Part shown: piece by piece, positions 1-64,000 of the stretch
Layout: each line of letters starts with the position of its first letter
How positions within the stretch are numbered: the first letter of the stretch is position 1
Notes under the pieces: model-generated
The model's database searches: none
Told to the model about the DNA's origin: nothing
The model's input: the letters and a program-made list of their open reading frames with translations, nothing else
From: Picocystis sp. L7
Taxonomy: Eukaryota; Chlorophyta; Picocystophyceae; Picocystales; Picocystaceae
DNA: 64,000 nucleotides
Reading direction: 5' to 3'
Assembly (NCBI GenBank): GCA_020975725.1
Contig: QXJR01000009.1
Location: 372,001 to 436,000 of the forward strand
Position numbers and translations under genes: made by a program

Positions 1-1011
1 ACGCAAGAGTTCGCAGCAAGTGCCGGCTTGTCGCTCGCACCCTTCCTGGCCCGACTGGGAGCATTGGGAGCCACACTCATGGCCGTCCTCTCGGGATACG
101 GAGCGGTGATGATGCCCTTTCGTTACCTCGACGCCTTCGTGCGTCCAGTCACCGAAGGAGATGTGGAGAATCTCGAATGGAGAATTCGACAGACAGGCCA
201 AGTGCTTGGGCCGAAGAAAGACAAGCTAGAACGGCTCATGGTGGAAACGACCAGAAACGAACTGGTGACCCAAAAGCGAGGACTGTTTGGAAGGATCCTT
301 TCCAACATAGGGGAGAGAAATAGACAACAGGAAAAAATCAACTTGCTGAAAATGGAAATTGATGCCTTGGAAGAAGTATGCAGACACCTGAGCAACGAAC
401 TGAGGGAAGCAGTGGACATGAACAAGAGGCATGCGCGCGTGGGGACGATGATGGGATTGGCTTTCAATTTATTCGGGTATGCCACCTCTGGGTATTGTGT
501 CTGGCGCTTGTTCCGTGCCATCTTGAATTTGATCACGAGGTCGAGTGGCTCTAACTCAGATCCGGTGGGACAAGCTGCAGCACTGACACTCAAGTTGTTG
601 CGCATACCGGTAGATGCAACTACCTTCTCCCAATACCTGACGCTGGCATTCATTGCCTTTGTGTCAGCAAATTCTATGAGGGCATTCCTGAGAGACATCC
701 TAAAATTGATGTCCTTAGCTAGCAGCGGTGCTTCTGCAAGTGCATTGGCACTTTTCTTTGCTGAGTTTATGGGGTTATACTGCCTTTCGTTCATACTATT
801 GGTTCAGCAGCGGCTCCCACCTCGCCTGAGAGAGCAGATCGCAGAAGTTTTTGGAGAGGAGCTAGAATTCACCTTTTTTGCCAAGTGGTTTGACACGATT
901 TTCATTGCCAGTGCTCTGTTCACCATGTTGATGGTATTTACACATCGGAAAGTAACAGTGCAGGAATCGTATCTTGAAGAAGGGATGCTGCCCAAAGCAT
1001 CACCGGACTAG
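1..1011 (+). CDS. GPHR: Golgi pH regulator / GTG family membrane protein (5'-partial)
   Basis: The frame is open from the window edge to a TAG at 1009-1011, giving the last 336 residues; the N-terminus lies outside. The visible part begins in a membrane stretch and then has the family block GYGAVMMPFRYLDAFVRPVT, followed by a charged coiled-coil-like segment (about residues 50-140) and at least four further hydrophobic segments, ending in WFDTIFIASALFTMLMVFTH and a short polar tail. This is the layout of GPHR/GTG proteins (Golgi pH regulator in animals, GTG1/GTG2 in plants), multi-pass proteins of the Golgi/ER whose anion-channel and ABA-receptor roles are known from the family, not shown here. 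It converges with ATR, 217 bp downstream. Confidence 0.9.
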   Translation, partial: TQEFAASAGLSLAPFLARLGALGATLMAVLSGYGAVMMPFRYLDAFVRPVTEGDVENLEWRIRQTGQVLGPKKDKLERLMVETTRNELVTQKRGLFGRILSNIGERNRQQEKINLLKMEIDALEEVCRHLSNELREAVDMNKRHARVGTMMGLAFNLFGYATSGYCVWRLFRAILNLITRSSGSNSDPVGQAAALTLKLLRIPVDATTFSQYLTLAFIAFVSANSMRAFLRDILKLMSLASSGASASALALFFAEFMGLYCLSFILLVQQRLPPRLREQIAEVFGEELEFTFFAKWFDTIFIASALFTMLMVFTHRKVTVQESYLEEGMLPKASPD

Positions 1012-1228
1012 CACTTGCAGGCACTGATGATAAATGGAACGCAGTGGTGGCACCATCTCAGAGATGCATCTGTTACGTCCGCGTCTTGCGTGACCGAAAT
1101 GTTGGACCCACGTCCTTTGATACCGGCACCACACAGCTCCCGTTGGCTGTCCCATTCCCGCCCTTGCCGTTCGCACGTCAAGAGAGGCAAGAAAGGAAAG
1201 CAAGTGTCCGTTTCGTACGGAAACTCAA

Positions 1229-4200
1229 TTAGAACCAAGGCATCCACCATATGTACATTTTTCCGAGGTTGTCCTTGCTGGTTGCTTCAGTGATGAGGCT
1301 GTGCACTTGCCCTTCCACAGATAGTGGCAATGATGGTGTGGAACGTACCCCCACCAAGACTCCATCAAGTCTCCCTTGAATTGTTGAAAGGGCTTTCCGA
1401 GCAAGTGCATTGTCGGCTTGGTCTGGACTGGTGGTGTGCCTTGTGTGCTTCGTCCACTCTACAAGCGGATCGTGGACAAAAGTCTCCAGTATACTCATAA
1501 GTGTGTTGCGATGTACCCGCAGCACATTGAGTGCAATTTCACACATTCTCGTAAACGATCCTTCTACTCCAGATATCCCAAACCCATCCACAACGTTCTG
1601 CGTGAGTCGAAAAGGAACCACCTCAGGCTTTTCTAACGCAAGCCCTTTGTCAAAGAGACAACTGAAGTCAACATGCACACAGTCCCCATTGGAGGAATCA
1701 ATGAGAATGTTCTCCCCATGCCGATCTCCAAGGCCTACCACATGCCCCACCATTGACCATACTGCTGCGGTGCGGGTGAAATTATTCCGGGCGTTGTACC
1801 AAACCGAGGGTTCAGGGAACATCCGCAGCAGCCACACGTGGAGGCGAGGGGGAAACATTTCAAGCACAGTGTTCAAGAGATCTGAGGGCGAGCCACCCTG
1901 TGCACTATCGTATATCTTCTTTATCTGCGGATTGGTTCGCCTGCGGTCAAAGAGCCCTTCCCTGGTGTACACGTCTTGACACACATGCCGTAGACCAGTG
2001 GTATTGTACACCCATTCAATCAGCCCACACTCTTCGGTCAGGGGTATTACTCCAAAAGTCCTTATGTACATGCTTCGTCTCCTGCTTTGTGCATTTTTCA
2101 AAAGAAGTCGATTAAGTACTGTTGTAAACTCCATCATGCGTGCATCCTTTCTCAGGTCGTCCTTCGGTTTGCATAGAAACGTGTACTCAACGCCATCAGT
2201 GCCAAGCAGCCTCAACTTCTTGGGTCGTTGGAGAGATAAGAGCACCTCAACATCATCCTGGAACCCCTCGATCTTCACCGACACTTCTGGAGCAACAGGT
2301 CTTCCCCCATCCACAACCTTTCCATCGGTTGGCAGCTCCACAGTGAGGCATTTAAGGACGGGCATCATGATTTCAAGCGGCATCATGCGCTTCATGAAGC
2401 TGAAATCATTGGTCAAGGAAAAGGTCTTCTGACCACGTGGTACACTATGAAAGCAGAGCTTGATGAGCTGGTCTACGAAAGGAATGAATTGCTTGTACAA
2501 TTTTTTTCCTTCGGCATTGGTTGCATGCTTCTTTCCAACACCAATGATTTCATTCGCATTGCTTTTGCGTTGAGAAACAGTGGATTTCGTCATTGCCACC
2601 AAGGCCCAGAGTGTTTGCTGGGGGTAGCACTGCAGGACTTTTCCAATGATGTGCGCTGTGATCTTTTGTACGTCAGGGTTTATGTGGGCAATGTGAGAGG
2701 TCAGCTGAGGCAATGCAGTAAGCCACACGTACACTGGCAACATTTTGGAGCATTGCTGAACGACGACCATCACATCATTGGCAATTCGTCTTTCTTTGGA
2801 AGGGATATTGCCTTCCATACGAGCAAGTTCAGCACCAAAGTCGTACCACAAGGTCAACATCCTTGGCAAGCTCTCGAAAATGTGCATGTGGCCATACTTG
2901 AGAGAGTAAGAGTAATTACGAATCACCTCTGTCAGATATTCCAAGTAATGTCGCTCGAGCACTTCTGGGTCCTTGCTAGCTTTTTTGGTCGCTGATGTGG
3001 AAAGTGCTTCCCCACCGTTGTGACGTTGGCGTTTTTTAGCATCGGCTTGTAATTCGTCCAAATATCTCGCAAAGTAGAAGTATCCCTTTTCCCAGTGCTT
3101 CTCAAGATCGATCACTTGCTTGTAGTGGCTAATGATGGAGCCTTGTTGCATCTGGCCAGTCATGTGTGCCCAACGAGCAAGACGTAGCAGCATTTTGGCA
3201 TCCTGCCTACCAGTGGCTTGCGGTTTTTTCCTCAAAGAGCGATGCAGAACAGAAATAGCATGATGGCCTTGCCCTACATCCCACAGAAGCTTTGCTTGCT
3301 CCAACTCGAAGTACGGCACTCCTTTAGCTTCGGCCTCTGATACTGCCATGAAAGCAGCATCATAGTGAGCAGACTTTCTGCAAATCTTTGCATACTCAAG
3401 AATGCAATTGCCTGCTTCCTCCTGAAGACCCAGAAAAGTGTAAAGTTGGCGACGTAGTGAGAGAATGGGCTCACGAATGGACAGTGATGGTTGCGTAGCA
3501 GACAATCTCTCGTTCCATTTTGAAAGTGATCTTAACATGTGCCTTTCCCCCACTTCCCCTTTGGACTTTTTGGAGTGGAGTTCAAAAGTCTCCTCCACTT
3601 CCTGGACCATTTGCAGCCAGACTACGCGAGGATATGCTCGCTCGTACGAGTCCATACTGGCAGCAGACAAGTAAGACATGGCTTCATACCTGGACCTTTT
3701 AACCTCCTCGTAGAACCACATTGGATCCTCACTACGCATTGCCTGGAGTAGTTTACCAACACGAATTCCCTCTCCTTCAATAATAGATCCAAAGCCCCCC
3801 ATACTGCGAAGAGCCAATACATCTGCTCCTGAGGTTCCCAGGTAGTCATCCAGCATATCCCATTGTCCAAGCCTCCAGGCTGCCTCTGCTCCCCTCGAAG
3901 CAAACTGAGCCTTCCTTAAAGGCATAAGATGCATTAAACCATTGGCCTGGGTCATCACAGCACTCCAGTGTCCCATTTTTAGCAGGCAACGAAGGTATCC
4001 ATCGTCATGAATTTGTTGTTGAGCACAGGAAATGTCTTGTTTGCCTGCAGCGGAGGTGCCTGTAGCCCATGAGCTAGTCTGACGCTCTCTCTCGTAAAGT
4101 GATAACGCCTCCGTCCATTTCCCAGTTGATTCAGCAATGATGAGTCTATCATCGATTTTTTCGCCTGACTCTCGCAAGCTAGCAAGCCCAGCCAAGCTGT

Positions 4201-7200
4201 CAGGATCTTCGAGACCTCGATACACCCTTTGCAGTAATTGTACCCCTTCGTCGTCAAACTTGTTGCTCACCCTTGCACATGGATTCAAACCTCCTAAATT
4301 GTCCGTCTTTTTTCTCAAAAATTCTTCCGTGTACTTAAGTGCCCTTGCGTGGGCATTCACCCGAAATGCTGCAGAAGCTAGATGCTCCACTGGAATAGCA
4401 TCCAAAAGTGATGCCACATAAGTGTCGTCTGCCCTTTCCTCTTCCTTCTTCGACCTGTTTTCCTCTACCCATGTACTCAAAGCATCTACCAATGCAAAAG
4501 CTTCATGTGTACTTACTTCAAGCATTCCCTCCGAATCGTGAGGAGCATTCCTTGAGTCTGGGAGATGCCCATGCAAAATCGCTGAAACCTCTTTGAATAT
4601 ATCAACTCGTGCTACTTCGTCTGCATGCAAAATAACATTGTGTACGATAAATGGTAGTAGGAACAAGGTGGTGGACATATCATGTCGAAAGACGCCCTGA
4701 CATGCACGAAACAGCAGGCCCTTTGTCCCGGTTGCTCGAGCTCCAAGGGACCGAATCCAGAGGAGGACCCACCTTCTGAAGCTCATTGGCCTAGATGTAA
4801 ATATCGGTGTTTCATTCATGATAGATGAGCTTTTCATTTGGAGAGTAAAGTTCGATGTCAGACATGGCCGAACTATCTCCTTGACATCCTCAGAAAGGTT
4901 TGCCCACAGGGCACTACGTGGTGTTTGGCCTCCTGAAAGACAGATGGGTGTATCTGCGCTTGCTCCGGGCTCAGCTTTCAAAATCTCCTGGATTGCATAT
5001 GCCGCTGCGTCAAGGGTATCGATATCTGAAGCACCACTCAGGACACGTGATAAATGATCTTCAATCAATTTAAGAGCCAGGATGTCATCTGGTATGCCTA
5101 TCTGTACAGGAGTACGTGTTTTGATATTGAGCCTAGCAGGATCAGCGGCGCCAATCATCCCAAGGCACCTCGCTGCTCTGAGCTGCACTCTGTATCGGAG
5201 CAGAGAACGTGCTTCTGAACCAGCACATCTCAGCAATGTTGAGATGCAATTTTCAAGCAGCAGGAGCTCTCCACAGTCTGAGCTTTTCTTGCGGCCTGGT
5301 AGGCTGACAAAATACCTCCCCACCCCTGCAGGCCACCCCTTGTGTGTACCCAATAGTGCGACAAACTCGCCCAGCGCTGCATGCCTCACTGCAAGGCTCT
5401 CATGATGAAGCGACTCCTCCAGAAGTTTGAGCTTGTCGTGGTTTGTAAGGTGCCCTCTCTCTGCCTCAATCGCCTTGGTTATCTGCTCAGTTTCTGGAAG
5501 TGCTGGAAGGGGAGGCATTAATCTCAATGCACCCTTGACATGCTCTTTACTGCTGGCTGATGGATGCAAAAGGAAGTCCAGAGCTCCTGCAGTTGCTTCT
5601 GCAAGCGACTTGTTTTCTTCAAAATTAGGTAGCAGTACTACCAATGCTTGTGGACCCACACGTGGGAGTGCAGCTGGCATGTGCTTGATCAGAGCCCGTA
5701 GAAATGTTTCCCAAGCACCGATCACAGCCATCCTTGCTGACTGCCTTAGCTCCAACGTGGAATGATGCAGAGATGAATTATTGGAGAGGTCAGTAGCCTG
5801 GGTCAGCAATGCAGTCACATGAGGTACAAACTCAACTATGCTGCTCTCAATGAATATCACTAAAACATTGAGGCAGCGTACCACCTGTAAGGCTTCATTG
5901 CCAGTAACTTTTTTCGACTTGAAGTGGTCTCCCAACGAGTTCAGAAGCATCACAAAGTGACCCTTGAGCAACCCAGGCACATTTGCCTCTTTCGTGATTA
6001 TTTGGGCGACTTGCTGAAGCATATCATGTGTACGGTCCCTTGTTTGCGCTGAATTGGCATATTTTTCCTCCCCCAATTTCCATACAACCTGCCTGAGTAA
6101 TGCAGGCAAACATGATTCCAGTTGCGAAATAAATCCCCAACCAGTCACAGACTCCATGTACTGCATCAGTCTATCAATTTCCTGAATGTCACTTCCCATT
6201 AGTGCCTCGGCAATGGCATAATGGCCATATTGCACGAGAAGAGCGGCAGCGCATGTGTCTTTCCCTTGAAGTGCAGAGAATCTACGTGCAATCTCCGTCA
6301 GGATATCTGTCTGCTGCTGTTCCACAAGACTTGGCAACGTCTCCTTTACGATGAGTTGTAAAAGGTTGACTTCTGCCTCCTCTAACACATGCTTTGCTAG
6401 CTGGTTCAGTAGCCTGGGCCGTGTGATTAAATTCCTTACCACATACTCAAGCACAGGACGACTACCACAAAGCATTTCGTACGCAGAGGACCCTTGATTT
6501 TTGGCAATAGCTTGAATCTCAGCTGCAGCTGAGGAGCTCACCAATGGAGCTCCACTATCAAGCTGGCCAATCAGCAGGAGAAGGGATAGAAGGAATGCCT
6601 GGCGGCTCTGTAAACTTCTTCCGAGTGCTCCGAGGCACGCAACCGCTGCTTTTGCAATGCCAGGGTCCTTTGCATTCTCAAGTTTTGACCTTAGTTCTTG
6701 AACTAGTTGAACTTCCAAGCTATGGAAGTCTACAGCCTTGGAAGATTTGCTCACTGCGTTTTCTTGCGATGGAGTGTCTTGGTTTTCCTTGGTGTAATCA
6801 TTTCGGAAAACCTCTACAAGTACCCACGGCTGAGCAAACGCCACTACCACAAGTGGTGTGACCTGGATCACTTCAACATGTCCCGTCAAAGAAGCATGGA
6901 GGCAATCCATTAGGGTAGCACCATACCCTTGGAACATCTCTTTCGAGTCTGAAAAAAGGAAACACCCAAGGGCAGCCACGGAGGCAGCACCCGTGCAAGG
7001 CTGTGAGCCCTGCACAATGGAGTGCGTGATACTGTCCAACAGCAAAGGGTGTGGCACAAGGTCTGCAATTCTCTCTAAGTTCAGAGGTTGGCACGTTCCC
7101 TGGGTTTGACATCCAGGAAGTTTCTCAATGCCAGCAGCTGCGAGCAAAGTGTCGGCTGGAGGGACTTTTCCATTGCTAGCCCAGTTACATGCAGTTTTGC

Positions 7201-9118
7201 ACCAAGATTTCACAGCGGCAAACATTGGGATGGCAGAAACAACGGTGGAGTAGATTGCTGTCGCCCTTACGAGATCAGATTCGTCCTTTAGAAGAGCATG
7301 GAGACTGAGAGAAACCTCATCCGGAATCATGCTACCTGCATTCAAGAGGTGTGCACTAACAAGAGGGATCAATGTGCAAGCTGCCATGCGCAAGGAAATT
7401 GAGTGTTCTGCACATCCCTTTTGAAGAAGTTCAATGATGAGGCTGTTTATACCCCTGTCAATGTAGTTAGACTGGATAAGCAGTTTCAAACCATCTACCC
7501 TGCAGCCCTCAAGTGCAACATCGCTCCAGGACCCTAAGAGAAGTTGGTCGACTCCTGATCTTAGGTGGGCATGCTGGAAATCAAGATGAGCTAATACCCT
7601 CATCAAAGCAATGGTAACATCACTACGTTTAGCGCACTGTGACTGGACACCCCATAGAAGCCAATGCTCGATGCAACGCTGAATGCGCTGGTCCAGTGCT
7701 TTTTCTTTGGGGAGAGCGTCCAATAGAAAGCCTAGACACTGGGCCCTAGCCAGGAGCTCATCAGTCGACAACAGCTCTGTTTCTGGCTCAAGGACCCTCA
7801 GTAGTGCATCCATGGATTTCTTCCCACCTTGGTGTTCATTCTTACCTTGGTACTGATAGCTCTCTTCGTCCACAACCACTTTTTGTTTCTTCATCACCGG
7901 CTGATCACTTGGTTGATCTTCATTCTCAAACAGGATCCGTGTGTTTATAGTTTGGAAGAGCCCCTGCACAAAGCTCTGAGCTTGCCGTTTGACTGCATCC
8001 CTCACCAAGGGGACAACTACATGCACTGTCCCAATGCTTCCGTTGATGACCCTTCCAAGAAGCCTTCCAAAAGCGAGGAGAAGTTGGTGACCAGATGACT
8101 GGTTCAGGATGTACAATGAACTGCCCACGATGGCCTCTGAATAAGCACGCAGATCATCAATGTCGACAAGCTCTACCACTAAATCAACGCATTTGGCAAA
8201 GTTACTGGCAAAAAGACCACGAAGGGTGCTGTTTGAACTCTGGCTATGTTGCGCTGCCATGCTGAGCATGCAGGACAGAACAACATCATGGCAAAGTTGG
8301 GGCACAAGCAATGAATCGATTTGGTAGGTACAAACAATCCAGTCAAGGCATGCAACTTGCACGTCTAAGCCCTTGGACCTCATCATGTTGGCAATCATTG
8401 TGCATGTGCTGGCCAAGTCCAGCACCTCCGATAACATAGGATGTTCCCCCAAGAAAGATGCCAACGTACAGCAGCTTATGACAAATAATTTCTCGCAAGA
8501 CTCACTGTCTAGATGGTCCATTTCTACCGACCAAAAGGGGCAATCTTTGCCGATTGTGTCCAAGGCTCCAGACTCGGATAATTCTGCCCATTGTTGTTGA
8601 GATGCCTGAAAACAGCGAGTGCGTCCTTGTTCTACGCCTTGGCTCTGCAGCAGGCCCTGGGCATTTCTGGCACTTGTTGCCATCATTTCCCCCAGTTCCG
8701 ATACCATGGTCTTGCAGACAGGCAGTTGCCTCTCTTGCGCCAATCGAAGCAGGGCGTGTGAAAGCTTGTAGACGAGGATGGTGACTGGAGAGACTTTGGT
8801 GGACTCGAGGTGGGTAGCGAAACACCTCGAAAGGGTACTGACAGGATTCATGACACCTTTCTCCAGGAAGACAGAAGGAAATCGATCGACTGCCAGTAAC
8901 ACTAGCCTCAGAATGGATGCTTTCTCCGTTTCACTCGAAGATTTCGTACCCAAGTATTCGTCCATCAGTGCGGGTAGCAACGATCGCAATCTCGAGACCA
9001 GCGCCGAAGGCTCGGACTGCGTTCCATCTTCTCCAGCATGTTGCATAATTTCTCCGAGTTCCTGCAGCAGGAAGCTCAGCTGTGCATCCGACATCCTTTT
9101 GGACTGGCTGGGTGGCAT
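1229..9118 (-). CDS. ATR: ATR-type PI3K-like checkpoint kinase
   Basis: A 7.9 kb uninterrupted frame encodes about 2629 residues, close to the usual ATR length (about 2600-2700). The C-terminus has the kinase N-lobe (VKIEGFQDDVEVLLSL region), the catalytic loop GLGDRHGENILID, the metal-binding block HVDFSCLFDKG, and a FATC tail ending KMYIWWMPWF. The wording DCVHVDFSCLFDKGLALEKP and PFRLTQNVVDGFGISGVEG is ATR-like rather than ATM-, TOR- or DNA-PK-like. The remainder is HEAT/FAT solenoid. Known role: sensing RPA-coated single-stranded DNA and signalling replication stress in the nucleus. The frame can be extended to 9199 only with a GTG, so the first in-frame ATG (9118) was chosen. No intron is needed. 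The 5' third is GC-rich and the 3' half clearly less so. Confidence 0.93.
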   Translation of the reverse strand: MPPSQSKRMSDAQLSFLLQELGEIMQHAGEDGTQSEPSALVSRLRSLLPALMDEYLGTKSSSETEKASILRLVLLAVDRFPSVFLEKGVMNPVSTLSRCFATHLESTKVSPVTILVYKLSHALLRLAQERQLPVCKTMVSELGEMMATSARNAQGLLQSQGVEQGRTRCFQASQQQWAELSESGALDTIGKDCPFWSVEMDHLDSESCEKLFVISCCTLASFLGEHPMLSEVLDLASTCTMIANMMRSKGLDVQVACLDWIVCTYQIDSLLVPQLCHDVVLSCMLSMAAQHSQSSNSTLRGLFASNFAKCVDLVVELVDIDDLRAYSEAIVGSSLYILNQSSGHQLLLAFGRLLGRVINGSIGTVHVVVPLVRDAVKRQAQSFVQGLFQTINTRILFENEDQPSDQPVMKKQKVVVDEESYQYQGKNEHQGGKKSMDALLRVLEPETELLSTDELLARAQCLGFLLDALPKEKALDQRIQRCIEHWLLWGVQSQCAKRSDVTIALMRVLAHLDFQHAHLRSGVDQLLLGSWSDVALEGCRVDGLKLLIQSNYIDRGINSLIIELLQKGCAEHSISLRMAACTLIPLVSAHLLNAGSMIPDEVSLSLHALLKDESDLVRATAIYSTVVSAIPMFAAVKSWCKTACNWASNGKVPPADTLLAAAGIEKLPGCQTQGTCQPLNLERIADLVPHPLLLDSITHSIVQGSQPCTGAASVAALGCFLFSDSKEMFQGYGATLMDCLHASLTGHVEVIQVTPLVVVAFAQPWVLVEVFRNDYTKENQDTPSQENAVSKSSKAVDFHSLEVQLVQELRSKLENAKDPGIAKAAVACLGALGRSLQSRQAFLLSLLLLIGQLDSGAPLVSSSAAAEIQAIAKNQGSSAYEMLCGSRPVLEYVVRNLITRPRLLNQLAKHVLEEAEVNLLQLIVKETLPSLVEQQQTDILTEIARRFSALQGKDTCAAALLVQYGHYAIAEALMGSDIQEIDRLMQYMESVTGWGFISQLESCLPALLRQVVWKLGEEKYANSAQTRDRTHDMLQQVAQIITKEANVPGLLKGHFVMLLNSLGDHFKSKKVTGNEALQVVRCLNVLVIFIESSIVEFVPHVTALLTQATDLSNNSSLHHSTLELRQSARMAVIGAWETFLRALIKHMPAALPRVGPQALVVLLPNFEENKSLAEATAGALDFLLHPSASSKEHVKGALRLMPPLPALPETEQITKAIEAERGHLTNHDKLKLLEESLHHESLAVRHAALGEFVALLGTHKGWPAGVGRYFVSLPGRKKSSDCGELLLLENCISTLLRCAGSEARSLLRYRVQLRAARCLGMIGAADPARLNIKTRTPVQIGIPDDILALKLIEDHLSRVLSGASDIDTLDAAAYAIQEILKAEPGASADTPICLSGGQTPRSALWANLSEDVKEIVRPCLTSNFTLQMKSSSIMNETPIFTSRPMSFRRWVLLWIRSLGARATGTKGLLFRACQGVFRHDMSTTLFLLPFIVHNVILHADEVARVDIFKEVSAILHGHLPDSRNAPHDSEGMLEVSTHEAFALVDALSTWVEENRSKKEEERADDTYVASLLDAIPVEHLASAAFRVNAHARALKYTEEFLRKKTDNLGGLNPCARVSNKFDDEGVQLLQRVYRGLEDPDSLAGLASLRESGEKIDDRLIIAESTGKWTEALSLYERERQTSSWATGTSAAGKQDISCAQQQIHDDGYLRCLLKMGHWSAVMTQANGLMHLMPLRKAQFASRGAEAAWRLGQWDMLDDYLGTSGADVLALRSMGGFGSIIEGEGIRVGKLLQAMRSEDPMWFYEEVKRSRYEAMSYLSAASMDSYERAYPRVVWLQMVQEVEETFELHSKKSKGEVGERHMLRSLSKWNERLSATQPSLSIREPILSLRRQLYTFLGLQEEAGNCILEYAKICRKSAHYDAAFMAVSEAEAKGVPYFELEQAKLLWDVGQGHHAISVLHRSLRKKPQATGRQDAKMLLRLARWAHMTGQMQQGSIISHYKQVIDLEKHWEKGYFYFARYLDELQADAKKRQRHNGGEALSTSATKKASKDPEVLERHYLEYLTEVIRNYSYSLKYGHMHIFESLPRMLTLWYDFGAELARMEGNIPSKERRIANDVMVVVQQCSKMLPVYVWLTALPQLTSHIAHINPDVQKITAHIIGKVLQCYPQQTLWALVAMTKSTVSQRKSNANEIIGVGKKHATNAEGKKLYKQFIPFVDQLIKLCFHSVPRGQKTFSLTNDFSFMKRMMPLEIMMPVLKCLTVELPTDGKVVDGGRPVAPEVSVKIEGFQDDVEVLLSLQRPKKLRLLGTDGVEYTFLCKPKDDLRKDARMMEFTTVLNRLLLKNAQSRRRSMYIRTFGVIPLTEECGLIEWVYNTTGLRHVCQDVYTREGLFDRRRTNPQIKKIYDSAQGGSPSDLLNTVLEMFPPRLHVWLLRMFPEPSVWYNARNNFTRTAAVWSMVGHVVGLGDRHGENILIDSSNGDCVHVDFSCLFDKGLALEKPEVVPFRLTQNVVDGFGISGVEGSFTRMCEIALNVLRVHRNTLMSILETFVHDPLVEWTKHTRHTTSPDQADNALARKALSTIQGRLDGVLVGVRSTPSLPLSVEGQVHSLITEATSKDNLGKMYIWWMPWF

Positions 9119-9630
9119 CCTGTTGGAGTAGGATTCCTTCTCCTTCCTCCTTAGGTCCGTGACGGCGGCGAATCGACTCGTATCCTCCCTTCGATCCACC
9201 AGGCTCCCTTCTTCGCGTTTTTAAGTCTTTCTGTACCTCCCAAGCGCGCTACGTTCGCTTTTCGATGCCTTCCAGTGCGCACATCGTTCTGGCGCGCTTC
9301 TCGCTTCGTCTGTTCTCGGTTTCGACCGGTTCCACACCGGGATCGAACCCGGCTGCGTTTCCTTTTCGAACCCGAGGTCTTTTCTTTTCAACCCCGTTGT
9401 CCCCTCCCAAAGACACGTCTTTTCCCCCCCACACGCACTCACACACGTACAAACCGAAACCTGTGCCCCCCTCCCCCTCACCACCGGGAGGATCCTCAGT
9501 TAAGCGATGGGTTAACTGGGAAGGGGGATGGCTGGATCCATCGTGAGGCGAGGAGAGGCGAGCGCAACGCCATCGCCCAAGCCACGTACGGCCGCGTCGA
9601 AGCGAGCGCTGCGGTTCGCTGGAGGTCGCC
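9119..9630. promoter_or_regulatory. Bidirectional promoter region ATR / TAB2
   Basis: A 512 bp gap between divergent start codons. It holds a cluster of TTCGA-centred words: GGTTTCGACC at 9319-9328, GATCGAACC at 9341-9349 inside a 16 bp palindrome, and TTTTCGAACCCG at 9363-9374. Related words recur in other 5' flanks of this window. No conventional TATA box was recognised. Confidence 0.5.
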
Positions 9631-10647
9631 ATGCGGGGTGTGTGTGCGTGCAAGACGGCAAGGACGGGGTGGAAGAGGAAGGGTGGGCAAGGGGAGGGAA
9701 ACGCGGCCGCGGGAAGACGAGCAGCTCGTGTGGCAGCCACCGGAAAACAGGTGCAAGCCGCACAAGCCGCAGCGGATCAATCCACCGCGTCGGTGTGGGA
9801 AATGGATTTCTGTTCCAGACCCATACTCGATGAAAGGAAAAAAAAAGTCTGGGAACTCCTGATTTGCACTCCCGATCGAAGCTTCGTACACGCAGAGTAC
9901 TTTCCCAACAACAAAATCAACAGTGCACAACTCAAGGAAGCACTGAAACGTGTGATGGATGAATCCGGACAAAGGCCCGAAAAAATCAGGTATTTCAGGT
10001 CGCAGATGCAGACGATCATAGCCAAAGCGCTGCAGGAGCTAGAAGTGAAACCCGTGCCCAGCAAGCGCTGTGTCACTCTGATGGGCTTGATCGAGGACAG
10101 ATTGGAAGAGGTCTACAAGAAGGATCCAGGTTACGACGGGAACATACCTCCCTTGATCAACTTGGAAGGAATGGCGCCAGACGATCTGCCGGACGCGTTG
10201 AGGGGAGAGCAATGGGCCTTCGTGCAGATTGACGTTGCCACGTTGAAACGGGAAGTAGAAGATGTTAAGCTGGGTAGGACATTTGGGGAAGTTTATGACC
10301 TATCGTTGCTCGGGTTGGGCGATCTACCAGACAATGCATTGGTCCCAGGGGTTGCTGTCTTTACTGCCAGAGCTTTTCCTCTGGCAGTGTGGACCAACGG
10401 CTTGGATCTCGCCTGTCTCAAGGCCGACAACGCCCAAAGCTCCTTGATTTTGGAAACGGGGATCAACAGCCGTTGGAGGTACGCTGCGATCTCCCGCACC
10501 CCCGATGGGAAAGAAGAGGCAGAGGCTTGGGAGGCAGCAAAGAAGGAAGTTGAAGGGTTGCATTTCCTGGCAGTGCAGACGGATCCAGAGGCGGATAGCT
10601 GTTCGGGGTTTTGGTTGCTTCAAGATCGCGAACCGCCAAAAATTTAA
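9631..10647 (+). CDS. TAB2: TAB2-like plastid RNA-binding translation factor
   Basis: 338 residues from an ATG. Residues 1 to about 56 are rich in Ala, Arg, Gly and Lys with few acids, as expected for a plastid transit peptide. The mature part starts WEMDFCSRPILDERKKKVWELL and runs through YFPNN, RYFRSQMQTII, a PSKRC block, and ends LHFLAVQTDPEADSCSGFWLL, which is the TAB2/ATAB2 family pattern shared by cyanobacteria and plants. In Chlamydomonas TAB2 binds the psaB 5' UTR and is needed for its translation; the same role is inferred here. It argues for a photosynthetic host. It diverges from ATR and converges on the pseudokinase gene with only 47 bp between stops. Confidence 0.88.
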   Translation: MRGVCACKTARTGWKRKGGQGEGNAAAGRRAARVAATGKQVQAAQAAADQSTASVWEMDFCSRPILDERKKKVWELLICTPDRSFVHAEYFPNNKINSAQLKEALKRVMDESGQRPEKIRYFRSQMQTIIAKALQELEVKPVPSKRCVTLMGLIEDRLEEVYKKDPGYDGNIPPLINLEGMAPDDLPDALRGEQWAFVQIDVATLKREVEDVKLGRTFGEVYDLSLLGLGDLPDNALVPGVAVFTARAFPLAVWTNGLDLACLKADNAQSSLILETGINSRWRYAAISRTPDGKEEAEAWEAAKKEVEGLHFLAVQTDPEADSCSGFWLLQDREPPKI

Positions 10648-10694
10648 TGGATACGGTTTCATCTCCTTTCGCGGCTTCCTTTCAGCAGATCGGC

Positions 10695-11987
10695 CTATCT
10701 TAGGAATGGGTGGTCCATGCAGCTCTGAACGGTAGGCCTGCTTCTCCAGTCTTTATTGAGCATCTCTTCCAACAGCGACCACCCCGCTCCCTCTCCGCTG
10801 TCGAGGAACCGGACCGCTTTCACCCACCTTTCGTCGGCCTCGCAATAATCCCTGAAAGCAGACACGTCCGCTTGGAACGTGCTTTCAAGCAAGCGTTGCA
10901 GTGAGGGTCCATCAATGGTGCCTGGTTCGCACAAGGGTATGAAGCAGAGATAGGCCAGGAACATGCCCGCCATGAACACGTCGTCGGCCATCCCGTAGGC
11001 TCTTCGTTCCGCTCCGGTTTCTGCTCCTTCCCGAGCCGCCCGTGTCCACAGCTCTTCCGCCAGTTCTTTCCCTTCGTTTCGTGTATTTATGCCTGCTTCG
11101 CTGACGTCCACGCCGAAGGCGAGGTCTCGGAGTCTCGCTTCCACACGGTCGGGCATTCGTTCGTCTACGTTTCGGAGCACCACGGACGTCGGTCCCAGGC
11201 TCTGATGCAGCCTTTCTCGTCGGTGCATGTACGCCAATCCATCCATGGTCTTCCTAGCTATGTTTCGTATCATCCTACCACGTCGCGAGAGCGGTCGAAG
11301 CGGATCCAGGCGATCCCAGAACTCGCCTTCTCCGACCGCCATCCCTCGGGACGTCGCGTTCGCGGCACGGGATGCATATCGCGCGGCAGTTTCTGTCCCG
11401 TCGTCTCGAAAGACGAGCCATCTTTCTCCAGCACTGGGTCCTTTTCGCGTCACAAAGCTTCCCATGAGCTTGCAGAGGCATGGATGTGCGTTCGTGTACG
11501 TTCCTTCCGCCGGTTGGAGTGCGGCGTGTACGTTCACTTCGTTGGCTGCCAGTCGCTGTGCAAGTGGTCCTCCCGCTTCCCGTTCCGAAGGGTACGCCTT
11601 CAGCACGACCTTGCTGTTGAAGGATGTTCCTCGGACTACTCTTCCACGATACAGGCGCACGTTCACTCCTCCTTCCTGGACCGCTTGTCGTTGGTTTTCG
11701 TTCCTGACCCCGTCTTGGACCGTCGCGGCCGTGTCCACCTGGAGGAAGCCTAGCGTTCCGATGGTCTGCTCCACGACCACGTCTTCCGATTCCCACGCGT
11801 CCCAGGACCTTCCTTTGGCTCTTGTCCTCCACCTTCCCTTGCATCCATGCCCGCCACGTTTCGCGCATCCGTTCCGTCGGCTCCGACCTCCACGTTCCAA
11901 TTCCGCCTGGATCCTCCCGCGGACCTGTCCCCTTTTCCATCCCTTGTTCCACGATCCATCGGATGCGCCCATCCTTTCCATCCGCAT
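10695..11987 (-). CDS. Protein kinase-fold pseudokinase
   Basis: 430 residues from an ATG at 11987. The first 65 residues are basic (Arg/Lys/Gly rich), possibly a targeting peptide. From about residue 75 the sequence follows a protein-kinase plan: VVLK (Lys130) as the ATP lysine, a helix C region, DGLAYMHRRERLHQ before the catalytic loop, and a C-lobe ending SRPTVQSCMDHPFL. The usual HRD..N is replaced by LHQSLGPTSVV (about 260-270) and the DFG by RDLAFG (287-292), so the catalytic Asp and Asn are absent. It is therefore probably a non-catalytic pseudokinase or scaffold. The exact family is not recognised. It is arranged divergently with a kinase-FHA gene starting 483 bp away. Confidence 0.72.
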   Translation of the reverse strand: MRMERMGASDGSWNKGWKRGQVRGRIQAELERGGRSRRNGCAKRGGHGCKGRWRTRAKGRSWDAWESEDVVVEQTIGTLGFLQVDTAATVQDGVRNENQRQAVQEGGVNVRLYRGRVVRGTSFNSKVVLKAYPSEREAGGPLAQRLAANEVNVHAALQPAEGTYTNAHPCLCKLMGSFVTRKGPSAGERWLVFRDDGTETAARYASRAANATSRGMAVGEGEFWDRLDPLRPLSRRGRMIRNIARKTMDGLAYMHRRERLHQSLGPTSVVLRNVDERMPDRVEARLRDLAFGVDVSEAGINTRNEGKELAEELWTRAAREGAETGAERRAYGMADDVFMAGMFLAYLCFIPLCEPGTIDGPSLQRLLESTFQADVSAFRDYCEADERWVKAVRFLDSGEGAGWSLLEEMLNKDWRSRPTVQSCMDHPFLR

Positions 11988-12470
11988 CCTTCGATGGCTG
12001 CTGCGTCAAAGTCCGTCTCGTTCCTGTCCCGGAATGGCCCCTTTGGCCGACACGTCCGACACCCCCTCCCCCCTTGCCTCGACCACTCCCACACCCTGGT
12101 CGTCGGTGAGGGGGGGGGGAGAGAGGAGAGGGAAGGGGGTCGAGGCCACCGACCCCGAGGGAGTTTTTTCTCCGTGGGGGGGGGGAAGAGGAGAGGGAGG
12201 GGGGTCGAGGCCACCGACCCCGAGGGAGTTTTTTCTCCATGGGGGGGGAGGGGGATCCGATCCAGGGTGGAGGTCGGGTCCGGGTGGCCCCGAGGTGGAC
12301 CCTTCGTTCCCCAAGGGGATCCATCCACCCGAACGAAAGGAGGTGCGAACGGGCAAGGAAAGGACAGTAAGAACCAGGGAAACGCAGAATAGAAGGAAGA
12401 AGAAAGGAACCGACGGTAGGAGGAGAGGAGGGAGACAGAAGGAGAGTGGCGCGATTGCGTTTGGGACGGC
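11988..12470. promoter_or_regulatory. Intergenic region between divergent kinase-like genes, with repeat
   Basis: 483 bp separate the two start codons. The left half is pyrimidine-rich on the plus strand, the middle carries a 65 bp tandem duplication with long G runs (separate entry), and the right part is a purine-rich leader of the kinase-FHA gene. Words such as GGATCCGATCC and GGGTCC occur near 12254-12285. Confidence 0.4.
12122..12248. repeat. 65 bp tandem duplication with G runs and a hairpin
   Basis: Two nearly identical copies begin at 12122 and 12187. Each has a purine-rich start (AGAGGAGAGGGA), a GGTCG..CGACC inverted repeat with a 7-base spacer, the word GAGGGAGTTTTTTCTCC, and a run of eight or more G. 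Only a few positions differ between copies. The G runs could form a quadruplex; that is inference. Confidence 0.85.
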
Positions 12471-14027
12471 ATGGCCAAGGGAGTCGCAGGGACGCATCGG
12501 ATGCGCGTGTGCGCATCTGCGTCCCCTCGAGGGAAGGAAAAGGTGTCCAAGAAGACGCAGGAAGACAATGGGAAGAGGACGAAGAGGAAATCGCTCTTCG
12601 CAGGGGTGTTCCCACAAGCCTACGAACCGAAAGGAAACGAATCGGGAAGCGAAGGATGTCGCAAAATCGAGGAAGGAAGCGAAACCAAAAGCACGGCGAA
12701 AGACGATCGAGGAAGAATCGATTCCCAAGGAGAGATTTCCGGCGATCCGCTGGATCGTGCGCTGCGGGAGTTCGGCCTGGAAAGGAAGGAAGAACTCGGA
12801 CGTGGCAGCTTCGCACACGTATTTCGCGCTCAAGTGGTCGACGAAAGCATCGCGCCCAAATGGGCCACGGCCTACGCAACGCATGGCGTGGCCGTCAAAG
12901 CACTCCTGAGCGACGCATCCAAAAGAGACGCGTCTTCCTTTCGAAGGGAGATGCGCCTGCACGCACGCCTGCCGTACCATCCCAACGTGGTGCGCGCACG
13001 TTGTGCGCACGTCTGCTCCGACGCACCTTTCCTCGCCACCGACTACTGCCGATGTGGAAACTTGCGTTCCAAGATCAGAGACGCCAGGACGCAGCTGGAC
13101 GCACCTGAATTGGCCGTGGAGGTGGCCAGAGGCGTGGCGCACCTGCACCAGAACGGCGTGGCGCACCGCGACGTCAAGTCCGCCAACGTGATGCTCGCCT
13201 TGGACGAATCCAGAAGAACATTGAATGCACAGCTGGCGGACTTGGGAAGCGCAAGTGCGCTGGAAGAATCCCTCTCGTGCGAAGAATGGGGACCAACATC
13301 GTGGTGGAGCGTCGGCATGGCGTCGACATCCAAACCAAGACGCGTCGGAACCGTACCATGGATGGCACCAGAGATGCTCGCACCAGACGCCGAACGCAAG
13401 TGGCCAAGGGAAGCCATGGGAAAGATGGACGTGTTCGGATGCGGATGCGTGGTGTGGGAATTGCTCACTCGACAGCTGCCCTGGCGACATGTCCAAGGGA
13501 AGGACTGGCGAGAAAACATTGCACATAGGGTCGCGGAACAGGGAGAACGCTTGTCCATCCCAGAATACACGTCCCCGAAACTGCGGGAGCTTATGCTCAG
13601 GTGCTGGGACGTGGATCCGGTGGCAAGGCCCACTGCCCAAGAACTCGTGGAACTGCTAGAATCCGTCGGACCTTGGGACGAGACAGGTCGAGTGGAAAGG
13701 CAAGCGATCTCTGCCTCGTCCACCCTATCGGTAGTGTGGCCATGGAGAGCCAAACAAACCTTCTACGTGGGATTCCGGCCATCTTCTGTCCTTGGAAGAA
13801 GTCCAAGATGTGAATTCCCCATTCGAGATAAACACGTCAGTCGAAAACACTGCCGTGTCTTCGTGGACGATGAAAGCCAGTGGTATGTGGAAGATCTGGA
13901 TTCCGCCAACGGGACCAGACTCAACGGAGGAAAGCTGCAGGCTCAAATACCAGAACCTCTACAGCATGGAGATGTCATCCTGCTGGCCGACGCCGTCAGA
14001 ATTCGTTTCCTACAGGAGAGAAAATGA
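12471..14027 (+). CDS. Protein kinase with C-terminal FHA domain
   Basis: 518 residues from an ATG. A basic, disordered N-terminus (1-95) precedes a kinase domain: glycine loop LGRGSFAHVF (109-118), ATP lysine in VAVK (Lys143), catalytic loop HRDVKSANV (232-240), DLG in place of DFG (257-259), and WMAPEML (APE). VKSAN and the RCW..DPVARP block point to the TKL (Raf/MLK-like) group. Residues about 425-515 form an FHA domain with GRSPRCEFPI, HVSRKHCRVF and DSANGTRLNGG, the residues that bind phosphothreonine. All catalytic residues are present, so it should be active. FHA domains on checkpoint kinases (Chk2/Rad53/Dun1) are N-terminal; here the FHA is C-terminal. Substrate unknown. Confidence 0.85.
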   Translation: MAKGVAGTHRMRVCASASPRGKEKVSKKTQEDNGKRTKRKSLFAGVFPQAYEPKGNESGSEGCRKIEEGSETKSTAKDDRGRIDSQGEISGDPLDRALREFGLERKEELGRGSFAHVFRAQVVDESIAPKWATAYATHGVAVKALLSDASKRDASSFRREMRLHARLPYHPNVVRARCAHVCSDAPFLATDYCRCGNLRSKIRDARTQLDAPELAVEVARGVAHLHQNGVAHRDVKSANVMLALDESRRTLNAQLADLGSASALEESLSCEEWGPTSWWSVGMASTSKPRRVGTVPWMAPEMLAPDAERKWPREAMGKMDVFGCGCVVWELLTRQLPWRHVQGKDWRENIAHRVAEQGERLSIPEYTSPKLRELMLRCWDVDPVARPTAQELVELLESVGPWDETGRVERQAISASSTLSVVWPWRAKQTFYVGFRPSSVLGRSPRCEFPIRDKHVSRKHCRVFVDDESQWYVEDLDSANGTRLNGGKLQAQIPEPLQHGDVILLADAVRIRFLQERK

Positions 14028-14218
14028 CGCAGAGAACAGACGTTGAGTTCTCTACTGTCTAGAAAAATGCCAATTTGCATGCTGGGGGCACAAACATTGC
14101 CATATCAATCCAATAAACAGAAAGCATTGCTTTCGAATTTTGCCAACAATCCCATGAGTTTATTTTCAGAACAAAGGGGACCAGCTGGGGCAGGTGGCTG
14201 CTGTGGTGGTGCATTCAG

Positions 14219-16429
14219 CTACGCCCCCCCAGCAATTGCACTGGCTAGTAGCTCTGCCATTATGCGAGCGCTGGGTTTGTCCTCCCCAGCATTTTTGGAA
14301 GAAGAGCTTTCCCCTAAGATCGCAGCATCCAGTACTAGCTTGCGATTTGCAATGTCGTAAATCTTCTCATCTACAGTACCCTTGCACACTAATCTGTACA
14401 CTGTCACCGGTTTGCTCTGTCCGATACGATGACATCGATCCTCTGCTTGTCGGTCCGTCTGAGGATTGAAATCTACATCATGCAGGATCACAGAATCTGC
14501 CCCTGTCAGGTTCAGACCCACTCCACCAGCTCGAGATGTCAGCAAGAATGCAAAAATGTCACTGTTCTCGGCATTGTACCGGTCCACTAAGTCTTGCCGG
14601 TCCACCATCTTTGTCTGCCCATCCAAGCGCACGAAAGACATTCCCAGCTGTTCAAGGACGACTTCAATGATGTCCAAAGTGGAAGTCCACTGGCTAAAAA
14701 TTAAAGGCCGGTGCCCATTGGTCTTCAGTTCAGGTAAAAGCCTTGCTAGTGCCTGTGCTTTGCCGGACAACGAAATGAAGTGCTTGGGGTCCAAAATGAA
14801 TCTCTGAAAGTGCTTGATATTGGCATTTTCAGATGCAAATTCGTGGATCTGAAAGTCGCTGTAGCCCCTCAACTCCTCTTCCACCATTTTCAATGTGCAT
14901 TGGTCTCCGAACAACTGGTAGTTGGACGCCAACTTGGCAAGAGACTGGACGTCTTCATCTGAGAACAAACTCCGGATCAGCAGTGGGTGGTTGGAAAGCT
15001 TGCGTAGATGAGAAAAAATGTGATTTATGTCTTTCCTGGACTGTTGCAGTATATTCTCCAGGGCTTTACCTTCTTCTTCAGCATTGCTTCCTAGGCTCAT
15101 CTGTGAGCGGGCCTGCTTGACATATAGATGATACAGCTGCTGCTGCTTTGTGGCCATGGTAACCTTCTCAAGCTTGTATGATTTCGGTGTCAGCTGCTTC
15201 GCAACGTCGGACTTGATCCTTCGCAGGATGAAAGGCTCAAGCAAACGCTTCATCCTTGCAACCACCTCCTTCTCTTTAGCCGGGTCTGTCTTTGCTTCCT
15301 CCAATGCCTCTGTGTCAAGGTCAAAGATATCTGGCATACAGAAGTGAAGCAACGACTGCAGCTCTGCAAGGTCGTTCTGCAATGGCGTGCCGGTCAGCAA
15401 TATGCGCCTCTGACACTTGTCAGCGACCAACCAAAGCTTCTTGGCTCGCGAACTGCTTGGATTCTTGATCAGATGAGCTTCGTCCAGCACCAGGTGAGAC
15501 CATTCCCACTTTCTCAGGAAGGAGCGGTCAGCACGTTGGTCTGCTCCGTCCCGTTCGAAGAGGGTGTATGTCACCAGCATGACATCGAACGGCGGATCGT
15601 AACTGCTGATGCCCCCAGCTACAATTTCCTCTCTGATTGCAGCACGGTTCGTCCCATGGTACCTGACAACTCGTAGTGCTGGGCACCACATGGATAACTC
15701 TCTTTCCCAGTTCTCCAGCAAGGATCCAGGAGCCACGATGAGGTGAGGCCTCTTTTCTCGTTTCGTGGCACGGATGGTGGACAGGAACGAGATGGCTTGC
15801 GCTGTTTTTCCGAGTCCCATTTCGTCGGCCAGGATGGATCCGCTGACCCCTTTCTCGTTGAGGAGGAGCATGAAGTTGACGCCGACCAGCTGGTACGGTT
15901 TCAAAGTGAAGGTCGTTTGTCCAGACGCCTGGATGACCGCGTCGGCCGACACCATCCCTTTTGCGTTGTCCGGTTCGACCGTGGAAAACTGAAACTTCGT
16001 TTCGAGCGTGGATTTGAGGTCGCGGGAGATCCTTTCGCAGGTCTCCATCAGGGTATCTCGACCACGTTCGACGGACGTCTCCGGCTCCGACGAGATGGCC
16101 ACGTGCTCGACCGAGTCGTCGTCCACCGCGTGGACATCTCCCTCGGTTTGTGGCATCCATTCCGCGCTCGGTTCTGCGATCTCCTCTTCGCTTTCGCTGT
16201 CTCCAATCATGACGGTCCTTTTGATCGTCGGCTTCTTCTTGGGACCAGGACTGATGGCTTCCACTTGGAAGTCCTGTCGTTTCTTCTTCAGTCGGACGTA
16301 TCCTCCCGTCTCTTCCGGTCCTTCCTTCCCTTCGTACCGGAACCGCTCGAAGGGGGCTCCCAGGCGGAACTTCATCCCTTGCAACCCTCCCTCCTTGGCT
16401 TTTGGAGAGTCGCTGTCCCACGTGTCCAT
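14219..16429 (-). CDS. ETL1: SNF2-family chromatin remodeller, ETL1/Fun30/SMARCAD1 type
   Basis: 736 residues from an ATG. An acidic, Ser-rich N-terminus (1-165) is followed by a SNF2 helicase: LKPYQLVGVNFMLLL, Walker A DEMGLGKT (202-209), DEAH (316-319), LLTGTPLQND, LEPFILRRIKSDV, then the C-terminal helicase lobe with FSQWTSTLDIIEVVLE, RLDGQT, LLTSRAGGVGLNLTGAD, and DRCHRIGQ..PV. The wording and modest length match plant ETL1/CHR19, yeast Fun30 and human SMARCAD1, ATP-driven nucleosome remodellers in silencing and DNA-end resection. No CUE domain is obvious. Its 5' flank carries the pyrimidine minisatellite at 16490-16886. It converges with the kinase-FHA gene (191 bp). Confidence 0.9.
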   Translation of the reverse strand: MDTWDSDSPKAKEGGLQGMKFRLGAPFERFRYEGKEGPEETGGYVRLKKKRQDFQVEAISPGPKKKPTIKRTVMIGDSESEEEIAEPSAEWMPQTEGDVHAVDDDSVEHVAISSEPETSVERGRDTLMETCERISRDLKSTLETKFQFSTVEPDNAKGMVSADAVIQASGQTTFTLKPYQLVGVNFMLLLNEKGVSGSILADEMGLGKTAQAISFLSTIRATKREKRPHLIVAPGSLLENWERELSMWCPALRVVRYHGTNRAAIREEIVAGGISSYDPPFDVMLVTYTLFERDGADQRADRSFLRKWEWSHLVLDEAHLIKNPSSSRAKKLWLVADKCQRRILLTGTPLQNDLAELQSLLHFCMPDIFDLDTEALEEAKTDPAKEKEVVARMKRLLEPFILRRIKSDVAKQLTPKSYKLEKVTMATKQQQLYHLYVKQARSQMSLGSNAEEEGKALENILQQSRKDINHIFSHLRKLSNHPLLIRSLFSDEDVQSLAKLASNYQLFGDQCTLKMVEEELRGYSDFQIHEFASENANIKHFQRFILDPKHFISLSGKAQALARLLPELKTNGHRPLIFSQWTSTLDIIEVVLEQLGMSFVRLDGQTKMVDRQDLVDRYNAENSDIFAFLLTSRAGGVGLNLTGADSVILHDVDFNPQTDRQAEDRCHRIGQSKPVTVYRLVCKGTVDEKIYDIANRKLVLDAAILGESSSSKNAGEDKPSARIMAELLASAIAGGA

Positions 16430-16489
16430 GGCGACGCCGTCCGTCCCGCTTCGACTCGCCAGTGCTGAACCCCCTCTCCTTCCCTCCCT

Positions 16490-16886
16490 ATCAACCCCCC
16501 TTTCAACCCCTCTTTCAACCCCTCTTTCTATCTTCTTTCAACCCCTCTTTCTATCTTCTTTCAACCCCTCTTTCAACCCCTCTTTCTATCTTCTTTCAAC
16601 CCCTCTATCAACCCCTCTTTCTATCTTCTTTCAACCCCTCTTTCAACCCCTCTTTCTATCTTCTTTCAACCCCTCTATCAACCCCTCTTTCTATCTTCTT
16701 TCAACCCCTCTTTCAACCCCTCTTTCTATCTTCTTTCAACCCCTCTATCAACCCCTCTTTCTATCTTCTTTCAACCCCTCTATCAACCCCTCTTTCTATC
16801 TTCTTTCAACCCCTCTTTCAACCCCTCTTTCTATCTTCTTTCAACCCCTCTTTCAAACCCTCTTTCGAACCCCCTTTCAACCCCTC
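16490..16886 (+). repeat. Pyrimidine-strand minisatellite, 35 bp higher-order unit
   Basis: About 400 bp built from three words: CCCCTCTTTCTATCTTCTTTCAA (23 bp, here described as a single module), CCCCTCTTTCAA (12 bp) and CCCCTCTATCAA (12 bp). The 23 and 12 bp modules alternate, giving a 35 bp period repeated about nine times, with 12-mers alternating between TTTCAA and TATCAA. The plus strand is almost pure pyrimidine apart from A, so strand asymmetry is extreme. It lies 60 bp upstream of the ETL1 ATG and 300 bp upstream of the rhodanese-FSH1 ATG. The last modules read TTTCGAACCCC, close to the common 5'-flank motif of this genome. Confidence 0.95.
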
Positions 16887-17185
16887 GCTCCCTGCGGTTC
16901 AGACCGTCCACACTCAATCCGTCTCAGGTTGAATTCAATGGCCCTCCTGCCGTTGGACTTGGCGCCAAAACCGGAGCCGGGGGATCCTCTGCAACGAGTC
17001 CCCGGAATAAGGGACGGGCCCACATCGAACCCCGGGTGCGTCGGTCCCATTTGGACGAGACCCGCCGAGGATCCGAGCGGTATCGATATCTTCGGGTCTA
17101 CCATCGAGATCTCTGGAAAAGAACCGAGACGTGTTCCCTTCGTCGAGTCGGGAGGTTCCGACACTTTCGCTTCGAAACGGCAGGA
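16887..17185. promoter_or_regulatory. 5' flank of rhodanese-FSH1 gene
   Basis: GC-rich sequence upstream of the ATG at 17186, with ATCGAACCCC at 17024-17033 and GGTATCGATATCTTCGG near 17079-17095. The coding frame is open back to a GTG at 17036, but that stretch is Arg-rich and adjoins promoter-like words, so it was treated as leader. Confidence 0.4.
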
Positions 17186-18904
17186 ATGGACACGCGACAA
17201 GGCGTGCTTTTGTATTACCAGTACCAAGACCTGGCTGGAGAAGGAAGGAGAGAAGCACTGCATCAATGGTACGTGGACAGCTGCCATCGATGGAGACTCC
17301 GAGGACGCGTGCGCATCGCCAAAGACGGCGTGAACGTGACCGTCGGCGGCACGTGGACGGCCTGCGAACGACACGTGGAAGAAGCAAAGATGTGCGAGAT
17401 GCTGGTGCAAGGGATCGACTTCAAGCTGGAAGAAGCGGACCTGTCCAACTGCGACGAAACGATACTCAAGGAGACCGGATTCGACGGGCTGTCGGTGCGC
17501 ATCACAAGGGAACTCGTCACCCTCGGACCGCGGGCAAAGGTCGTGAACGTCAGCAACACCGGACAGCATGTTTCTCCGGAGGAATTCCATTCCATACTAT
17601 GCCATTTCGAGGAAAAATCGACGTCTGGAGAAAAGGCCAACGCCGTGCTGATCGATACGAGGAACATCTACGAAAGCAGCATTGGAAGGTTCGATGCCCG
17701 AGGGTTGGAATGCCTCCGACCAGCGTTGAGGTCGTTTGCCCAATTCCCAGAATGGGTGGACGAGAACTTGGAGAAAATAAGGGGAAGGGAAATTCTCATG
17801 TACTGCACGGGTGGAGTGCGCTGCGAAAGAGCGTCCGCTTTTGTCAAAGGAAAAGGGAAAGGTTTCGAAAACGTCAAACAACTCTCTGGAGGTATTGTCA
17901 GGTACCTCCAAAAGTTCGGAGGCGGTGGCTTCTTCAGAGGGAAGAACTTTGTGTTCGATCCGCGAATAGCAGTAGGGAAAACGAACGGAGAAATTATCGG
18001 AGAGTGCGTGGCATGTGGTTCGAAATTCGATGACTACTCCACGAGGGCAAGGTGCATCGCTTGTCGCATGCTGCTGCTTCTCTGCCGGGGTTGCCAGGAG
18101 GAGAGAAGCAACATCCAATGCGACAGTTGCATGCAAACAAAAAGCCTGGCCATTGCTTCGCGTGTAGAACCGGCGCGTCCACTGCGCATCCTTGTGCTGC
18201 ATGGGTTTCGACAGAACGCGTCGAACATGCGTGGGCGGATGGCTGCCCTGCGCAAGCGATTGGGAAATGTTGCTGAGTTTGTATATGTGGATGCCCCTCA
18301 CGAGCTCCCCTTTTACTACACGAAAAGCAAGCCCGAGCAAAAGCCTGGGTTGCCACGTCGTGGATGGGTCGTCCTTCCAGAGCAGCTAGGGACACGTGCA
18401 GGTGACTGGGAGGCTGCTCCTGAAGGACTGGATCCCGCACAATACACCCGACAACATGCTGGCTGGGATGAAACGGAGGGTTCTCTCCTCGACTTTTTAG
18501 GAGAACATGGGCCTTTCGATGGTATCATGGGATTCTCTCAGGGTGCCATGGTTGCATCAGTGATCGCATGTATGCTCTGCGGCAACGAGCCTGACCGGAT
18601 CCGACCTGCACACGTCCACCCTCCCTTCCAGTTTGGCATTTTTTGCTCCGGCTACCCGTCTTACTTTTCAGAGCACCGGAGCCTGTACAGGCAGAACGAT
18701 CCCATCCCATGCCCCTCGCTCCACATCTTCGGGGGGGCTGGACATGACAGGCAAATCAGCAGCCGCAAGAGCGAAGAATTGGCAGATCTCTTCTGCAGCA
18801 AAGGGCGCATGATAATTCGCCACGATTCGGGGCACCTCGTTCCTTCCAACAAACTGTACAAGGACCAGTATGTGAGCTTCTTGTCCCAGTTTCAGGCGCG
18901 GTAG
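17186..18904 (+). CDS. TrhO/TSTD2-like rhodanese fused to FSH1 serine hydrolase
   Basis: 572 residues from the ATG at 17186. Residues 1-270 match the UPF0176/TrhO and TSTD2 plan: GVLLYYQYQDL, a ferredoxin-like N-domain, then a rhodanese domain with VLIDTRNIYE and the active-site loop MYCTGGVRCERA (Cys207). In bacteria TrhO hydroxylates tRNA uridine 34. Residues 274-320 hold four CxxC pairs, likely binding zinc. Residues 333-572 are a second enzyme, an FSH1/OVCA2-type serine hydrolase with RILVLHGFRQNASNMRGRM, the nucleophile elbow GFSQGA (Ser451) and HDSGHLVP carrying the catalytic His. The C-terminal part therefore has a complete triad. Substrate unknown. It converges with the TrmA-like gene, only 22 bp between stops. 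Confidence 0.88.
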   Translation: MDTRQGVLLYYQYQDLAGEGRREALHQWYVDSCHRWRLRGRVRIAKDGVNVTVGGTWTACERHVEEAKMCEMLVQGIDFKLEEADLSNCDETILKETGFDGLSVRITRELVTLGPRAKVVNVSNTGQHVSPEEFHSILCHFEEKSTSGEKANAVLIDTRNIYESSIGRFDARGLECLRPALRSFAQFPEWVDENLEKIRGREILMYCTGGVRCERASAFVKGKGKGFENVKQLSGGIVRYLQKFGGGGFFRGKNFVFDPRIAVGKTNGEIIGECVACGSKFDDYSTRARCIACRMLLLLCRGCQEERSNIQCDSCMQTKSLAIASRVEPARPLRILVLHGFRQNASNMRGRMAALRKRLGNVAEFVYVDAPHELPFYYTKSKPEQKPGLPRRGWVVLPEQLGTRAGDWEAAPEGLDPAQYTRQHAGWDETEGSLLDFLGEHGPFDGIMGFSQGAMVASVIACMLCGNEPDRIRPAHVHPPFQFGIFCSGYPSYFSEHRSLYRQNDPIPCPSLHIFGGAGHDRQISSRKSEELADLFCSKGRMIIRHDSGHLVPSNKLYKDQYVSFLSQFQAR

Positions 18905-18926
18905 TGAATGTTTCCTCTCCTCTACC

Positions 18927-20457
18927 TCAACGCAGGCTCAGGCTGGCGACCGTCTCGATGTGTGGGGTATGGGGGGCCATGTCGACCATCGCAAGAGTGT
19001 CCAAGCCATACCGAGGCTCGATCTCCATCATTCTCTGCAGGTCTCGGGCCTGTGTCGCAGGATTGCAGGACACGTACACCACCCGCTGCACTTTGGATCT
19101 CGCTATCCACTCCACCAAGCTTGCGTCCAGGCCCGGGCGATTCGGATCGACGATTACGACGTCGGGTGGATCGATCGTCTTTCCGATGTCCCCGGCAATC
19201 TTTGCCAGATCCCCTTGGTGGAAGCACGCGTTGCAGATACCGTTCTTCAGGGCATTGTGTCGCGCATCCAGGACGGACTGTTCCACGATTTCGTAGCCGT
19301 AGACAGATCTGCACGCATTCGCCAGGTACAACCCGATGGATCCCGTGCCGCAGAAGAGATCCAGCAGCACTTCTTCTTTCCGTCCGGAGAACTTGCACGC
19401 CCTTTGGATTTCCTCGTAGAGCTTTTCCGCCTGTTGCGTGTTGGGTTGAAAGAAGGAATTGGCCGAGCACTTGAGGGTGAGGTGTCCGAGGTCCTGTTCC
19501 AAATGATCGACACCGGCAAGGGCGATCACCTTTGGTTTCGCCTTCTCGCGCCCTCTCCCTCGCACGGTGTTGACGACCCCGTGCAGCGGGAACTTCCGGT
19601 ACAGGGCTTGGGCGACGTCTTGCAACAGCTGCGGTTGTTCGTCGCCGGTGACTAGGTTGACCAGGTACTTTTGGTTCCCTTTGCGGATCACCAGGTGTTC
19701 CAGGTATGGTTTCTGTCGGGTCACGTGCTTGTTTGCGATGCCCGTGTTACGTAGGCGTTCTCTCGCTTCTTTCCAGATGCGATTGGCGGTTTCGTCTTGC
19801 AGGAGGCAGGTTTCCACGTCCAGCACTTGGTTCCTGGATCCAGCTTGGTGGAATCCCATCTGGACGTCCTTTGTACCTTGGTCCGCAAAGGAGAACTCCA
19901 CTTTGTTCCGATACCCGTAGGCGTTCGCGTCTTCTCCTCCGATCACCTGGACGGGAGGCATTTGCCCGACCTTCCCGATGCGTCGGAAGAGATCCACGAC
20001 TTGTTCTTTCTTGTACGTCCTCTGTCGTTCCACCGCCACGTCCTGCATCATGCAACCGTTGCACATCCCGTAGGATGGACACAAGGCCGTGACCTTTCCC
20101 ACGTGGGATTGGACGGTGTCCACCTTGATGGCCTCCCAATGTCCTTCCATCCCAACCGTGTTCGAGAGGGGAAAGGAAGCCCAGGTCCAGTTCCGACGTG
20201 TGGTTCCATTCCCCGTCGGCACCACGTGTCAGTCGGACGTCGCGCCGCTTCGCCTTCGGAACCGAATCGCGCGGGTTCGCGGACGGGTAGGACCCACGTT
20301 TCTTCTTGCGGATCAGACGTGCGTGGAGCCATTCTCCAGGGAGTGCGCCTTGGCAGAGCACCACCATCCCTTGAGACGCGTCCGACGCGTTCCAGGTCCG
20401 ACACACGCCGCTTCCGCCATAGGCCAGCTTCTCGCACCGCACCAGGAGGCGCGCCAT
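18927..20457 (-). CDS. TrmA/RumA-like tRNA/rRNA m5U methyltransferase (two exons)
   Basis: Two exons are proposed: 20298-20457 and 18927-20143, joined across a 154 nt GT..AG intron (20144-20297); the spliced protein is 458 residues. Exon 1 gives the start of a TRAM domain (LVRCEKLAYGGSGVCR, then CQGALPGEWLHARLIRKKK) and exon 2 continues it with HWEAIKVDTVQSHVGKV, restoring the family spacing to the iron-sulfur cysteine block CPSYGMCNGCMMQ. Then come the SAM motif LLDLFCGTGSIGLYLA, VVIVDPNRPGLD and the catalytic YVSCNPATQARD. Family role: S-adenosylmethionine-dependent 5-methyluridine formation in tRNA or rRNA. The intron is inferred from protein logic and the frame change. Its ATG overlaps the ATG of the divergent TBC gene. 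Confidence 0.82.
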
Positions 20458-21658
20458 GTCGCCTGGCGACTCGGAGGGTTCGCCTGCGGCTTCTGCGGCC
20501 GCCTGGGCCGCGTTCTCGGCGATCGCGGCCGCAGGCGCCGCGGCTGCGTTCTACGCGCAGAAGCGACGCGAGAGCGGCGAGCCGGAATGGCCGTGGCCGA
20601 ACGCGCATTCGCGTCCAGTCACGGATGAAGAATGGATGCTTCATCGCGAAGAGAGAGACGTGGTGGAACGTATCGGTCGATGGGGATTGGAAGAGAGCGC
20701 CAGGAGGCACGCCTGGCCGGTGCTGCTCGGCGTGGTGCCGCACGACGCCGACGCCGAAACCGCCAAAGCCGCGTGGAAAGACGTGTATCGACAGCTCCGG
20801 GAACAAGCCGCGAAATGGAGCGTAGACGTCGAAAGGGCCAAGGTGGATGGAAGCGATTGGATGACGGGATGGAAAGAATTCGACGAAGCGCGTCGGGTGG
20901 TGCGCGTCGACGTCGTGCGCACCGAGCTTCCCGAACGATTCCGGGCACTGGCGCCGGACGAGCCCGTGGATCTGACCGGCATGCCGGTGCTGGAAGAACA
21001 CGGACATTGGGAGGATTGGAAGAAACACGCCGTGCTGGTCATGAAGGACGTGCTGGAAGCCTACGCCGTCGCGGATCCCACCACGTCCTACGCCCAAGGC
21101 ATGTCCGACCTCCTCGTGCCGCTCCTGGCCATGGTGGCACCCGGGAAGATCCGTGAAGAAGCACACGTGGTGTTCGCGTGCTTCTCCGCCCTCATGAACT
21201 TCACCCGACACCATTTCTTGGCCGACGAATCCGGCATCCGCAAGGAACTCGACCAGCTGGCCCTGGTGCTCAAGACCAGCGACAAAGCGCTGTGGCAGAG
21301 GTTGAACGCCATCGGTGCGGGGTCGTGCATGTTCGCCTATCGGATGTACGTGGTGATGTTCCGGAGAGAAATGAGCTACGACGAAGCAGGGAAGCTGTGG
21401 GACATCATCCTGGCCGACCGGATGCTCCACCAGCAGGGATCGATGAACACAAGGATGGACCTGCGAACCTTCGTCGTCGCCGCCATCGTGTTGGAGTACA
21501 AGTGGAAGATCCTCTTCTCGTGCAGCAAGTCCGACGACATGTACGAGCTCTTCTTTGGATTGAAGGGTCGGATACCCCTCACCAAAGTCATCCATCGAGC
21601 CAAGACCTTGAGAGCCAAGCATCCGCAGGTGTGGCAACGCATGGTCGACGACCAATAA
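20456..21658 (+). CDS. TBC-domain Rab GTPase-activating protein
   Basis: 400 residues from the ATG at 20456, which overlaps the start codon of the minus-strand neighbour. An Ala-rich segment (10-33) at the N-terminus could be a membrane anchor. The TBC domain (about 75-370) has RHAWPVLLGV, the arginine-finger motif VRVDVVRT and the glutamine-finger motif SYAQGMSDL, then FTRHHFL..ESGI, QRLNAIGAGSCMFAYRMYVVMFRREM and LWDIILAD. Both catalytic fingers are present, so it should accelerate GTP hydrolysis on a Rab. It resembles TBC1D15/GYP7-like proteins; the Rab partner is not predictable. A later ATG at 20636 would remove the Ala-rich part. It converges with the RbfA-like gene, 53 bp apart. Confidence 0.87.
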   Translation: MSPGDSEGSPAASAAAWAAFSAIAAAGAAAAFYAQKRRESGEPEWPWPNAHSRPVTDEEWMLHREERDVVERIGRWGLEESARRHAWPVLLGVVPHDADAETAKAAWKDVYRQLREQAAKWSVDVERAKVDGSDWMTGWKEFDEARRVVRVDVVRTELPERFRALAPDEPVDLTGMPVLEEHGHWEDWKKHAVLVMKDVLEAYAVADPTTSYAQGMSDLLVPLLAMVAPGKIREEAHVVFACFSALMNFTRHHFLADESGIRKELDQLALVLKTSDKALWQRLNAIGAGSCMFAYRMYVVMFRREMSYDEAGKLWDIILADRMLHQQGSMNTRMDLRTFVVAAIVLEYKWKILFSCSKSDDMYELFFGLKGRIPLTKVIHRAKTLRAKHPQVWQRMVDDQ

Positions 21659-21711
21659 ATCGCAACGGTTCCGTTCACGCACGGGAGGGGCGTGCATGCG
21701 CAATGGATCGT

Positions 21712-22341
21712 TCATCCGTCATTCTTCTCGTCCTTGGCGTGTCCATCCAGGACCCGCCCTTCCTTCTCCCAAGCCTCCCGCTCCTCCGACGCACGACGGA
21801 AGGCGTCTTCCAACGCCTCCTGCTTGGGATTCCGCTCGCCTTCCCTGCGGAACTCCAACGAAGGCACGAACTTGGCACCCAAGCTCTTGGACAGGCACTG
21901 CCTCAGCTTGGCGGTGGCGCTCCGCACGGCCTTGTCCGCCTCGGCTTCCCGTCCGTCCCGGCAGGACCAACGGATGTACGCTTTCTGGAGGTCGGGCGAC
22001 ATGCGCACTTCCAGGACGGTGAACCCTGTGTTGTCCAACAGACGTTCCTTGACCTGCACGTTGTGCACCAAGCACTCGCCCAACTTGACGTGCACGCGGG
22101 TGGCGAAGCGCAGCTGCTTCCCCGACAATTCCTCCCCTTTGAAGGCCGGGACGCGCTCCCCCGTCACCCGATCGATCGTCATCCCTTGGTCGTCGACGCG
22201 ACGGCCGTGCTTCTTCCCTCTTCGAAACGTCCACCACCACGTCGACGCGCTCGCCTTCGTCGTCGAACCCGTGGTGGAAGCCTCCCCTCCCGCTTCCCAG
22301 CACCGCCACGCGCGCACCGCCGTCCTCGAGGCCGTCCTCAT
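21712..22341 (-). CDS. RBFA: RbfA-like organellar ribosome-binding factor
   Basis: 209 residues from an ATG at 22341. Residues about 80-175 follow RbfA: VHVKLGECLVHNV, TGFTVLEVRMSPDLQKAYIRWSC, and a final LRQCLSKSLGAKFVPSLEF. RbfA is a KH-type factor for 30S-like subunit maturation, so the product should serve mitochondrial or plastid ribosomes. The N-terminal 60 residues (Arg/Ser/Thr/Trp-rich) could be a transit peptide, but the adjoining minus-strand frame between about 22225 and 22342 has a more typical coding composition (G-first codons, acidic protein), and a presequence-like stretch starting at an ATG near 22463 lies in yet another frame. The 5' end is therefore uncertain: it may be spliced or contain an assembly indel, for example at the A6 run near 22400. 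Confidence 0.7.
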   Translation of the reverse strand: MRTASRTAVRAWRCWEAGGEASTTGSTTKASASTWWWTFRRGKKHGRRVDDQGMTIDRVTGERVPAFKGEELSGKQLRFATRVHVKLGECLVHNVQVKERLLDNTGFTVLEVRMSPDLQKAYIRWSCRDGREAEADKAVRSATAKLRQCLSKSLGAKFVPSLEFRREGERNPKQEALEDAFRRASEEREAWEKEGRVLDGHAKDEKNDG

Positions 22342-22542
22342 CCTGCCTGGGAACCCTTCGGGACGCCGAACAGGCGTCCAGGACCTTCCAGGCGGTCAAA
22401 AAAGCGCAAGAAGGATGCGACGGATGATGCGCGATGGCGTCGGTCGAAGGGAACCCCTTCGCATGGGAAATGGACCCCCTTGGGTTCCCTGGAGGGAGGG
22501 AGGGATCGAAGGGGGGTCCAATTGCCACGCGTTTTCGAAGGG

Positions 22543-23074
22543 ATGGGAGACGGCCAGGCGCGCGTGGAAGACGCCAAGCGTCGGATCGATCGATGACGAT
22601 GGCGTTTCCCGAGAGACGAAACGGACGTGGACGTGCTGCCAAGGGAGGAACCCGAGGGAAACCAAGGAATCCGATCACAACAAAGCCCAAGGCGTCCAGG
22701 ACCGGTGCGTCGACGTCCGCACACGTGATGGATGCGTCGAAGCATCGACCGGTGGAGCTGCCGCCCAACGTCGTCCTGGATCCTCCAGGAGAACCCGCAG
22801 GCAAACCAACACGAGGTGTGCAAGGAACGGGTGTCTTTGTTGGCGCCTGGGAAGGCCGCGGTGCGCGTCGTCGCGGCGACGGATCCGGACGCACGCGAAA
22901 TCCGCTTCGTGGACGACCTGGCCCGTCGGGAGCTCACCAGGCGAGATCCAGGTGCAAGGACGGGAGCGTCGCGTGGCACGCGAAGGAATTCGCACGTCCG
23001 TGTTCCATCGATCTCCCGCTTACAACTGCTTCGTCGATGCAGTGGCTTTCGTTCCGCCGTTTATTGTCCGGTGA
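22543..23074 (+). CDS. Possible small gene opposite ClpP (structure unresolved)
   Basis: By position a plus-strand gene is expected here, divergent from the RbfA-like gene and convergent with ClpP. Three stretches look coding by codon composition: an ATG at 22543 opening [17 protein letters not shown], a GC3-rich stretch about 22777-22945 (containing [16 protein letters not shown] and [12 protein letters not shown]), and a stretch about 22938-23074 in a different frame ending [11 protein letters not shown] just past the ClpP stop. I could not find introns that join them convincingly and do not recognise the protein. It may be spliced, hold an assembly indel, or be two short genes. Confidence 0.27.
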
Positions 23075-23762
23075 GCTTGGACGCAGGACGTTTCTCGATG
23101 ACCTCGTCGATCACCCCGAAACGCACCGCTTCTTCCGGGGACAAGAAGTAGTCCCTTTCCAGCGCATCTTCGATCTCCTCGGCCGTCTTCCCGGTGTGCT
23201 TCACGTACAATCGATTCAACCGCGATCGAAGCGCCAAGATTTCCTTGGCTTGGATGGCAATGTCGCTGGCCTGTCCCGAGGCACCTCCGGAAGGCTGGTG
23301 GAGCATGATGCGAGAGTTGGGCAAGGACCTGCGATGTCCAGGCTCACCTGCAGCCAAGAGCAAGGATCCCATGGAAGACGCCTGTCCGATGCACAGCGTC
23401 CTGCACGGACTGGTGACGTACTGCATCGTGTCGTAGATCGCCAGGCCTGCGGTCACGATCCCACCCGGCGAATTGATGTAGACGTTGATGGGCTTTTCCG
23501 GCTGCTGCGATTCCAAAAACAGCAGCTGCGCGACGGCCACGGACGACATGTTGTCGTCCACGGGTCCGTTCAAGCAGATGATGCGCTCCTTCAACAGCCG
23601 GGAGTAGATGTCGTACGCCCGCTCCCCTTTCGGCGTGGACTCGATGACCATCGGCACCAAGGGCATGCCCCTCGTCTGCATCCCATGCTCGAACAGACCG
23701 TGCACGTGGGCTCCCTTCTTCGCTTCGCCCAACACCCTCCTCGAAGCGCGTGCCAGGGCCAT
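23061..23762 (-). CDS. CLPP: ClpP protease proteolytic subunit, mitochondrial type
   Basis: 233 residues from the ATG at 23762. The first 35 residues ([17 protein letters not shown] and on) are basic and lack early acids, as in a mitochondrial presequence. The core begins [18 protein letters not shown] and has [34 protein letters not shown], the nucleophile loop [14 protein letters not shown] and the catalytic His in [11 protein letters not shown]. Length and wording match nuclear-encoded CLPP2 and bacterial ClpP; the plastid clpP1 and ClpR forms differ. With ClpX it degrades unfolded proteins. A longer open frame runs upstream into the promoter and beyond, but has no family similarity. Confidence 0.92.
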
Positions 23763-24200
23763 CTCCGTCCCTCGGCAGCGACTCCACTGCACGCCTGCAC
23801 GTCCGTGGACCGAGCCACGTCCACTCCGCTTCGCATCGATACCTTCGAGGAGGTATCGATACCGCGAGGCACGAAGGATCGATATCTTCGAACCGAGGCG
23901 GATGCTCGGCGCTCTACGCCCCGTGCGATCGAAATGGCAGGGATCCGGTCCGGTCGGATTCGCACGTGGAGACCGATCCCGCGGAGGACGAGGGGGCACG
24001 CCCCCTCCCCCCTGGTGGACGCCTTTCGGATCCCGAACGCCTTTCCATTCGATCGAGGATCCCTTCGGTTTCAGAAGGGAACGCGACCGGTTCGAAACCG
24101 TAGGACGAACGGACTCGAGACCCCTCCCGCCAAAAAAAAAAAAAAAACAAGAGAAAACCAAGTCGTCGAAGGCGAAAGTTCGTGCTCGTGAGGCGCGACA
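23763..24200. promoter_or_regulatory. Bidirectional promoter region ClpP / DHFR-TS
   Basis: 438 bp between divergent ATGs. It contains two ATCGATACC copies around 23837 and 23861, TTCGAACC at 23887-23894, GGTTCGAAACC at 24089-24099 and a run of 15 A at 24132-24146. These are the shared 5'-flank words of this window. Confidence 0.5.
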
Positions 24201-25715
24201 ATGGAAGCTGCTGTGGAACACGTGGCGAGACGTACGTTCCAGATCGTCGTGGCTGCGAGCAAAAACCGAGGCATCGGCCTTGCCGGGGGAATCCCATGGC
24301 GCCTGCCCGGCGACCTCAAGTATTTCAAGGCGATCACCACGCACACGCGCGAAGATGGGAAGAAAAACGCCGTCATCATGGGCCGAAAGACGTGGGAATC
24401 GCTGCCGGAAAAATTCAGGCCCTTGCCGGGAAGGATGAACGTCGTCCTCACTCGCAAGATCAAGGCAGACGAGAACTCGCCTCCAACACAAGATCAAGGT
24501 GGATCGAACGACCAGTATCCAGACGGCGTGTGCGTCATGGCGAGCTTGGACGCCGCACTGAAGCTCCTGGCCGAAGGGTCCCACAAAGATGCCATCGAAA
24601 ACGTGTACGTGATTGGGGGTGGAGCCGTGTACGAGGAAGCACTGCAATCCCCACTGTGCGAAGCTATCCACTACACCGAAGTTGGAAGCCACACGAAATG
24701 CGACACGTATTTCCCAGAGATCACGCCTGAAACGTTTCGAGTGTGGTCGGCCAGCGATACCAAGTCAGAGAACGGAATCCCCTACAGCTTCTTGTTGTAC
24801 ACGCGATCAGGTGCAGCATCAACCCCCCCGTTTCCTCCCATGTTCTCTTTTCGCCATGAGGAGCACCAGTATCTTGACATGGTGAAAGACATCATTGAAA
24901 CTGGATGTCTCAAGGGAGACCGCACCGGCGTGGGAACGCTTTCCAAGTTTGGGAGGCAGATGCGTTTCAACCTCCGTTACACATTCCCTTTGCTTACGAC
25001 GAAGCGCACGTTTTGGAGAGGAGTGGCCGAGGAGCTCCTGTGGTTTATCAGCGGGAGCACGAACGCGAACTTGCTGCGGGAGAAAGGTGTGCACATTTGG
25101 GACGGCAACGGCAGCCGAGAATTTTTGGACAATCTGGGCTTGCAGCATCGAGAAGAGATGGATCTCGGCCCCGTGTATGGCTTCCAATGGAGGCATTTTG
25201 GGGCCGAATACACGGACATGCACGCAGACTACAGCAACCAGGGCGTGGACCAGCTGGCCGAAGTGATCCATAAGATCAAGCACACCCCGAACGATCGTAG
25301 GATCGTGCTCAGTGCTTGGAACCCGTGCGCTCTCAAGGAGATGGCCCTTCCGCCTTGCCACATGTTCTGTCAGTTTTACGTAGCCGACGGTGAATTGTCG
25401 TGTCAGATGTACCAACGCTCTTGCGATTTAGGACTCGGTGTGCCGTTCAACATTGCCAGCTACGCCTTGTTGACTCGCATGATCGCGCAGGTCTGCGATC
25501 TCGAGCCGGGCGATTTCGTCCATGTGTTGGGGGATGCACATGTATACACCAACCACGTGGAGCCGTTGATGGAGCAGCTGAAGCACGAGCCTCGGGCGTT
25601 TCCGGTGCTCCGCTTGAACCCAGAAAAGAAAGACATCGATTCGTTCACCTTGGATGATTTCGAGTTGATCGGATACGAACCACACAAGAAGATTCCCATG
25701 CAGATGGCGGTGTGA
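24201..25715 (+). CDS. DHFR-TS: Bifunctional dihydrofolate reductase-thymidylate synthase
   Basis: 504 residues from an ATG. Residues 10-205 are [57 protein letters not shown], and [14 protein letters not shown] short linker leads to TS (about 220-504): [27 protein letters not shown], the catalytic loop [10 protein letters not shown] (Cys386) and the dUMP-binding stretch [20 protein letters not shown] makes dTMP and dihydrofolate from dUMP; DHFR regenerates tetrahydrofolate. The fused enzyme is typical of plants, algae and many other bikonts. Length equals the plant enzymes without a transit peptide, so it may be cytosolic or use internal signals. No intron. Confidence 0.97.
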
Positions 25716-25955
25716 GACTTCTCTCTGCCCCCATCCTACCTTCCTCTCGTTGCACGGGCAAGCAATAAACATCTTCTCCTCTACATCCCTCCTCGTTCGT
25801 CCTACTCTCCAGTGGTCGGCCACGGATTCCCTTTTAGCCTGGTTTGTATTTCGGGTTCGGGTCGGGTTGAATCCAGTCCACGAAGAAACTCCCGTCGGCC
25901 GCCTCTCGAACACCAACCACGCACCGCGCTCTTTCGGCATCGCACGTTCGCGTCA

Positions 25956-26906
25956 ATGGTGGAGCTGGACGAGATCGAGGAGGTCCGCTCGACACGTGCA
26001 GGACCGCACGACGATCTGCTGGACCAGCTGCTTGCCGCGCATGGGAACGCACCAGCCGTGCCGACGCTGGCCACGGTGCTGGACTACTTGCGACGCAAAA
26101 CCGATCTCTATCAAGGTGGACGAGAAGAGGAACGCGTCCTGCGCGTGTTGAAAGATGTCAAGGAGCTCGCTGGAAACAACGGTGGAGTCTCAAGTCCAGG
26201 CGAAACGACCTTGAAGAGCGGATTCCTGGGAAAAGCCACCAAGGCAAAGGTGGATGGACCTCGTGATGGAATGGCAGCCGCACATGCACCTCCTCCTGCA
26301 CAAGGCCAGACCTCCCAGACGAAGACACAAGCCAAGGAAGAAAAGGATGCGGTGGAAGAAGAAGGAGAAGAGGAAGAGGAAGGTGCTGGATTGAAGCCGA
26401 ATGCAGGCAACGGCCTGGACATGGACAAATACTCCTGGAACCAAACGCTGGCCGACTGCACAGTTTTGATTCCTGTTCCAAAGGGCACAAAATCGAAGCT
26501 TGTCGACGTCGTCATCAAAAGAAACTACCTCAAAGCAGGGCTCAAGGGAGAAGATCCGGTTTTAGAGGGAGAACTTAAGCACGCAGTGATCGTGGACGAC
26601 TCCTACTGGAGTTTGGTTGATGGAGAAGCGATTGAGGTGTTCCTCCAGAAGCAGGACAAGATGAAGTGGTGGGAATGCATCGTGGATGGGGAACCAGAAA
26701 TAAATTTGAAAAAGGTGGAGCCCGAAAATTCCAAGTTGACGGATTTGGATGGGGAGACGCGTGCTACAGTTGAGAAAATGATGTTCGATCAAAGACAGAA
26801 GGCCATGGGCTTACCCACTAGTGATGAACAAAACAAGCAGGATATGTTGAAGAAGTTCATGGAATCGCACCCAGAGATGGACTTCAGCCAGGCCAAAGTC
26901 ATGTAA
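25956..26906 (+). CDS. NUDC: NudC nuclear-distribution / CS-domain co-chaperone
   Basis: 316 residues from the ATG at 25956. A frame extension to 25812 uses GTG and was not accepted. The N-terminal part has a short helical region (PTLATVLDYLRRKTDLY) and an acidic run of Glu (about residues 126-145). The CS (p23-like) domain spans about 150-240: YSWNQTLADCTVLIPVP, IKRNYLKAGLKG, AVIVDDSYWSLVDG and FLQKQDKMKWWECIV. The tail KMMFDQRQKAMGLPTSDEQ..DMLKKFMESHPEMDFS is the canonical NudC ending. Known role: Hsp90-associated chaperone needed for dynein function, mitosis and, in plants (BOBBER1), heat tolerance. It follows DHFR-TS in the same direction with a 240 bp gap. Confidence 0.93.
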   Translation: MVELDEIEEVRSTRAGPHDDLLDQLLAAHGNAPAVPTLATVLDYLRRKTDLYQGGREEERVLRVLKDVKELAGNNGGVSSPGETTLKSGFLGKATKAKVDGPRDGMAAAHAPPPAQGQTSQTKTQAKEEKDAVEEEGEEEEEGAGLKPNAGNGLDMDKYSWNQTLADCTVLIPVPKGTKSKLVDVVIKRNYLKAGLKGEDPVLEGELKHAVIVDDSYWSLVDGEAIEVFLQKQDKMKWWECIVDGEPEINLKKVEPENSKLTDLDGETRATVEKMMFDQRQKAMGLPTSDEQNKQDMLKKFMESHPEMDFSQAKVM

Positions 26907-27444
26907 CTGACAGTGTAAGCTTACGAACTACGGTGATTTGCCATTGCAGAACTCTCATCCAAATGATCGAAACGAGCGGGTTGAAAGATGGACGGGAAGA
27001 AGCAAAGTTGAGGGGACTCAAAAAAACTGGAAGTCGCGATGTCGCGTTCTATTGATATTGTGCAGGCGGTATCAGCCTTCAACGCTGGCTTCAACAGAAG
27101 ACCCGTGCCGCTCGATCACGCTTCACAAGAGTGTAGACGCCTTCACTTGCATGTGCAAGACATCTGAACTATGCCTCTGAACACTGTTCCTGTCCTTGGT
27201 GACGCACACCGTCCATCTCAGATGACTCGAAAGCAGCCAAACGGATGCGAGTTGTAAGTTCACATCACCCCTCTGTCATGGGCTCGGTACTGTGACCAGC
27301 CATACAATACGGCTTGATAGATTGCTAGAGTTGCCGTTTCGTGGAAGCTAGGAGTGTGTGGGAGTGCAGAAATGGGTCTGGAGCAAACAGTGCCCCAGCA
27401 GGAACTGCTTGCATCCGACTTTTATTCTCTTATTGCAAGCCTCC
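26907..27444. other. Convergent intergenic region, no gene seen
   Basis: 538 bp between the stops of NudC and the CPBP protease gene. GC is lower than in coding DNA and only short chance frames occur. It presumably holds both 3' UTRs. I saw no RNA gene or repeat in it. Confidence 0.6.
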
Positions 27445-28755
27445 TCAGTTTAAAAGCTGGATGAAGACGAATCCGTTCCACAAACTATGTAGTACTATAC
27501 TTGCGACGAGATTTCTTGACCTAACAAACACAACACCCATCACTACCCCCAGGAAAAACAGAGGAAGCATCCTCTGCATGCTGAAGTGTGCTATGGCAAA
27601 TATCACAGAGCTGCATACAATCGATGAGCCGAGGGACATGTACCTCGTAAGGGAAGGCAATAGAAACCCCCTGAATATGATCTCTTCCCACACAGGAGCA
27701 CAGAGCGAGACGACTGCGACGTACAACAAGTTCCCGATCAGATCATGAGAGGTCACTGTCTGTTCCAAGGGCGACACCACTGTCCATGCTTCTCCCACCA
27801 AAGGCACCAGCTCTTGGTTCAGCAGGGACAGGTAGTTGACTATGGGGAAGGAGAGGCAACCTGCAAACACGTGGACCCACCATCTTCCGTCCCACTTCAA
27901 CGGGAACCATCCTTCTCCCAAGGGTCTATACTGGCTCAGGTACCTGGAAAAGATGCTAAGTCCCACGGCCATCTCTGCAAGGTCTGTCACCAGGGAATAC
28001 ACCGCTTGCCCACGATACGAGAGTAGGGAACGGTGGTATCCCATCGCTTGGGCAGAGAGCGGCACCACCCAAGATCCGACGACCCAGAAGGCCACGAACC
28101 ACAGGAACATCAATTGGATGATGGTCGGCCATTCCCACGGCACATTCCAACTCGTCGTGTGGGCCTTCTTCCCCAAAATCAGACCCTTCAATCGCTACAT
28201 TGCATTGGCGACGCGAAACAGCACACCCTGGTCAGTATGTCTTCCAGGACGAGCACCTTCGTCGTCCCACCCACGCTACTCCGTGCTTTCCTTGATGGAT
28301 GCTCCATGTCGATGAGTCGACATGCAACGTGCTCGTGGCTTGTTCCCTTGCGGCCTCGCTTTCGAATTCGTCGATTCGTCACGACGTCGCGGTGTTTCGT
28401 CCGTTTTCCACGGGCCAGGCGTCGGTGCGCCTTCTCACACGTCGCAGTTGGACGTAGACGGGTTTGTTTCGTGCTCGACCTCGACCAGTCGTCTACGTGG
28501 GTTGATTTCTTGAAGTTTGATTCCAAAGGAAGTCGATCTTCGCGCGAAGATTCCTCTTCTTCCGACCCTCGTCCCACGCACCTTCTTCCCTCCTTCCGCA
28601 GCCGCACGTGCGCGTCGCACGACCCCACCGGCGCCCGCCGATGCCCCGTTCCACCCGCATCGTGCGGTTCGTCTGCTCCTGCACCTTCCACTCGCACGTG
28701 GGACGTTCCTCGACGTGCGAAGCGGCGCTTTGCGCGTCGTCCATGCCACGTCCAT
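27445..28755 (-). CDS. CPBP (CAAX/Abi-type) intramembrane metalloprotease, two exons
   Basis: Exons 28441-28755 and 27445-28194 join in frame across a 246 nt intron (donor GTGTGAG, acceptor TGTAG, with a CTGAC branch-like site about 35 nt before it); the product is 354 residues. Exon 1 is a basic Ala/Arg/Ser-rich leader of about 105 residues, compatible with a plastid or mitochondrial transit peptide. Exon 2 alone has no ATG and is preceded at once by a stop, which is why an upstream exon is required. It encodes six or so membrane segments and the CPBP motifs PVWEEIIFRGFLLPSL (EExxxR), FAIAHFS and LHSLWNGF. The family includes eukaryotic CAAX prenyl proteases and plastid SCO4/BCM-like proteins; substrate unknown. 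Confidence 0.8.
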
Positions 28756-28907
28756 GTCGCCTGTCTCCTTTCCCTCTCCACGTGGGAGTGGAATCCAGTC
28801 GAAAACACACCCCGATCCATGCCCGGGAATGGTTTCCTTTGGGATCGGGAACCCATCGAAGGGAGAACCGGACGCTTGAAAGGGGATTCCGGGATCGAAC
28901 CGGAGAG
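28756..28907. promoter_or_regulatory. Bidirectional promoter region CPBP / small unknown gene
   Basis: 152 bp between divergent ATGs, with GGGATCGAACC at 28891-28901 inside a CCGG..CCGG arm. The size resembles other head-to-head gaps here (137 and 209 bp). Confidence 0.45.
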
Positions 28908-29358
28908 ATGGATTCGGACGAAGGGGGGACAAGGGGAGGTCGAGAGAAGAATTCATGGATAGCGAACAGCTGGACCCTGCCATCGACATGTGCTTCCACA
29001 TGGGAGGTTCTGCAGTAAGCAGGATATCAAGGAACCCAGCGAATTCGAAAATTCGTGGCACGGTGCAGCGTCGTGGGTGCCTGGACACGTGGATGTCAGT
29101 AAAGGACGGGACGTTGCGTCCCTGGAAAGAGAACTGGATGACGTGACACACCTCGAAATTTCAATGGGACGGACAAAGGCACCTGTGCTGGACAAGTACG
29201 GCAATGCGTGGGCATCCAGAACTCGAAAGAACGATTTAGTCGGGAAACGGAGCTCCCCCACACGACCGAAGCACGCGCAATGGATTCCAAGTGAAGGATG
29301 CTACAGAAACAAGGTTCCGATGCATGCAGTTGCAAACTCGTCATCCCAGGCCTTGTGA
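28908..29358 (+). CDS. Small uncharacterised protein, two exons
   Basis: Proposed exons 28908-29014 and 29100-29358, joined across an 85 nt intron (donor GTAAGC, acceptor GATGTCAG), give 121 residues. The ATG follows a GGGATCGAACC promoter word directly. Exon 1 starts MDSDEGGTRGGREKNSW; exon 2 includes LERELDDVTHLEISMGR and LDKYGNAWASRTRKNDLVG. Codon use and the total length divisible by three support it, and its position (divergent from CPBP, convergent with TSEN34 at 38 bp) fits the gene spacing of the region. I do not recognise a family. The exon-2 frame has no ATG of its own, so an upstream exon is needed if it is real. Confidence 0.5.
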
Positions 29359-29395
29359 ATGCCGATTGATATCGGACGGTGGCATTCGTATCTCG

Positions 29396-30199
29396 TCAAT
29401 TTGGTGCGATCTGTGGATTGAAACCTCCATCAGGTCCGAGGGTCAAGTAGTGAATCAACGTTTCCCCTCCCTTCTCTTCGATCGACGCAAGCAGGAGGTG
29501 CTTCCTTGCAGAGTGTGCTACTCGAGCACAGCCAGAGAGCCCAAGCACGTGAAGTGGTTCGTCGTCTTGCACCACCCTAACGATGAACTGCGCGTGGAAC
29601 AGCGCAGGATCGCCAGGATAAGCCAGAAAGTCGGCTCCGAATTTCAATCCGGAGGTCACGTGCATTCCTAACCTCTGCAGGTCCGCATACACCAACACCT
29701 TCCTACGTTCCCTCTCGTCTCCTGCGCAAGCCCATTCTTCTCCGTCGTTTGCTTTCTTCTGGTGCTTGTACACCCACTGGGATGTGAAAGTGCACGAGAG
29801 CGGGATGGTTTTGACCTTCGATTCGTCCTCGTCGGAGGCGATCTCGACCTCCTTCCCAGGCCTCCTTTCTGCGGTGTATTCTCCTTCCAGGCACACGGGA
29901 TCGATGGCCTTCCTCTTTCTCAGGTATTCTTCTTCTGCAGGAAGCAATTGGAGCGGCAATCCGCGCACGGCGTCCTGTTGTTTGAAGCCGGCCACGCCGC
30001 CCACCATCGCACCCACGACGCGGTGTCGTTCTCTGAGCTCCTGCACCAAGTCCACGTCCCAAACGTAGCAATCCTCTCCCACGCGCACGATGGACGCCTC
30101 CTCCACGTCCCGCTCCATCGCTGGCCGTGGCGACGCCTCCATGAGCGCCGTCGAAGGCGTTCCGACACGTTCTGAAGAGCTACTTCGGAACCAACCCAT
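29396..30199 (-). CDS. TSEN34: tRNA-splicing endonuclease catalytic subunit Sen34
   Basis: 267 residues from the ATG at 30199; ATGs at 30142 and 30115 are also possible. The N-domain has VWDVDLVQELRERHRVVGAMVGG and LQLLPAEEEYL. The C-terminal nuclease domain reads RRKVLVYADLQRLGMHVTSG, then GADFLAYPGDPALFHAQFIV and SARKHLLLAS, which hold the catalytic Tyr, His and Lys of Sen34/archaeal EndA. With Sen2, Sen15 and Sen54 it cuts the 3' splice site of intron-containing pre-tRNAs. An upstream extension to 30391 begins with TTG and looks like leader. The upstream gene SFC1 lies on the same strand. Confidence 0.87.
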   Translation of the reverse strand: MGWFRSSSSERVGTPSTALMEASPRPAMERDVEEASIVRVGEDCYVWDVDLVQELRERHRVVGAMVGGVAGFKQQDAVRGLPLQLLPAEEEYLRKRKAIDPVCLEGEYTAERRPGKEVEIASDEDESKVKTIPLSCTFTSQWVYKHQKKANDGEEWACAGDERERRKVLVYADLQRLGMHVTSGLKFGADFLAYPGDPALFHAQFIVRVVQDDEPLHVLGLSGCARVAHSARKHLLLASIEEKGGETLIHYLTLGPDGGFNPQIAPN

Positions 30200-30468
30200 G
30201 AACCCTTCAAGTGTTTCTGCTACCCGTGCAACAGGCTGTGTAGGCAGGCAGCTAGCAGTGCACAAGCGCAATCTTCGACTCAGGAAGGAGGGTTCGCGAA
30301 ACAGGACGGGATGGACGGATTGCTGTTCGAATGGGATGGCATGTATATGGCACAAGCATTGCCACGTGCAAAGCTTCTTAGCCGGTCCCAAGCAGAAGTG
30401 TTGGACGTTGTTACATTCCTATCCAGCAATTGAATGTGCGAGCGATACTGATTCGATCTGTGCATGTG

Positions 30469-31419
30469 TCAAGTGGCCACGTTGTGTGCTCTGCGTTCTA
30501 CGTAGGATGTAATTTGGTCCGAGACAGCCCAAACGATGGCTTGCCCGGGAGGAATGCGCATGAGACGAGGCAGCAATCCCTTCCACATCGCCCGCAGCCC
30601 TTCCTCTTGTGGTATTTTCACTAGCGCGTGAATGAGACCCCTGTACTTCACTTCTCCATCCGCAGATTTGGTCTGAGCCATCAAGCGTGTCTTGACGACA
30701 TCGAACGGTCCGGTAGCCACAGGTCCAATGCATCCAGCAGTGAATCCAGATATCATGGATTGCCATGGCAGCAATCTCTTCCCATCTCCGTCGTTCTTTC
30801 CCCACAGCCATCCGTCCACGGACGCTTTTGCCCAGAACATGCACATCTGGTTTGTACCGTTGCGAAGCACCGTGGGAGAGGCCCCACTCCACATCCCTCT
30901 CAACCCCTCCTCTCGAATGATGACACTGGCACAATTGATCGGTCCCTTGTACTTGAACGTTTCCTTGGCCGTTCCTTTCTGCTGCTGCAACCTGATCTTG
31001 ACCACTTCGAAAGGCGTGACGATGACCAGCGCTTCTGTCACACCGGCTCCGAATCCCGCCATCATCCTGCTGCCATTGGACAGTGTACCGTCCTCTTGCC
31101 GGAGCAATCCTTGGAAGACTGCGTTGGTGCCCATTCTGAGAGCGTACTTGAGGGTGAGGTGCGTCGCGAAAGGCGTGAGTCCCTTCCAAAGCGCACGTAG
31201 ACCTTCCTCCTTGATGACGGTTGCACCGCAGTTGTAGATTCCAGAATACTTTCCGACGCGGTCCAGCTGGAGCCTCGTCTTGATGACATCGATAGGTTGC
31301 AAGCAGCAGGCTTCCACCACGCCTCCAAAGCTTCCAGCAATGCTTTTGACGGCTGGAGGCACCACCACTGGTGTGGTTTCTCCGCCTGGTTGCCCTGCGT
31401 CCGCCTGGGTCGTCGCCAT
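30469..31419 (-). CDS. SFC1: Mitochondrial succinate/fumarate carrier (SLC25)
   Basis: 316 residues from the ATG at 31419; an in-frame ATG at 31482 would add 21 residues but lies in promoter-like sequence, so the shorter start is preferred. Three mitochondrial-carrier repeats carry the signatures QPIDVIKTRLQLDR, TPFEVVKIRLQQQKG and GPFDVVKTRLMAQ. The phrases KSIAGSFGGVVEACCLQPID, GLTPFATHLTLKYALRMG and RNGTNQMCMFWAK match yeast Sfc1/Acr1 and plant mSFC1, which exchange cytosolic succinate for mitochondrial fumarate and link the glyoxylate cycle to gluconeogenesis. Six membrane helices in the inner membrane are expected. No intron. Confidence 0.93.
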   Translation of the reverse strand: MATTQADAGQPGGETTPVVVPPAVKSIAGSFGGVVEACCLQPIDVIKTRLQLDRVGKYSGIYNCGATVIKEEGLRALWKGLTPFATHLTLKYALRMGTNAVFQGLLRQEDGTLSNGSRMMAGFGAGVTEALVIVTPFEVVKIRLQQQKGTAKETFKYKGPINCASVIIREEGLRGMWSGASPTVLRNGTNQMCMFWAKASVDGWLWGKNDGDGKRLLPWQSMISGFTAGCIGPVATGPFDVVKTRLMAQTKSADGEVKYRGLIHALVKIPQEEGLRAMWKGLLPRLMRIPPGQAIVWAVSDQITSYVERRAHNVAT

Positions 31420-31738
31420 CGCACCTGCGCCGCCAAACCACCTCTTGTCCCGACTTGAACCCGAGCGAGGGTCCGATAACATCCGGGTCTATATGGGACG
31501 GGTCTCCTTTCGAAACCGAAACGACAGGGTGGAAGGGGAGGAGCTGCACGCCCGAGCGACCGTCTGCCACAACCAACCGTCCATGGAAGGTCGGAACAGG
31601 TGTGCAGAGGAAAGAAAAGTACAATAAAAAGGCGTTGTATTGATTAAAGAGGGAAAAGTGGTCCCTCACCGGACGGACAAGACATCCCTGACATAGGACA
31701 TGGATTATTCGCGATGCATAGTACTGCCATCAAGCCAA
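31420..31738. promoter_or_regulatory. 5' flank of SFC1
   Basis: Upstream of SFC1 (minus strand) lie CTTTCGAAACC at 31507-31517 and GGGTCTATATGGG at 31485-31497, the latter TATA-like on the plus strand. The rest to the HSP60 stop at 31739 is its 3' flank, with an ATTG/AATAAA-like stretch near 31622. Confidence 0.4.
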
Positions 31739-34239
31739 CTAGTAGTCCATGCCCATACCGCCCATACCGCCCATGCCACCCATGCCTGGTGCTGGAGACT
31801 CATCTTTGGGGGCCTCGACAACAATGCATTCTGTTGTGGTCATCAAGGAAGATACAGAAGCAGCGTCCACCAAAGCAGTGCGAACCACCTTCAGAGGATC
31901 GATGATGCCAGCCTTCACCATGTTCACATACTCGCCCGTGGCCGCGTTGTAGCCAATGCTGGGGTCATTCATTTCCAACAGTTTGCCAACAATCACAGCA
32001 CCTTCCACGCCGGCATTCTGAGCTATGGTCTTGCAGGGAACCTGAAGCGCGCTCTGGATGATCTTCACGCCGACCTGCTGGTCAAAGTTCTCACCCTTCA
32101 CATCAGCAAGCTTCCTGGAAGAGTAGAGCAGAGCGGTACCGCCCCCCGCAACAATGCCCTCCTCCACAGCTGCCTTGGTGGCATTCAGAGCATCGGTGAC
32201 ACGGTCTTTTTTTTCGTTTACTTCCACCTCGCTTGCTCCACCAATCTTCAGAACCGCCACACCTCCACTCAATTTGGCCAAGCGCTCCTTGAGCTTCTCC
32301 CTGTCATAATCACTCGTCACCGTGTCAATGGACTCGCGGAGTTGTTGGCAGCGATCTTCAATCAGCTCCTTCTCGCCTGCGCCATCAAGAATAATGGTAT
32401 CATCTTTCGAAATTGTAATCCTCTTGGAGGAGCCAAGCATGCTCAAGTCTGTGTTCTCCAATTTGTATCCGAGGTCCTCGCTTATCACCTGACCTCCCGT
32501 CAAAATGGCAATGTCTTGCAGGTTGGCTTTCCTGTTGTCTCCGAACCCGGGCGCCTTGACCGCACAGACTTTGAACCCACTTCGAAGCTTGTTGACAATC
32601 AAGGTGGCCAGGGCTTCGCTTTCCACGTCTTCAGCGACAATCAGTAAAGGGCGCTGAACTCTCAAGACAGATTCAAGAACCGGCAACAAAGACTGAACGC
32701 TGCTGATTTTTTTCTCCACTATGAGAATGTAAGGATTCTCAAGCTCGCACTTCATCAACTTCTGGTTGGTAACAAAGTACGGTGAGATGTACCCACGATC
32801 AAGCTTCATGCCTTCCACGACTTCGAGTTCGTTCTCCAGCGTTTTACCATCCTGCGGAAGCATATCTGCATGTCAGCCTCATTCCTGGCAACAGATTGAG
32901 GATTGCACACTACAACAAGGGTCAGAGTAACTATGACTGAATTCCTGCCGTCATCCAACGTCCCATAGCGCTAAGGCCGAGGAACCGAGGTCTAGGAGGA
33001 CAGAGTTCTCATCCTTCACCACCAAGTTGTAGAGATGGGAGGGAAGCGTGAAACGGGTGAACTTACCGATACGGTGATTACTCCTTCCTTTCCCACTTTC
33101 TCCATCGCACGGGCAATCAATTCTCCAATTTCCCTCTCGCCATTGGCTGATATAGTGCCCACTTGAGCAATTTCCTCCGTGGTGCTTATCATTTTAGCAT
33201 TGGCCTTCAGATCTGCCACGATCGCATCGACTGCGAGGTTGATGCCCCGGCGTAGATCCATCGGATTCATGCCTGCTGCAACAGATTTGCAGCCTTCCAC
33301 GAGGATGGCTCGGGTGAGGACCGTTGCAGTGGTCGTACCTGTAAGGCACAAGAGCAACAGGGGAAACCCAAGGTCAGACATTGGACATCTCGAAAACATT
33401 CAATCGCGATGGTGCAGAACGAATCGGCTTACCATCTCCAGCGACGTCATTCGTAGCGTTCGCAACCTGCTTCACGAGAGAAGCTCCGACATTTTGGAAC
33501 TTGTCCTTGAACTCGATGCTTTTGGCCACCGTGACACCGTCTTTGGTAATTTTCGGCGAGCCGAAGCTTTGCTCGATCACCACATTTCGGCCCTGTTCCC
33601 CAAAGCAAGCGGTTATGTATGGTCAGACGGATGATCTTCGTCTCAATCTGGTTGCATCACAGGCGCGTACGCTTCCTCTTACCTTGGGTCCCAGCGTCAC
33701 CTGGACGGCGTCGGCGAGCTTTTCGACCCCGGCCAGGACCGCACCTCGGCAATCCACTCCAAACCTCACGTCCTTGGCCGCAAAGTTTCGCACGCTGCCG
33801 TACTGGCTCCAAGCCTTCATTTTCGATCGATTCGCGTCAGCTTCTCGTTCGAACTTTCGCCTTTCGCGTCATCGCACATCGTCCTCTGCTTCCAGGTCGA
33901 ATTCTCGTCCGGTGGAGTACGTCGCGTCGCCGTACCACTTTCTCGAGGATTCGTTTTCCAGCTTTCCCACTGCATCGCGTCATCCAGGTGTCGTATAGCG
34001 ACGTTTCCGGATCGTTTTCGATGCGTCGCACGCATCCGTCCACGTCGATGTTCCCAGGTCAGCCCTGGTGCGTGCACGTCGGATCTTCGAGTCCGTCGCG
34101 GATTTCCCTTCCTTCGGGGTCGCTTGTGCCATCGACTCTTCCCTTGCGCGTCGTTCGTTCCATCCTATATCCAGCTGCATCCTTTCCCTCACCTCTCTCT
34201 CCCCCTTCGCTGCAGGAGTGCGGCTGCTGCGCGATGCAT
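31739..34239 (-). CDS. HSP60: Mitochondrial chaperonin HSP60/Cpn60, five exons
   Basis: Exons 34193-34239, 33683-33806, 33433-33592, 33067-33338 and 31739-32851 give 571 residues. Introns of 386, 90, 94 and 215 nt have GT..AG ends (GTGAGG, GTAAGA, GTAAGC, GTAAGT donors) and restore the family sequence exactly at each join, for example [28 protein letters not shown] and [17 protein letters not shown]. Exon 1 encodes only [15 protein letters not shown], an ideal mitochondrial presequence start, followed by [11 protein letters not shown]. The ATP-binding [10 protein letters not shown] is intact and the tail is the Gly-Met repeat ending MDY as in green plants. It folds imported proteins in the matrix with Cpn10. 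Without exon 1 the protein would start at an ATG at 33820 with a poor presequence. Confidence 0.92.
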
Positions 34240-34586
34240 GGCTGCCCGATGTGGTGTGGCGCCGCCTCGTCGTCCGGTGGATTCGCGAAGCCTCGGTTCG
34301 GGTGTGGGTCGATCCTTCCTTTCGAACCCGAGGAGCACCCCGATCGAAACCGAAACCCTCCCGGGTCCGACCCGGGTCTGCTCGGGAAGGGACCCGAACC
34401 TTCCACGGGGATCCAAGGGTCGACCGAGGGGGAAACCGAGGGGGTGCTACAGGGGTGGGAGAAACGGGGGTGGGAGGAGGTGATCGAGCAAAAGCGATAA
34501 GGTTGAAAAACGAATGCACGTGCCGACATGCGCATCGGAACCGGTGGGATCGGCCACGGGAGCTGGGAAGGAAGGAAGAGGAGCCT
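34240..34586. promoter_or_regulatory. 5' flank of HSP60
   Basis: Contains TTTCGAACCC at 34320-34329 and GATCGAAACCGAAACC at 34342-34357, plus GGGTCCGACCCGGGTC near 34370. These lie 80-120 bp upstream of the proposed exon-1 ATG, supporting that start rather than the one at 33820. Confidence 0.5.
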
Positions 34587-35237
34587 TCATATCTTGGCCA
34601 ACCCACCAGACTTGATCGCTTGGTAGTTCTCCGAGAGATACTCCCAGTTGACCACGTTCCAGAAATTGGCAATGTACTCGGGCCTGCGGTTCTGGTACTT
34701 CAAGTAGTATGCATGCTCCCACACGTCCAAGCCAAGAACAGGCTTGCACATCTCCTCGGCTAAGCCTGACATCATCGGATTGTCCTGGTTCGGCGTAGAG
34801 GTGACGACCAGAGAACCGTCGTCCTTGCATCCCAACCAGGCCCATCCGGAACCGAACCGTCCTGCCGCAGCGGCGTTGAACTTGGCCTTCATCTCGTCTA
34901 CTGAACCGAACGACTTCTCGATCGCCTCCTTGAGCTCGCCCATCGGCCCGGCCGTCTCGCTGGGCGAAGTCATGCATTTCCAGAAGAAGCAATGGTTCCA
35001 GTGTCCGCCGCCGTTGTTGCGCACGACGGTCTTCACCTCCGCGGGCACGCTCGTCGCCTCCTTGACGATCTCGTCCAACGTCTTGCCCTGCAGTCCCGCC
35101 GTCTTCTCGATGGCTCCATTCAGGTTGTTGATGTACGCTTGGTGGTGCTTGGTGTGATGGATGTTCATCGTCGTGGCGTCGATGTACGGCTCGAGGGCCG
35201 CGTAATCGTAAGGCAAGGCCGGCAAGGAGAAGCTCAT
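34587..35237 (-). CDS. SOD: Manganese-type superoxide dismutase
   Basis: 216 residues from an ATG. It starts directly at the family N-terminus ([19 protein letters not shown]), with [59 protein letters not shown] and the metal block [19 protein letters not shown]. Metal ligands His, His, Asp, His are present. Gly before HWNH and Gln in STPNQD are the marks of Mn- rather than Fe-SOD, and the wording is close to cyanobacterial and green-algal Mn enzymes. It converts superoxide to oxygen and hydrogen peroxide. No targeting peptide is visible, so the compartment is unclear. Confidence 0.93.
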
Positions 35238-35550
35238 CGTTCCCGTTTCCCTTCGATCCGCGGGTGTTTCTAAACCAACCTCCGGTCAGGAACGGTCGTC
35301 GATGCGTTCGCCCTCGGGAGCGCAAGAGCGAGGATGCTTCGTCCTCGTCACTGGTGGTGGACCGTGCTCGGTTCCCGTTGTGTTGACATCGATCGCCCCT
35401 CCCCACCCCCACCTGAAAAAGGAGATCTCGGTCACGTGCCCTTCTCCATCGCTACTTCCCCCTCGTCTCATCCGAAACGATCCAATCGGGTGGGTTCCCG
35501 CCACCGAACCGCAACCGGGCACGGGAGTGCGATCCAAAGGGCGCAGTCAC
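35238..35550. other. Intergenic region between importin-11 3' end and SOD 5' end
   Basis: 313 bp holding the SOD 5' flank and the importin 3' flank. GC-rich near the SOD ATG, with GATCCGATTGG-like and GGTGGGGA words; no gene was recognised. Confidence 0.45.
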
Positions 35551-38500
35551 TCAACGACCGGCTGCAACGCGCTGGTATTGCGCCCATACCGCAGGATCCA
35601 CCTGCTGTAGGTGATGGTGGTACGCTTCCCCGTACATCTGAACACATGCCTGGAGCTGGGATGCAAGTGCCACACGAACCGAAAGGGCGTTCACTGGATC
35701 CGCCTCGTACAATGCGATCTTCCGTTGCACTTCGCCAGGCGTTGAACCTGGTGCATCGGCATCCAGGTCAAAAGTAGGGCTCGGACGGTGTGGTCCGCCC
35801 TCGATAGCACTGGGAATGCTGCCGTCCGACTCGTACTCGTGGATTACCGAGGTGCAAGCACTGATGATGAGCTCCAAACGAGACAGAAGCTCCGGCTGAT
35901 TCAAGCTAAGCAACTGGGAAAGGGATAGGGCAGCCAACTTCCGTCTTGGTTCGGTTGTCACGCAGTCTACCTTGTCAAGCCAGACGTCCACAAAGTAAAG
36001 GAACAGACCCCTTGCATCTGCGATGGTGCTGCATGATCTGGCTACACCTGCAGAGAATGCACGTTCAAAAAACTGCAAGAACAAGTTCTGACTCTGAAGC
36101 AGCAGCCGGCCAAATATGCCGCAGCTTGCACCAACAACCAGGTCTGACTCGTTCCCAAACATCGCAACATAAAGAAGCTTCTGCAGGGCTGGTTCCAATA
36201 CTCTTGGCCCTTCTATTGGTAAGCAGCACAAGTAAGTGTCAAGCACAGGAATGGTCAACAGCATTCCTTTTTCTTTCACTTCGCCAAATATCCCTACAAA
36301 TAAAGCACAAGCCTGTTGCCCGTAAACGTCAAAAAAACTTGACCCCTCGACCAGAAGATAGGACTCGAGGATCTGTACTCCCACCTGCAAATGCTCAAAA
36401 CCCAGCTCCAGTACCTTCACCAGGTTGGGAAACGTTCTCAGTAATTCTGGAGGAAGAGATCGGGAGTACTTCAAGACGGTTCTCCACAGCAACATTCCAT
36501 CTTCTAGAAGTGCTGTGGCCTCGTGATGATCTGGGGATGTCGCATAGTGCAGGATAGGAAGGATGATCCCATAGGCACTGGGACTATGAGTGTCCAGAGA
36601 CACCACTAGCTTCTGCAACACTATCACCACCTGCATACGCAACATGGTCTGCGATTCTCCGTGCTGCCAAACATCTGGCAAAGTTTCGAGAATTGCACCT
36701 GCATAGGGCTGTATCTTCTCTGCCAGCCTCTCAACAATCAGAGATATCAATGAGAATACTTGCAGTTGTGTGTCAAACTCTGAGGCAGTGTGCGCCATAG
36801 AGAAAAGGCAGCGCAGAACTGGCCAACAGAACTCCAGAAATTGATCCTCATAAAAGTTCCAATCGTCAATGAGGGTCTTGAAGGTGGATAACGCAGTCAA
36901 TTGAAGGCACATGTCATCGGATGAAAGAAGTGATATCAGTGCATTGTAACATCCGGGCCTTGCTTCTTGCGGTATCTCTGCTACCCATGCCCCCATAACA
37001 TATGCACAGCGGCGTCTCAGGACGCGCGCCGAATGGCGTCTGTCCAGCATTTCGGGCAACAGTGATGACTGGAGCCATTCTCCAAAGGCAAGCAAATGAT
37101 AGAGGGAGTGAGAACCCACCGAAGCTGCATTGTAGACTGCTTCTTTTCTCAGAAGAGCCTGTGTGAACCCAGTATCTTCTGCCTCGTTTTGGGGTGTAGG
37201 GCAAGTCGCAATGGCAGAGTGAAGCCACTGGATAATCAGAGGGGCCAGTAGATCCTGCTTTGAACCCAACAAGAAGACGAACAGAGACTCAGCAGTTTGC
37301 CTCACTCCATCCCTGAACTGGATGAGAGTTTGCTCAATCTGAAACGACTCTGGATCTTCGTTCCAAGCTCTCAGCTCTCTCTCAGTCAGTGGAAAGTATT
37401 GATCCACTAGCGTCTGCGTTATTTTTACTACTCTCTCCCTTGATAAAAAGCCATCTAGGCTATCTTTCGATTGTGCAGAAAGCCTCTCCACCAGAGCTTC
37501 CTTCTCCGGTGATCGTTCGTGCATCCCTAAGACTGTGTAATTTCCCTGGTAGATACTGCACATGAGAATAGCCTGTGTGAGAATCATTGACTCGATGACG
37601 ATTGGCTCATAAAGTTCCTCCAGTCGAGTGACCTCAGGTGCAGTGATTATTTCATGACAAAATTCCAAAACCTGGACTGCAATCCCTCCCTCCATGTAAG
37701 ACCAAGGATGTGTTTGTTGGAACTCTTCCTGTGATCTAAAGAGCTTAAGCGCACCACGCCGTAATTGCCTAACGGTCAGATTATCATCATCCTGCAAGAG
37801 TTCCCAGTGTGGCATTAACCGTTTAAAAGTTTCCATGAAGGCCGGAACAACTTTACTTATGACAGGGACGAGTTTCAGGGCCCTGGCATCGCTTTCGAAC
37901 CCATACACCACAAGTCGCTGAATGACTTTGATGCAAAGTCTCCAGCGTTCTATGCATGCCTGAACCGCAGGATCTGCCCTCCCTAGCGCTCTCAGTTCAG
38001 AGAGGCCGTGAGGTATCCAGCTCAGGATAGCTCCAGTATCTTCTTCCCACCTTTTCCACACGAAATCGAACAATTGGCTGGCGACAGCCTCGAAATTCTT
38101 CTGGTCTGAGGCCAGCCTTTTGGAGGACAGTTCCTTCAACACCCAGTGCAGTGCGAGATGGGCTCTCAGGACTTTCCGCTCCTCCGCTGCATGCATCCCC
38201 TCGATAAGGGCGGGAAAGATATCGTTCCAATCTCTTGGAAAGTCTGACCTTGCCACCTTCGCCATGGCCACATTGATTTGCGTGGCTATGGACGCTTCTT
38301 CCTCGTCGTAGGCTTGCAGCAGCCAGGTTCGCAATCTTTGCTTCTCCTCCGGTGTGGGACCTTGGTTCGGTCTCGGGGTCCTCCAATGCTTCGAGACGGC
38401 GTTTTTTAGGCACGTGGAAGCCAGCCATCTCACGTCCTTGGATTCGGACGCACGTGCTTCCACGATTTGCGCCATCGCCAAGCAGAATCCAGGTTCGGAT

Positions 38501-38604
38501 TCCGACGCAGCCAGACGCATTTCTGCATCCCTCTGTCCCGTTGCGTCCCCTCCCATTCCCAGTGCGCATTTCAGGAGGGATTTGCATTCCTCCAGATCCG
38601 CCAT
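35551..38604 (-). CDS. IPO11: Importin-beta family nuclear import receptor, importin-11 type
   Basis: 1017 residues from the ATG at 38604; the open frame extends to 39045 but that part is an Arg/Ser/Pro-rich leader without similarity. The N-terminus carries the importin-beta N domain: MRLAASESEPGFCLAMAQIV, RWLASTCLKNAVSKHWR, and EEKQRLRTWLLQAYDEEEASIATQINVAMAKVARSDFPRDWNDIFPALIE. The rest is HEAT-like helices. Length and N-terminal wording fit importin-11/Kap120, which import ubiquitin-conjugating enzymes and ribosomal cargo under Ran control. The body is notably lower in GC than the first 600 bp. No intron. Confidence 0.85.
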   Translation of the reverse strand: MADLEECKSLLKCALGMGGDATGQRDAEMRLAASESEPGFCLAMAQIVEARASESKDVRWLASTCLKNAVSKHWRTPRPNQGPTPEEKQRLRTWLLQAYDEEEASIATQINVAMAKVARSDFPRDWNDIFPALIEGMHAAEERKVLRAHLALHWVLKELSSKRLASDQKNFEAVASQLFDFVWKRWEEDTGAILSWIPHGLSELRALGRADPAVQACIERWRLCIKVIQRLVVYGFESDARALKLVPVISKVVPAFMETFKRLMPHWELLQDDDNLTVRQLRRGALKLFRSQEEFQQTHPWSYMEGGIAVQVLEFCHEIITAPEVTRLEELYEPIVIESMILTQAILMCSIYQGNYTVLGMHERSPEKEALVERLSAQSKDSLDGFLSRERVVKITQTLVDQYFPLTERELRAWNEDPESFQIEQTLIQFRDGVRQTAESLFVFLLGSKQDLLAPLIIQWLHSAIATCPTPQNEAEDTGFTQALLRKEAVYNAASVGSHSLYHLLAFGEWLQSSLLPEMLDRRHSARVLRRRCAYVMGAWVAEIPQEARPGCYNALISLLSSDDMCLQLTALSTFKTLIDDWNFYEDQFLEFCWPVLRCLFSMAHTASEFDTQLQVFSLISLIVERLAEKIQPYAGAILETLPDVWQHGESQTMLRMQVVIVLQKLVVSLDTHSPSAYGIILPILHYATSPDHHEATALLEDGMLLWRTVLKYSRSLPPELLRTFPNLVKVLELGFEHLQVGVQILESYLLVEGSSFFDVYGQQACALFVGIFGEVKEKGMLLTIPVLDTYLCCLPIEGPRVLEPALQKLLYVAMFGNESDLVVGASCGIFGRLLLQSQNLFLQFFERAFSAGVARSCSTIADARGLFLYFVDVWLDKVDCVTTEPRRKLAALSLSQLLSLNQPELLSRLELIISACTSVIHEYESDGSIPSAIEGGPHRPSPTFDLDADAPGSTPGEVQRKIALYEADPVNALSVRVALASQLQACVQMYGEAYHHHLQQVDPAVWAQYQRVAAGR

Positions 38605-39225
38605 GGCCACCGAAACGGTCCGCAAGGTGCGTGGGAGCTCGCCTCGTCGTCCGCGTCCGTCGCTCCGAGGTGCGAAATGGACCTCCGCAGGACGAAACGG
38701 AGGGGATCGGGGAGAGAGAAGGAGAAACGGAAGGAATTGAAAGGGGTGGGACGAGGAGATAGAAGGAGAAACGGATGGATCGATCGGGGACCGTGTGCGA
38801 GGAACAACCGGAGAGACCAAGTGGGGACGTCGGAAGGAGGAACGGGAGTTTTTTCTCTGCTTTGGAACGATACCGCGGGTTGAACCAGCGGCGGACCGTC
38901 GGCGGACCGCTGCGATCAGCAAGTCGTGCCAGGTGCACCCTCGGGCTCCATGAAAAGGTTTCCTCGTCGTGCAAGCTAGAATCCTGCGGTGCATACCTGC
39001 ATCACACTGCTCCAGAAGGGCATCGCCAGGTCTAGGATCGCACATCCACCTTCCGACTTAATCCGTTAGAAAACTCGGATCCTTGGAGACCAGGGCCCAG
39101 GTGGACCGATCATCGATATCTACAGGGCATCGAATCGAGACGAAGGCAGTTTCGTCTCGATGCATGGAAGGGTAAATATCGATTGCAGGAAGGTGTGACC
39201 GAAGCCATTCGTCCAAGCGCGCGTG
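38605..39225. promoter_or_regulatory. Bidirectional region importin-11 / SbcD-SbcC fusion
   Basis: 621 bp between divergent ATGs. The importin side is purine-rich and GC-rich; the other side has ATCGATATC near 39113. A short upstream exon of the fusion gene is possible but none was identified. Confidence 0.4.
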
Positions 39226-42200
39226 ATGCAGACCTTGGTACGTCGATGCGGGAGCCATCCAAGAGATGTCGGGTGCGGATGGGATAGAGGAACGCGTATC
39301 AAGAAAATGCTGGTGACCATGGCCAAGAAACAGATAGCCGAATCTGCAAAGGGTGGAGATGCAGGCGAGGAATGGGACCGACAGTGGGAGGACGTCGATC
39401 GTTGGATCGCCTTCTCCGACCTCCACGTCAGTCGCAAGACCGTCGAAACGTGCACCAAAGTACTGAAGAAAGTGCATGAAGAAGCCAAGGATCGAAGAGC
39501 CGGAGTGCTCTTCCTCGGCGACTTCTGGCACGCTCGAGGGTCGCTGCCGGTGGAACCGCTCAACGAAGTGCTCGATGTATTCAAGAGCTGGACGTGTCCA
39601 ACCATCATGATTTCAGGCAACCACGATCAAGTTAATGTTGGAGGCGATGTTCACGCCTTGAGACCCATTGAAACGGCTTCAGATTATATCAAAGTGATAG
39701 ACAAGCCTACACACTTCCTTGGAGCTCTGTTCCTTCCCTACCGAAGGAATGGAGAAGAATTGCAGGAGAGTATCAAATCTGCTGCTGGAGTCAAAGCTAT
39801 ATTTGCACACGTAGGCGTAGTGGGAGCGCAAATGAACGAGACCTTTCAGGCCCAAGATGGCATCCATCCATCTTGTTTTCCAATCGATGTCCCGGTGTAC
39901 ACTGGACACTATCACAAGCCGCATACTGTGAAAGATACATCCATCACTTACTTAGGGTCCCCTTATCAAGGTAAGAAGTAAGCAGGCATAAGCGGAAGAG
40001 ACATATTCCAGCCAGCAAAGAGTGCTAACTATAAGACATGTTCTTCTCCTTCAGTATCATGGGGCGAGTCCGGGCAGAGAAAATTTCTCTGGCTGCTGGA
40101 TGAAAACTTCCAAGTAAAGGAAAAGATAGGAATTGATGTTGGTCCACGCCACTTTCTCATCAGTAGTTCCCAAAAGGACTTGGAAGCATACAGGCCTGGG
40201 GACCGTGTCCGCATTCAGTTGGATACCTCATCAGCGTCTGCAGAAGCGTTTGAGCCCCTCAGGCAAAGGGGCCTTCATGTCGAGGTTGTCTGCAAGCTAC
40301 CCGATACTCCGCCTCGGATCAAACAAGCAGAACTGCTGGGACCAAGGGGGCTTTACCAGAAGTTTGCAGAGACCACTAGAATGTCACTAGATGAATGCCA
40401 GAAAGGCCTGGGGGTACTAGAAGCAATTAGTCACTGGGATGCACAGCTCACTGTAGAGCAAGCAGACGTAACTTTTGAGAAAGTAACGTTGGAGGGGTAC
40501 GGGCCCTTCACGTCCAAAGTAGAGTATACCCTCTGTGACCAAAGTGTTCGAGTTGTCACAGGTAGGAATTTTGACGATCCGGGATGCCTCAGCAATGGTG
40601 CCGGAAAAACAGCTCTTGTGATGGCCCCAATGTGGGCTTTGACTGGATCTACAGAGGCTAGAAGTGTAGGAAGCACGAAGGCCTCCAGTCTCACCAACGC
40701 AGAAGTAGTTAACGACAAGATGAAGCATGCATCTGTAGAGTTGTTTGGAACGGTGAATGGTTGTCCTTTTTACCTCAAAAGGCAGGTAGGACGCAAGACC
40801 TTGAAGCTCCTCCAGTTTGAGTTTGATGGGAAGGATCTCACTTGTCAGGAGTCCAAGCTTACCCAGGAAAAGATTGATAGGCTCTTCAATACGGACCTCC
40901 TTGCGAAGATTGTATTCCATGGACAACACACTGTGGAAAAACTCCTTGGGTCCAGGGACAAGGAATTCAAGGATGAGCTTGGGAGACTCGTGGCTCTAGG
41001 TCTTTGGGAGTCTGCAAAGGACTACACTTTCAGCCAACTTCGACAATGCAAAGCTGATATTGAAAAACTGTTCACAGAACTCGAGGTATTGGAAAGAAAT
41101 CATGCAGCCTTTCAAGCAAAGGTGAATGAGGCTCGCCAAGATCATGTTCGTTGGGAAGATGAGGCTGGACAACGCCTCGCGTTTGTCAACAACGCGCTGA
41201 ATCAGGCAGAAGATGAACTCTGCCAAGCAGCAGCCGAATGCGGTGCAGTAATTTCGACCTACTACGATCTAAGGGAGGAACACAACTCTAACAGAGCAGA
41301 AGATACGGTATCAGCGGAAGACTTGCTGGCGAGTGATCTCCAGCAAAAAATTGACAAGCTTGAAATGGAGCTTAACAACCAGAGGGAAGAAATCATGTAT
41401 ACCAAAGCAAGAATAGCATCCCTTAGTGCTGCTGCTACATCCCAGTGGAAACGCTTTGAAAATCTGCACGATATGCTTCCTGGCAACGACACTGCACATT
41501 GCAGTCAGTGCATGCAACCAATCAGCAACGCATCCTTTGAGCACGCATCAAGCACATTCAAGCGAGAAGCCGAACAAGCAGAACTTGCAGCAATGGAAGT
41601 CAAGCTGAAGCTAGAAGGGCTAGAAGTTGCTCAGAATCTCAAAGAGGAAGAAATAAAACGCTGCAAAGAAGAACTTCAGCAGCGAAGGGAGCAACGCGAG
41701 AAGTGGGTCAGGGAATACGAGCAACAACGCTTTGCAAAACAAAAAACAATCATTTCTGCAGATATTTGTGCAGAAAAGGGACAAGAACTTCTGGAATGCT
41801 TGCAAGAATGCACGAAAGATCGCGGTACGAGTTTTTTACACAGCTTAACGGAGGAGTCAGACTTTGATACCGCGGTGAGGAACGTGCTCGAACTAGTTGA
41901 TCTCCTTCAACTCAAGCATGAGCAATGGTGTGAGCTAAAGAGGCAAGTGCAGTCCTTGGAATCGACAACAAGCCCTCACAAAGAGAAGATTCTGTCCCTG
42001 GAGTCGCTGTTGGTCGAGTCTGAGGAGCGCATACATGATATTACGGACCAGAAGGAAAGCAAGGAGAAAGATTTGGAGACACTTACTGCTGTTGACCTTT
42101 CCTTCAGCCGGACAGGTATTCAGAACTTCCTTCTGGAAGGCGTGCTTCAAGAGCTACAATCGAAGACGGCAAAGTTCCTCGAAGTCCTCTCATCGGGGAC

Positions 42201-42606
42201 CCTTCGTCTACTCCTGAATCCAACACGACCTTCCAAAACAAAGCAGGGCGCGGCAATGGAGAGAATCGACAAGACTGTGGAGGTATGGGCAGGAGGCCAT
42301 TTTGTTTCTCGTTCCCTCAAGTCTCTGTCTGGAGGTGAGCAAAGACGGGTGGCTCTAGCTCTCTCCCTTGCATTCTCAGAATTGGGATCTGAACGCAGCA
42401 ACACGCGATCCAACATGTTGGTGCTGGATGAACCCTTTCAGCACTTGGACTTGGAAGGTTGTCAGCGGGCAACATCCTTGCTCAAATCCCTTCATTTCCG
42501 GACAGTCCTTCTTGTATCACAAGCATTCGACAGCGGGACGGCTGGGATCGATCGCACCGATTGTGTGGTGAAGAAAGACGGTGTTTCTTTCCTTGAATCT
42601 GTCTAA
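39226..42606 (+). CDS. Single-chain Mre11-Rad50 (SbcD-SbcC) nuclease-ATPase
   Basis: Exons 39226-39970 and 40055-42606 join across an 84 nt intron (GTAAGA donor, CTAAC branch-like site, TTCAG acceptor) giving 1098 residues. Residues 60-250 are a calcineurin-like phosphoesterase with SDLH (64-67), GDFWH, GNHD (131-134) and GHYHKPH (227-233). From about 385 an SMC/Rad50-like ATPase begins: LEGYGPFTSKVEY, GRNFDDPGCLSNGAGKTALV (Walker A 428-435), a long coiled coil split by a zinc hook CSQC (731-734), signature SLSGGEQRRVALALSLAF (about 1007) and Walker B LVLDEPFQHLD (about 1038). In bacteria SbcD and SbcC, and in eukaryotes Mre11 and Rad50, are separate chains processing DNA ends. The basic N-terminus could be an organelle presequence. 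The Walker A wording resembles phage/organelle-type gp46 homologues more than nuclear Rad50. Confidence 0.9.
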
Positions 42607-42814
42607 TGCACCTTCCGTGTTCGTAGACGGGTTCCGAGCGAGTTGCTGGGCACGTAGACACGGATTTCGTCGATGAGCCAAGGTATCCGGGGCCATGCCG
42701 GACGTTGCTTGAGGATCCTGAGAGCGCCTGTCCAGTGCCATGCGATCGTGCGTCCGTTGTTCCAGGAACCCTCTTTTTCCGTCCATTTCCGTTCCGTTCG
42801 ATCGTCCACATTCG

Positions 42815-43015
42815 TCACGTGCCTCTTCGTTCACCATCGCCCAGATGTTTCTCGTAGAGCATGCTTCCGACGATGGCCGCGAAGGCGACGGTTCCGACCG
42901 CCGCCAGCCTTCGGTGGAAGGTCGTGGGTTTGGCGAACAATTCGAAGTTCGTCAGTCGGAACAGTCTCGTCGCGGCCGCTTCTGTCGTCTTCGTCCTATC
43001 CTCTGGCATCGCCAT
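42815..43015 (-). CDS. SMIM8: SMIM8-like small membrane protein
   Basis: 66 residues from the ATG at 43015 (another ATG lies at 43009). The segment TRLFRLTNFELFAKPTTFHRR matches the conserved core of SMIM8/DUF4500 (LFR.vNpELF.KPN), followed by one membrane helix (AAVGTVAFAAIVGSMLY) and a short charged tail. Function of the family is not established. An extension to 43078 starts with TTG and was rejected. It converges with the SbcD-SbcC fusion (208 bp) and diverges from the DUF2301 gene. Confidence 0.72.
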   Translation of the reverse strand: MAMPEDRTKTTEAAATRLFRLTNFELFAKPTTFHRRLAAVGTVAFAAIVGSMLYEKHLGDGERRGT

Positions 43016-43224
43016 GGCGTCCAGGACGCTTCCCAGACACCTTTCGCTTGTGTTGGCGGGAAGGAGACAGGAACCCAACGGTGTGCTCGGTTCTGGATCG
43101 CTTCCACCCCAAGCGGGACCGGATCCCCTCCCCTTCTACAAGGAAGGAGCCCCGGTTTCGAAACCACGAACCGGAAAGGAATCGATCGATCCAGGATGGG
43201 AGTTTACGAACGAGTTCACAAAAG
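43016..43224. promoter_or_regulatory. Bidirectional promoter SMIM8 / DUF2301
   Basis: 209 bp between divergent ATGs, centred on a perfect 12 bp palindrome GGTTTCGAAACC at 43155-43166 and followed by AATCGATCGATCC near 43182. This is the cleanest copy of the shared 5'-flank motif. Confidence 0.55.
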
Positions 43225-44001
43225 ATGGCGTCGAGGACGAAGGTGGGCGCAACGGCGGGACGCACACGTGCACGTGTCGCTTGGAAGACCGGGAGAGATG
43301 CGAAGGACAAACCGAGGGCGATGAAAGGAGCCTATGGAACGTTCGAAATCGACCAACAGGACAAGAAGGAAGTGGCCGTCTATCGTGGAGCCCTTGCCGT
43401 TTCGGCGGTGTGTGCTGGTGCTACGCTCGGAGCCCTGCAGTGGCTGCCAAGAGAAACGCTGCAGACGAACGCAAATGCAATGGATGCGCTGTGGATCGCT
43501 TCAAATGCTTCTCTGGGGGTAGCAACGGTGATGATACACATCTACGTCAAACCACTCAAGCAATTCCTGCAAGTGCTGTGTGGACTGGGAGTGCTCGGTG
43601 CGCTCGGCCTGCACCTCCGGTCTCCCGACGAAGCCATCGCACTCTCGTTTGCAGAACATGCTTGGACCACGCTTGCAGTGGGTCCGGCTTTCGCTGCACT
43701 CACTGGAATCGCCTTTAAGGAGGGAGTTTGTTACGGAAAAACCGAAGCCTTCGCACTGTTTGTGCTTACTCCCATCGTGTGTCTGTCCCACCTAGCTTCA
43801 GCACCAGATCAAGCTCAGGCAGCCATGTGGGGAATCTGGGCGGTCTTCTTTGCGACCTTCTCGGCCCGAAAATATTCGCAAGAAGTAGCCGAGGACGTAG
43901 GCGACAAATCGGTGTTTTGGTTTCTGAGTCTACCAGAAGAGGAGCAAGCCAAAGTCCTAGCAAACATGCAAGGTAAAACTGCTTTCTCCTCAGATGAGTA
44001 A
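43225..44001 (+). CDS. DUF2301 plastid/cyanobacterial-type membrane protein
   Basis: 258 residues from the ATG at 43225; upstream frame to 42673 is promoter sequence. The first 35 residues are Arg/Ala/Thr/Lys-rich, like a transit peptide. The core has GTFEIDQQDKKEVAVYRGALAVSAV, MIHIYVKPLKQFLQVLCGLG, VGPAFAALTGIAFKEGVCYGKTEAF, LTPIVCLSHLA and a final ARKYSQEVAEDVGDKSVF, the pattern of the DUF2301 integral membrane family of cyanobacteria and plastid-bearing eukaryotes. About six membrane helices are expected, probably in a plastid membrane. Biochemical role unknown. It converges with the RCC1 gene (57 bp). Confidence 0.8.
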   Translation: MASRTKVGATAGRTRARVAWKTGRDAKDKPRAMKGAYGTFEIDQQDKKEVAVYRGALAVSAVCAGATLGALQWLPRETLQTNANAMDALWIASNASLGVATVMIHIYVKPLKQFLQVLCGLGVLGALGLHLRSPDEAIALSFAEHAWTTLAVGPAFAALTGIAFKEGVCYGKTEAFALFVLTPIVCLSHLASAPDQAQAAMWGIWAVFFATFSARKYSQEVAEDVGDKSVFWFLSLPEEEQAKVLANMQGKTAFSSDE

Positions 44002-44058
44002 GGCAAAGGGACAGTCCAACTACCTCGGGTGAATGTGGCCAATCAACGAAGTAAAGGA

Positions 44059-45180
44059 CTACTTCTGTAGAACCGTGAAAGCCAGGCTGAAACCAGCACC
44101 ACAGGCAATGTGATCTACACGTGCTGGAAGATCCACCATTGCTGGCTTGGAGGAATCTCGAGTATGGCCGAGACCTAGCTGTCCATGTTCGCCCCAACCC
44201 CATGTAAAAACTGTACCATCCCCAGAAAGCGCCATGCTGTGCTCTGATCCAGCAGCCACTCTAACTATCTTGCGTGCAGAAAGTTCGTCGCTCTCGACTT
44301 GCCTAGGCTGCGTGCAATCTGGACCTTCTCCACCCAGTTGTCCATATCGATTGGATCCCCAGGCCCAGCATTTTCCTGATTCATCCAAAGCAACGGCATG
44401 GCTCCATCCTAGTTGGATGTCCTGCCATTGAATACCAGGAGAATCAACGACCTGAGGTACCCGTCTGTCGTAGTCAGTGTTGCACCATCCTCTACCCCAG
44501 ACAAACAGTACCCCGCTCTCCGTGATGCACGCAGACCGTTCTCCTCCTCCTCGAATGGATCTGATTCCTCCACTTGGTATCTCCTGCACACAACGCAAAG
44601 TACATGCTTGCCTCGGGACGGAAGGAAGACCCAATTGTCCTCGTTTCCCTGCACCGCATGCCCATACCAACCCCTGCCTTGAAAGCACCAATGTGTGCCT
44701 CAACCCACAGCCGACTTGTACTGCTTCCATGCCCTCCACAGCTCCAGGTATAGCAGATGGCTTGTGCAACACCTGAACCTCCTGACCATGCCCAAGTTGT
44801 CCTGCCGTGCCTGTTCCACACGTATACACCTGACCGTCCGTGGTAGAGAATACAAAATGCGACCATCCAACGGCCAAAGATGTGACTTTCAGGTTCCATT
44901 GGATTGGCATGGGTAACACGGTGGGTCTCTCCACGGTCTCTTTTCCTTCTTCGATTTGTAGACCGTGAGTGTTTCCCCAGATCCTCAGCTTTCCGTCCCG
45001 ACCGGTCGCCATGCACTGACTCCCACCACACGCAACGACGCCCACCTCGCATGCATCCCATTCGCACCTGTCTGGACACCATCGATCCTCCCATCGACCG
45101 TTTCCCAGCTGCCCGCATGTGCCCGCTCCCCAGGCGAAGCTTGCCATGGGTCTGTGGTATGGCCACTTTGACGGGAGCAT
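44059..45180 (-). CDS. RCC1-repeat protein (SERGEF/UVR8-like seven-blade propeller)
   Basis: 373 residues from the ATG at 45180; ATG 45147 (MASFAWGAG) is an alternative. About seven RCC1 repeats cover the whole protein, each with a WGxGxxGQLG-like core: FAWGAGTCGQLG, VYTCGTGTAGQLGHG, VWACGAGKRGQLG, VFVWGRGW, CWAWGSNRYGQLGG and TFTWGWGEHGQLGLG-like. There is no other domain. Proteins of this type act as exchange factors or scaffolds (RCC1, DelGEF/SERGEF) or, in plants, as the UV-B sensor UVR8; UVR8's tryptophan cluster was not evident, so a SERGEF-like role is more likely. The upstream flank opens into a long gene-poor region. Confidence 0.85.
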   Translation of the reverse strand: MLPSKWPYHRPMASFAWGAGTCGQLGNGRWEDRWCPDRCEWDACEVGVVACGGSQCMATGRDGKLRIWGNTHGLQIEEGKETVERPTVLPMPIQWNLKVTSLAVGWSHFVFSTTDGQVYTCGTGTAGQLGHGQEVQVLHKPSAIPGAVEGMEAVQVGCGLRHTLVLSRQGLVWACGAGKRGQLGLPSVPRQACTLRCVQEIPSGGIRSIRGGGERSACITESGVLFVWGRGWCNTDYDRRVPQVVDSPGIQWQDIQLGWSHAVALDESGKCWAWGSNRYGQLGGEGPDCTQPRQVESDELSARKIVRVAAGSEHSMALSGDGTVFTWGWGEHGQLGLGHTRDSSKPAMVDLPARVDHIACGAGFSLAFTVLQK

Positions 45181-47072
45181 AGGAGCATTGAACCTGGACC
45201 TTCGTCCTGAGCTACAATGCAAGTAGAAGCTAGGATGGAGTGCATGAACTGCGCATTGCCGATTCGTAATCCTTCAGATTTCCATCGAATTCGGGGTCGT
45301 AATTGGCCTGTTTATCTTGGCTAGTGAAAGAAGTGGGCAAGTTTCCATGGCTAATGAACCACGCATAGGGGAGTCACGCAAAAGGTGTGCTAGCCAACCA
45401 TGAGGGAAGTAGAGGTCTCCATCCAAGATATTTCACCAACCAACCGTTGCATTCCATGCATGGAGAGGCTGCCCGCTGTGTCGTGCTTTCCAGAAATAAG
45501 GCGTCTTAAAACAGGGCACGTATGTCAAGAAGGGTCCGACTCGTTGTTTTAGGTTCCACTACGGAGACCAACAACGACCAACCAAACTCATATTGAAAAA
45601 CAAGCATGGGACACCGGAAACGAGTGTTAGTGCGCGTAACGCGAATTGTCTAAGACAAGAGGTTGCACGCTTGGAAAGTAAGATCGTAAGCCCAACGTTG
45701 TGAAGAGTGTTTTGAATGGGACACTAAGCAGCAATGGAGTCAAGACGAAGAACCGAAAGTAGAAAAGGACATGCCAAAGTCTAGTGAACACATGTAACAC
45801 ACCACAATGGCTTGGTACTCATCTTGGTTTTCCATGCTTTGTGAAAGATCTATGAGGAAGGCGCCAATTTACAAACACGAGATTCTTTTGACCCATGTGG
45901 CGTTATGTGCTTGCAACTTTATTCGGTCAAACTAGAGGAGATTCATTTTGAGGAGGAACAGTGTGACATGCTACCATAAGGCAAAAGAGGGAAGTACGTT
46001 CGTTTAGTTCGTTATAATAGTGGGTCCCTCCCCACTACAGCATCTTCGAACTTCCACATGAAGCAAGAAGCTGGGAAACAACTACCGTAAGAATCAAGTT
46101 GTCAAAAACGGACCGCAAAGATACTATGTCCAACGCTATAACTTTATAACTAGCATTCGTCGACTCTCACAAGTGCTTGCTTGACCCACGTCAAAGGATT
46201 CGACACAAGCTTTGTCAAAAAGGAGGAATGTGAACACGGACGTTTGTTCTACGATATGTGCAATAAAGAGTAAAGGACCTTGTGAGCTATGAATTGAAGG
46301 GCCCAAAATTCTGGCCGTGAACGATTGCTTGACGGAGCTAGGGAAAAAAGATTATCGCTCCACAATTTCTACTATTACCATGCGCGGGGCATTGAGCACG
46401 TTTGAGAGATCCACTAGATCTTTACAAAGGGAATTGTACGTTGTGCAAGTGATTTAAAGTTCTTTTGCACGTATTTAAGGTGCCGAACTAGAGCCACCCT
46501 TGTGGCCATAGGCATTGAGACACTGTCAATACGTACTAAGATCCTCCGCCGACAAGTAGGGTCGCGGGAAAAATGTAAAAGCGATCTTTCTAATAGTTAT
46601 GATGTTAGACGTTCTTCAATGTCAAGCGACCGCGACGAAAAGCTATGAGGCGTTGTTGAGCTCCATCTTGATGGAATGATGCTCCGTAGAAGTGCGCTAT
46701 TTACCTTCATTTTCTACAAAGACGGAGGCGGGTGGCGTGGTGTTGATAGAGAAGCAACCGCTCGTAGACAAAGCTGGCTATACTGGAGCGCAGTGAATTG
46801 GACATCACGACATGTGGACCACTTCATTTAGACGACCATTTGATCTCCACCGACCCAAAGAGAACGACCCTTTGATGGTTGTGGGCAAGACAAAGGACGG
46901 AGTTTTGTGAATACATCACATATCCCGTGCAATGTATCTGGAAAGAAGTGGCATGAAAGAGTCGAGCGAAGAACGCGACCAAAAATGGAGTGCAAAATCC
47001 ATGGAAAAGGACGACAGTCGACTGGCCCATACAAAGTATCCATGACCGGTACTTTACTTCGTCACACACCAT
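45181..47072. other. Gene-poor, lower-GC region (left of the retrotransposon)
   Basis: 1.9 kb without any convincing frame on either strand; only frames under about 70 codons occur at its right end. GC is visibly lower than elsewhere and the shared promoter words are absent. No tRNA, snRNA or tandem repeat was recognised. Together with 54838-55627 it forms one block of about 2.7 kb that the retrotransposon interrupted, far longer than other gaps in this window. Confidence 0.7.
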
Positions 47073-47077
47073 GTTTG
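47073..47077. repeat. Target site duplication, left copy (GTTTG)
   Basis: The five bases GTTTG directly before the 5' LTR are repeated directly after the 3' LTR (54833-54837), as expected for Ty3/gypsy integration. Confidence 0.9.
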
Positions 47078-47807
47078 TGTTGCATAAGGCAGTGGCCTCC
47101 TCCTGTGAACGAGGCCCACCAGGGTCCGTCGAGACCCTGGCTTACGGGTCCGAACCATCGAGGCTACCCATCGAGTAAGGGATCTGATATCCCTTTGGAA
47201 TACAACGACAGTACCGTTCCGGAACCAGAACCAGTTTCCCCCGGTCGCATTGAAGCACGGTCGCCCCCCGATCAGAACGGGCTTCTTGTAAGGGGAACCG
47301 GGGACTTTGATCGAGACAGACCGAAGGGAACCAGCCGACCCCGTCCCAATCCACAATTGTGAGGGGTGGGCCTGAGGGGGCTGAACGGTGCCGAACAAGT
47401 GACAGCTCACAGTCGCCCCGGGGCGAGCAAAATGGACGGTCAGGTGTGACTTAGAGGAGGACGAAGGCGGATAAGACACCCCCTTTGCTCCAATTCCAAC
47501 CGCCAGTGAGAGGCGGTGAGAGAGGTAGACCTATCGTCCCTCTTTGCTTTGTGATAGAACTTGACTTTGCCAACCACCAGCGCGCCTCCTTCCGTCCTCT
47601 CTTGACGACTTGCTGAGGCCTACGCGCTTGCCCAACCACCAGGAGGTCGGCCTCGCTAGGCACCACGCCTCGAGCCGGCTAGAAGGGGACTTTGTCCGCA
47701 AGTGCGAGGACCCTCGTCCAAGACCGGTGCACCGGCTCCTTCCCGACACACGCTCTCCTCCAAGGCACGTGTGTGAGTGTCCAAAACTCACGGACGCTTT
47801 TGCAACA
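47078..47807 (+). repeat. 5' LTR (730 bp)
   Basis: Begins TGTTGCA and ends TGCAACA, a 7 bp terminal inverted repeat with canonical TG..CA ends. Its copy at 54103-54832 is offset by exactly 7025 bp at both ends and no difference was noticed. Confidence 0.95.
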
Positions 47808-47853
47808 CTGTCTAAGCTTGTACTTGAGAGAAGACTGCCGTACGTTCAAGTAA

Positions 47854-49092
47854 ATGGAAGATCCGGAGCACACAACTCGAATGGGTTCACTCCGTAGGGA
47901 CTTGGAGGAAGAACGAGCCATGCGAAGCACGCTCCAAGAGCGCATTGCTGAGCTCGAAGGTCAGCTTGAAGCCTTGCAAACAAACCCAACTGATGGTGAA
48001 GAACAAAATATCACCGATGAGAACCAAGAAAATCAGCAAGTGACAACCGTAGGAGGGACGCATGCGCCCTCCGAGGAAGAGGGACTTCCTCATCTCACCA
48101 CATTGTATGGAACAGCCCTCCAGGACTCAAAGAACATACAAAAGGTCTCCCTGGAGAAGCCTGAAAAATTTACTGGACTGGAGCTTGATGAAAATCCATA
48201 TGCTTTAACTTACTGGTATCGTGATGTTGTGTGTTGGTGCCAAGCATACGCTCTCGACCGTCCGAAAGAGCAGTTGGTACTTGCGATCAGTCAAGCTTTG
48301 GGAGGCACAGCAAAATCAATGGTGCAGAATCTCATTATGCGCGATCCAGGTGCCCTCAAATCAGTGGAAGAATTGTACGCTTACCTCCGCCGTACGTTCC
48401 AGAATCAAGACCCAGGCCCTGAGGCATGGCGCGAATTTCATACTACCCGTATGCGCAGGAGCGAAAATGCTTTACAGTTTCTGAACCGGCTGGTGCAATT
48501 GACATTCGTCGTCAACGCAAGTACATCTCCTGTATGCCGTACGCTAACGGAGAATGATATATCAGCAAGGCTGCAGCATGGACTGCCAGCCTACCTCCAG
48601 CGAGCATTGTATAAGCACCTGGACCACCTGATTGATGTGGATAAAGTTCCTGACATGGAACCAGGAAACTTAGCATCAGTCATATTCAAGCTAGAAAAGG
48701 AAGCTGCTGAACAGCCCCGCAAAGAGACCAAGACAGCTGATGATCAATGGACGAATCGCTACGCAACTGCCCGTCGCAACAGCGATCACCGTCCCCGTTT
48801 GGAATCTATGCGAAGGCCAGTAGCTGCTGCGATGCCGGCGCCATCGAAGGATAATCAGGACAGCGGCTCCGCAAGGAGAGAGCGAAAGCGATTCGACGAT
48901 CTCGATGAAGGGCAGAAGAGTGCTATCATAAAGGTGCAGACTCGGCTATCGAACAAGCCGCTCGGAGCCAAGCTGTCCCAGGAAGAGAAGAACATGTGCC
49001 TTGCGCACGGGCTGTGCCAACGCTGCCGTCGTTACGGCCATGATCAGTCCTCATGCAAAATGGCATCTGTTATGGGTGCCCCAAAAAACTGA
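47854..49092 (+). CDS. Retrotransposon gag protein
   Basis: 412 residues. The N-terminus is a coiled coil ([20 protein letters not shown] region), followed by a retrotransposon gag-type helical domain ([17 protein letters not shown] to [12 protein letters not shown]) and, at the C-terminus, a zinc knuckle [14 protein letters not shown]. It would form the virus-like particle and bind RNA. Gag and pol overlap in different frames, the arrangement that many Ty3/gypsy elements resolve by programmed frameshifting. Confidence 0.88.
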
Positions 49093-52000
49093 GTACTCTC
49101 CGCCCGGTGACCCAGGTTACCGGAGCGGAGCCGGGAGCGAAACCAGCAGCAGCCCCGGTTACCAATGAAAGGACTCCTGTCTGCCTGAACTCATTGAGTA
49201 ATATAAGGCCTAGACAGGAATTCCTAGCTGCAGAAACTTACTTTGGAAAGAAAACGAACAAAATCAGGACACAAGCCTACCTTGATACATTAGCAAGCTA
49301 CTCATTCATCAGCGAGAAACTATTTCATGAACTGCAGTCCGCTGACCCAGCAGGGGTGACCTGGAAGAACACTGGCGATGTCGTGCAGTTCACCGTAGCC
49401 GTAGGCCAGCAGGTTCATACAGCCCCAGTAATTCAGGCCACCTTTACGATCGATGGCTTCCGTGGTCAAGTACCCTTCGCAGTTGCACCACTGGAGACAT
49501 TTGATTGCATATTAGGGGGGACCTTCTGTGACAAACACCTGATGGCCCTAGACTGGCAGAACCACCGAATGGTCTTAAAGAACAGTAATGGCAGAAAGCA
49601 CACTGTGTATGGAGATCACCAGTTCATCGCATCCAGAAAGCTGGACTTAATCGTCCCCAGATGCGAAGCTCGGAAGGCGGTACAGGACCCAGGCTGTCTA
49701 TTGCTTATGATACAGCCTCTGGATCCCAGACCAGAAATCATCGATGAAGAAGCAGACCTTGACCACATGCGGACAAAAGTCAGCGATGAATGGGAGCTGG
49801 ACCACAGCGATCAGTACCGGCTGGACCGACTGATCAATCACCGATATAAGGGCTTATTTGAGCCTCGTACGCAGCTACCGCCAGAGCGTGTCAGCGGAGA
49901 GGCCTTCAAAATACAGCTCACTGAAAATGCGACCCCGCAGTACAGGAATTATTATCGGCTATCCCCTCACCAGCAGGCTGCCCTAAAGGAGTTAATCAGC
50001 GAATACGTCGATGCCGGTAAAATGGACCTTTGTGCTGGCTCCAGCTGGGGAGCCCCAGTAATCCTAGTACCGAAGAAAGACGGGGGCTGGCGGGTCGTGT
50101 TTGACTACCGCCTGCTTAACAATGTTACTGTCAAGGACAGATATCCGCTGCCCCGTATAGATGACTACCTGCAGAACTTGAGAGGTGCGAAATACTTTTC
50201 CTCGCTGGATGCTTTGGATGGGTTCCACCAGGTTAGGATGGATCCTGCCGACATCGATAAAACTGCAGTGGTCACACCCTTTGGATCCTATGTGTGGAAG
50301 GTCATGCCCATGGGTGCTGCCAACGCGCCTGCGATGTTTCAGCGCATGATGAACAGAATATTTGGTCACCTGCTCTACTTAAAGGTGTACATGGATGACA
50401 TATTGGTGCATTCTGAAACAAAAGAACAGCATTTCCAACACCTTGAGGAATTCTTCGCTACTTGTGAACAGGCCGACATCCGGCTGAAACGATCGAAGTG
50501 TCACTTTTTCAGAAGTACTCTGGAGTGGGTAGGCTTTCGGATACGTAATGGACAGTTGGCGTGTACCAACCACCTACTTACCAAGATCCAGCAGTTCCCG
50601 CGACCGCAGTCGCAACGCGATAATATGGCCTTCCTTGGGCTGTGCCAATTCTATATGCGATTCGTTCCGCATTATGCTGAACTTACAGCCCCATTGACTG
50701 AGCTGAACCAGGCATCGATGAAACATGGGTTCACATCCTACTGGAAAGGCCCACAAGAAGAAGCTTATAACAAGCTGGTTGCAGCACTCACGAACCCACC
50801 TGTCCTGGCACTCTTCGATGAGGACCGACCGATCCGAGTCGAGACGGATGCTTCGGACATCGGCATGGGAGCAGTTCTGATGCAGCAGGATGAGCAAGGG
50901 GAGTGGCACCCAGTTGAATATTGGTCAAAGAAGCTGAATCAAGCCCAACAGAATTATCATCCAGCAGAGAAGGAAACCTGTGCCATCCTGTATGCTCTGC
51001 AGCACTGGAGACACTTGTTGTTTGGTCAGCACTTCAGCGTACTTACGGATAACAAAGCCAGCCATTTCCTCAACACCAAGTCTACAGAGCAGCTGTCTCC
51101 GCGCGAGATGCGATGGATTGAGAAATTAGCCTACTTTGCCCCCTTCACTGTTGAGTATAGACCAGGATCAGAAAATACTGGGGCAGACTACTTATCGCGC
51201 CATTCGGCTAAGGTGGACAGTGGATCAGTCTACTGCATACTGGATCTGTGCGCTGGTATGGGTACAACGCTACGTGCTTTGGAAATTGCTCTGCCTCCAT
51301 CCCCAGATATTACGATCGATTACATTGCCGTCGAAAGGGACCCAGATTGCCGCAGCGTCATACAGAGGGTGTTCAATCAAGTACGACTCGCCCGTCCAGG
51401 GCTGTTTACGCGCAAAGACATATTCCGTTACGGCAATGATGTGACCATATTAGGGCAGCGGCGAAAACTCCCCAAGGTACACTTACTTATAGCAGGAGTA
51501 CCCTGCCAGCCCTTTTCGCGAGCGAACACAGACCAAGGCAAACCTCCCCTGGGACTGTTTGACCAACGAGAGCTGTTCACTGCAGTTGCTAATATACACA
51601 AGCGCTTGAACAGTCCGGACTTTATATTAGAGTGCACCCTATTTGCTACTCACCTGGAATCTCACCTGGACACGATTGCTGAATGGTTTGGATCCCCAGT
51701 AGTTGAGGACCTGTCACAGTATGGGGCGCAGGCTCGTACAAGGTTATGCTGGACCTCACTACCCCCTCTGCAGGAACCTCAGCTCTCGATGGGACCAATA
51801 CCTCTTACCTGGCAGGAGTGCTTGGATGCTGGTGCAACAGTCCAACGCGATGCTCTGAATCGACCTCGCTTGAAATGTCCAACTTTGATGGCCAGCTCAC
51901 GGTCGCACAGCGATCGTGCGAAAACCACCTGGGTCCATGATGAAGGAGGCGAACTTCGCCCGCTGAGCGTTAACGAACGAGAGCGATTGGTTGGGATGCA

Positions 52001-54074
52001 GCCTGGTGATACTGCTGCAGCGAACGTAAGCGATGCAAGCCGGCAGCGCATGTGTGGTAATGCATTTCCAGTTGGATGGATTGCCCACATGCTGCTGCGT
52101 TGGCAAATTCACACACGGACGCTTAGACCGCTAGCATGCCGCAGTCCAGCAAGGACTGTGTGTGGATCGATCGCGTCAATTACTACGCCACGATCGGTGC
52201 GCTCAATGCTCTGCGCTACGCAAGGGGAGCCACCTACTCTACTGGAGCGTATACGCATCGCTGCCGACAATGATGCCAGTTACCAGGAACTTCTTCATTC
52301 TCCAACTGAAGACCATATTGTCAAGAACAACCTTCTGTTTACAAGCAGTGACAATGCACAACCAGTACTGGTGGTGCCTGCAGACAATAGCCTCAGACAG
52401 GAGCTGCTACATATGGTTCATGATCAGCGACACTTTGGTTCAGCGAGAACTTATGCAGATGCCTCAAGACACTTCACGTGGAAGGACCTGAAGAGACACG
52501 TCGAACTCTTCGTCGCACGCTGCCCTGTGTGCCAACTGCAGAAGCCCAGTAACCGGTCCCGACACAGTCAGCTTTGCCCAGAGTTCAGGTTCTTTCCGTA
52601 TCCTTTCCATACTGTTGTGATAGATGTGGTTGAAAATCTACCGCTCACTGCTCTTGGCCATAATGCTGTCCTGACAGTGGTGGACCGCTTCACGAAGTTC
52701 GCTATCTATATACCGATTCACTCCACATGGAGTGCGCATCGTCAGGCTCAGTGCTTAATGGATAACCTGGTGTACAAGTATCACACCCCAGTTCATATAC
52801 ATACCGACAACGGGCCCGCCTACCGATCGTTGTTTCAAGCTTTCTGTGCAGCTTTGGGAGTCCGCCATGTTACTGGCACTCCATATCATTCTCAATCGCA
52901 GGGAGGAGCAGAGCGACAGCATCGCACGCTCCTGCAAACACTGAGAACAACATGCTCTGATAAGCACCAATGGGATCTGTTCTTACAAGCAGCAGCTCAC
53001 GCATACAACGATTCGGTGCATACAGCTACTAACTTCTCACCCTTTCAGCTATTATTTGGATGTCCATCCAGACTGCCCTGGCATTTGCAGATTCCAACCA
53101 TAGAGGGCACTAATCAATCAGACATCGTAACGACATTCGACCGCCGGGTAACCAGTTTATTAAAACAGCACCGATCGGTCTACGATACTGTCCAGGCCAA
53201 TTTGCGTAAGGCTGCGGAGCGCATGGCTGCCGCTGCCGCGCATCGACCGAAGAAAACATTTGAAGCTGGGGACAAGGTGAAGGTGCAGTATGGTCTCAAG
53301 GGGCCTGCTGACAAACATAAGCTGGACCCATACTTTGTTGGCCCTTATGTCATTAAACGGGCGCTGAGGAACGGCTGTTACGAACTGGACTTACCACCAG
53401 GCTCTGCATTTTCAGAACGAATCCACGCTGATCGCCTTGAACACTGGACAGATTCAGACCTCACGCTATTTCCGATGGACGAAGAGCGACAACTGCAAGC
53501 GTCCCCGCTGCCGGACACAGATGCTATGCGTACCGAGTCAAGGCTGTACCGCATACGACGCTACCTGCTGCGCGATTTCTCCGCCTTCCCAGCGAGGCCA
53601 GTACGCTATTGGGTGGAAAGCAATCTGTCAGATCCTTCGCAACGCTACTTCTGGGTGGATGAAACAGCAGCTTTGTTGGATGACTTTTTACCACTGGAAG
53701 AACACAATGGGTGTATTCCAGAACAGGGTATCACAGATGCTAACTATGAAGCAGTTCAGACGCATAAGAAAACTACCTACCTGCAGTCACCCAGCCCAAT
53801 TATGACCAACACCTGGCCATTCACCAAGCTACCTTTTCAGACCAGACAGCGGCCACGCAAGCCGCAACGGACTGACCTAACCGGCGCAGTTGTGCAGGAG
53901 CTTTTCCATGAGGGGCAGGACAAGTCAGCTTATTATCAGGGGTTGGTGACAGATGAAGACAATGGGCTCTTTGAGGTGCTATGGACAGATGGCAAGAAAG
54001 ACTACTATCTTGCAGACCAGATCAGATCAATGTTGTATGACCCCATAGCATACATCTATGACTTTCAGGTATAG
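49053..54074 (+). CDS. Retrotransposon pol polyprotein with methyltransferase domain
   Basis: 1673-codon open frame. Domains in order: aspartic-protease-like region (about 49240-49560); reverse transcriptase (about 49900-50560) with [15 protein letters not shown] and YMDD; RNase H (about 50810-51200) with [14 protein letters not shown]; cytosine-5 methyltransferase (about 51228-52130) with DLCAGMGTT (motif I), GVPCQPFS (catalytic Cys loop, motif IV), QARTR (motif VIII), [14 protein letters not shown] (IX) and GNAFPV (X); integrase (about 52400-53080) with a HHCC zinc finger ending CPVC and a DDE core including [15 protein letters not shown] and GGAERQHR; then a GPF/Y-type region and a chromo/Tudor-like tail. 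The methyltransferase is in the same open frame as its neighbours. Confidence 0.92.
51228..52130 (+). other. Cytosine-5 DNA methyltransferase domain within pol
   Basis: About 300 residues between RNase H and integrase. Motifs I, IV, VIII, IX and X of C5 methyltransferases are recognisable and in the usual order, with a short target-recognition region between VIII and IX. The compact size resembles bacterial Dcm-type or DNMT3-like catalytic domains without extra regulatory modules. Confidence 0.88.
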
Positions 54075-54102
54075 CCGGGTTCGTCCCAGGGAGCCGGGAG
54101 AG

Positions 54103-54832
54103 TGTTGCATAAGGCAGTGGCCTCCTCCTGTGAACGAGGCCCACCAGGGTCCGTCGAGACCCTGGCTTACGGGTCCGAACCATCGAGGCTACCCATCGAG
54201 TAAGGGATCTGATATCCCTTTGGAATACAACGACAGTACCGTTCCGGAACCAGAACCAGTTTCCCCCGGTCGCATTGAAGCACGGTCGCCCCCCGATCAG
54301 AACGGGCTTCTTGTAAGGGGAACCGGGGACTTTGATCGAGACAGACCGAAGGGAACCAGCCGACCCCGTCCCAATCCACAATTGTGAGGGGTGGGCCTGA
54401 GGGGGCTGAACGGTGCCGAACAAGTGACAGCTCACAGTCGCCCCGGGGCGAGCAAAATGGACGGTCAGGTGTGACTTAGAGGAGGACGAAGGCGGATAAG
54501 ACACCCCCTTTGCTCCAATTCCAACCGCCAGTGAGAGGCGGTGAGAGAGGTAGACCTATCGTCCCTCTTTGCTTTGTGATAGAACTTGACTTTGCCAACC
54601 ACCAGCGCGCCTCCTTCCGTCCTCTCTTGACGACTTGCTGAGGCCTACGCGCTTGCCCAACCACCAGGAGGTCGGCCTCGCTAGGCACCACGCCTCGAGC
54701 CGGCTAGAAGGGGACTTTGTCCGCAAGTGCGAGGACCCTCGTCCAAGACCGGTGCACCGGCTCCTTCCCGACACACGCTCTCCTCCAAGGCACGTGTGTG
54801 AGTGTCCAAAACTCACGGACGCTTTTGCAACA
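54103..54832 (+). repeat. 3' LTR (730 bp)
   Basis: Direct copy of 47078-47807 with the same TGTTGCA..TGCAACA ends. A purine-rich tract GGGAGCCGGGAGAG directly precedes it and is the likely polypurine tract. Confidence 0.95.
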
Positions 54833-54837
54833 GTTTG
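54833..54837. repeat. Target site duplication, right copy (GTTTG)
   Basis: Matches 47073-47077 exactly. Confidence 0.9.
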
Positions 54838-55627
54838 TCAAGGTGACGACCCTTTTGGAGCAAAAGCTATCGCACCCTCGTTGGATTCGAAGCAATTTCG
54901 AGATTGTCGGGGAAAGAGCAAATTGTCGATTCTACTTTTCGTTGCATTTTGACAAACGGTCAATGCTAGCCGCTTTACCACAAGTGGGGTTGTTGATGTC
55001 TTTGCAAGTAGCAAAGGCAAAGCGCGGATTCCTATGATGTCATGGCCCTTTGTGGGATGGATGAACGTTTGCTTCACGCGTAGGGTAGGCAAGTTCCTTA
55101 CCTAAAATATATATCATCGTTGCCAAGAAAGGTAATGGGGTAGGCGAGAGAGCGCGTTCGAGGATGTACTTGAGCATGTTGCATGAAGTTTCCCATGGTA
55201 TGATTCCTTTGACGGATGGTAGAGTCTCCACATCCCCGATATCCGTTCTATCATTGTATTCTTTCGCGGTGCATTTTTCTTAGCGAATCTCCTATTAGCA
55301 ACGAACGAAGGGTGAAGTATGCCGGAGCGAGATTATTGTACAAGTTGAGAAAGTCACAACTTTCGAGGGACTTGAACTTCCACGTGTGCAAATCGCATTG
55401 GAGGAACTTCAGAGTAACGTTTTTTGACACGAGGGCGTGGGTTCATCCGTCTTGTTTCTTGCTGCATACATCAAGTGGAATGCGCGCAACAATGGACACG
55501 CACATGGATAACGACTGAACACCCCTGAAAAATACCTCCGAAAGGATTCAAATCCGATGAAGGTCAAGGGCACGAATGGACCGTTCTTTGTCGTTAACTT
55601 TGTCCATTAACACTACGGCGAGGCGGG
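54838..55627. other. Gene-poor, lower-GC region (right of the retrotransposon)
   Basis: 790 bp without a convincing gene on either strand, similar in composition to 45181-47072, of which it is the continuation. No repeat or RNA gene recognised. Confidence 0.65.
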
Positions 55628-55934
55628 ATGGGACTCGCCTTCGATGCGGCCGTGCAGCTGGCCATCAGCAGCGTCATGCTGGGGTTTCTGCGCGAGAGAG
55701 GAGCTGTGGTGTGCGTGAAAAAAGGCGTAGGAAGAAGAACCACGTGGGAGGGTGACGGAGCGAGGTCGCGAAGTCGGAAGGCTGACCTGGAAGAACGTTC
55801 GAGAAACGACAGCTGCAAACCGGAGAAGATCAAGAACGAACTCGGCAGGTCTGGTTTCGAGCAAATGGTACGCTTTCGACGCCAAAGTAGCGTGTCAGTC
55901 TTCGAAACGCTTCGGAAACAACGCTGACGAGTGA
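55628..55934 (+). CDS. Possible small spliced gene, unknown product
   Basis: Exons 55628-55708 and 55794-55934 across an 85 nt candidate intron (donor GTGTGCG, CTGAC branch-like site, acceptor GGAAG) would give 73 residues starting MGLAFDAAVQLAISSVMLGF and ending in KRFGNNADE. The locus is a GC-rich island at the edge of the gene-poor block, as gene 5' ends here usually are, and the intron size equals others in the window. An unspliced frame of 99 codons from the same ATG is the alternative. No family recognised. Confidence 0.35.
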
Positions 55935-56516
55935 CCCATGGCTCGGATGCGTGCGGAATTATAGATCAAGCTCGGAGACTTCCTTGCGTACCATATCACA
56001 GATTTGAGCAAAAAAGCAAAGAACCGTCTTTAAATGTACATTCGAGATAAAATGATTGTTCTACACCGTAATGTTGTGCTAAAATTGCCAGGAACTGGTG
56101 CAGATGCTGCCAAGACAATCAGATGGATCTTCTGCGGAACTGAGACGTAGCTTTGGACCTATTGATTGTGTCCTGGGTCTCTGTCCTGGGCCCGTGGAAT
56201 CTTGAAGCTATCCAAGTCTGTACCTAGTGATCAAACAAACCCTTGCAACACCTTTTTTCAACTGCTTTTTCGATTCCAGGACCCATGTGCACTATGCTGC
56301 ATCCCAGAATTCGCCATCACTCTCGTCTTCTTCCTAGCCAACAGATCTGCCCGGCCTGGAAGTAATGTACATCAAAGATCGAACGAAGCAATGCGAATTC
56401 TCGTCCGTCCAATCATATCATCAGGATGAAGCACACGTGTCCAATCCTACAAACCCAACTGAGTCTGGAACCATCCCTATCATCCACTCCTTGCCAACGG
56501 AAATCCATCCCGAGCA
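55935..56516. other. 5' flank of malic enzyme, no gene seen
   Basis: 582 bp of moderate GC. It ends at the malic enzyme ATG. Short chance frames only; the shared TTTCGAAACC word was not seen. Confidence 0.5.
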
Positions 56517-58358
56517 ATGGGTGCACAGGCGGCTAGAGGGACGCAGAATCCTCTTGGGACGAAGGCCTCGCGTCCCATGCACGCTGGAACACACGTGCGC
56601 TTCGTTGGAAAGGAGCTCGGTTACCCATGCCGACTGCTGCGCTGCCAAGCAACGCGTTTCGGAAGTGGAGATGGAGTGCAAGACAAGGAGCAGTGCAACA
56701 GGTCCAGACGGCAGTTGCTCGTGGAAACGGGAACAGCGGCCGCAGCATTGAGATCTGAACCATCCGAGGCAAGGGAAAAGGGTGTGCTGGACACTAAAAC
56801 AAGAACAACGAGGGAAGCAGAGACCGGTATCCAAGCTTTGCGGGATCCCTCAGCACAATCCGGTTGTGCCACGTCGACCGTGGATCGACAGCGTTTAGGA
56901 TTAGAAGGGCTGCTGCCTCCTCAAGTAAGCAGTACAGGTGTCGAAGTGGCGCGTTGCATGAAGGCGCTGCGCTTGGAAACTTCGCCACTTGCCAGGTATC
57001 GCATTCTCATCTGCCTCCAGCGGGAAGACCTATCCACATTCGTACAAACAATCACTGAACATGCAGATGAGGTTTTACCAATCATCTACACACCCACAGT
57101 AGGGGAAGCTTGTCTCAATTTCAGCACCTTGTATCCAAGGCCCCTTGGCTTGTATATATCGCACTTCGAAAAAGGAAGGATTAGAGATATCCTTCGGCAT
57201 TGGCCGCACAAGGTTGACACCGTGGTGGTGACCGATGGTGAGCGTGTGCTTGGCTTCGGTGACCTCGGAGCGCATGGGATGGGGATTGTGTGTGGTAAGG
57301 CATTGGTCTACACAGCAGCAACTGGTGTTTTGCCTAATTCGATTCTACCACTCACGCTAGATGTTGGTACAAACAATCGCCAGTTGTTGGAAGACCCTTT
57401 CTACCTTGGAGAAAGAAACAAACGTATTTCCAAAACCTCCTACGATTCATTTGTTGAAGAGGTGGTGGAAGGCTTGAGAGCAGAGTTTGGAAAGAAGGTC
57501 CTCATTCACCTTGAAGATTTTTCTCCCACGAATGCTTTCAGCATTTTGCAGAAATATCGTGAAAAATGCCTGATGTTTGACGATGATGTGCAGTGTACTG
57601 CAGTAGTGGTGGTTGCCGCATTGCTTGGAGCCTTCCGTTTGACGAAAAGGAACTTCGAACGAGATCTGACCTCCATAGTGTTCTTTGGCGCAGGGCAGGC
57701 AAATCTGGGCACAGCTTCGATGATCGTCGATACTCTCATGGACCTGGGGGTGTCAGAGCAGGATGCACTTTCGCGCATATGGATGCTGGACAGTCGCGGG
57801 CTAATCTACGCCGGGCGTGACGGGATCACTTTGCAGAAGCGTCGCTTCCAACGTCCGTTCCTTCCCAAGGAACTGAACTCGGATTCGGACCTGCAAGAAG
57901 TGATACAGTACGTGCACCCGTGCGCTTTGGTGGGTGCCGCGTCAATCCCAGGATCATTCACGCCTTCAGTGATCCGCACCATGTCGAAGCTGGCATCGCG
58001 TCCCATCATTTTCAGCTTGTCGAACCCGACCTCTCGGACCGAGTGCACTGCTGAGGAGGCGTACGCGTACTCTTCCGGACGCGCTATCTTTGCTTCCGGC
58101 AGCCCTTTCGATCCAGTGGATTTGGATTCAAAGCATTTCTGTCCCTCGCAAGCGAACAACGCGCTGGTTTTTCCAGGCTTGGCGCAAGGCTTGCGCTTGG
58201 CGAATGCGTCCAGCGTGGATAACCGAGTCCTTCGAGCGGCTGCAAGGGCCCTTTCTTCCCTGCTCGGCGAAGAGGACATGCTGCTGGGTCGTGTGTTGCC
58301 TCCAAGCCTTCGTGAATCCGCACAGGCGGTCGCCAAAGCCGTGGCCGACGCCGTCTGA
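56517..58358 (+). CDS. Malic enzyme (NAD(P)-dependent)
   Basis: 613 residues from an ATG. The first 105 or so residues have no family similarity and may be a targeting region. The enzyme starts around LRDPSAQSGCATSTVDRQRLGLEGLLPP and has LPIIYTPTVGEAC, VVVTDGERVLGFGDLGAHGMGI, LDVGTNNRQLLEDPFYLG, LIHLEDFSPTNAF, CLMFDDDVQCTA (metal-binding Asp), the nucleotide fold FFGAGQANLGTA, and RPIIFSLSNPTS with GRAIFASGSPFDPV. Malic enzyme converts malate to pyruvate and CO2 with reduction of NAD or NADP; I cannot fix cofactor or compartment from motifs alone. No intron is needed. Confidence 0.92.
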   Translation: MGAQAARGTQNPLGTKASRPMHAGTHVRFVGKELGYPCRLLRCQATRFGSGDGVQDKEQCNRSRRQLLVETGTAAAALRSEPSEAREKGVLDTKTRTTREAETGIQALRDPSAQSGCATSTVDRQRLGLEGLLPPQVSSTGVEVARCMKALRLETSPLARYRILICLQREDLSTFVQTITEHADEVLPIIYTPTVGEACLNFSTLYPRPLGLYISHFEKGRIRDILRHWPHKVDTVVVTDGERVLGFGDLGAHGMGIVCGKALVYTAATGVLPNSILPLTLDVGTNNRQLLEDPFYLGERNKRISKTSYDSFVEEVVEGLRAEFGKKVLIHLEDFSPTNAFSILQKYREKCLMFDDDVQCTAVVVVAALLGAFRLTKRNFERDLTSIVFFGAGQANLGTASMIVDTLMDLGVSEQDALSRIWMLDSRGLIYAGRDGITLQKRRFQRPFLPKELNSDSDLQEVIQYVHPCALVGAASIPGSFTPSVIRTMSKLASRPIIFSLSNPTSRTECTAEEAYAYSSGRAIFASGSPFDPVDLDSKHFCPSQANNALVFPGLAQGLRLANASSVDNRVLRAAARALSSLLGEEDMLLGRVLPPSLRESAQAVAKAVADAV

Positions 58359-58753
58359 CGTGTCGGACAGGCAAGCACGTTTCGGAATTGATACAGCGAC
58401 CTCGTTCCGCTGTTTTCTCCCGTTGGTGTCCCTTTCGTAGTTGGGTATGACCATTGGCGCACGTGTTGGATGGTCCAGCGGCGTCGGATTCGGGTCACGT
58501 GTCGAGGCAGCTTGCAACGGATGCATCCAGGTTCCTGGTGCATGCCCGTGGTCTGGATCGATCGAATTCTCGTGGTTGTTGCGTTTGATACGTTCCCACT
58601 GCCATCTCCATGGGTTCTGTGCTTGGTCCATCCGTCCACATCGCGTCTCCTCGTGTCTGCTTTCGCTTCCTTTGCCACGTGTACCGCACGAGTGGCACGT
58701 GGCCACCGTCCCGTCCCGTCGGTGGGACCCCCCTCCTTGAGAATATTCTCCTT
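58359..58753. other. Interval with ambiguous minus-strand coding signal
   Basis: 395 bp between malic enzyme and the J-protein promoter. On the minus strand all three frames are open for long stretches and two look mildly coding (an ATG near 58655 opening MDQAQNPWRWQWERI, another near 58641 opening MWTDGPSTEPMEMAV), but they disagree in frame and neither is recognised. A short minus-strand gene divergent from the J-protein gene is possible. Confidence 0.25.
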
Positions 58754-58978
58754 GGTTTCGATCCTTTCCTCCTTCCCCATGGCCCATGGACAGCTTCTTC
58801 GAGGGTGGGGTTGAAGGGGGTCCAAGGACCTTTCCTCCGGGTCTCTCCTTGGGATCGATTCGACTCCTGCCCCGGTGGGAAGGGGAAGTTGAACCGGGCC
58901 CTGGTCCGATCGAAAGGGTGGGAGAAAAGGAGAGTGAAAGGGACGAAGACGAAGCAGAAGGCGAACAGACGCAGTGGG
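58754..58978. promoter_or_regulatory. 5' flank of J-domain protein gene
   Basis: Carries GGTTTCGATCC at 58754-58764 and GGGATCGATTCG near 58852, followed by a purine-rich leader to the ATG at 58979. The open frame extends back to 58610 through this flank but starts there without family similarity. Confidence 0.45.
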
Positions 58979-60595
58979 ATGGCGGGCCGAGATGGAAACG
59001 CATGGGACGAAGTGGACGACCTCGAAGGAGACGTCCACTACCGCGTGCTGGGACTGGTCAGACAGGCCTCCGCTGAAGACGTGAAAAAAGCCTACCGGAC
59101 GAAGGCCAGGGAACTGCATCCGGACAAAGGAGGAGATCCAGTGGCCTTCGGAAAGGTGCAGGAAGCGTACGAAGTGCTCTCGGATCCGAAAAAGAGAGAA
59201 ACGTACGACACATGGGCCAAAAACCTCAAGTTCCGGTACGTGAGAGGAGTTGCGCCTCGCGCCGAAGGCGGAGAAGGGATCCTCCTCGACGAGTTTGAAA
59301 GGATGGGCATCTCCTGCGATCCTCTGACCCAACTGGTGATCACCTGCGAAGTGTGCAGAAGACCGTCCACGAAAGAGTGCTGGACGTGCGGGATGAAAAT
59401 ATGCGACTTTTGCGGTCTGAAACGACACTGGAAAGGAAGCTTCGGGCTGCATTGGCCGCTGGTGAACTCTGACCACATGAGAGAAAGGCTGGCAAAGAGG
59501 CAGTTCGAAGAAAAGAAACTCGAGGATGCCAGAAGGCTAGCACTGGAAGATCCCAACTATCGAAACGAGCAGGAGCTACAAGACATTCGAAAATTCAAAG
59601 ATGCAGCCGTAAAGATGCAAGAGAACCCAAGGAGAAAGATCACTTTTGATATGGAACTGGGCCGATACTACATGTGGGCCCAGACTCAAGCGTACGTTTA
59701 CCTTGCGGTATTCATTCCAACAGGATATTCCGACAAAGAAATCGTTCTGGAGGCAAATGAAAGAACGATTCTCATCCAGGCAGAAGAGTCCCCTCCAGTG
59801 ATTGATCGGTTCCTCTCCAAAGGACTTTCGCTGGAAGAGCCGATCGAGTCCTTCGTCACCGACGATAACCGCTTCTTCACTGCCGCACTTCCGAAAGCGA
59901 AAATGGGTGAAAAATGGGACGCCCTGTTTGAAGGTGATCCACATGGGGCCCGCTGCATGGAACCGCCGTATCGCATTAAGGAACATCAAAACGAAGTTGT
60001 GATGGAAATTGTGCTGCCCTTCTGGATTGAGGACGAAGATGTACGATTGAACATTTCCGAGGAGGGGTTTGAATGCGAAGTGCGCAACACTACTCATTTG
60101 AAGAAAAGCTTTTGGATGAACAAGAGTAAAAGAGGTACCTTTCAAGCCGTGGATCTCCAGGAGTGTGCTTGGTCCTTGGACGAAGAGGTGGACGGACAGG
60201 GCGAAACCTGCAAAGTCTTGATGGTGAACTTTGTACGTCCTCCGCCCACTCAGGAGGAAATTATGTATAAGAAGGGTAACCGGGACGACAATCGATCAAA
60301 GCCTCGCCGGGATGGCCAGCAGCGTAAAGGAGTAAGATTCTTCATTGAGGATGAGGATGAGTTTGGCCTGGAAGACGTTCTACAAGCACTCTGTTTCCTG
60401 GATAGTGGCGAAACATTTGTTCCTCCGAAGCCATGGATTAGGGATGCGGAGCCTAAAGTGATCCGTGAATTCGCCTTGCTGAATCCAAAAGTGAAGGATC
60501 TCTTGGAGAAGATGCTGGGAGAATCTGGGGATGACTCGGAACCAGAGGACGAGTTCTACTACAAGTCCACAGAGGTCCCTCCCACTGTTTATTGA
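58979..60595 (+). CDS. J-domain co-chaperone with zinc region and CS-like domain
   Basis: 538 residues from the ATG at 58979. Residues 18-82 are a J domain: VHYRVLGLVRQASAEDVKKAYRT-like with HPD at 47-49 and YEVLSDPKKRETYD, so it can stimulate Hsp70. Residues about 122-165 have cysteines and histidines (CEVC, CWTC, CDFC, HWKGSFGLHW) resembling a B-box or MYND-like zinc site. After a charged helix, about 225-420 contains p23/CS-like beta segments (RYYMWAQTQAYVYLAVFIP, NEVVMEIVLPFWIEDEDVRLNIS). The tail is acidic. J plus CS combinations suggest an adaptor between Hsp70 and Hsp90; client unknown. It converges with the next gene (44 bp). Confidence 0.82.
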   Translation: MAGRDGNAWDEVDDLEGDVHYRVLGLVRQASAEDVKKAYRTKARELHPDKGGDPVAFGKVQEAYEVLSDPKKRETYDTWAKNLKFRYVRGVAPRAEGGEGILLDEFERMGISCDPLTQLVITCEVCRRPSTKECWTCGMKICDFCGLKRHWKGSFGLHWPLVNSDHMRERLAKRQFEEKKLEDARRLALEDPNYRNEQELQDIRKFKDAAVKMQENPRRKITFDMELGRYYMWAQTQAYVYLAVFIPTGYSDKEIVLEANERTILIQAEESPPVIDRFLSKGLSLEEPIESFVTDDNRFFTAALPKAKMGEKWDALFEGDPHGARCMEPPYRIKEHQNEVVMEIVLPFWIEDEDVRLNISEEGFECEVRNTTHLKKSFWMNKSKRGTFQAVDLQECAWSLDEEVDGQGETCKVLMVNFVRPPPTQEEIMYKKGNRDDNRSKPRRDGQQRKGVRFFIEDEDEFGLEDVLQALCFLDSGETFVPPKPWIRDAEPKVIREFALLNPKVKDLLEKMLGESGDDSEPEDEFYYKSTEVPPTVY

Positions 60596-60639
60596 AAATC
60601 CATGGAATCCCATGTTTCGGGTAGTCCAGCCCACAAAAC

Positions 60640-61458
60640 CTACATGCTATCCACGGCTGCCCTCACATCAGACACAAGTTGTCTTGCCATACAAATTGTA
60701 AAGGACATCGCATAATTGATACCAGAGAGGGCCACACTGAAGTACGGTGCAATTGCAGCGAGGAGAAGGGCAACTCGTCCCCAAACTCCCTCCACAGCAC
60801 TTTTCCCATGCTTTTCATACATTTCCAAGGCCTTCGCTTTGCCATCCCTCACCGCACGGGAAAGCTGAATGATTGAGCAGTTTTCTTCGGCCATTTTATT
60901 GACGTTTTCTTTCCCAGCTTGCATCGCTTCATCCACCTTCTGGGTGGCTTCAAGACGTCTGGTCTTGGTCTTCTCCATGAGAATGCGAAACGCTTGCGAC
61001 ATTGCCACGACTGCTTTCGCCATCGCATGCACGATCTTCTCGTACGCGACTTTCCGTGCATTTTCGATTCGATCCCATGTTTCAGCGAACTTCGGGTCGG
61101 TTTCTCGCCGTCTCTGGAGCGCTTGTGCCGTTCCTTTCCTGGCGAGTCCCGCCCTACGAACGGTTTTTTCCCACGGTCCTTCCGTCCCGTGATAGTTCCT
61201 CAACGTCTCTGCAACGGTGAATGACGCCTCCTGTCCCGCCCATTTCCTGAGGTTCGCATCGGCCACGGTTTCCCACACCGCTCGTTTCCTCCTCCTCTGG
61301 TAGAGCTTCTTCCTCGCACTCTGCCTGGCGAGTGCGGCCACGTATTGCACCCGATCCGGCACGACGAGGTCGTACCCCAGCAGTGCCATCCACTTGACCA
61401 GAGAAACAGGCGTGGCTCGTCGATTGAAGGACGTGGCGTCCACGTGCGCTCGCGCCAT
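60640..61458 (-). CDS. Uncharacterised protein with C-terminal membrane segment
   Basis: 272 residues from the ATG at 61458; the frame runs to a GTG at 61614 in promoter-like sequence. The N-terminal half is basic (VPDRVQYVAALARQSARKKL, RRRKRAVWE); the middle is a long helical, likely coiled-coil region (ENARKVAYEKIVHAMAKAVVAMSQAFRIL); the C-terminus has a hydrophobic stretch (VALLLAAIAPYFSVALSGIN) that could span a membrane. I do not recognise a family. Codon use matches its neighbours, and it lies in tandem upstream-to-downstream with GPN3 on the minus strand. Confidence 0.72.
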   Translation of the reverse strand: MARAHVDATSFNRRATPVSLVKWMALLGYDLVVPDRVQYVAALARQSARKKLYQRRRKRAVWETVADANLRKWAGQEASFTVAETLRNYHGTEGPWEKTVRRAGLARKGTAQALQRRRETDPKFAETWDRIENARKVAYEKIVHAMAKAVVAMSQAFRILMEKTKTRRLEATQKVDEAMQAGKENVNKMAEENCSIIQLSRAVRDGKAKALEMYEKHGKSAVEGVWGRVALLLAAIAPYFSVALSGINYAMSFTICMARQLVSDVRAAVDSM

Positions 61459-61678
61459 CGCGTCTGCCGACCCTCGATGCTCGTCCTCTTCGATCAGGGT
61501 TTGACTGGGAATCGGATCCCACCCCCCCCACCCCGAGGTTAACTCGTGCAAAAACACCCGTGCACCCCCTTGCTCGGGGTCGTATCGTCCCCCCGGGTCG
61601 GGGTCCCCATGCACGGGTAGGGGATGGGGAGGGAAGGGGGGTCGAATTCCCCCGACCGCGGTCCATGGCGGTGTGGCG
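61459..61678. promoter_or_regulatory. 5' flank of the unknown membrane-protein gene
   Basis: 220 bp, with GGGTCGTATCGTCC, CCCCGGGTCGGGGTCC and GGGGGGTCGAATTCCCC words between 61577 and 61651; these belong to the same TCGA/GGGTCC vocabulary as other 5' flanks. Confidence 0.35.
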
Positions 61679-62470
61679 TCATCCGTCGAACGCCGCCTGG
61701 ACTTCCAAGTCTTCTCCGTATTGGATGGCGTGGTCCACCTGCAAGAGGAGCTCTGCCACGCTCTCCTCGTCCGTGGGATCCAAGGTGGCGAAGCTCACCA
61801 TCCCGTACTCGTCCGCCACCTGTGCCAATGCAGCGTTCAAACGTGCGTAGGAAGGAGAGGTGTCCCGATTGAGGTAATACAGCAGAGACTGTGCGTCCGA
61901 GTCCAGGAACGATTCGATCTCCTGCTTGTTCTGCACCAAATCCATCTTGGTCACCACGTTCACGTGTGGGAGCTCCAGCTGCACCATTGCAGACAGTGCG
62001 GTGAGGGTGCCTGCGATGAATTTGGTGACGTCGTTGAGGTACTGGGCGTCCAGCAGGTACACGCCACACACTTGGAACCCCCACGTTTGCAGTTGTTGGA
62101 CGATGGTTTTGAAGACGGTGAGGTGCGTGTACAGTTCGACTTGTCCCGGGCAGTCGAACAGCACGTAATCGTCCTCTGCGAAGCTTTCCACGATCGGACC
62201 CAACCATTCCTGGAGGTTGTCTTCCAGGTACTCCATGCAGAAGACGAGTGCCCCGTTCGGTCCCAGTTCCATCTCTTCCATCGCATCTTCGACGGTCACC
62301 AGCTCTCGTACGTCTTCCACCCCTTGGTACTTGAACCTTTCGGCGGCCGGGTCCAGGTTCACCACGTGCACGTTCCTCTTGACGCTCGCACAGTGCTCCT
62401 GCACGGTGTGGCAGTAGGTGGACTTGCCCACACCTGCTGGTCCCACCACCAGTTGGGCGTACTTGGTCAT
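61679..62470 (-). CDS. GPN3: GPN-loop GTPase 3
   Basis: 263 residues from an ATG. P-loop VGPAGVGKSTY (9-19), NLDPAAERF, the GPN loop in MELGPNGALVF, G3 in LFDCPGQVELYTHL and G4 TKMD in VVTKMDLV. Length and wording match GPN3 rather than GPN1 (longer C-terminal tail) or GPN2. GPN3 with GPN1 is required for assembly and nuclear import of RNA polymerase II. It diverges from GatB across 137 bp. Confidence 0.93.
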   Translation of the reverse strand: MTKYAQLVVGPAGVGKSTYCHTVQEHCASVKRNVHVVNLDPAAERFKYQGVEDVRELVTVEDAMEEMELGPNGALVFCMEYLEDNLQEWLGPIVESFAEDDYVLFDCPGQVELYTHLTVFKTIVQQLQTWGFQVCGVYLLDAQYLNDVTKFIAGTLTALSAMVQLELPHVNVVTKMDLVQNKQEIESFLDSDAQSLLYYLNRDTSPSYARLNAALAQVADEYGMVSFATLDPTDEESVAELLLQVDHAIQYGEDLEVQAAFDG

Positions 62471-62607
62471 CCCGAATGCGCCTCCATCCCAGCCCTTCCC
62501 CCCATCCCCTCCGTCCTCACCAGGGAGTTTCTTCTCCGAAGGGATCGATCCCGGTGGGAGGAGACCAGGATCACCGGTCCATCGAGGCGCTTCGCCGAAC
62601 GTGCGTC
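62471..62607. promoter_or_regulatory. Bidirectional promoter GPN3 / GatB
   Basis: 137 bp between divergent ATGs, with GGGATCGATCCCGG at 62540-62553, a TCGA-centred palindrome related to other 5'-flank words. Confidence 0.45.
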
Positions 62608-64000
62608 ATGCGCACCACGCCGACGATGCGTGCGACCTGCAGGAGCCGAGGGAACGTGTCGGCGGCGATCAGGGAGGCGTGGAGGAAGGAGAAGACGGGC
62701 ACGAGGCGAGATGGGACGAGGATGGGAACGGAGACGCGTGCCAGCGACGCCTACGAAGCCGTCGTCGGCGTGGAAACGCACGTGCAGCTCTCCACGAACA
62801 CCAAGGCGTTCTGCGCATGTCCGGCGTCCTACGGTGCCGAACCCAACGCACACATCTGTCCGGTGTGCGCAGGACTGCCGGGTGCGCTCCCACGCGCCAA
62901 TGGCGATGCGCTGCGACGCGCGGCGGCGCTCGGAATGGCGCTCGGATGTCGACTGAACCTGCACTCGAGGTTCGATCGGAAGCAGTACTTCTACGCCGAC
63001 CTGCCGAAAGGATATCAAATCTCCCAACACGAAGTGCCCATCGCACAATCCGGAGTCATCCACGTGCGTGCACCAGGCAGCTCGGAACCCACGCCGGTGC
63101 GCATCACGCGGGCACACCTCGAAGAGGACTCAGGAAAGTCTGTGCATGATGGGTCGGCCGGGAACCTCGCGCACGCCACACGATCCAAAATCGATCTCAA
63201 TCGAGCGGGAGTCCCCCTGGTTGAAATCGTGTCGGAACCAGACCTGCGCAGCGGACTGGAAGCCGCCGAGTATGCCACCGAAATCCGACGCATCGTGCGG
63301 TACCTAGGTGTCGGGAACGGAAATATGCAGGAAGGATCCCTTAGATGCGATGTCAATGTCTCGGTACGAGCTAGGGGCACTAAAGAGTTAGGCACCAAGG
63401 TAGAAATCAAAAACATGAACTCTTTTGCAGCAATGCAAAAGGCAGTGGACTTTGAAGTCAAGCGGCAAGTGGAACTGTTGGAGAATGGGAAGGGGGACCT
63501 CATCGCTCAAGAAACAAGGCTGTGGGACGAGAGCGCGCAGATCACTAAAACGATGAGAAAAAAGGAGGGACTGGCAGACTACAGGTATTTCCCTGAACCG
63601 GACCTACCAGACATTGTTCTGACAGAAGAATTTGTGGAAGGAATCCGGAACGGGATGCCAGAGCTCCCACACCAGAAGAGGGTGAGATATTTGGAATTGG
63701 GATTGCCACTGGCGGATGCCCTGGCCCTGGCAGATGACAAGGAAGTTTCTCTGTTCTTTGATGCGTGCTTGAAAGAGGGTGTAGCACCAAAGGCAGCTGG
63801 AAATTGGATATTGAACGACATTACAAAGTATCTCTCAGAAGAGAAGGTCAATATAGAAGATGCAAAGCTTACGCCAGCCGCACTTGCTGAGATGGTGCTT
63901 CTGATTGAAGATCAAGTGATTTCAGGGAAAATCGCGAAGGAAATCCTTCCAACCCTTCTCCAGAAAGGAGGCAGCCCCAAGGCGCTGGTCGAGGAGCGCG
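62608..64000 (+). CDS. GATB: Glutamyl-tRNA(Gln) amidotransferase subunit B, organellar (3'-partial)
   Basis: 464 codons from the ATG at 62608 to the window edge; roughly the last 60-80 residues are missing. The first 45 residues (MRTTPTMRATCRSRGNVSAA and on) are Arg/Thr/Ser/Ala-rich, an organelle transit peptide. The catalytic region follows GatB closely: YEAVVGVETHVQLST, CPVCAGLPGALP, FDRKQYFYADLPKGYQISQ, RAHLEEDSGKS, GVPLVEIVSEPDLRS, GSLRCDVNVSVR, KNMNSFAAMQKAVDFE and RYFPEPDLP. GatB acts with GatA and GatC to convert Glu-tRNA(Gln) to Gln-tRNA(Gln); in plants it serves both mitochondria and plastids. Confidence 0.94.
   Translation, partial: MRTTPTMRATCRSRGNVSAAIREAWRKEKTGTRRDGTRMGTETRASDAYEAVVGVETHVQLSTNTKAFCACPASYGAEPNAHICPVCAGLPGALPRANGDALRRAAALGMALGCRLNLHSRFDRKQYFYADLPKGYQISQHEVPIAQSGVIHVRAPGSSEPTPVRITRAHLEEDSGKSVHDGSAGNLAHATRSKIDLNRAGVPLVEIVSEPDLRSGLEAAEYATEIRRIVRYLGVGNGNMQEGSLRCDVNVSVRARGTKELGTKVEIKNMNSFAAMQKAVDFEVKRQVELLENGKGDLIAQETRLWDESAQITKTMRKKEGLADYRYFPEPDLPDIVLTEEFVEGIRNGMPELPHQKRVRYLELGLPLADALALADDKEVSLFFDACLKEGVAPKAAGNWILNDITKYLSEEKVNIEDAKLTPAALAEMVLLIEDQVISGKIAKEILPTLLQKGGSPKALVEER

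Follow-up and report, generated by a model that had tools for sequence, protein, structure and literature searches.

The window, the 64,000-nucleotide stretch analysed here (C7:372001-436000 in the genome of Picocystis sp. L7), contains an intact and recently inserted Ty3/gypsy-type retrotransposon whose Pol polyprotein includes what is, by its sequence, a full and unpermuted C5 cytosine methyltransferase of DNMT3-like type. DNA methylation usually silences transposons, and an element that carries and maintains a methylation enzyme is therefore a paradox. Matches to the domain occupy at least 130 places in this compact green algal genome, fall into several subfamilies and include young intact copies. 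A related family without a recognisable C5 domain, bearing a Dam-type domain, offers a natural contrast, and the host also has MET1- and CMT-type enzymes. In the known gypsy case, from Klebsormidium, copies are fewer and activity was not demonstrated, according to the excerpted account (PMC5890265).

The element spans 47078-54832 and is complete, with paired LTRs, a target-site duplication, gag and pol, all features being given on the plus strand. Its two 730-bp LTRs (TGTTGCA...TGCAACA; 5' LTR 47078..47807, 3' LTR 54103..54832) show no difference from each other, which argues for a young insertion, and they are adjoined by the same five bases, GTTTG, read from the flanks at 47073..47077 on the left and at 54833..54837 on the right; TG..CA ends and a short target-site duplication are those of Ty3/gypsy LTRs. 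The gag ORF (412 aa; 47854..49092) gave no credible match against Pfam; a CxxC-type knuckle was read by eye at its C-terminus. Its 3' end reads CCA AAA AAC TGA, and pol lies in the -1 frame relative to it. The heptamer A AAA AAC (49083..49089), in the gag frame and immediately 5' of the gag stop, which I take to be a canonical -1 slippery heptamer, is thus a putative site of frameshifting into pol. RNA folding predicts a stem-loop 8 nt 3' of this site (49098..49130); the fold of 49083-49190 has an energy of -40.9 kcal/mol (z -3.19), equalled by 0 of 200 shuffles, and the relative L084 has the same heptamer at the same gag/pol junction.

The pol frame, 1676 aa from stop to stop (49044..54074), contains a weak aspartic protease region (49257..49526; PF13650, E 9.6e-4, below the Pfam cut-off), a reverse transcriptase (RT; 50067..50543; PF00078, E 1.5e-37), an RNase H (50817..51137, pol 592-698; PF17917, E 1.7e-35), the methyltransferase domain (51228..52130, pol 729-1029, 301 aa), an H2C2 integrase zinc-binding domain (52383..52550, pol 1114-1169; PF17921) and an integrase core (52602..52892; PF00665, E 5.5e-13). 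The protease alone is weak, each of the others scoring above its Pfam cut-off. The order protease, RT, RNase H, integrase, as in Ty3/gypsy, and the Pfam models themselves assign the element to this class. Pol matched no PWWP or ADD domain in Pfam. Near its C-terminus a small beta-barrel is predicted (53859..54044), whose model, compared with VIA, is weakly Tudor-like; a chromodomain is not claimed for it.

An earlier sequence-only reading of this DNA had proposed a C5 methyltransferase between RNase H and integrase of a Ty3/gypsy pol, with motifs I, IV, VIII, IX and X in order, and had named the lack of a significant profile match as fatal to the proposal. The proposal holds. The 301 codons, stop-free within the 1676-codon frame and situated between RNase H and the integrase zinc finger, match Pfam DNA_methylase with an E-value of 5.6e-11 (42.9 bits vs a cut-off of 22), and a search of the whole genome also recovers them. 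The motif order likewise stands and is to be completed by motif VI, omitted from the earlier list and present as ECT, replacing ENV. In domain numbering, the unpermuted series runs I, DLCAGMG (6-12); IV, PCQPFS (92-97; 51501..51518, with the catalytic cysteine codon at 51504-51506); VI, E135-C136; VIII, Q168-R170-R172; the IX region; and X, GNAFPV (277-282). Across 29 domains picked for alignment from the 53 extracted from this genome, PCQPFS, C136, R170, R172 and G277-N278-A279 are invariant, while Q168 varies; E135 is kept in 28 (L059 has K), and the motif VI glutamate in 12 of the 12 domains of a second alignment. The sequence by motif VI is ECTLF in the window copy vs ECTPF in its nearest copy, L010; the L recurs only in L060 among the 29.

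Both predicted fold and sequence profile have DNMT3A/3B as their nearest match, at about 22-25% identity. With unpermuted motifs, catalytic cysteine and glutamate, and DNMT3 as closest profile and fold, the domain shows several marks of the DNMT3 family. In the tree, whose sole DNMT3 reference is a 223-aa DNMT3A fragment, it falls on the DNMT3A side (99/98), as does the viral-contig enzyme L076, and apart from the host MET1-, CMT-, DNMT2- and PWWP-type enzymes; the tree thus gives no support to capture of any of these host genes. Capture of a bacterial Dcm was also considered; the PDB profile match, the predicted fold and the tree all speak for DNMT3 instead. Two features lean towards Dcm: motif IV is Dcm-like, and the bacterial 3lx6 is the next profile match behind DNMT3 (1.1e-7).

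The surmise of a compact green-algal genome was borne out by its 20.5 Mb in 30 contigs and by light-harvesting proteins of the green, chlorophyll a/b type (18 matches, one compared with PDB and the rest by eye). The host's own C5 enzymes comprise a MET1-like BAH-MTase (L001), a DNMT2-like enzyme recognised by eye (L002), a CMT-like enzyme (L003) in which an embedded chromodomain was recognised by eye, and a C5-MTase with a PWWP domain (L004), which resembles the ChloroDNMT class as described in the excerpted text of PMC12344493. No stand-alone host DNMT3 was seen among 23 matches and among the genome-search matches listed; one candidate, P0047, looks like a prokaryotic Dcm. Two EukProt sequences filed under "Pavlova_lutheri", P0007 and P0026, are 100% identical to the genome copies L058 over 301 aa and L054 over 243 aa, respectively. 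It seems from these sequences that this dataset contains the present alga or a close relative, although the host here is green and P. lutheri belongs to the haptophytes.

A copy count had been suggested as a check, with misassembly as the alternative. Searching the genome with the domain gave at least 132 matches at at least 130 places, two copies giving two matches each, with 48-100% identity and with 131 of 191 candidates scored. Among the matches listed, 15 of 132 have internal stops and 56, at 55 places, lie in stop-free frames of at least 1650 codons (hand count). The domain directly follows RT-RNase H on the 3' side in 90 of 95 sampled copies, the other five all having stops in the RT part. 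Copy count and this linkage rule out chance or misassembly. From the opposite side, 121 of 150 integrase-finger matches have a domain match at most 1.3 kb upstream; among the remaining 29, 23 are accounted for, namely four fetched copies, all with the domain, which lies in an open frame in one and is broken or partial in three, and 19 assigned to the C5-less L072 family, nine by fetched sequence and ten by identical finger score only.

This L072/L074 family is a gypsy family with an RT 51% identical to that of the window element; it was found at 19 places and has a frame of 2669 codons at this copy and up to 2672 in others. Its presence indicates that the C5 enzyme is not required for gypsy amplification in this host. 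Profile and alignment comparison detected no recognisable C5 domain in its slot of about 200 aa, and a dead DNMT relic there, though suggestive to the eye, is not claimed, since the similarity is not significant (hhalign gives a probability of 2.7% with E 0.017, and 28 of 5000 shuffles equal or beat the score). Near its C-terminus L074 has a Dam domain (E 5e-12), which reads HPP by eye at a position where NPP would be expected.

The DNMT-bearing elements coexist as subfamilies with about 94-100, 75-76, 70-72, 58-63, 54-55, 47-49 and 36-38% identity to the window element. In 14 domain pairs, pS was 0.70-0.82 and pN 0.15-0.27. Ten pairs were too saturated for dN/dS; the other four gave 0.07-0.10 at dS values of 2.0-2.8, themselves near saturation. 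Divergence down to 36% identity with an invariant PCQPFS, together with saturated synonymous sites and low pN, argues that the domain has been kept under long purifying selection in the diverged subfamilies. That it is an occasional passenger, retained only through the youth of recent copies, is scarcely credible: the window copy is indeed young, with identical LTRs, and stops occur in those 15 of the 132 matches listed, yet these same subfamilies and substitution values contradict it.

A further search gave 19 relatives, P0007 among them, and relatives also occur on MAG contigs. L084, whose contig is assigned to a Rhodobacteraceae MAG, is an element with a domain 77% identical to the window's; in L085, on a contig of MAG TMED88 (31%), the domain follows RNase H and, by eye, precedes integrase. 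P0022 (32%) is unlike the window element in having it between protease and RT, and its N-terminus gives a weak Dam-like match (E 0.0025). DNMT identity to the window exceeds RT identity in L066 and P0021 (47-48% against 38%); P0022 (30 against 28) is the sole case in the same direction among the other lineages compared. A domain swap between gypsy lineages is not claimed, since both topologies survive the AU tests (p 0.12-0.49).

Past methylation may have left a mutational footprint. With the window copy as reference and 13 related copies (L017 being omitted as the tandem twin of L016), unique C-to-T changes were found at 47/416 CG, 64/540 CHG and 42/1059 CHH sites (Fisher p 6e-7 and 8e-9); singletons alone gave the same pattern (35, 45 and 30, respectively). 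By CHG type, CAG (34/229) and CTG (28/229) were high and CCG (2/82) low. Such an excess at CG and CAG/CTG is the trace that CG plus plant-type CHG methylation would be expected to leave. Transversions were raised at CHG too (38/540 vs 33/1059), which weakens the methylation reading; mutability or constraint may contribute. Moreover, the footprint does not point to the element's enzyme, because the host's MET1-like and CMT-like enzymes could explain it. Eight further copies of the L072 family gave small counts (CG 11/388, CHG 10/187, CHH 18/880). The CG observed/expected ratio was 0.68-0.98 in DNMT-bearing elements and about 0.9-1.0 in the L072 family, a contrast that rests on one DNMT-less family, and 0.55-1.08 in host genes. 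CAG/CTG is in excess even when codon usage is allowed for (z up to 8.7), alongside a CCG deficit, and these together probably reflect CG decay. A host ATR-like gene has strong CG loss and CAG/CTG excess as well; CpG loss is not taken as proof of self-methylation.

The account I favour, which I hold evenly balanced between acceptance and doubt, is that the element represents a large, old clade with a DNMT3-like enzyme fixed in Pol, and that the packaged enzyme would methylate the element's own cDNA. Its basis is the architecture, the copy number, the motif conservation, the purifying selection and the DNMT3-like predicted fold. The enzyme would be made solely within Gag-Pol, through -1 frameshifting, so that small amounts would be packaged into virus-like particles. 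There, beside reverse transcriptase and integrase, it would act on the double-stranded cDNA, which it would methylate, probably at CG sites, no later than integration; the host MET1-like and CMT-like maintenance enzymes would afterwards preserve this methylation. The element would probably gain in that its new DNA enters already marked as methylated; such DNA may be less recognised as foreign, or element expression and host damage may be damped. This purpose is the least certain step of the mechanism. Counted against self-methylation of cDNA are motifs IV and X, unlike those of DNMT3A, the C5-less related family, the host-compatible footprint and the KnitGypsy result in yeast, as excerpted (PMC5890265). 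A wider version is tentative and, on the sequences compared, rather doubtful: a single ancient gypsy clade, distributed among green algae of the sea and conceivably among other plankton, would have fixed the DNMT3-like enzyme in its replication machinery and would place 5mC on its own cDNA, each new copy thus starting out marked for host maintenance, and a related lineage in this genome would carry an adenine-type methylase domain in its place.

Action in trans is unlikely, though several features fit it. Gag-Pol, produced in nucleus or cytosol, would then methylate chromatin near insertions and cause local silencing, steered by the Tudor-like barrel; the DNMT3-like predicted fold, the weak predicted barrel itself and the integrase within the same polyprotein are in keeping with this. 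Quite unlikely is a role as nucleic-acid chaperone or RNA methyltransferase acting on element RNA or cDNA, genomic DNA methylation not being its function. RNA is a substrate of other C5 enzymes (DNMT2). For LINE-borne enzymes, de Mendoza et al. consider methylation of RNA, and they find the KnitGypsy domain inactive on yeast DNA (PMC5890265); the present domain is closest to DNMT3, however, not DNMT2, and a pure binder would not need an invariant catalytic cysteine and the motif VI glutamate kept in 28/29 and 12/12 domains. Protection of the element is improbable: either its methylated cDNA would withstand some nuclease or deaminase of the host, or the enzyme would compete with other mobile DNA or viruses, a role proposed for the methylases of transposons by Morozov et al. 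2019 (PMC6338049). A C5 domain in most sampled gypsies and a Dam-type one in the related family fit two solutions to one pressure, and DIRS elements with Dam are known from the same partial sources (PMC5890265, PMC6338049), but nothing among the present findings links the element to viral defence.

Methyltransferase capture by retrotransposons in dinoflagellates and a charophyte, mentioned in the sequence-only reading, is real: the excerpted paper of de Mendoza 2018 describes it in Symbiodinium and Klebsormidium (PMC5890265). KnitGypsy-Dnmt3 of K. nitens, a gypsy Pol with a Dnmt3, was set beside the window element by its published description. They share a gypsy-type Pol with a non-rearranged DNMT3-like domain, intronless copies, retained catalytic residues and purifying selection (PMC5890265). 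They differ in their terminal repeats, DIRS-like in KnitGypsy-Dnmt3 (Fig. 4 legend) and plain 730-bp LTRs with a 5-bp duplication here, and in abundance, K. nitens having fewer such elements than Symbiodinium, against at least 130 places in 20.5 Mb and several subfamilies here. The KnitGypsy domain gave no DNA methylation in yeast, a result that its authors call inconclusive, whereas the SymbioDIRS-Dnmt3 domains were active on CG (PMC5890265). SymbioDIRS-Dnmt3 likewise has a DNMT3-like domain inside Pol but is a DIRS element with a tyrosine recombinase, unlike the window element with its RVE integrase (PMC5890265). DIRS elements with a Dam adenine methyltransferase are a further case of an accessory DNA methyltransferase in a retroelement, as far as the excerpts show (PMC5890265, PMC6338049); Dam is unrelated to the C5 enzyme, and a Dam-type domain occurs here in the L074 family, not in the window element. 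Cellular DNMT3A/DNMT3B resemble the window domain in fold, as best sequence match and in unpermuted C5 motifs; motifs IV and X are PCNDLS and GRSWSV in DNMT3A vs PCQPFS and GNAFPV here, and the window Pol, in contrast to DNMT3A/DNMT3B, has no PWWP or ADD match.

In the open-access literature, as partly available, no report of a chlorophyte gypsy that bears a DNMT was found; the general notion is already in print, since one sentence of Morozov 2019 states that green algae and charophytes have Ty3/Gypsy and DIRS elements encoding Dam and DCM (PMC6338049). The kind is thus already known from K. nitens, by the excerpted account (PMC5890265), and the window element is a further, unusually large example of it. 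Relative to the literature searched, its novelty lies in the group to which the host belongs, in its plain LTRs, in copy number and depth of subfamilies, and in coexistence with a related Dam-bearing family.

Codon-bridging trinucleotides were used as a probe of composition beyond codon usage. The pol frame of the Ty3/gypsy-type element (window 49044-54074) displays a CCG deficit (z -5.6) together with an excess of CAG/CTG (z +8.7), and the host ATR-like gene (window 1229-9220) a CCG deficit of z -6.6 with a CAG/CTG excess of z +4.2. This combination probably reflects long-term CG decay, affecting the elements and one host gene, the ATR-like one. Elsewhere in the window, at 16469-16850, NPSFYLLSTPLS-type units (plus-frame translation) form a tandem repeat adjoining a rhodanese-like gene.

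In the related gypsy family of the same genome represented by L072 and L074 (C25:795700-803900), with further copies L073 and L113-L119, CG stands at about 1.0 of expectation and CAG/CTG at only about 0.5. No C5 methyltransferase was recognisable in the frames examined, the longest of which spans 2672 codons. L074 carries a Dam domain close to its C-terminus (Pfam, E 5e-12); inspection by eye reads HPP there in place of the expected NPP motif.

Copies of the window element's methyltransferase domain lie exactly 7149 bp apart on C4 (1048782, 1055931, 1063080), 7024 bp on C3 (345000, 352024) and 6605 bp on C11 (536974, 543579), and such exact spacings suggest tandem elements with LTRs in common.

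In P0022 (1504 aa), a distant gypsy protein, the C5 domain sits between protease and RT, and the N-terminus matches Dam weakly (E 0.0025); its sequence hints that C5 and Dam-type methylases possibly coexist in one element. A gag-pol retroelement (L085:1715-6790) has its C5 domain after RNase H (31% identity) on a contig filed under the bacterial MAG TMED88. This contig is probably eukaryotic and wrongly binned, as probably is the L084 contig of a Rhodobacteraceae MAG. Judged by two of its proteins, the EukProt Pavlova_lutheri dataset seems mislabelled or contaminated, since P0007 and P0026 are identical to L058 and L054, element copies of this green algal genome.

Among the host's own enzymes, L004 (C1:535012-538299) has a PWWP domain (E 4.4e-13) behind its C5 methyltransferase part and resembles the ChloroDNMT class.
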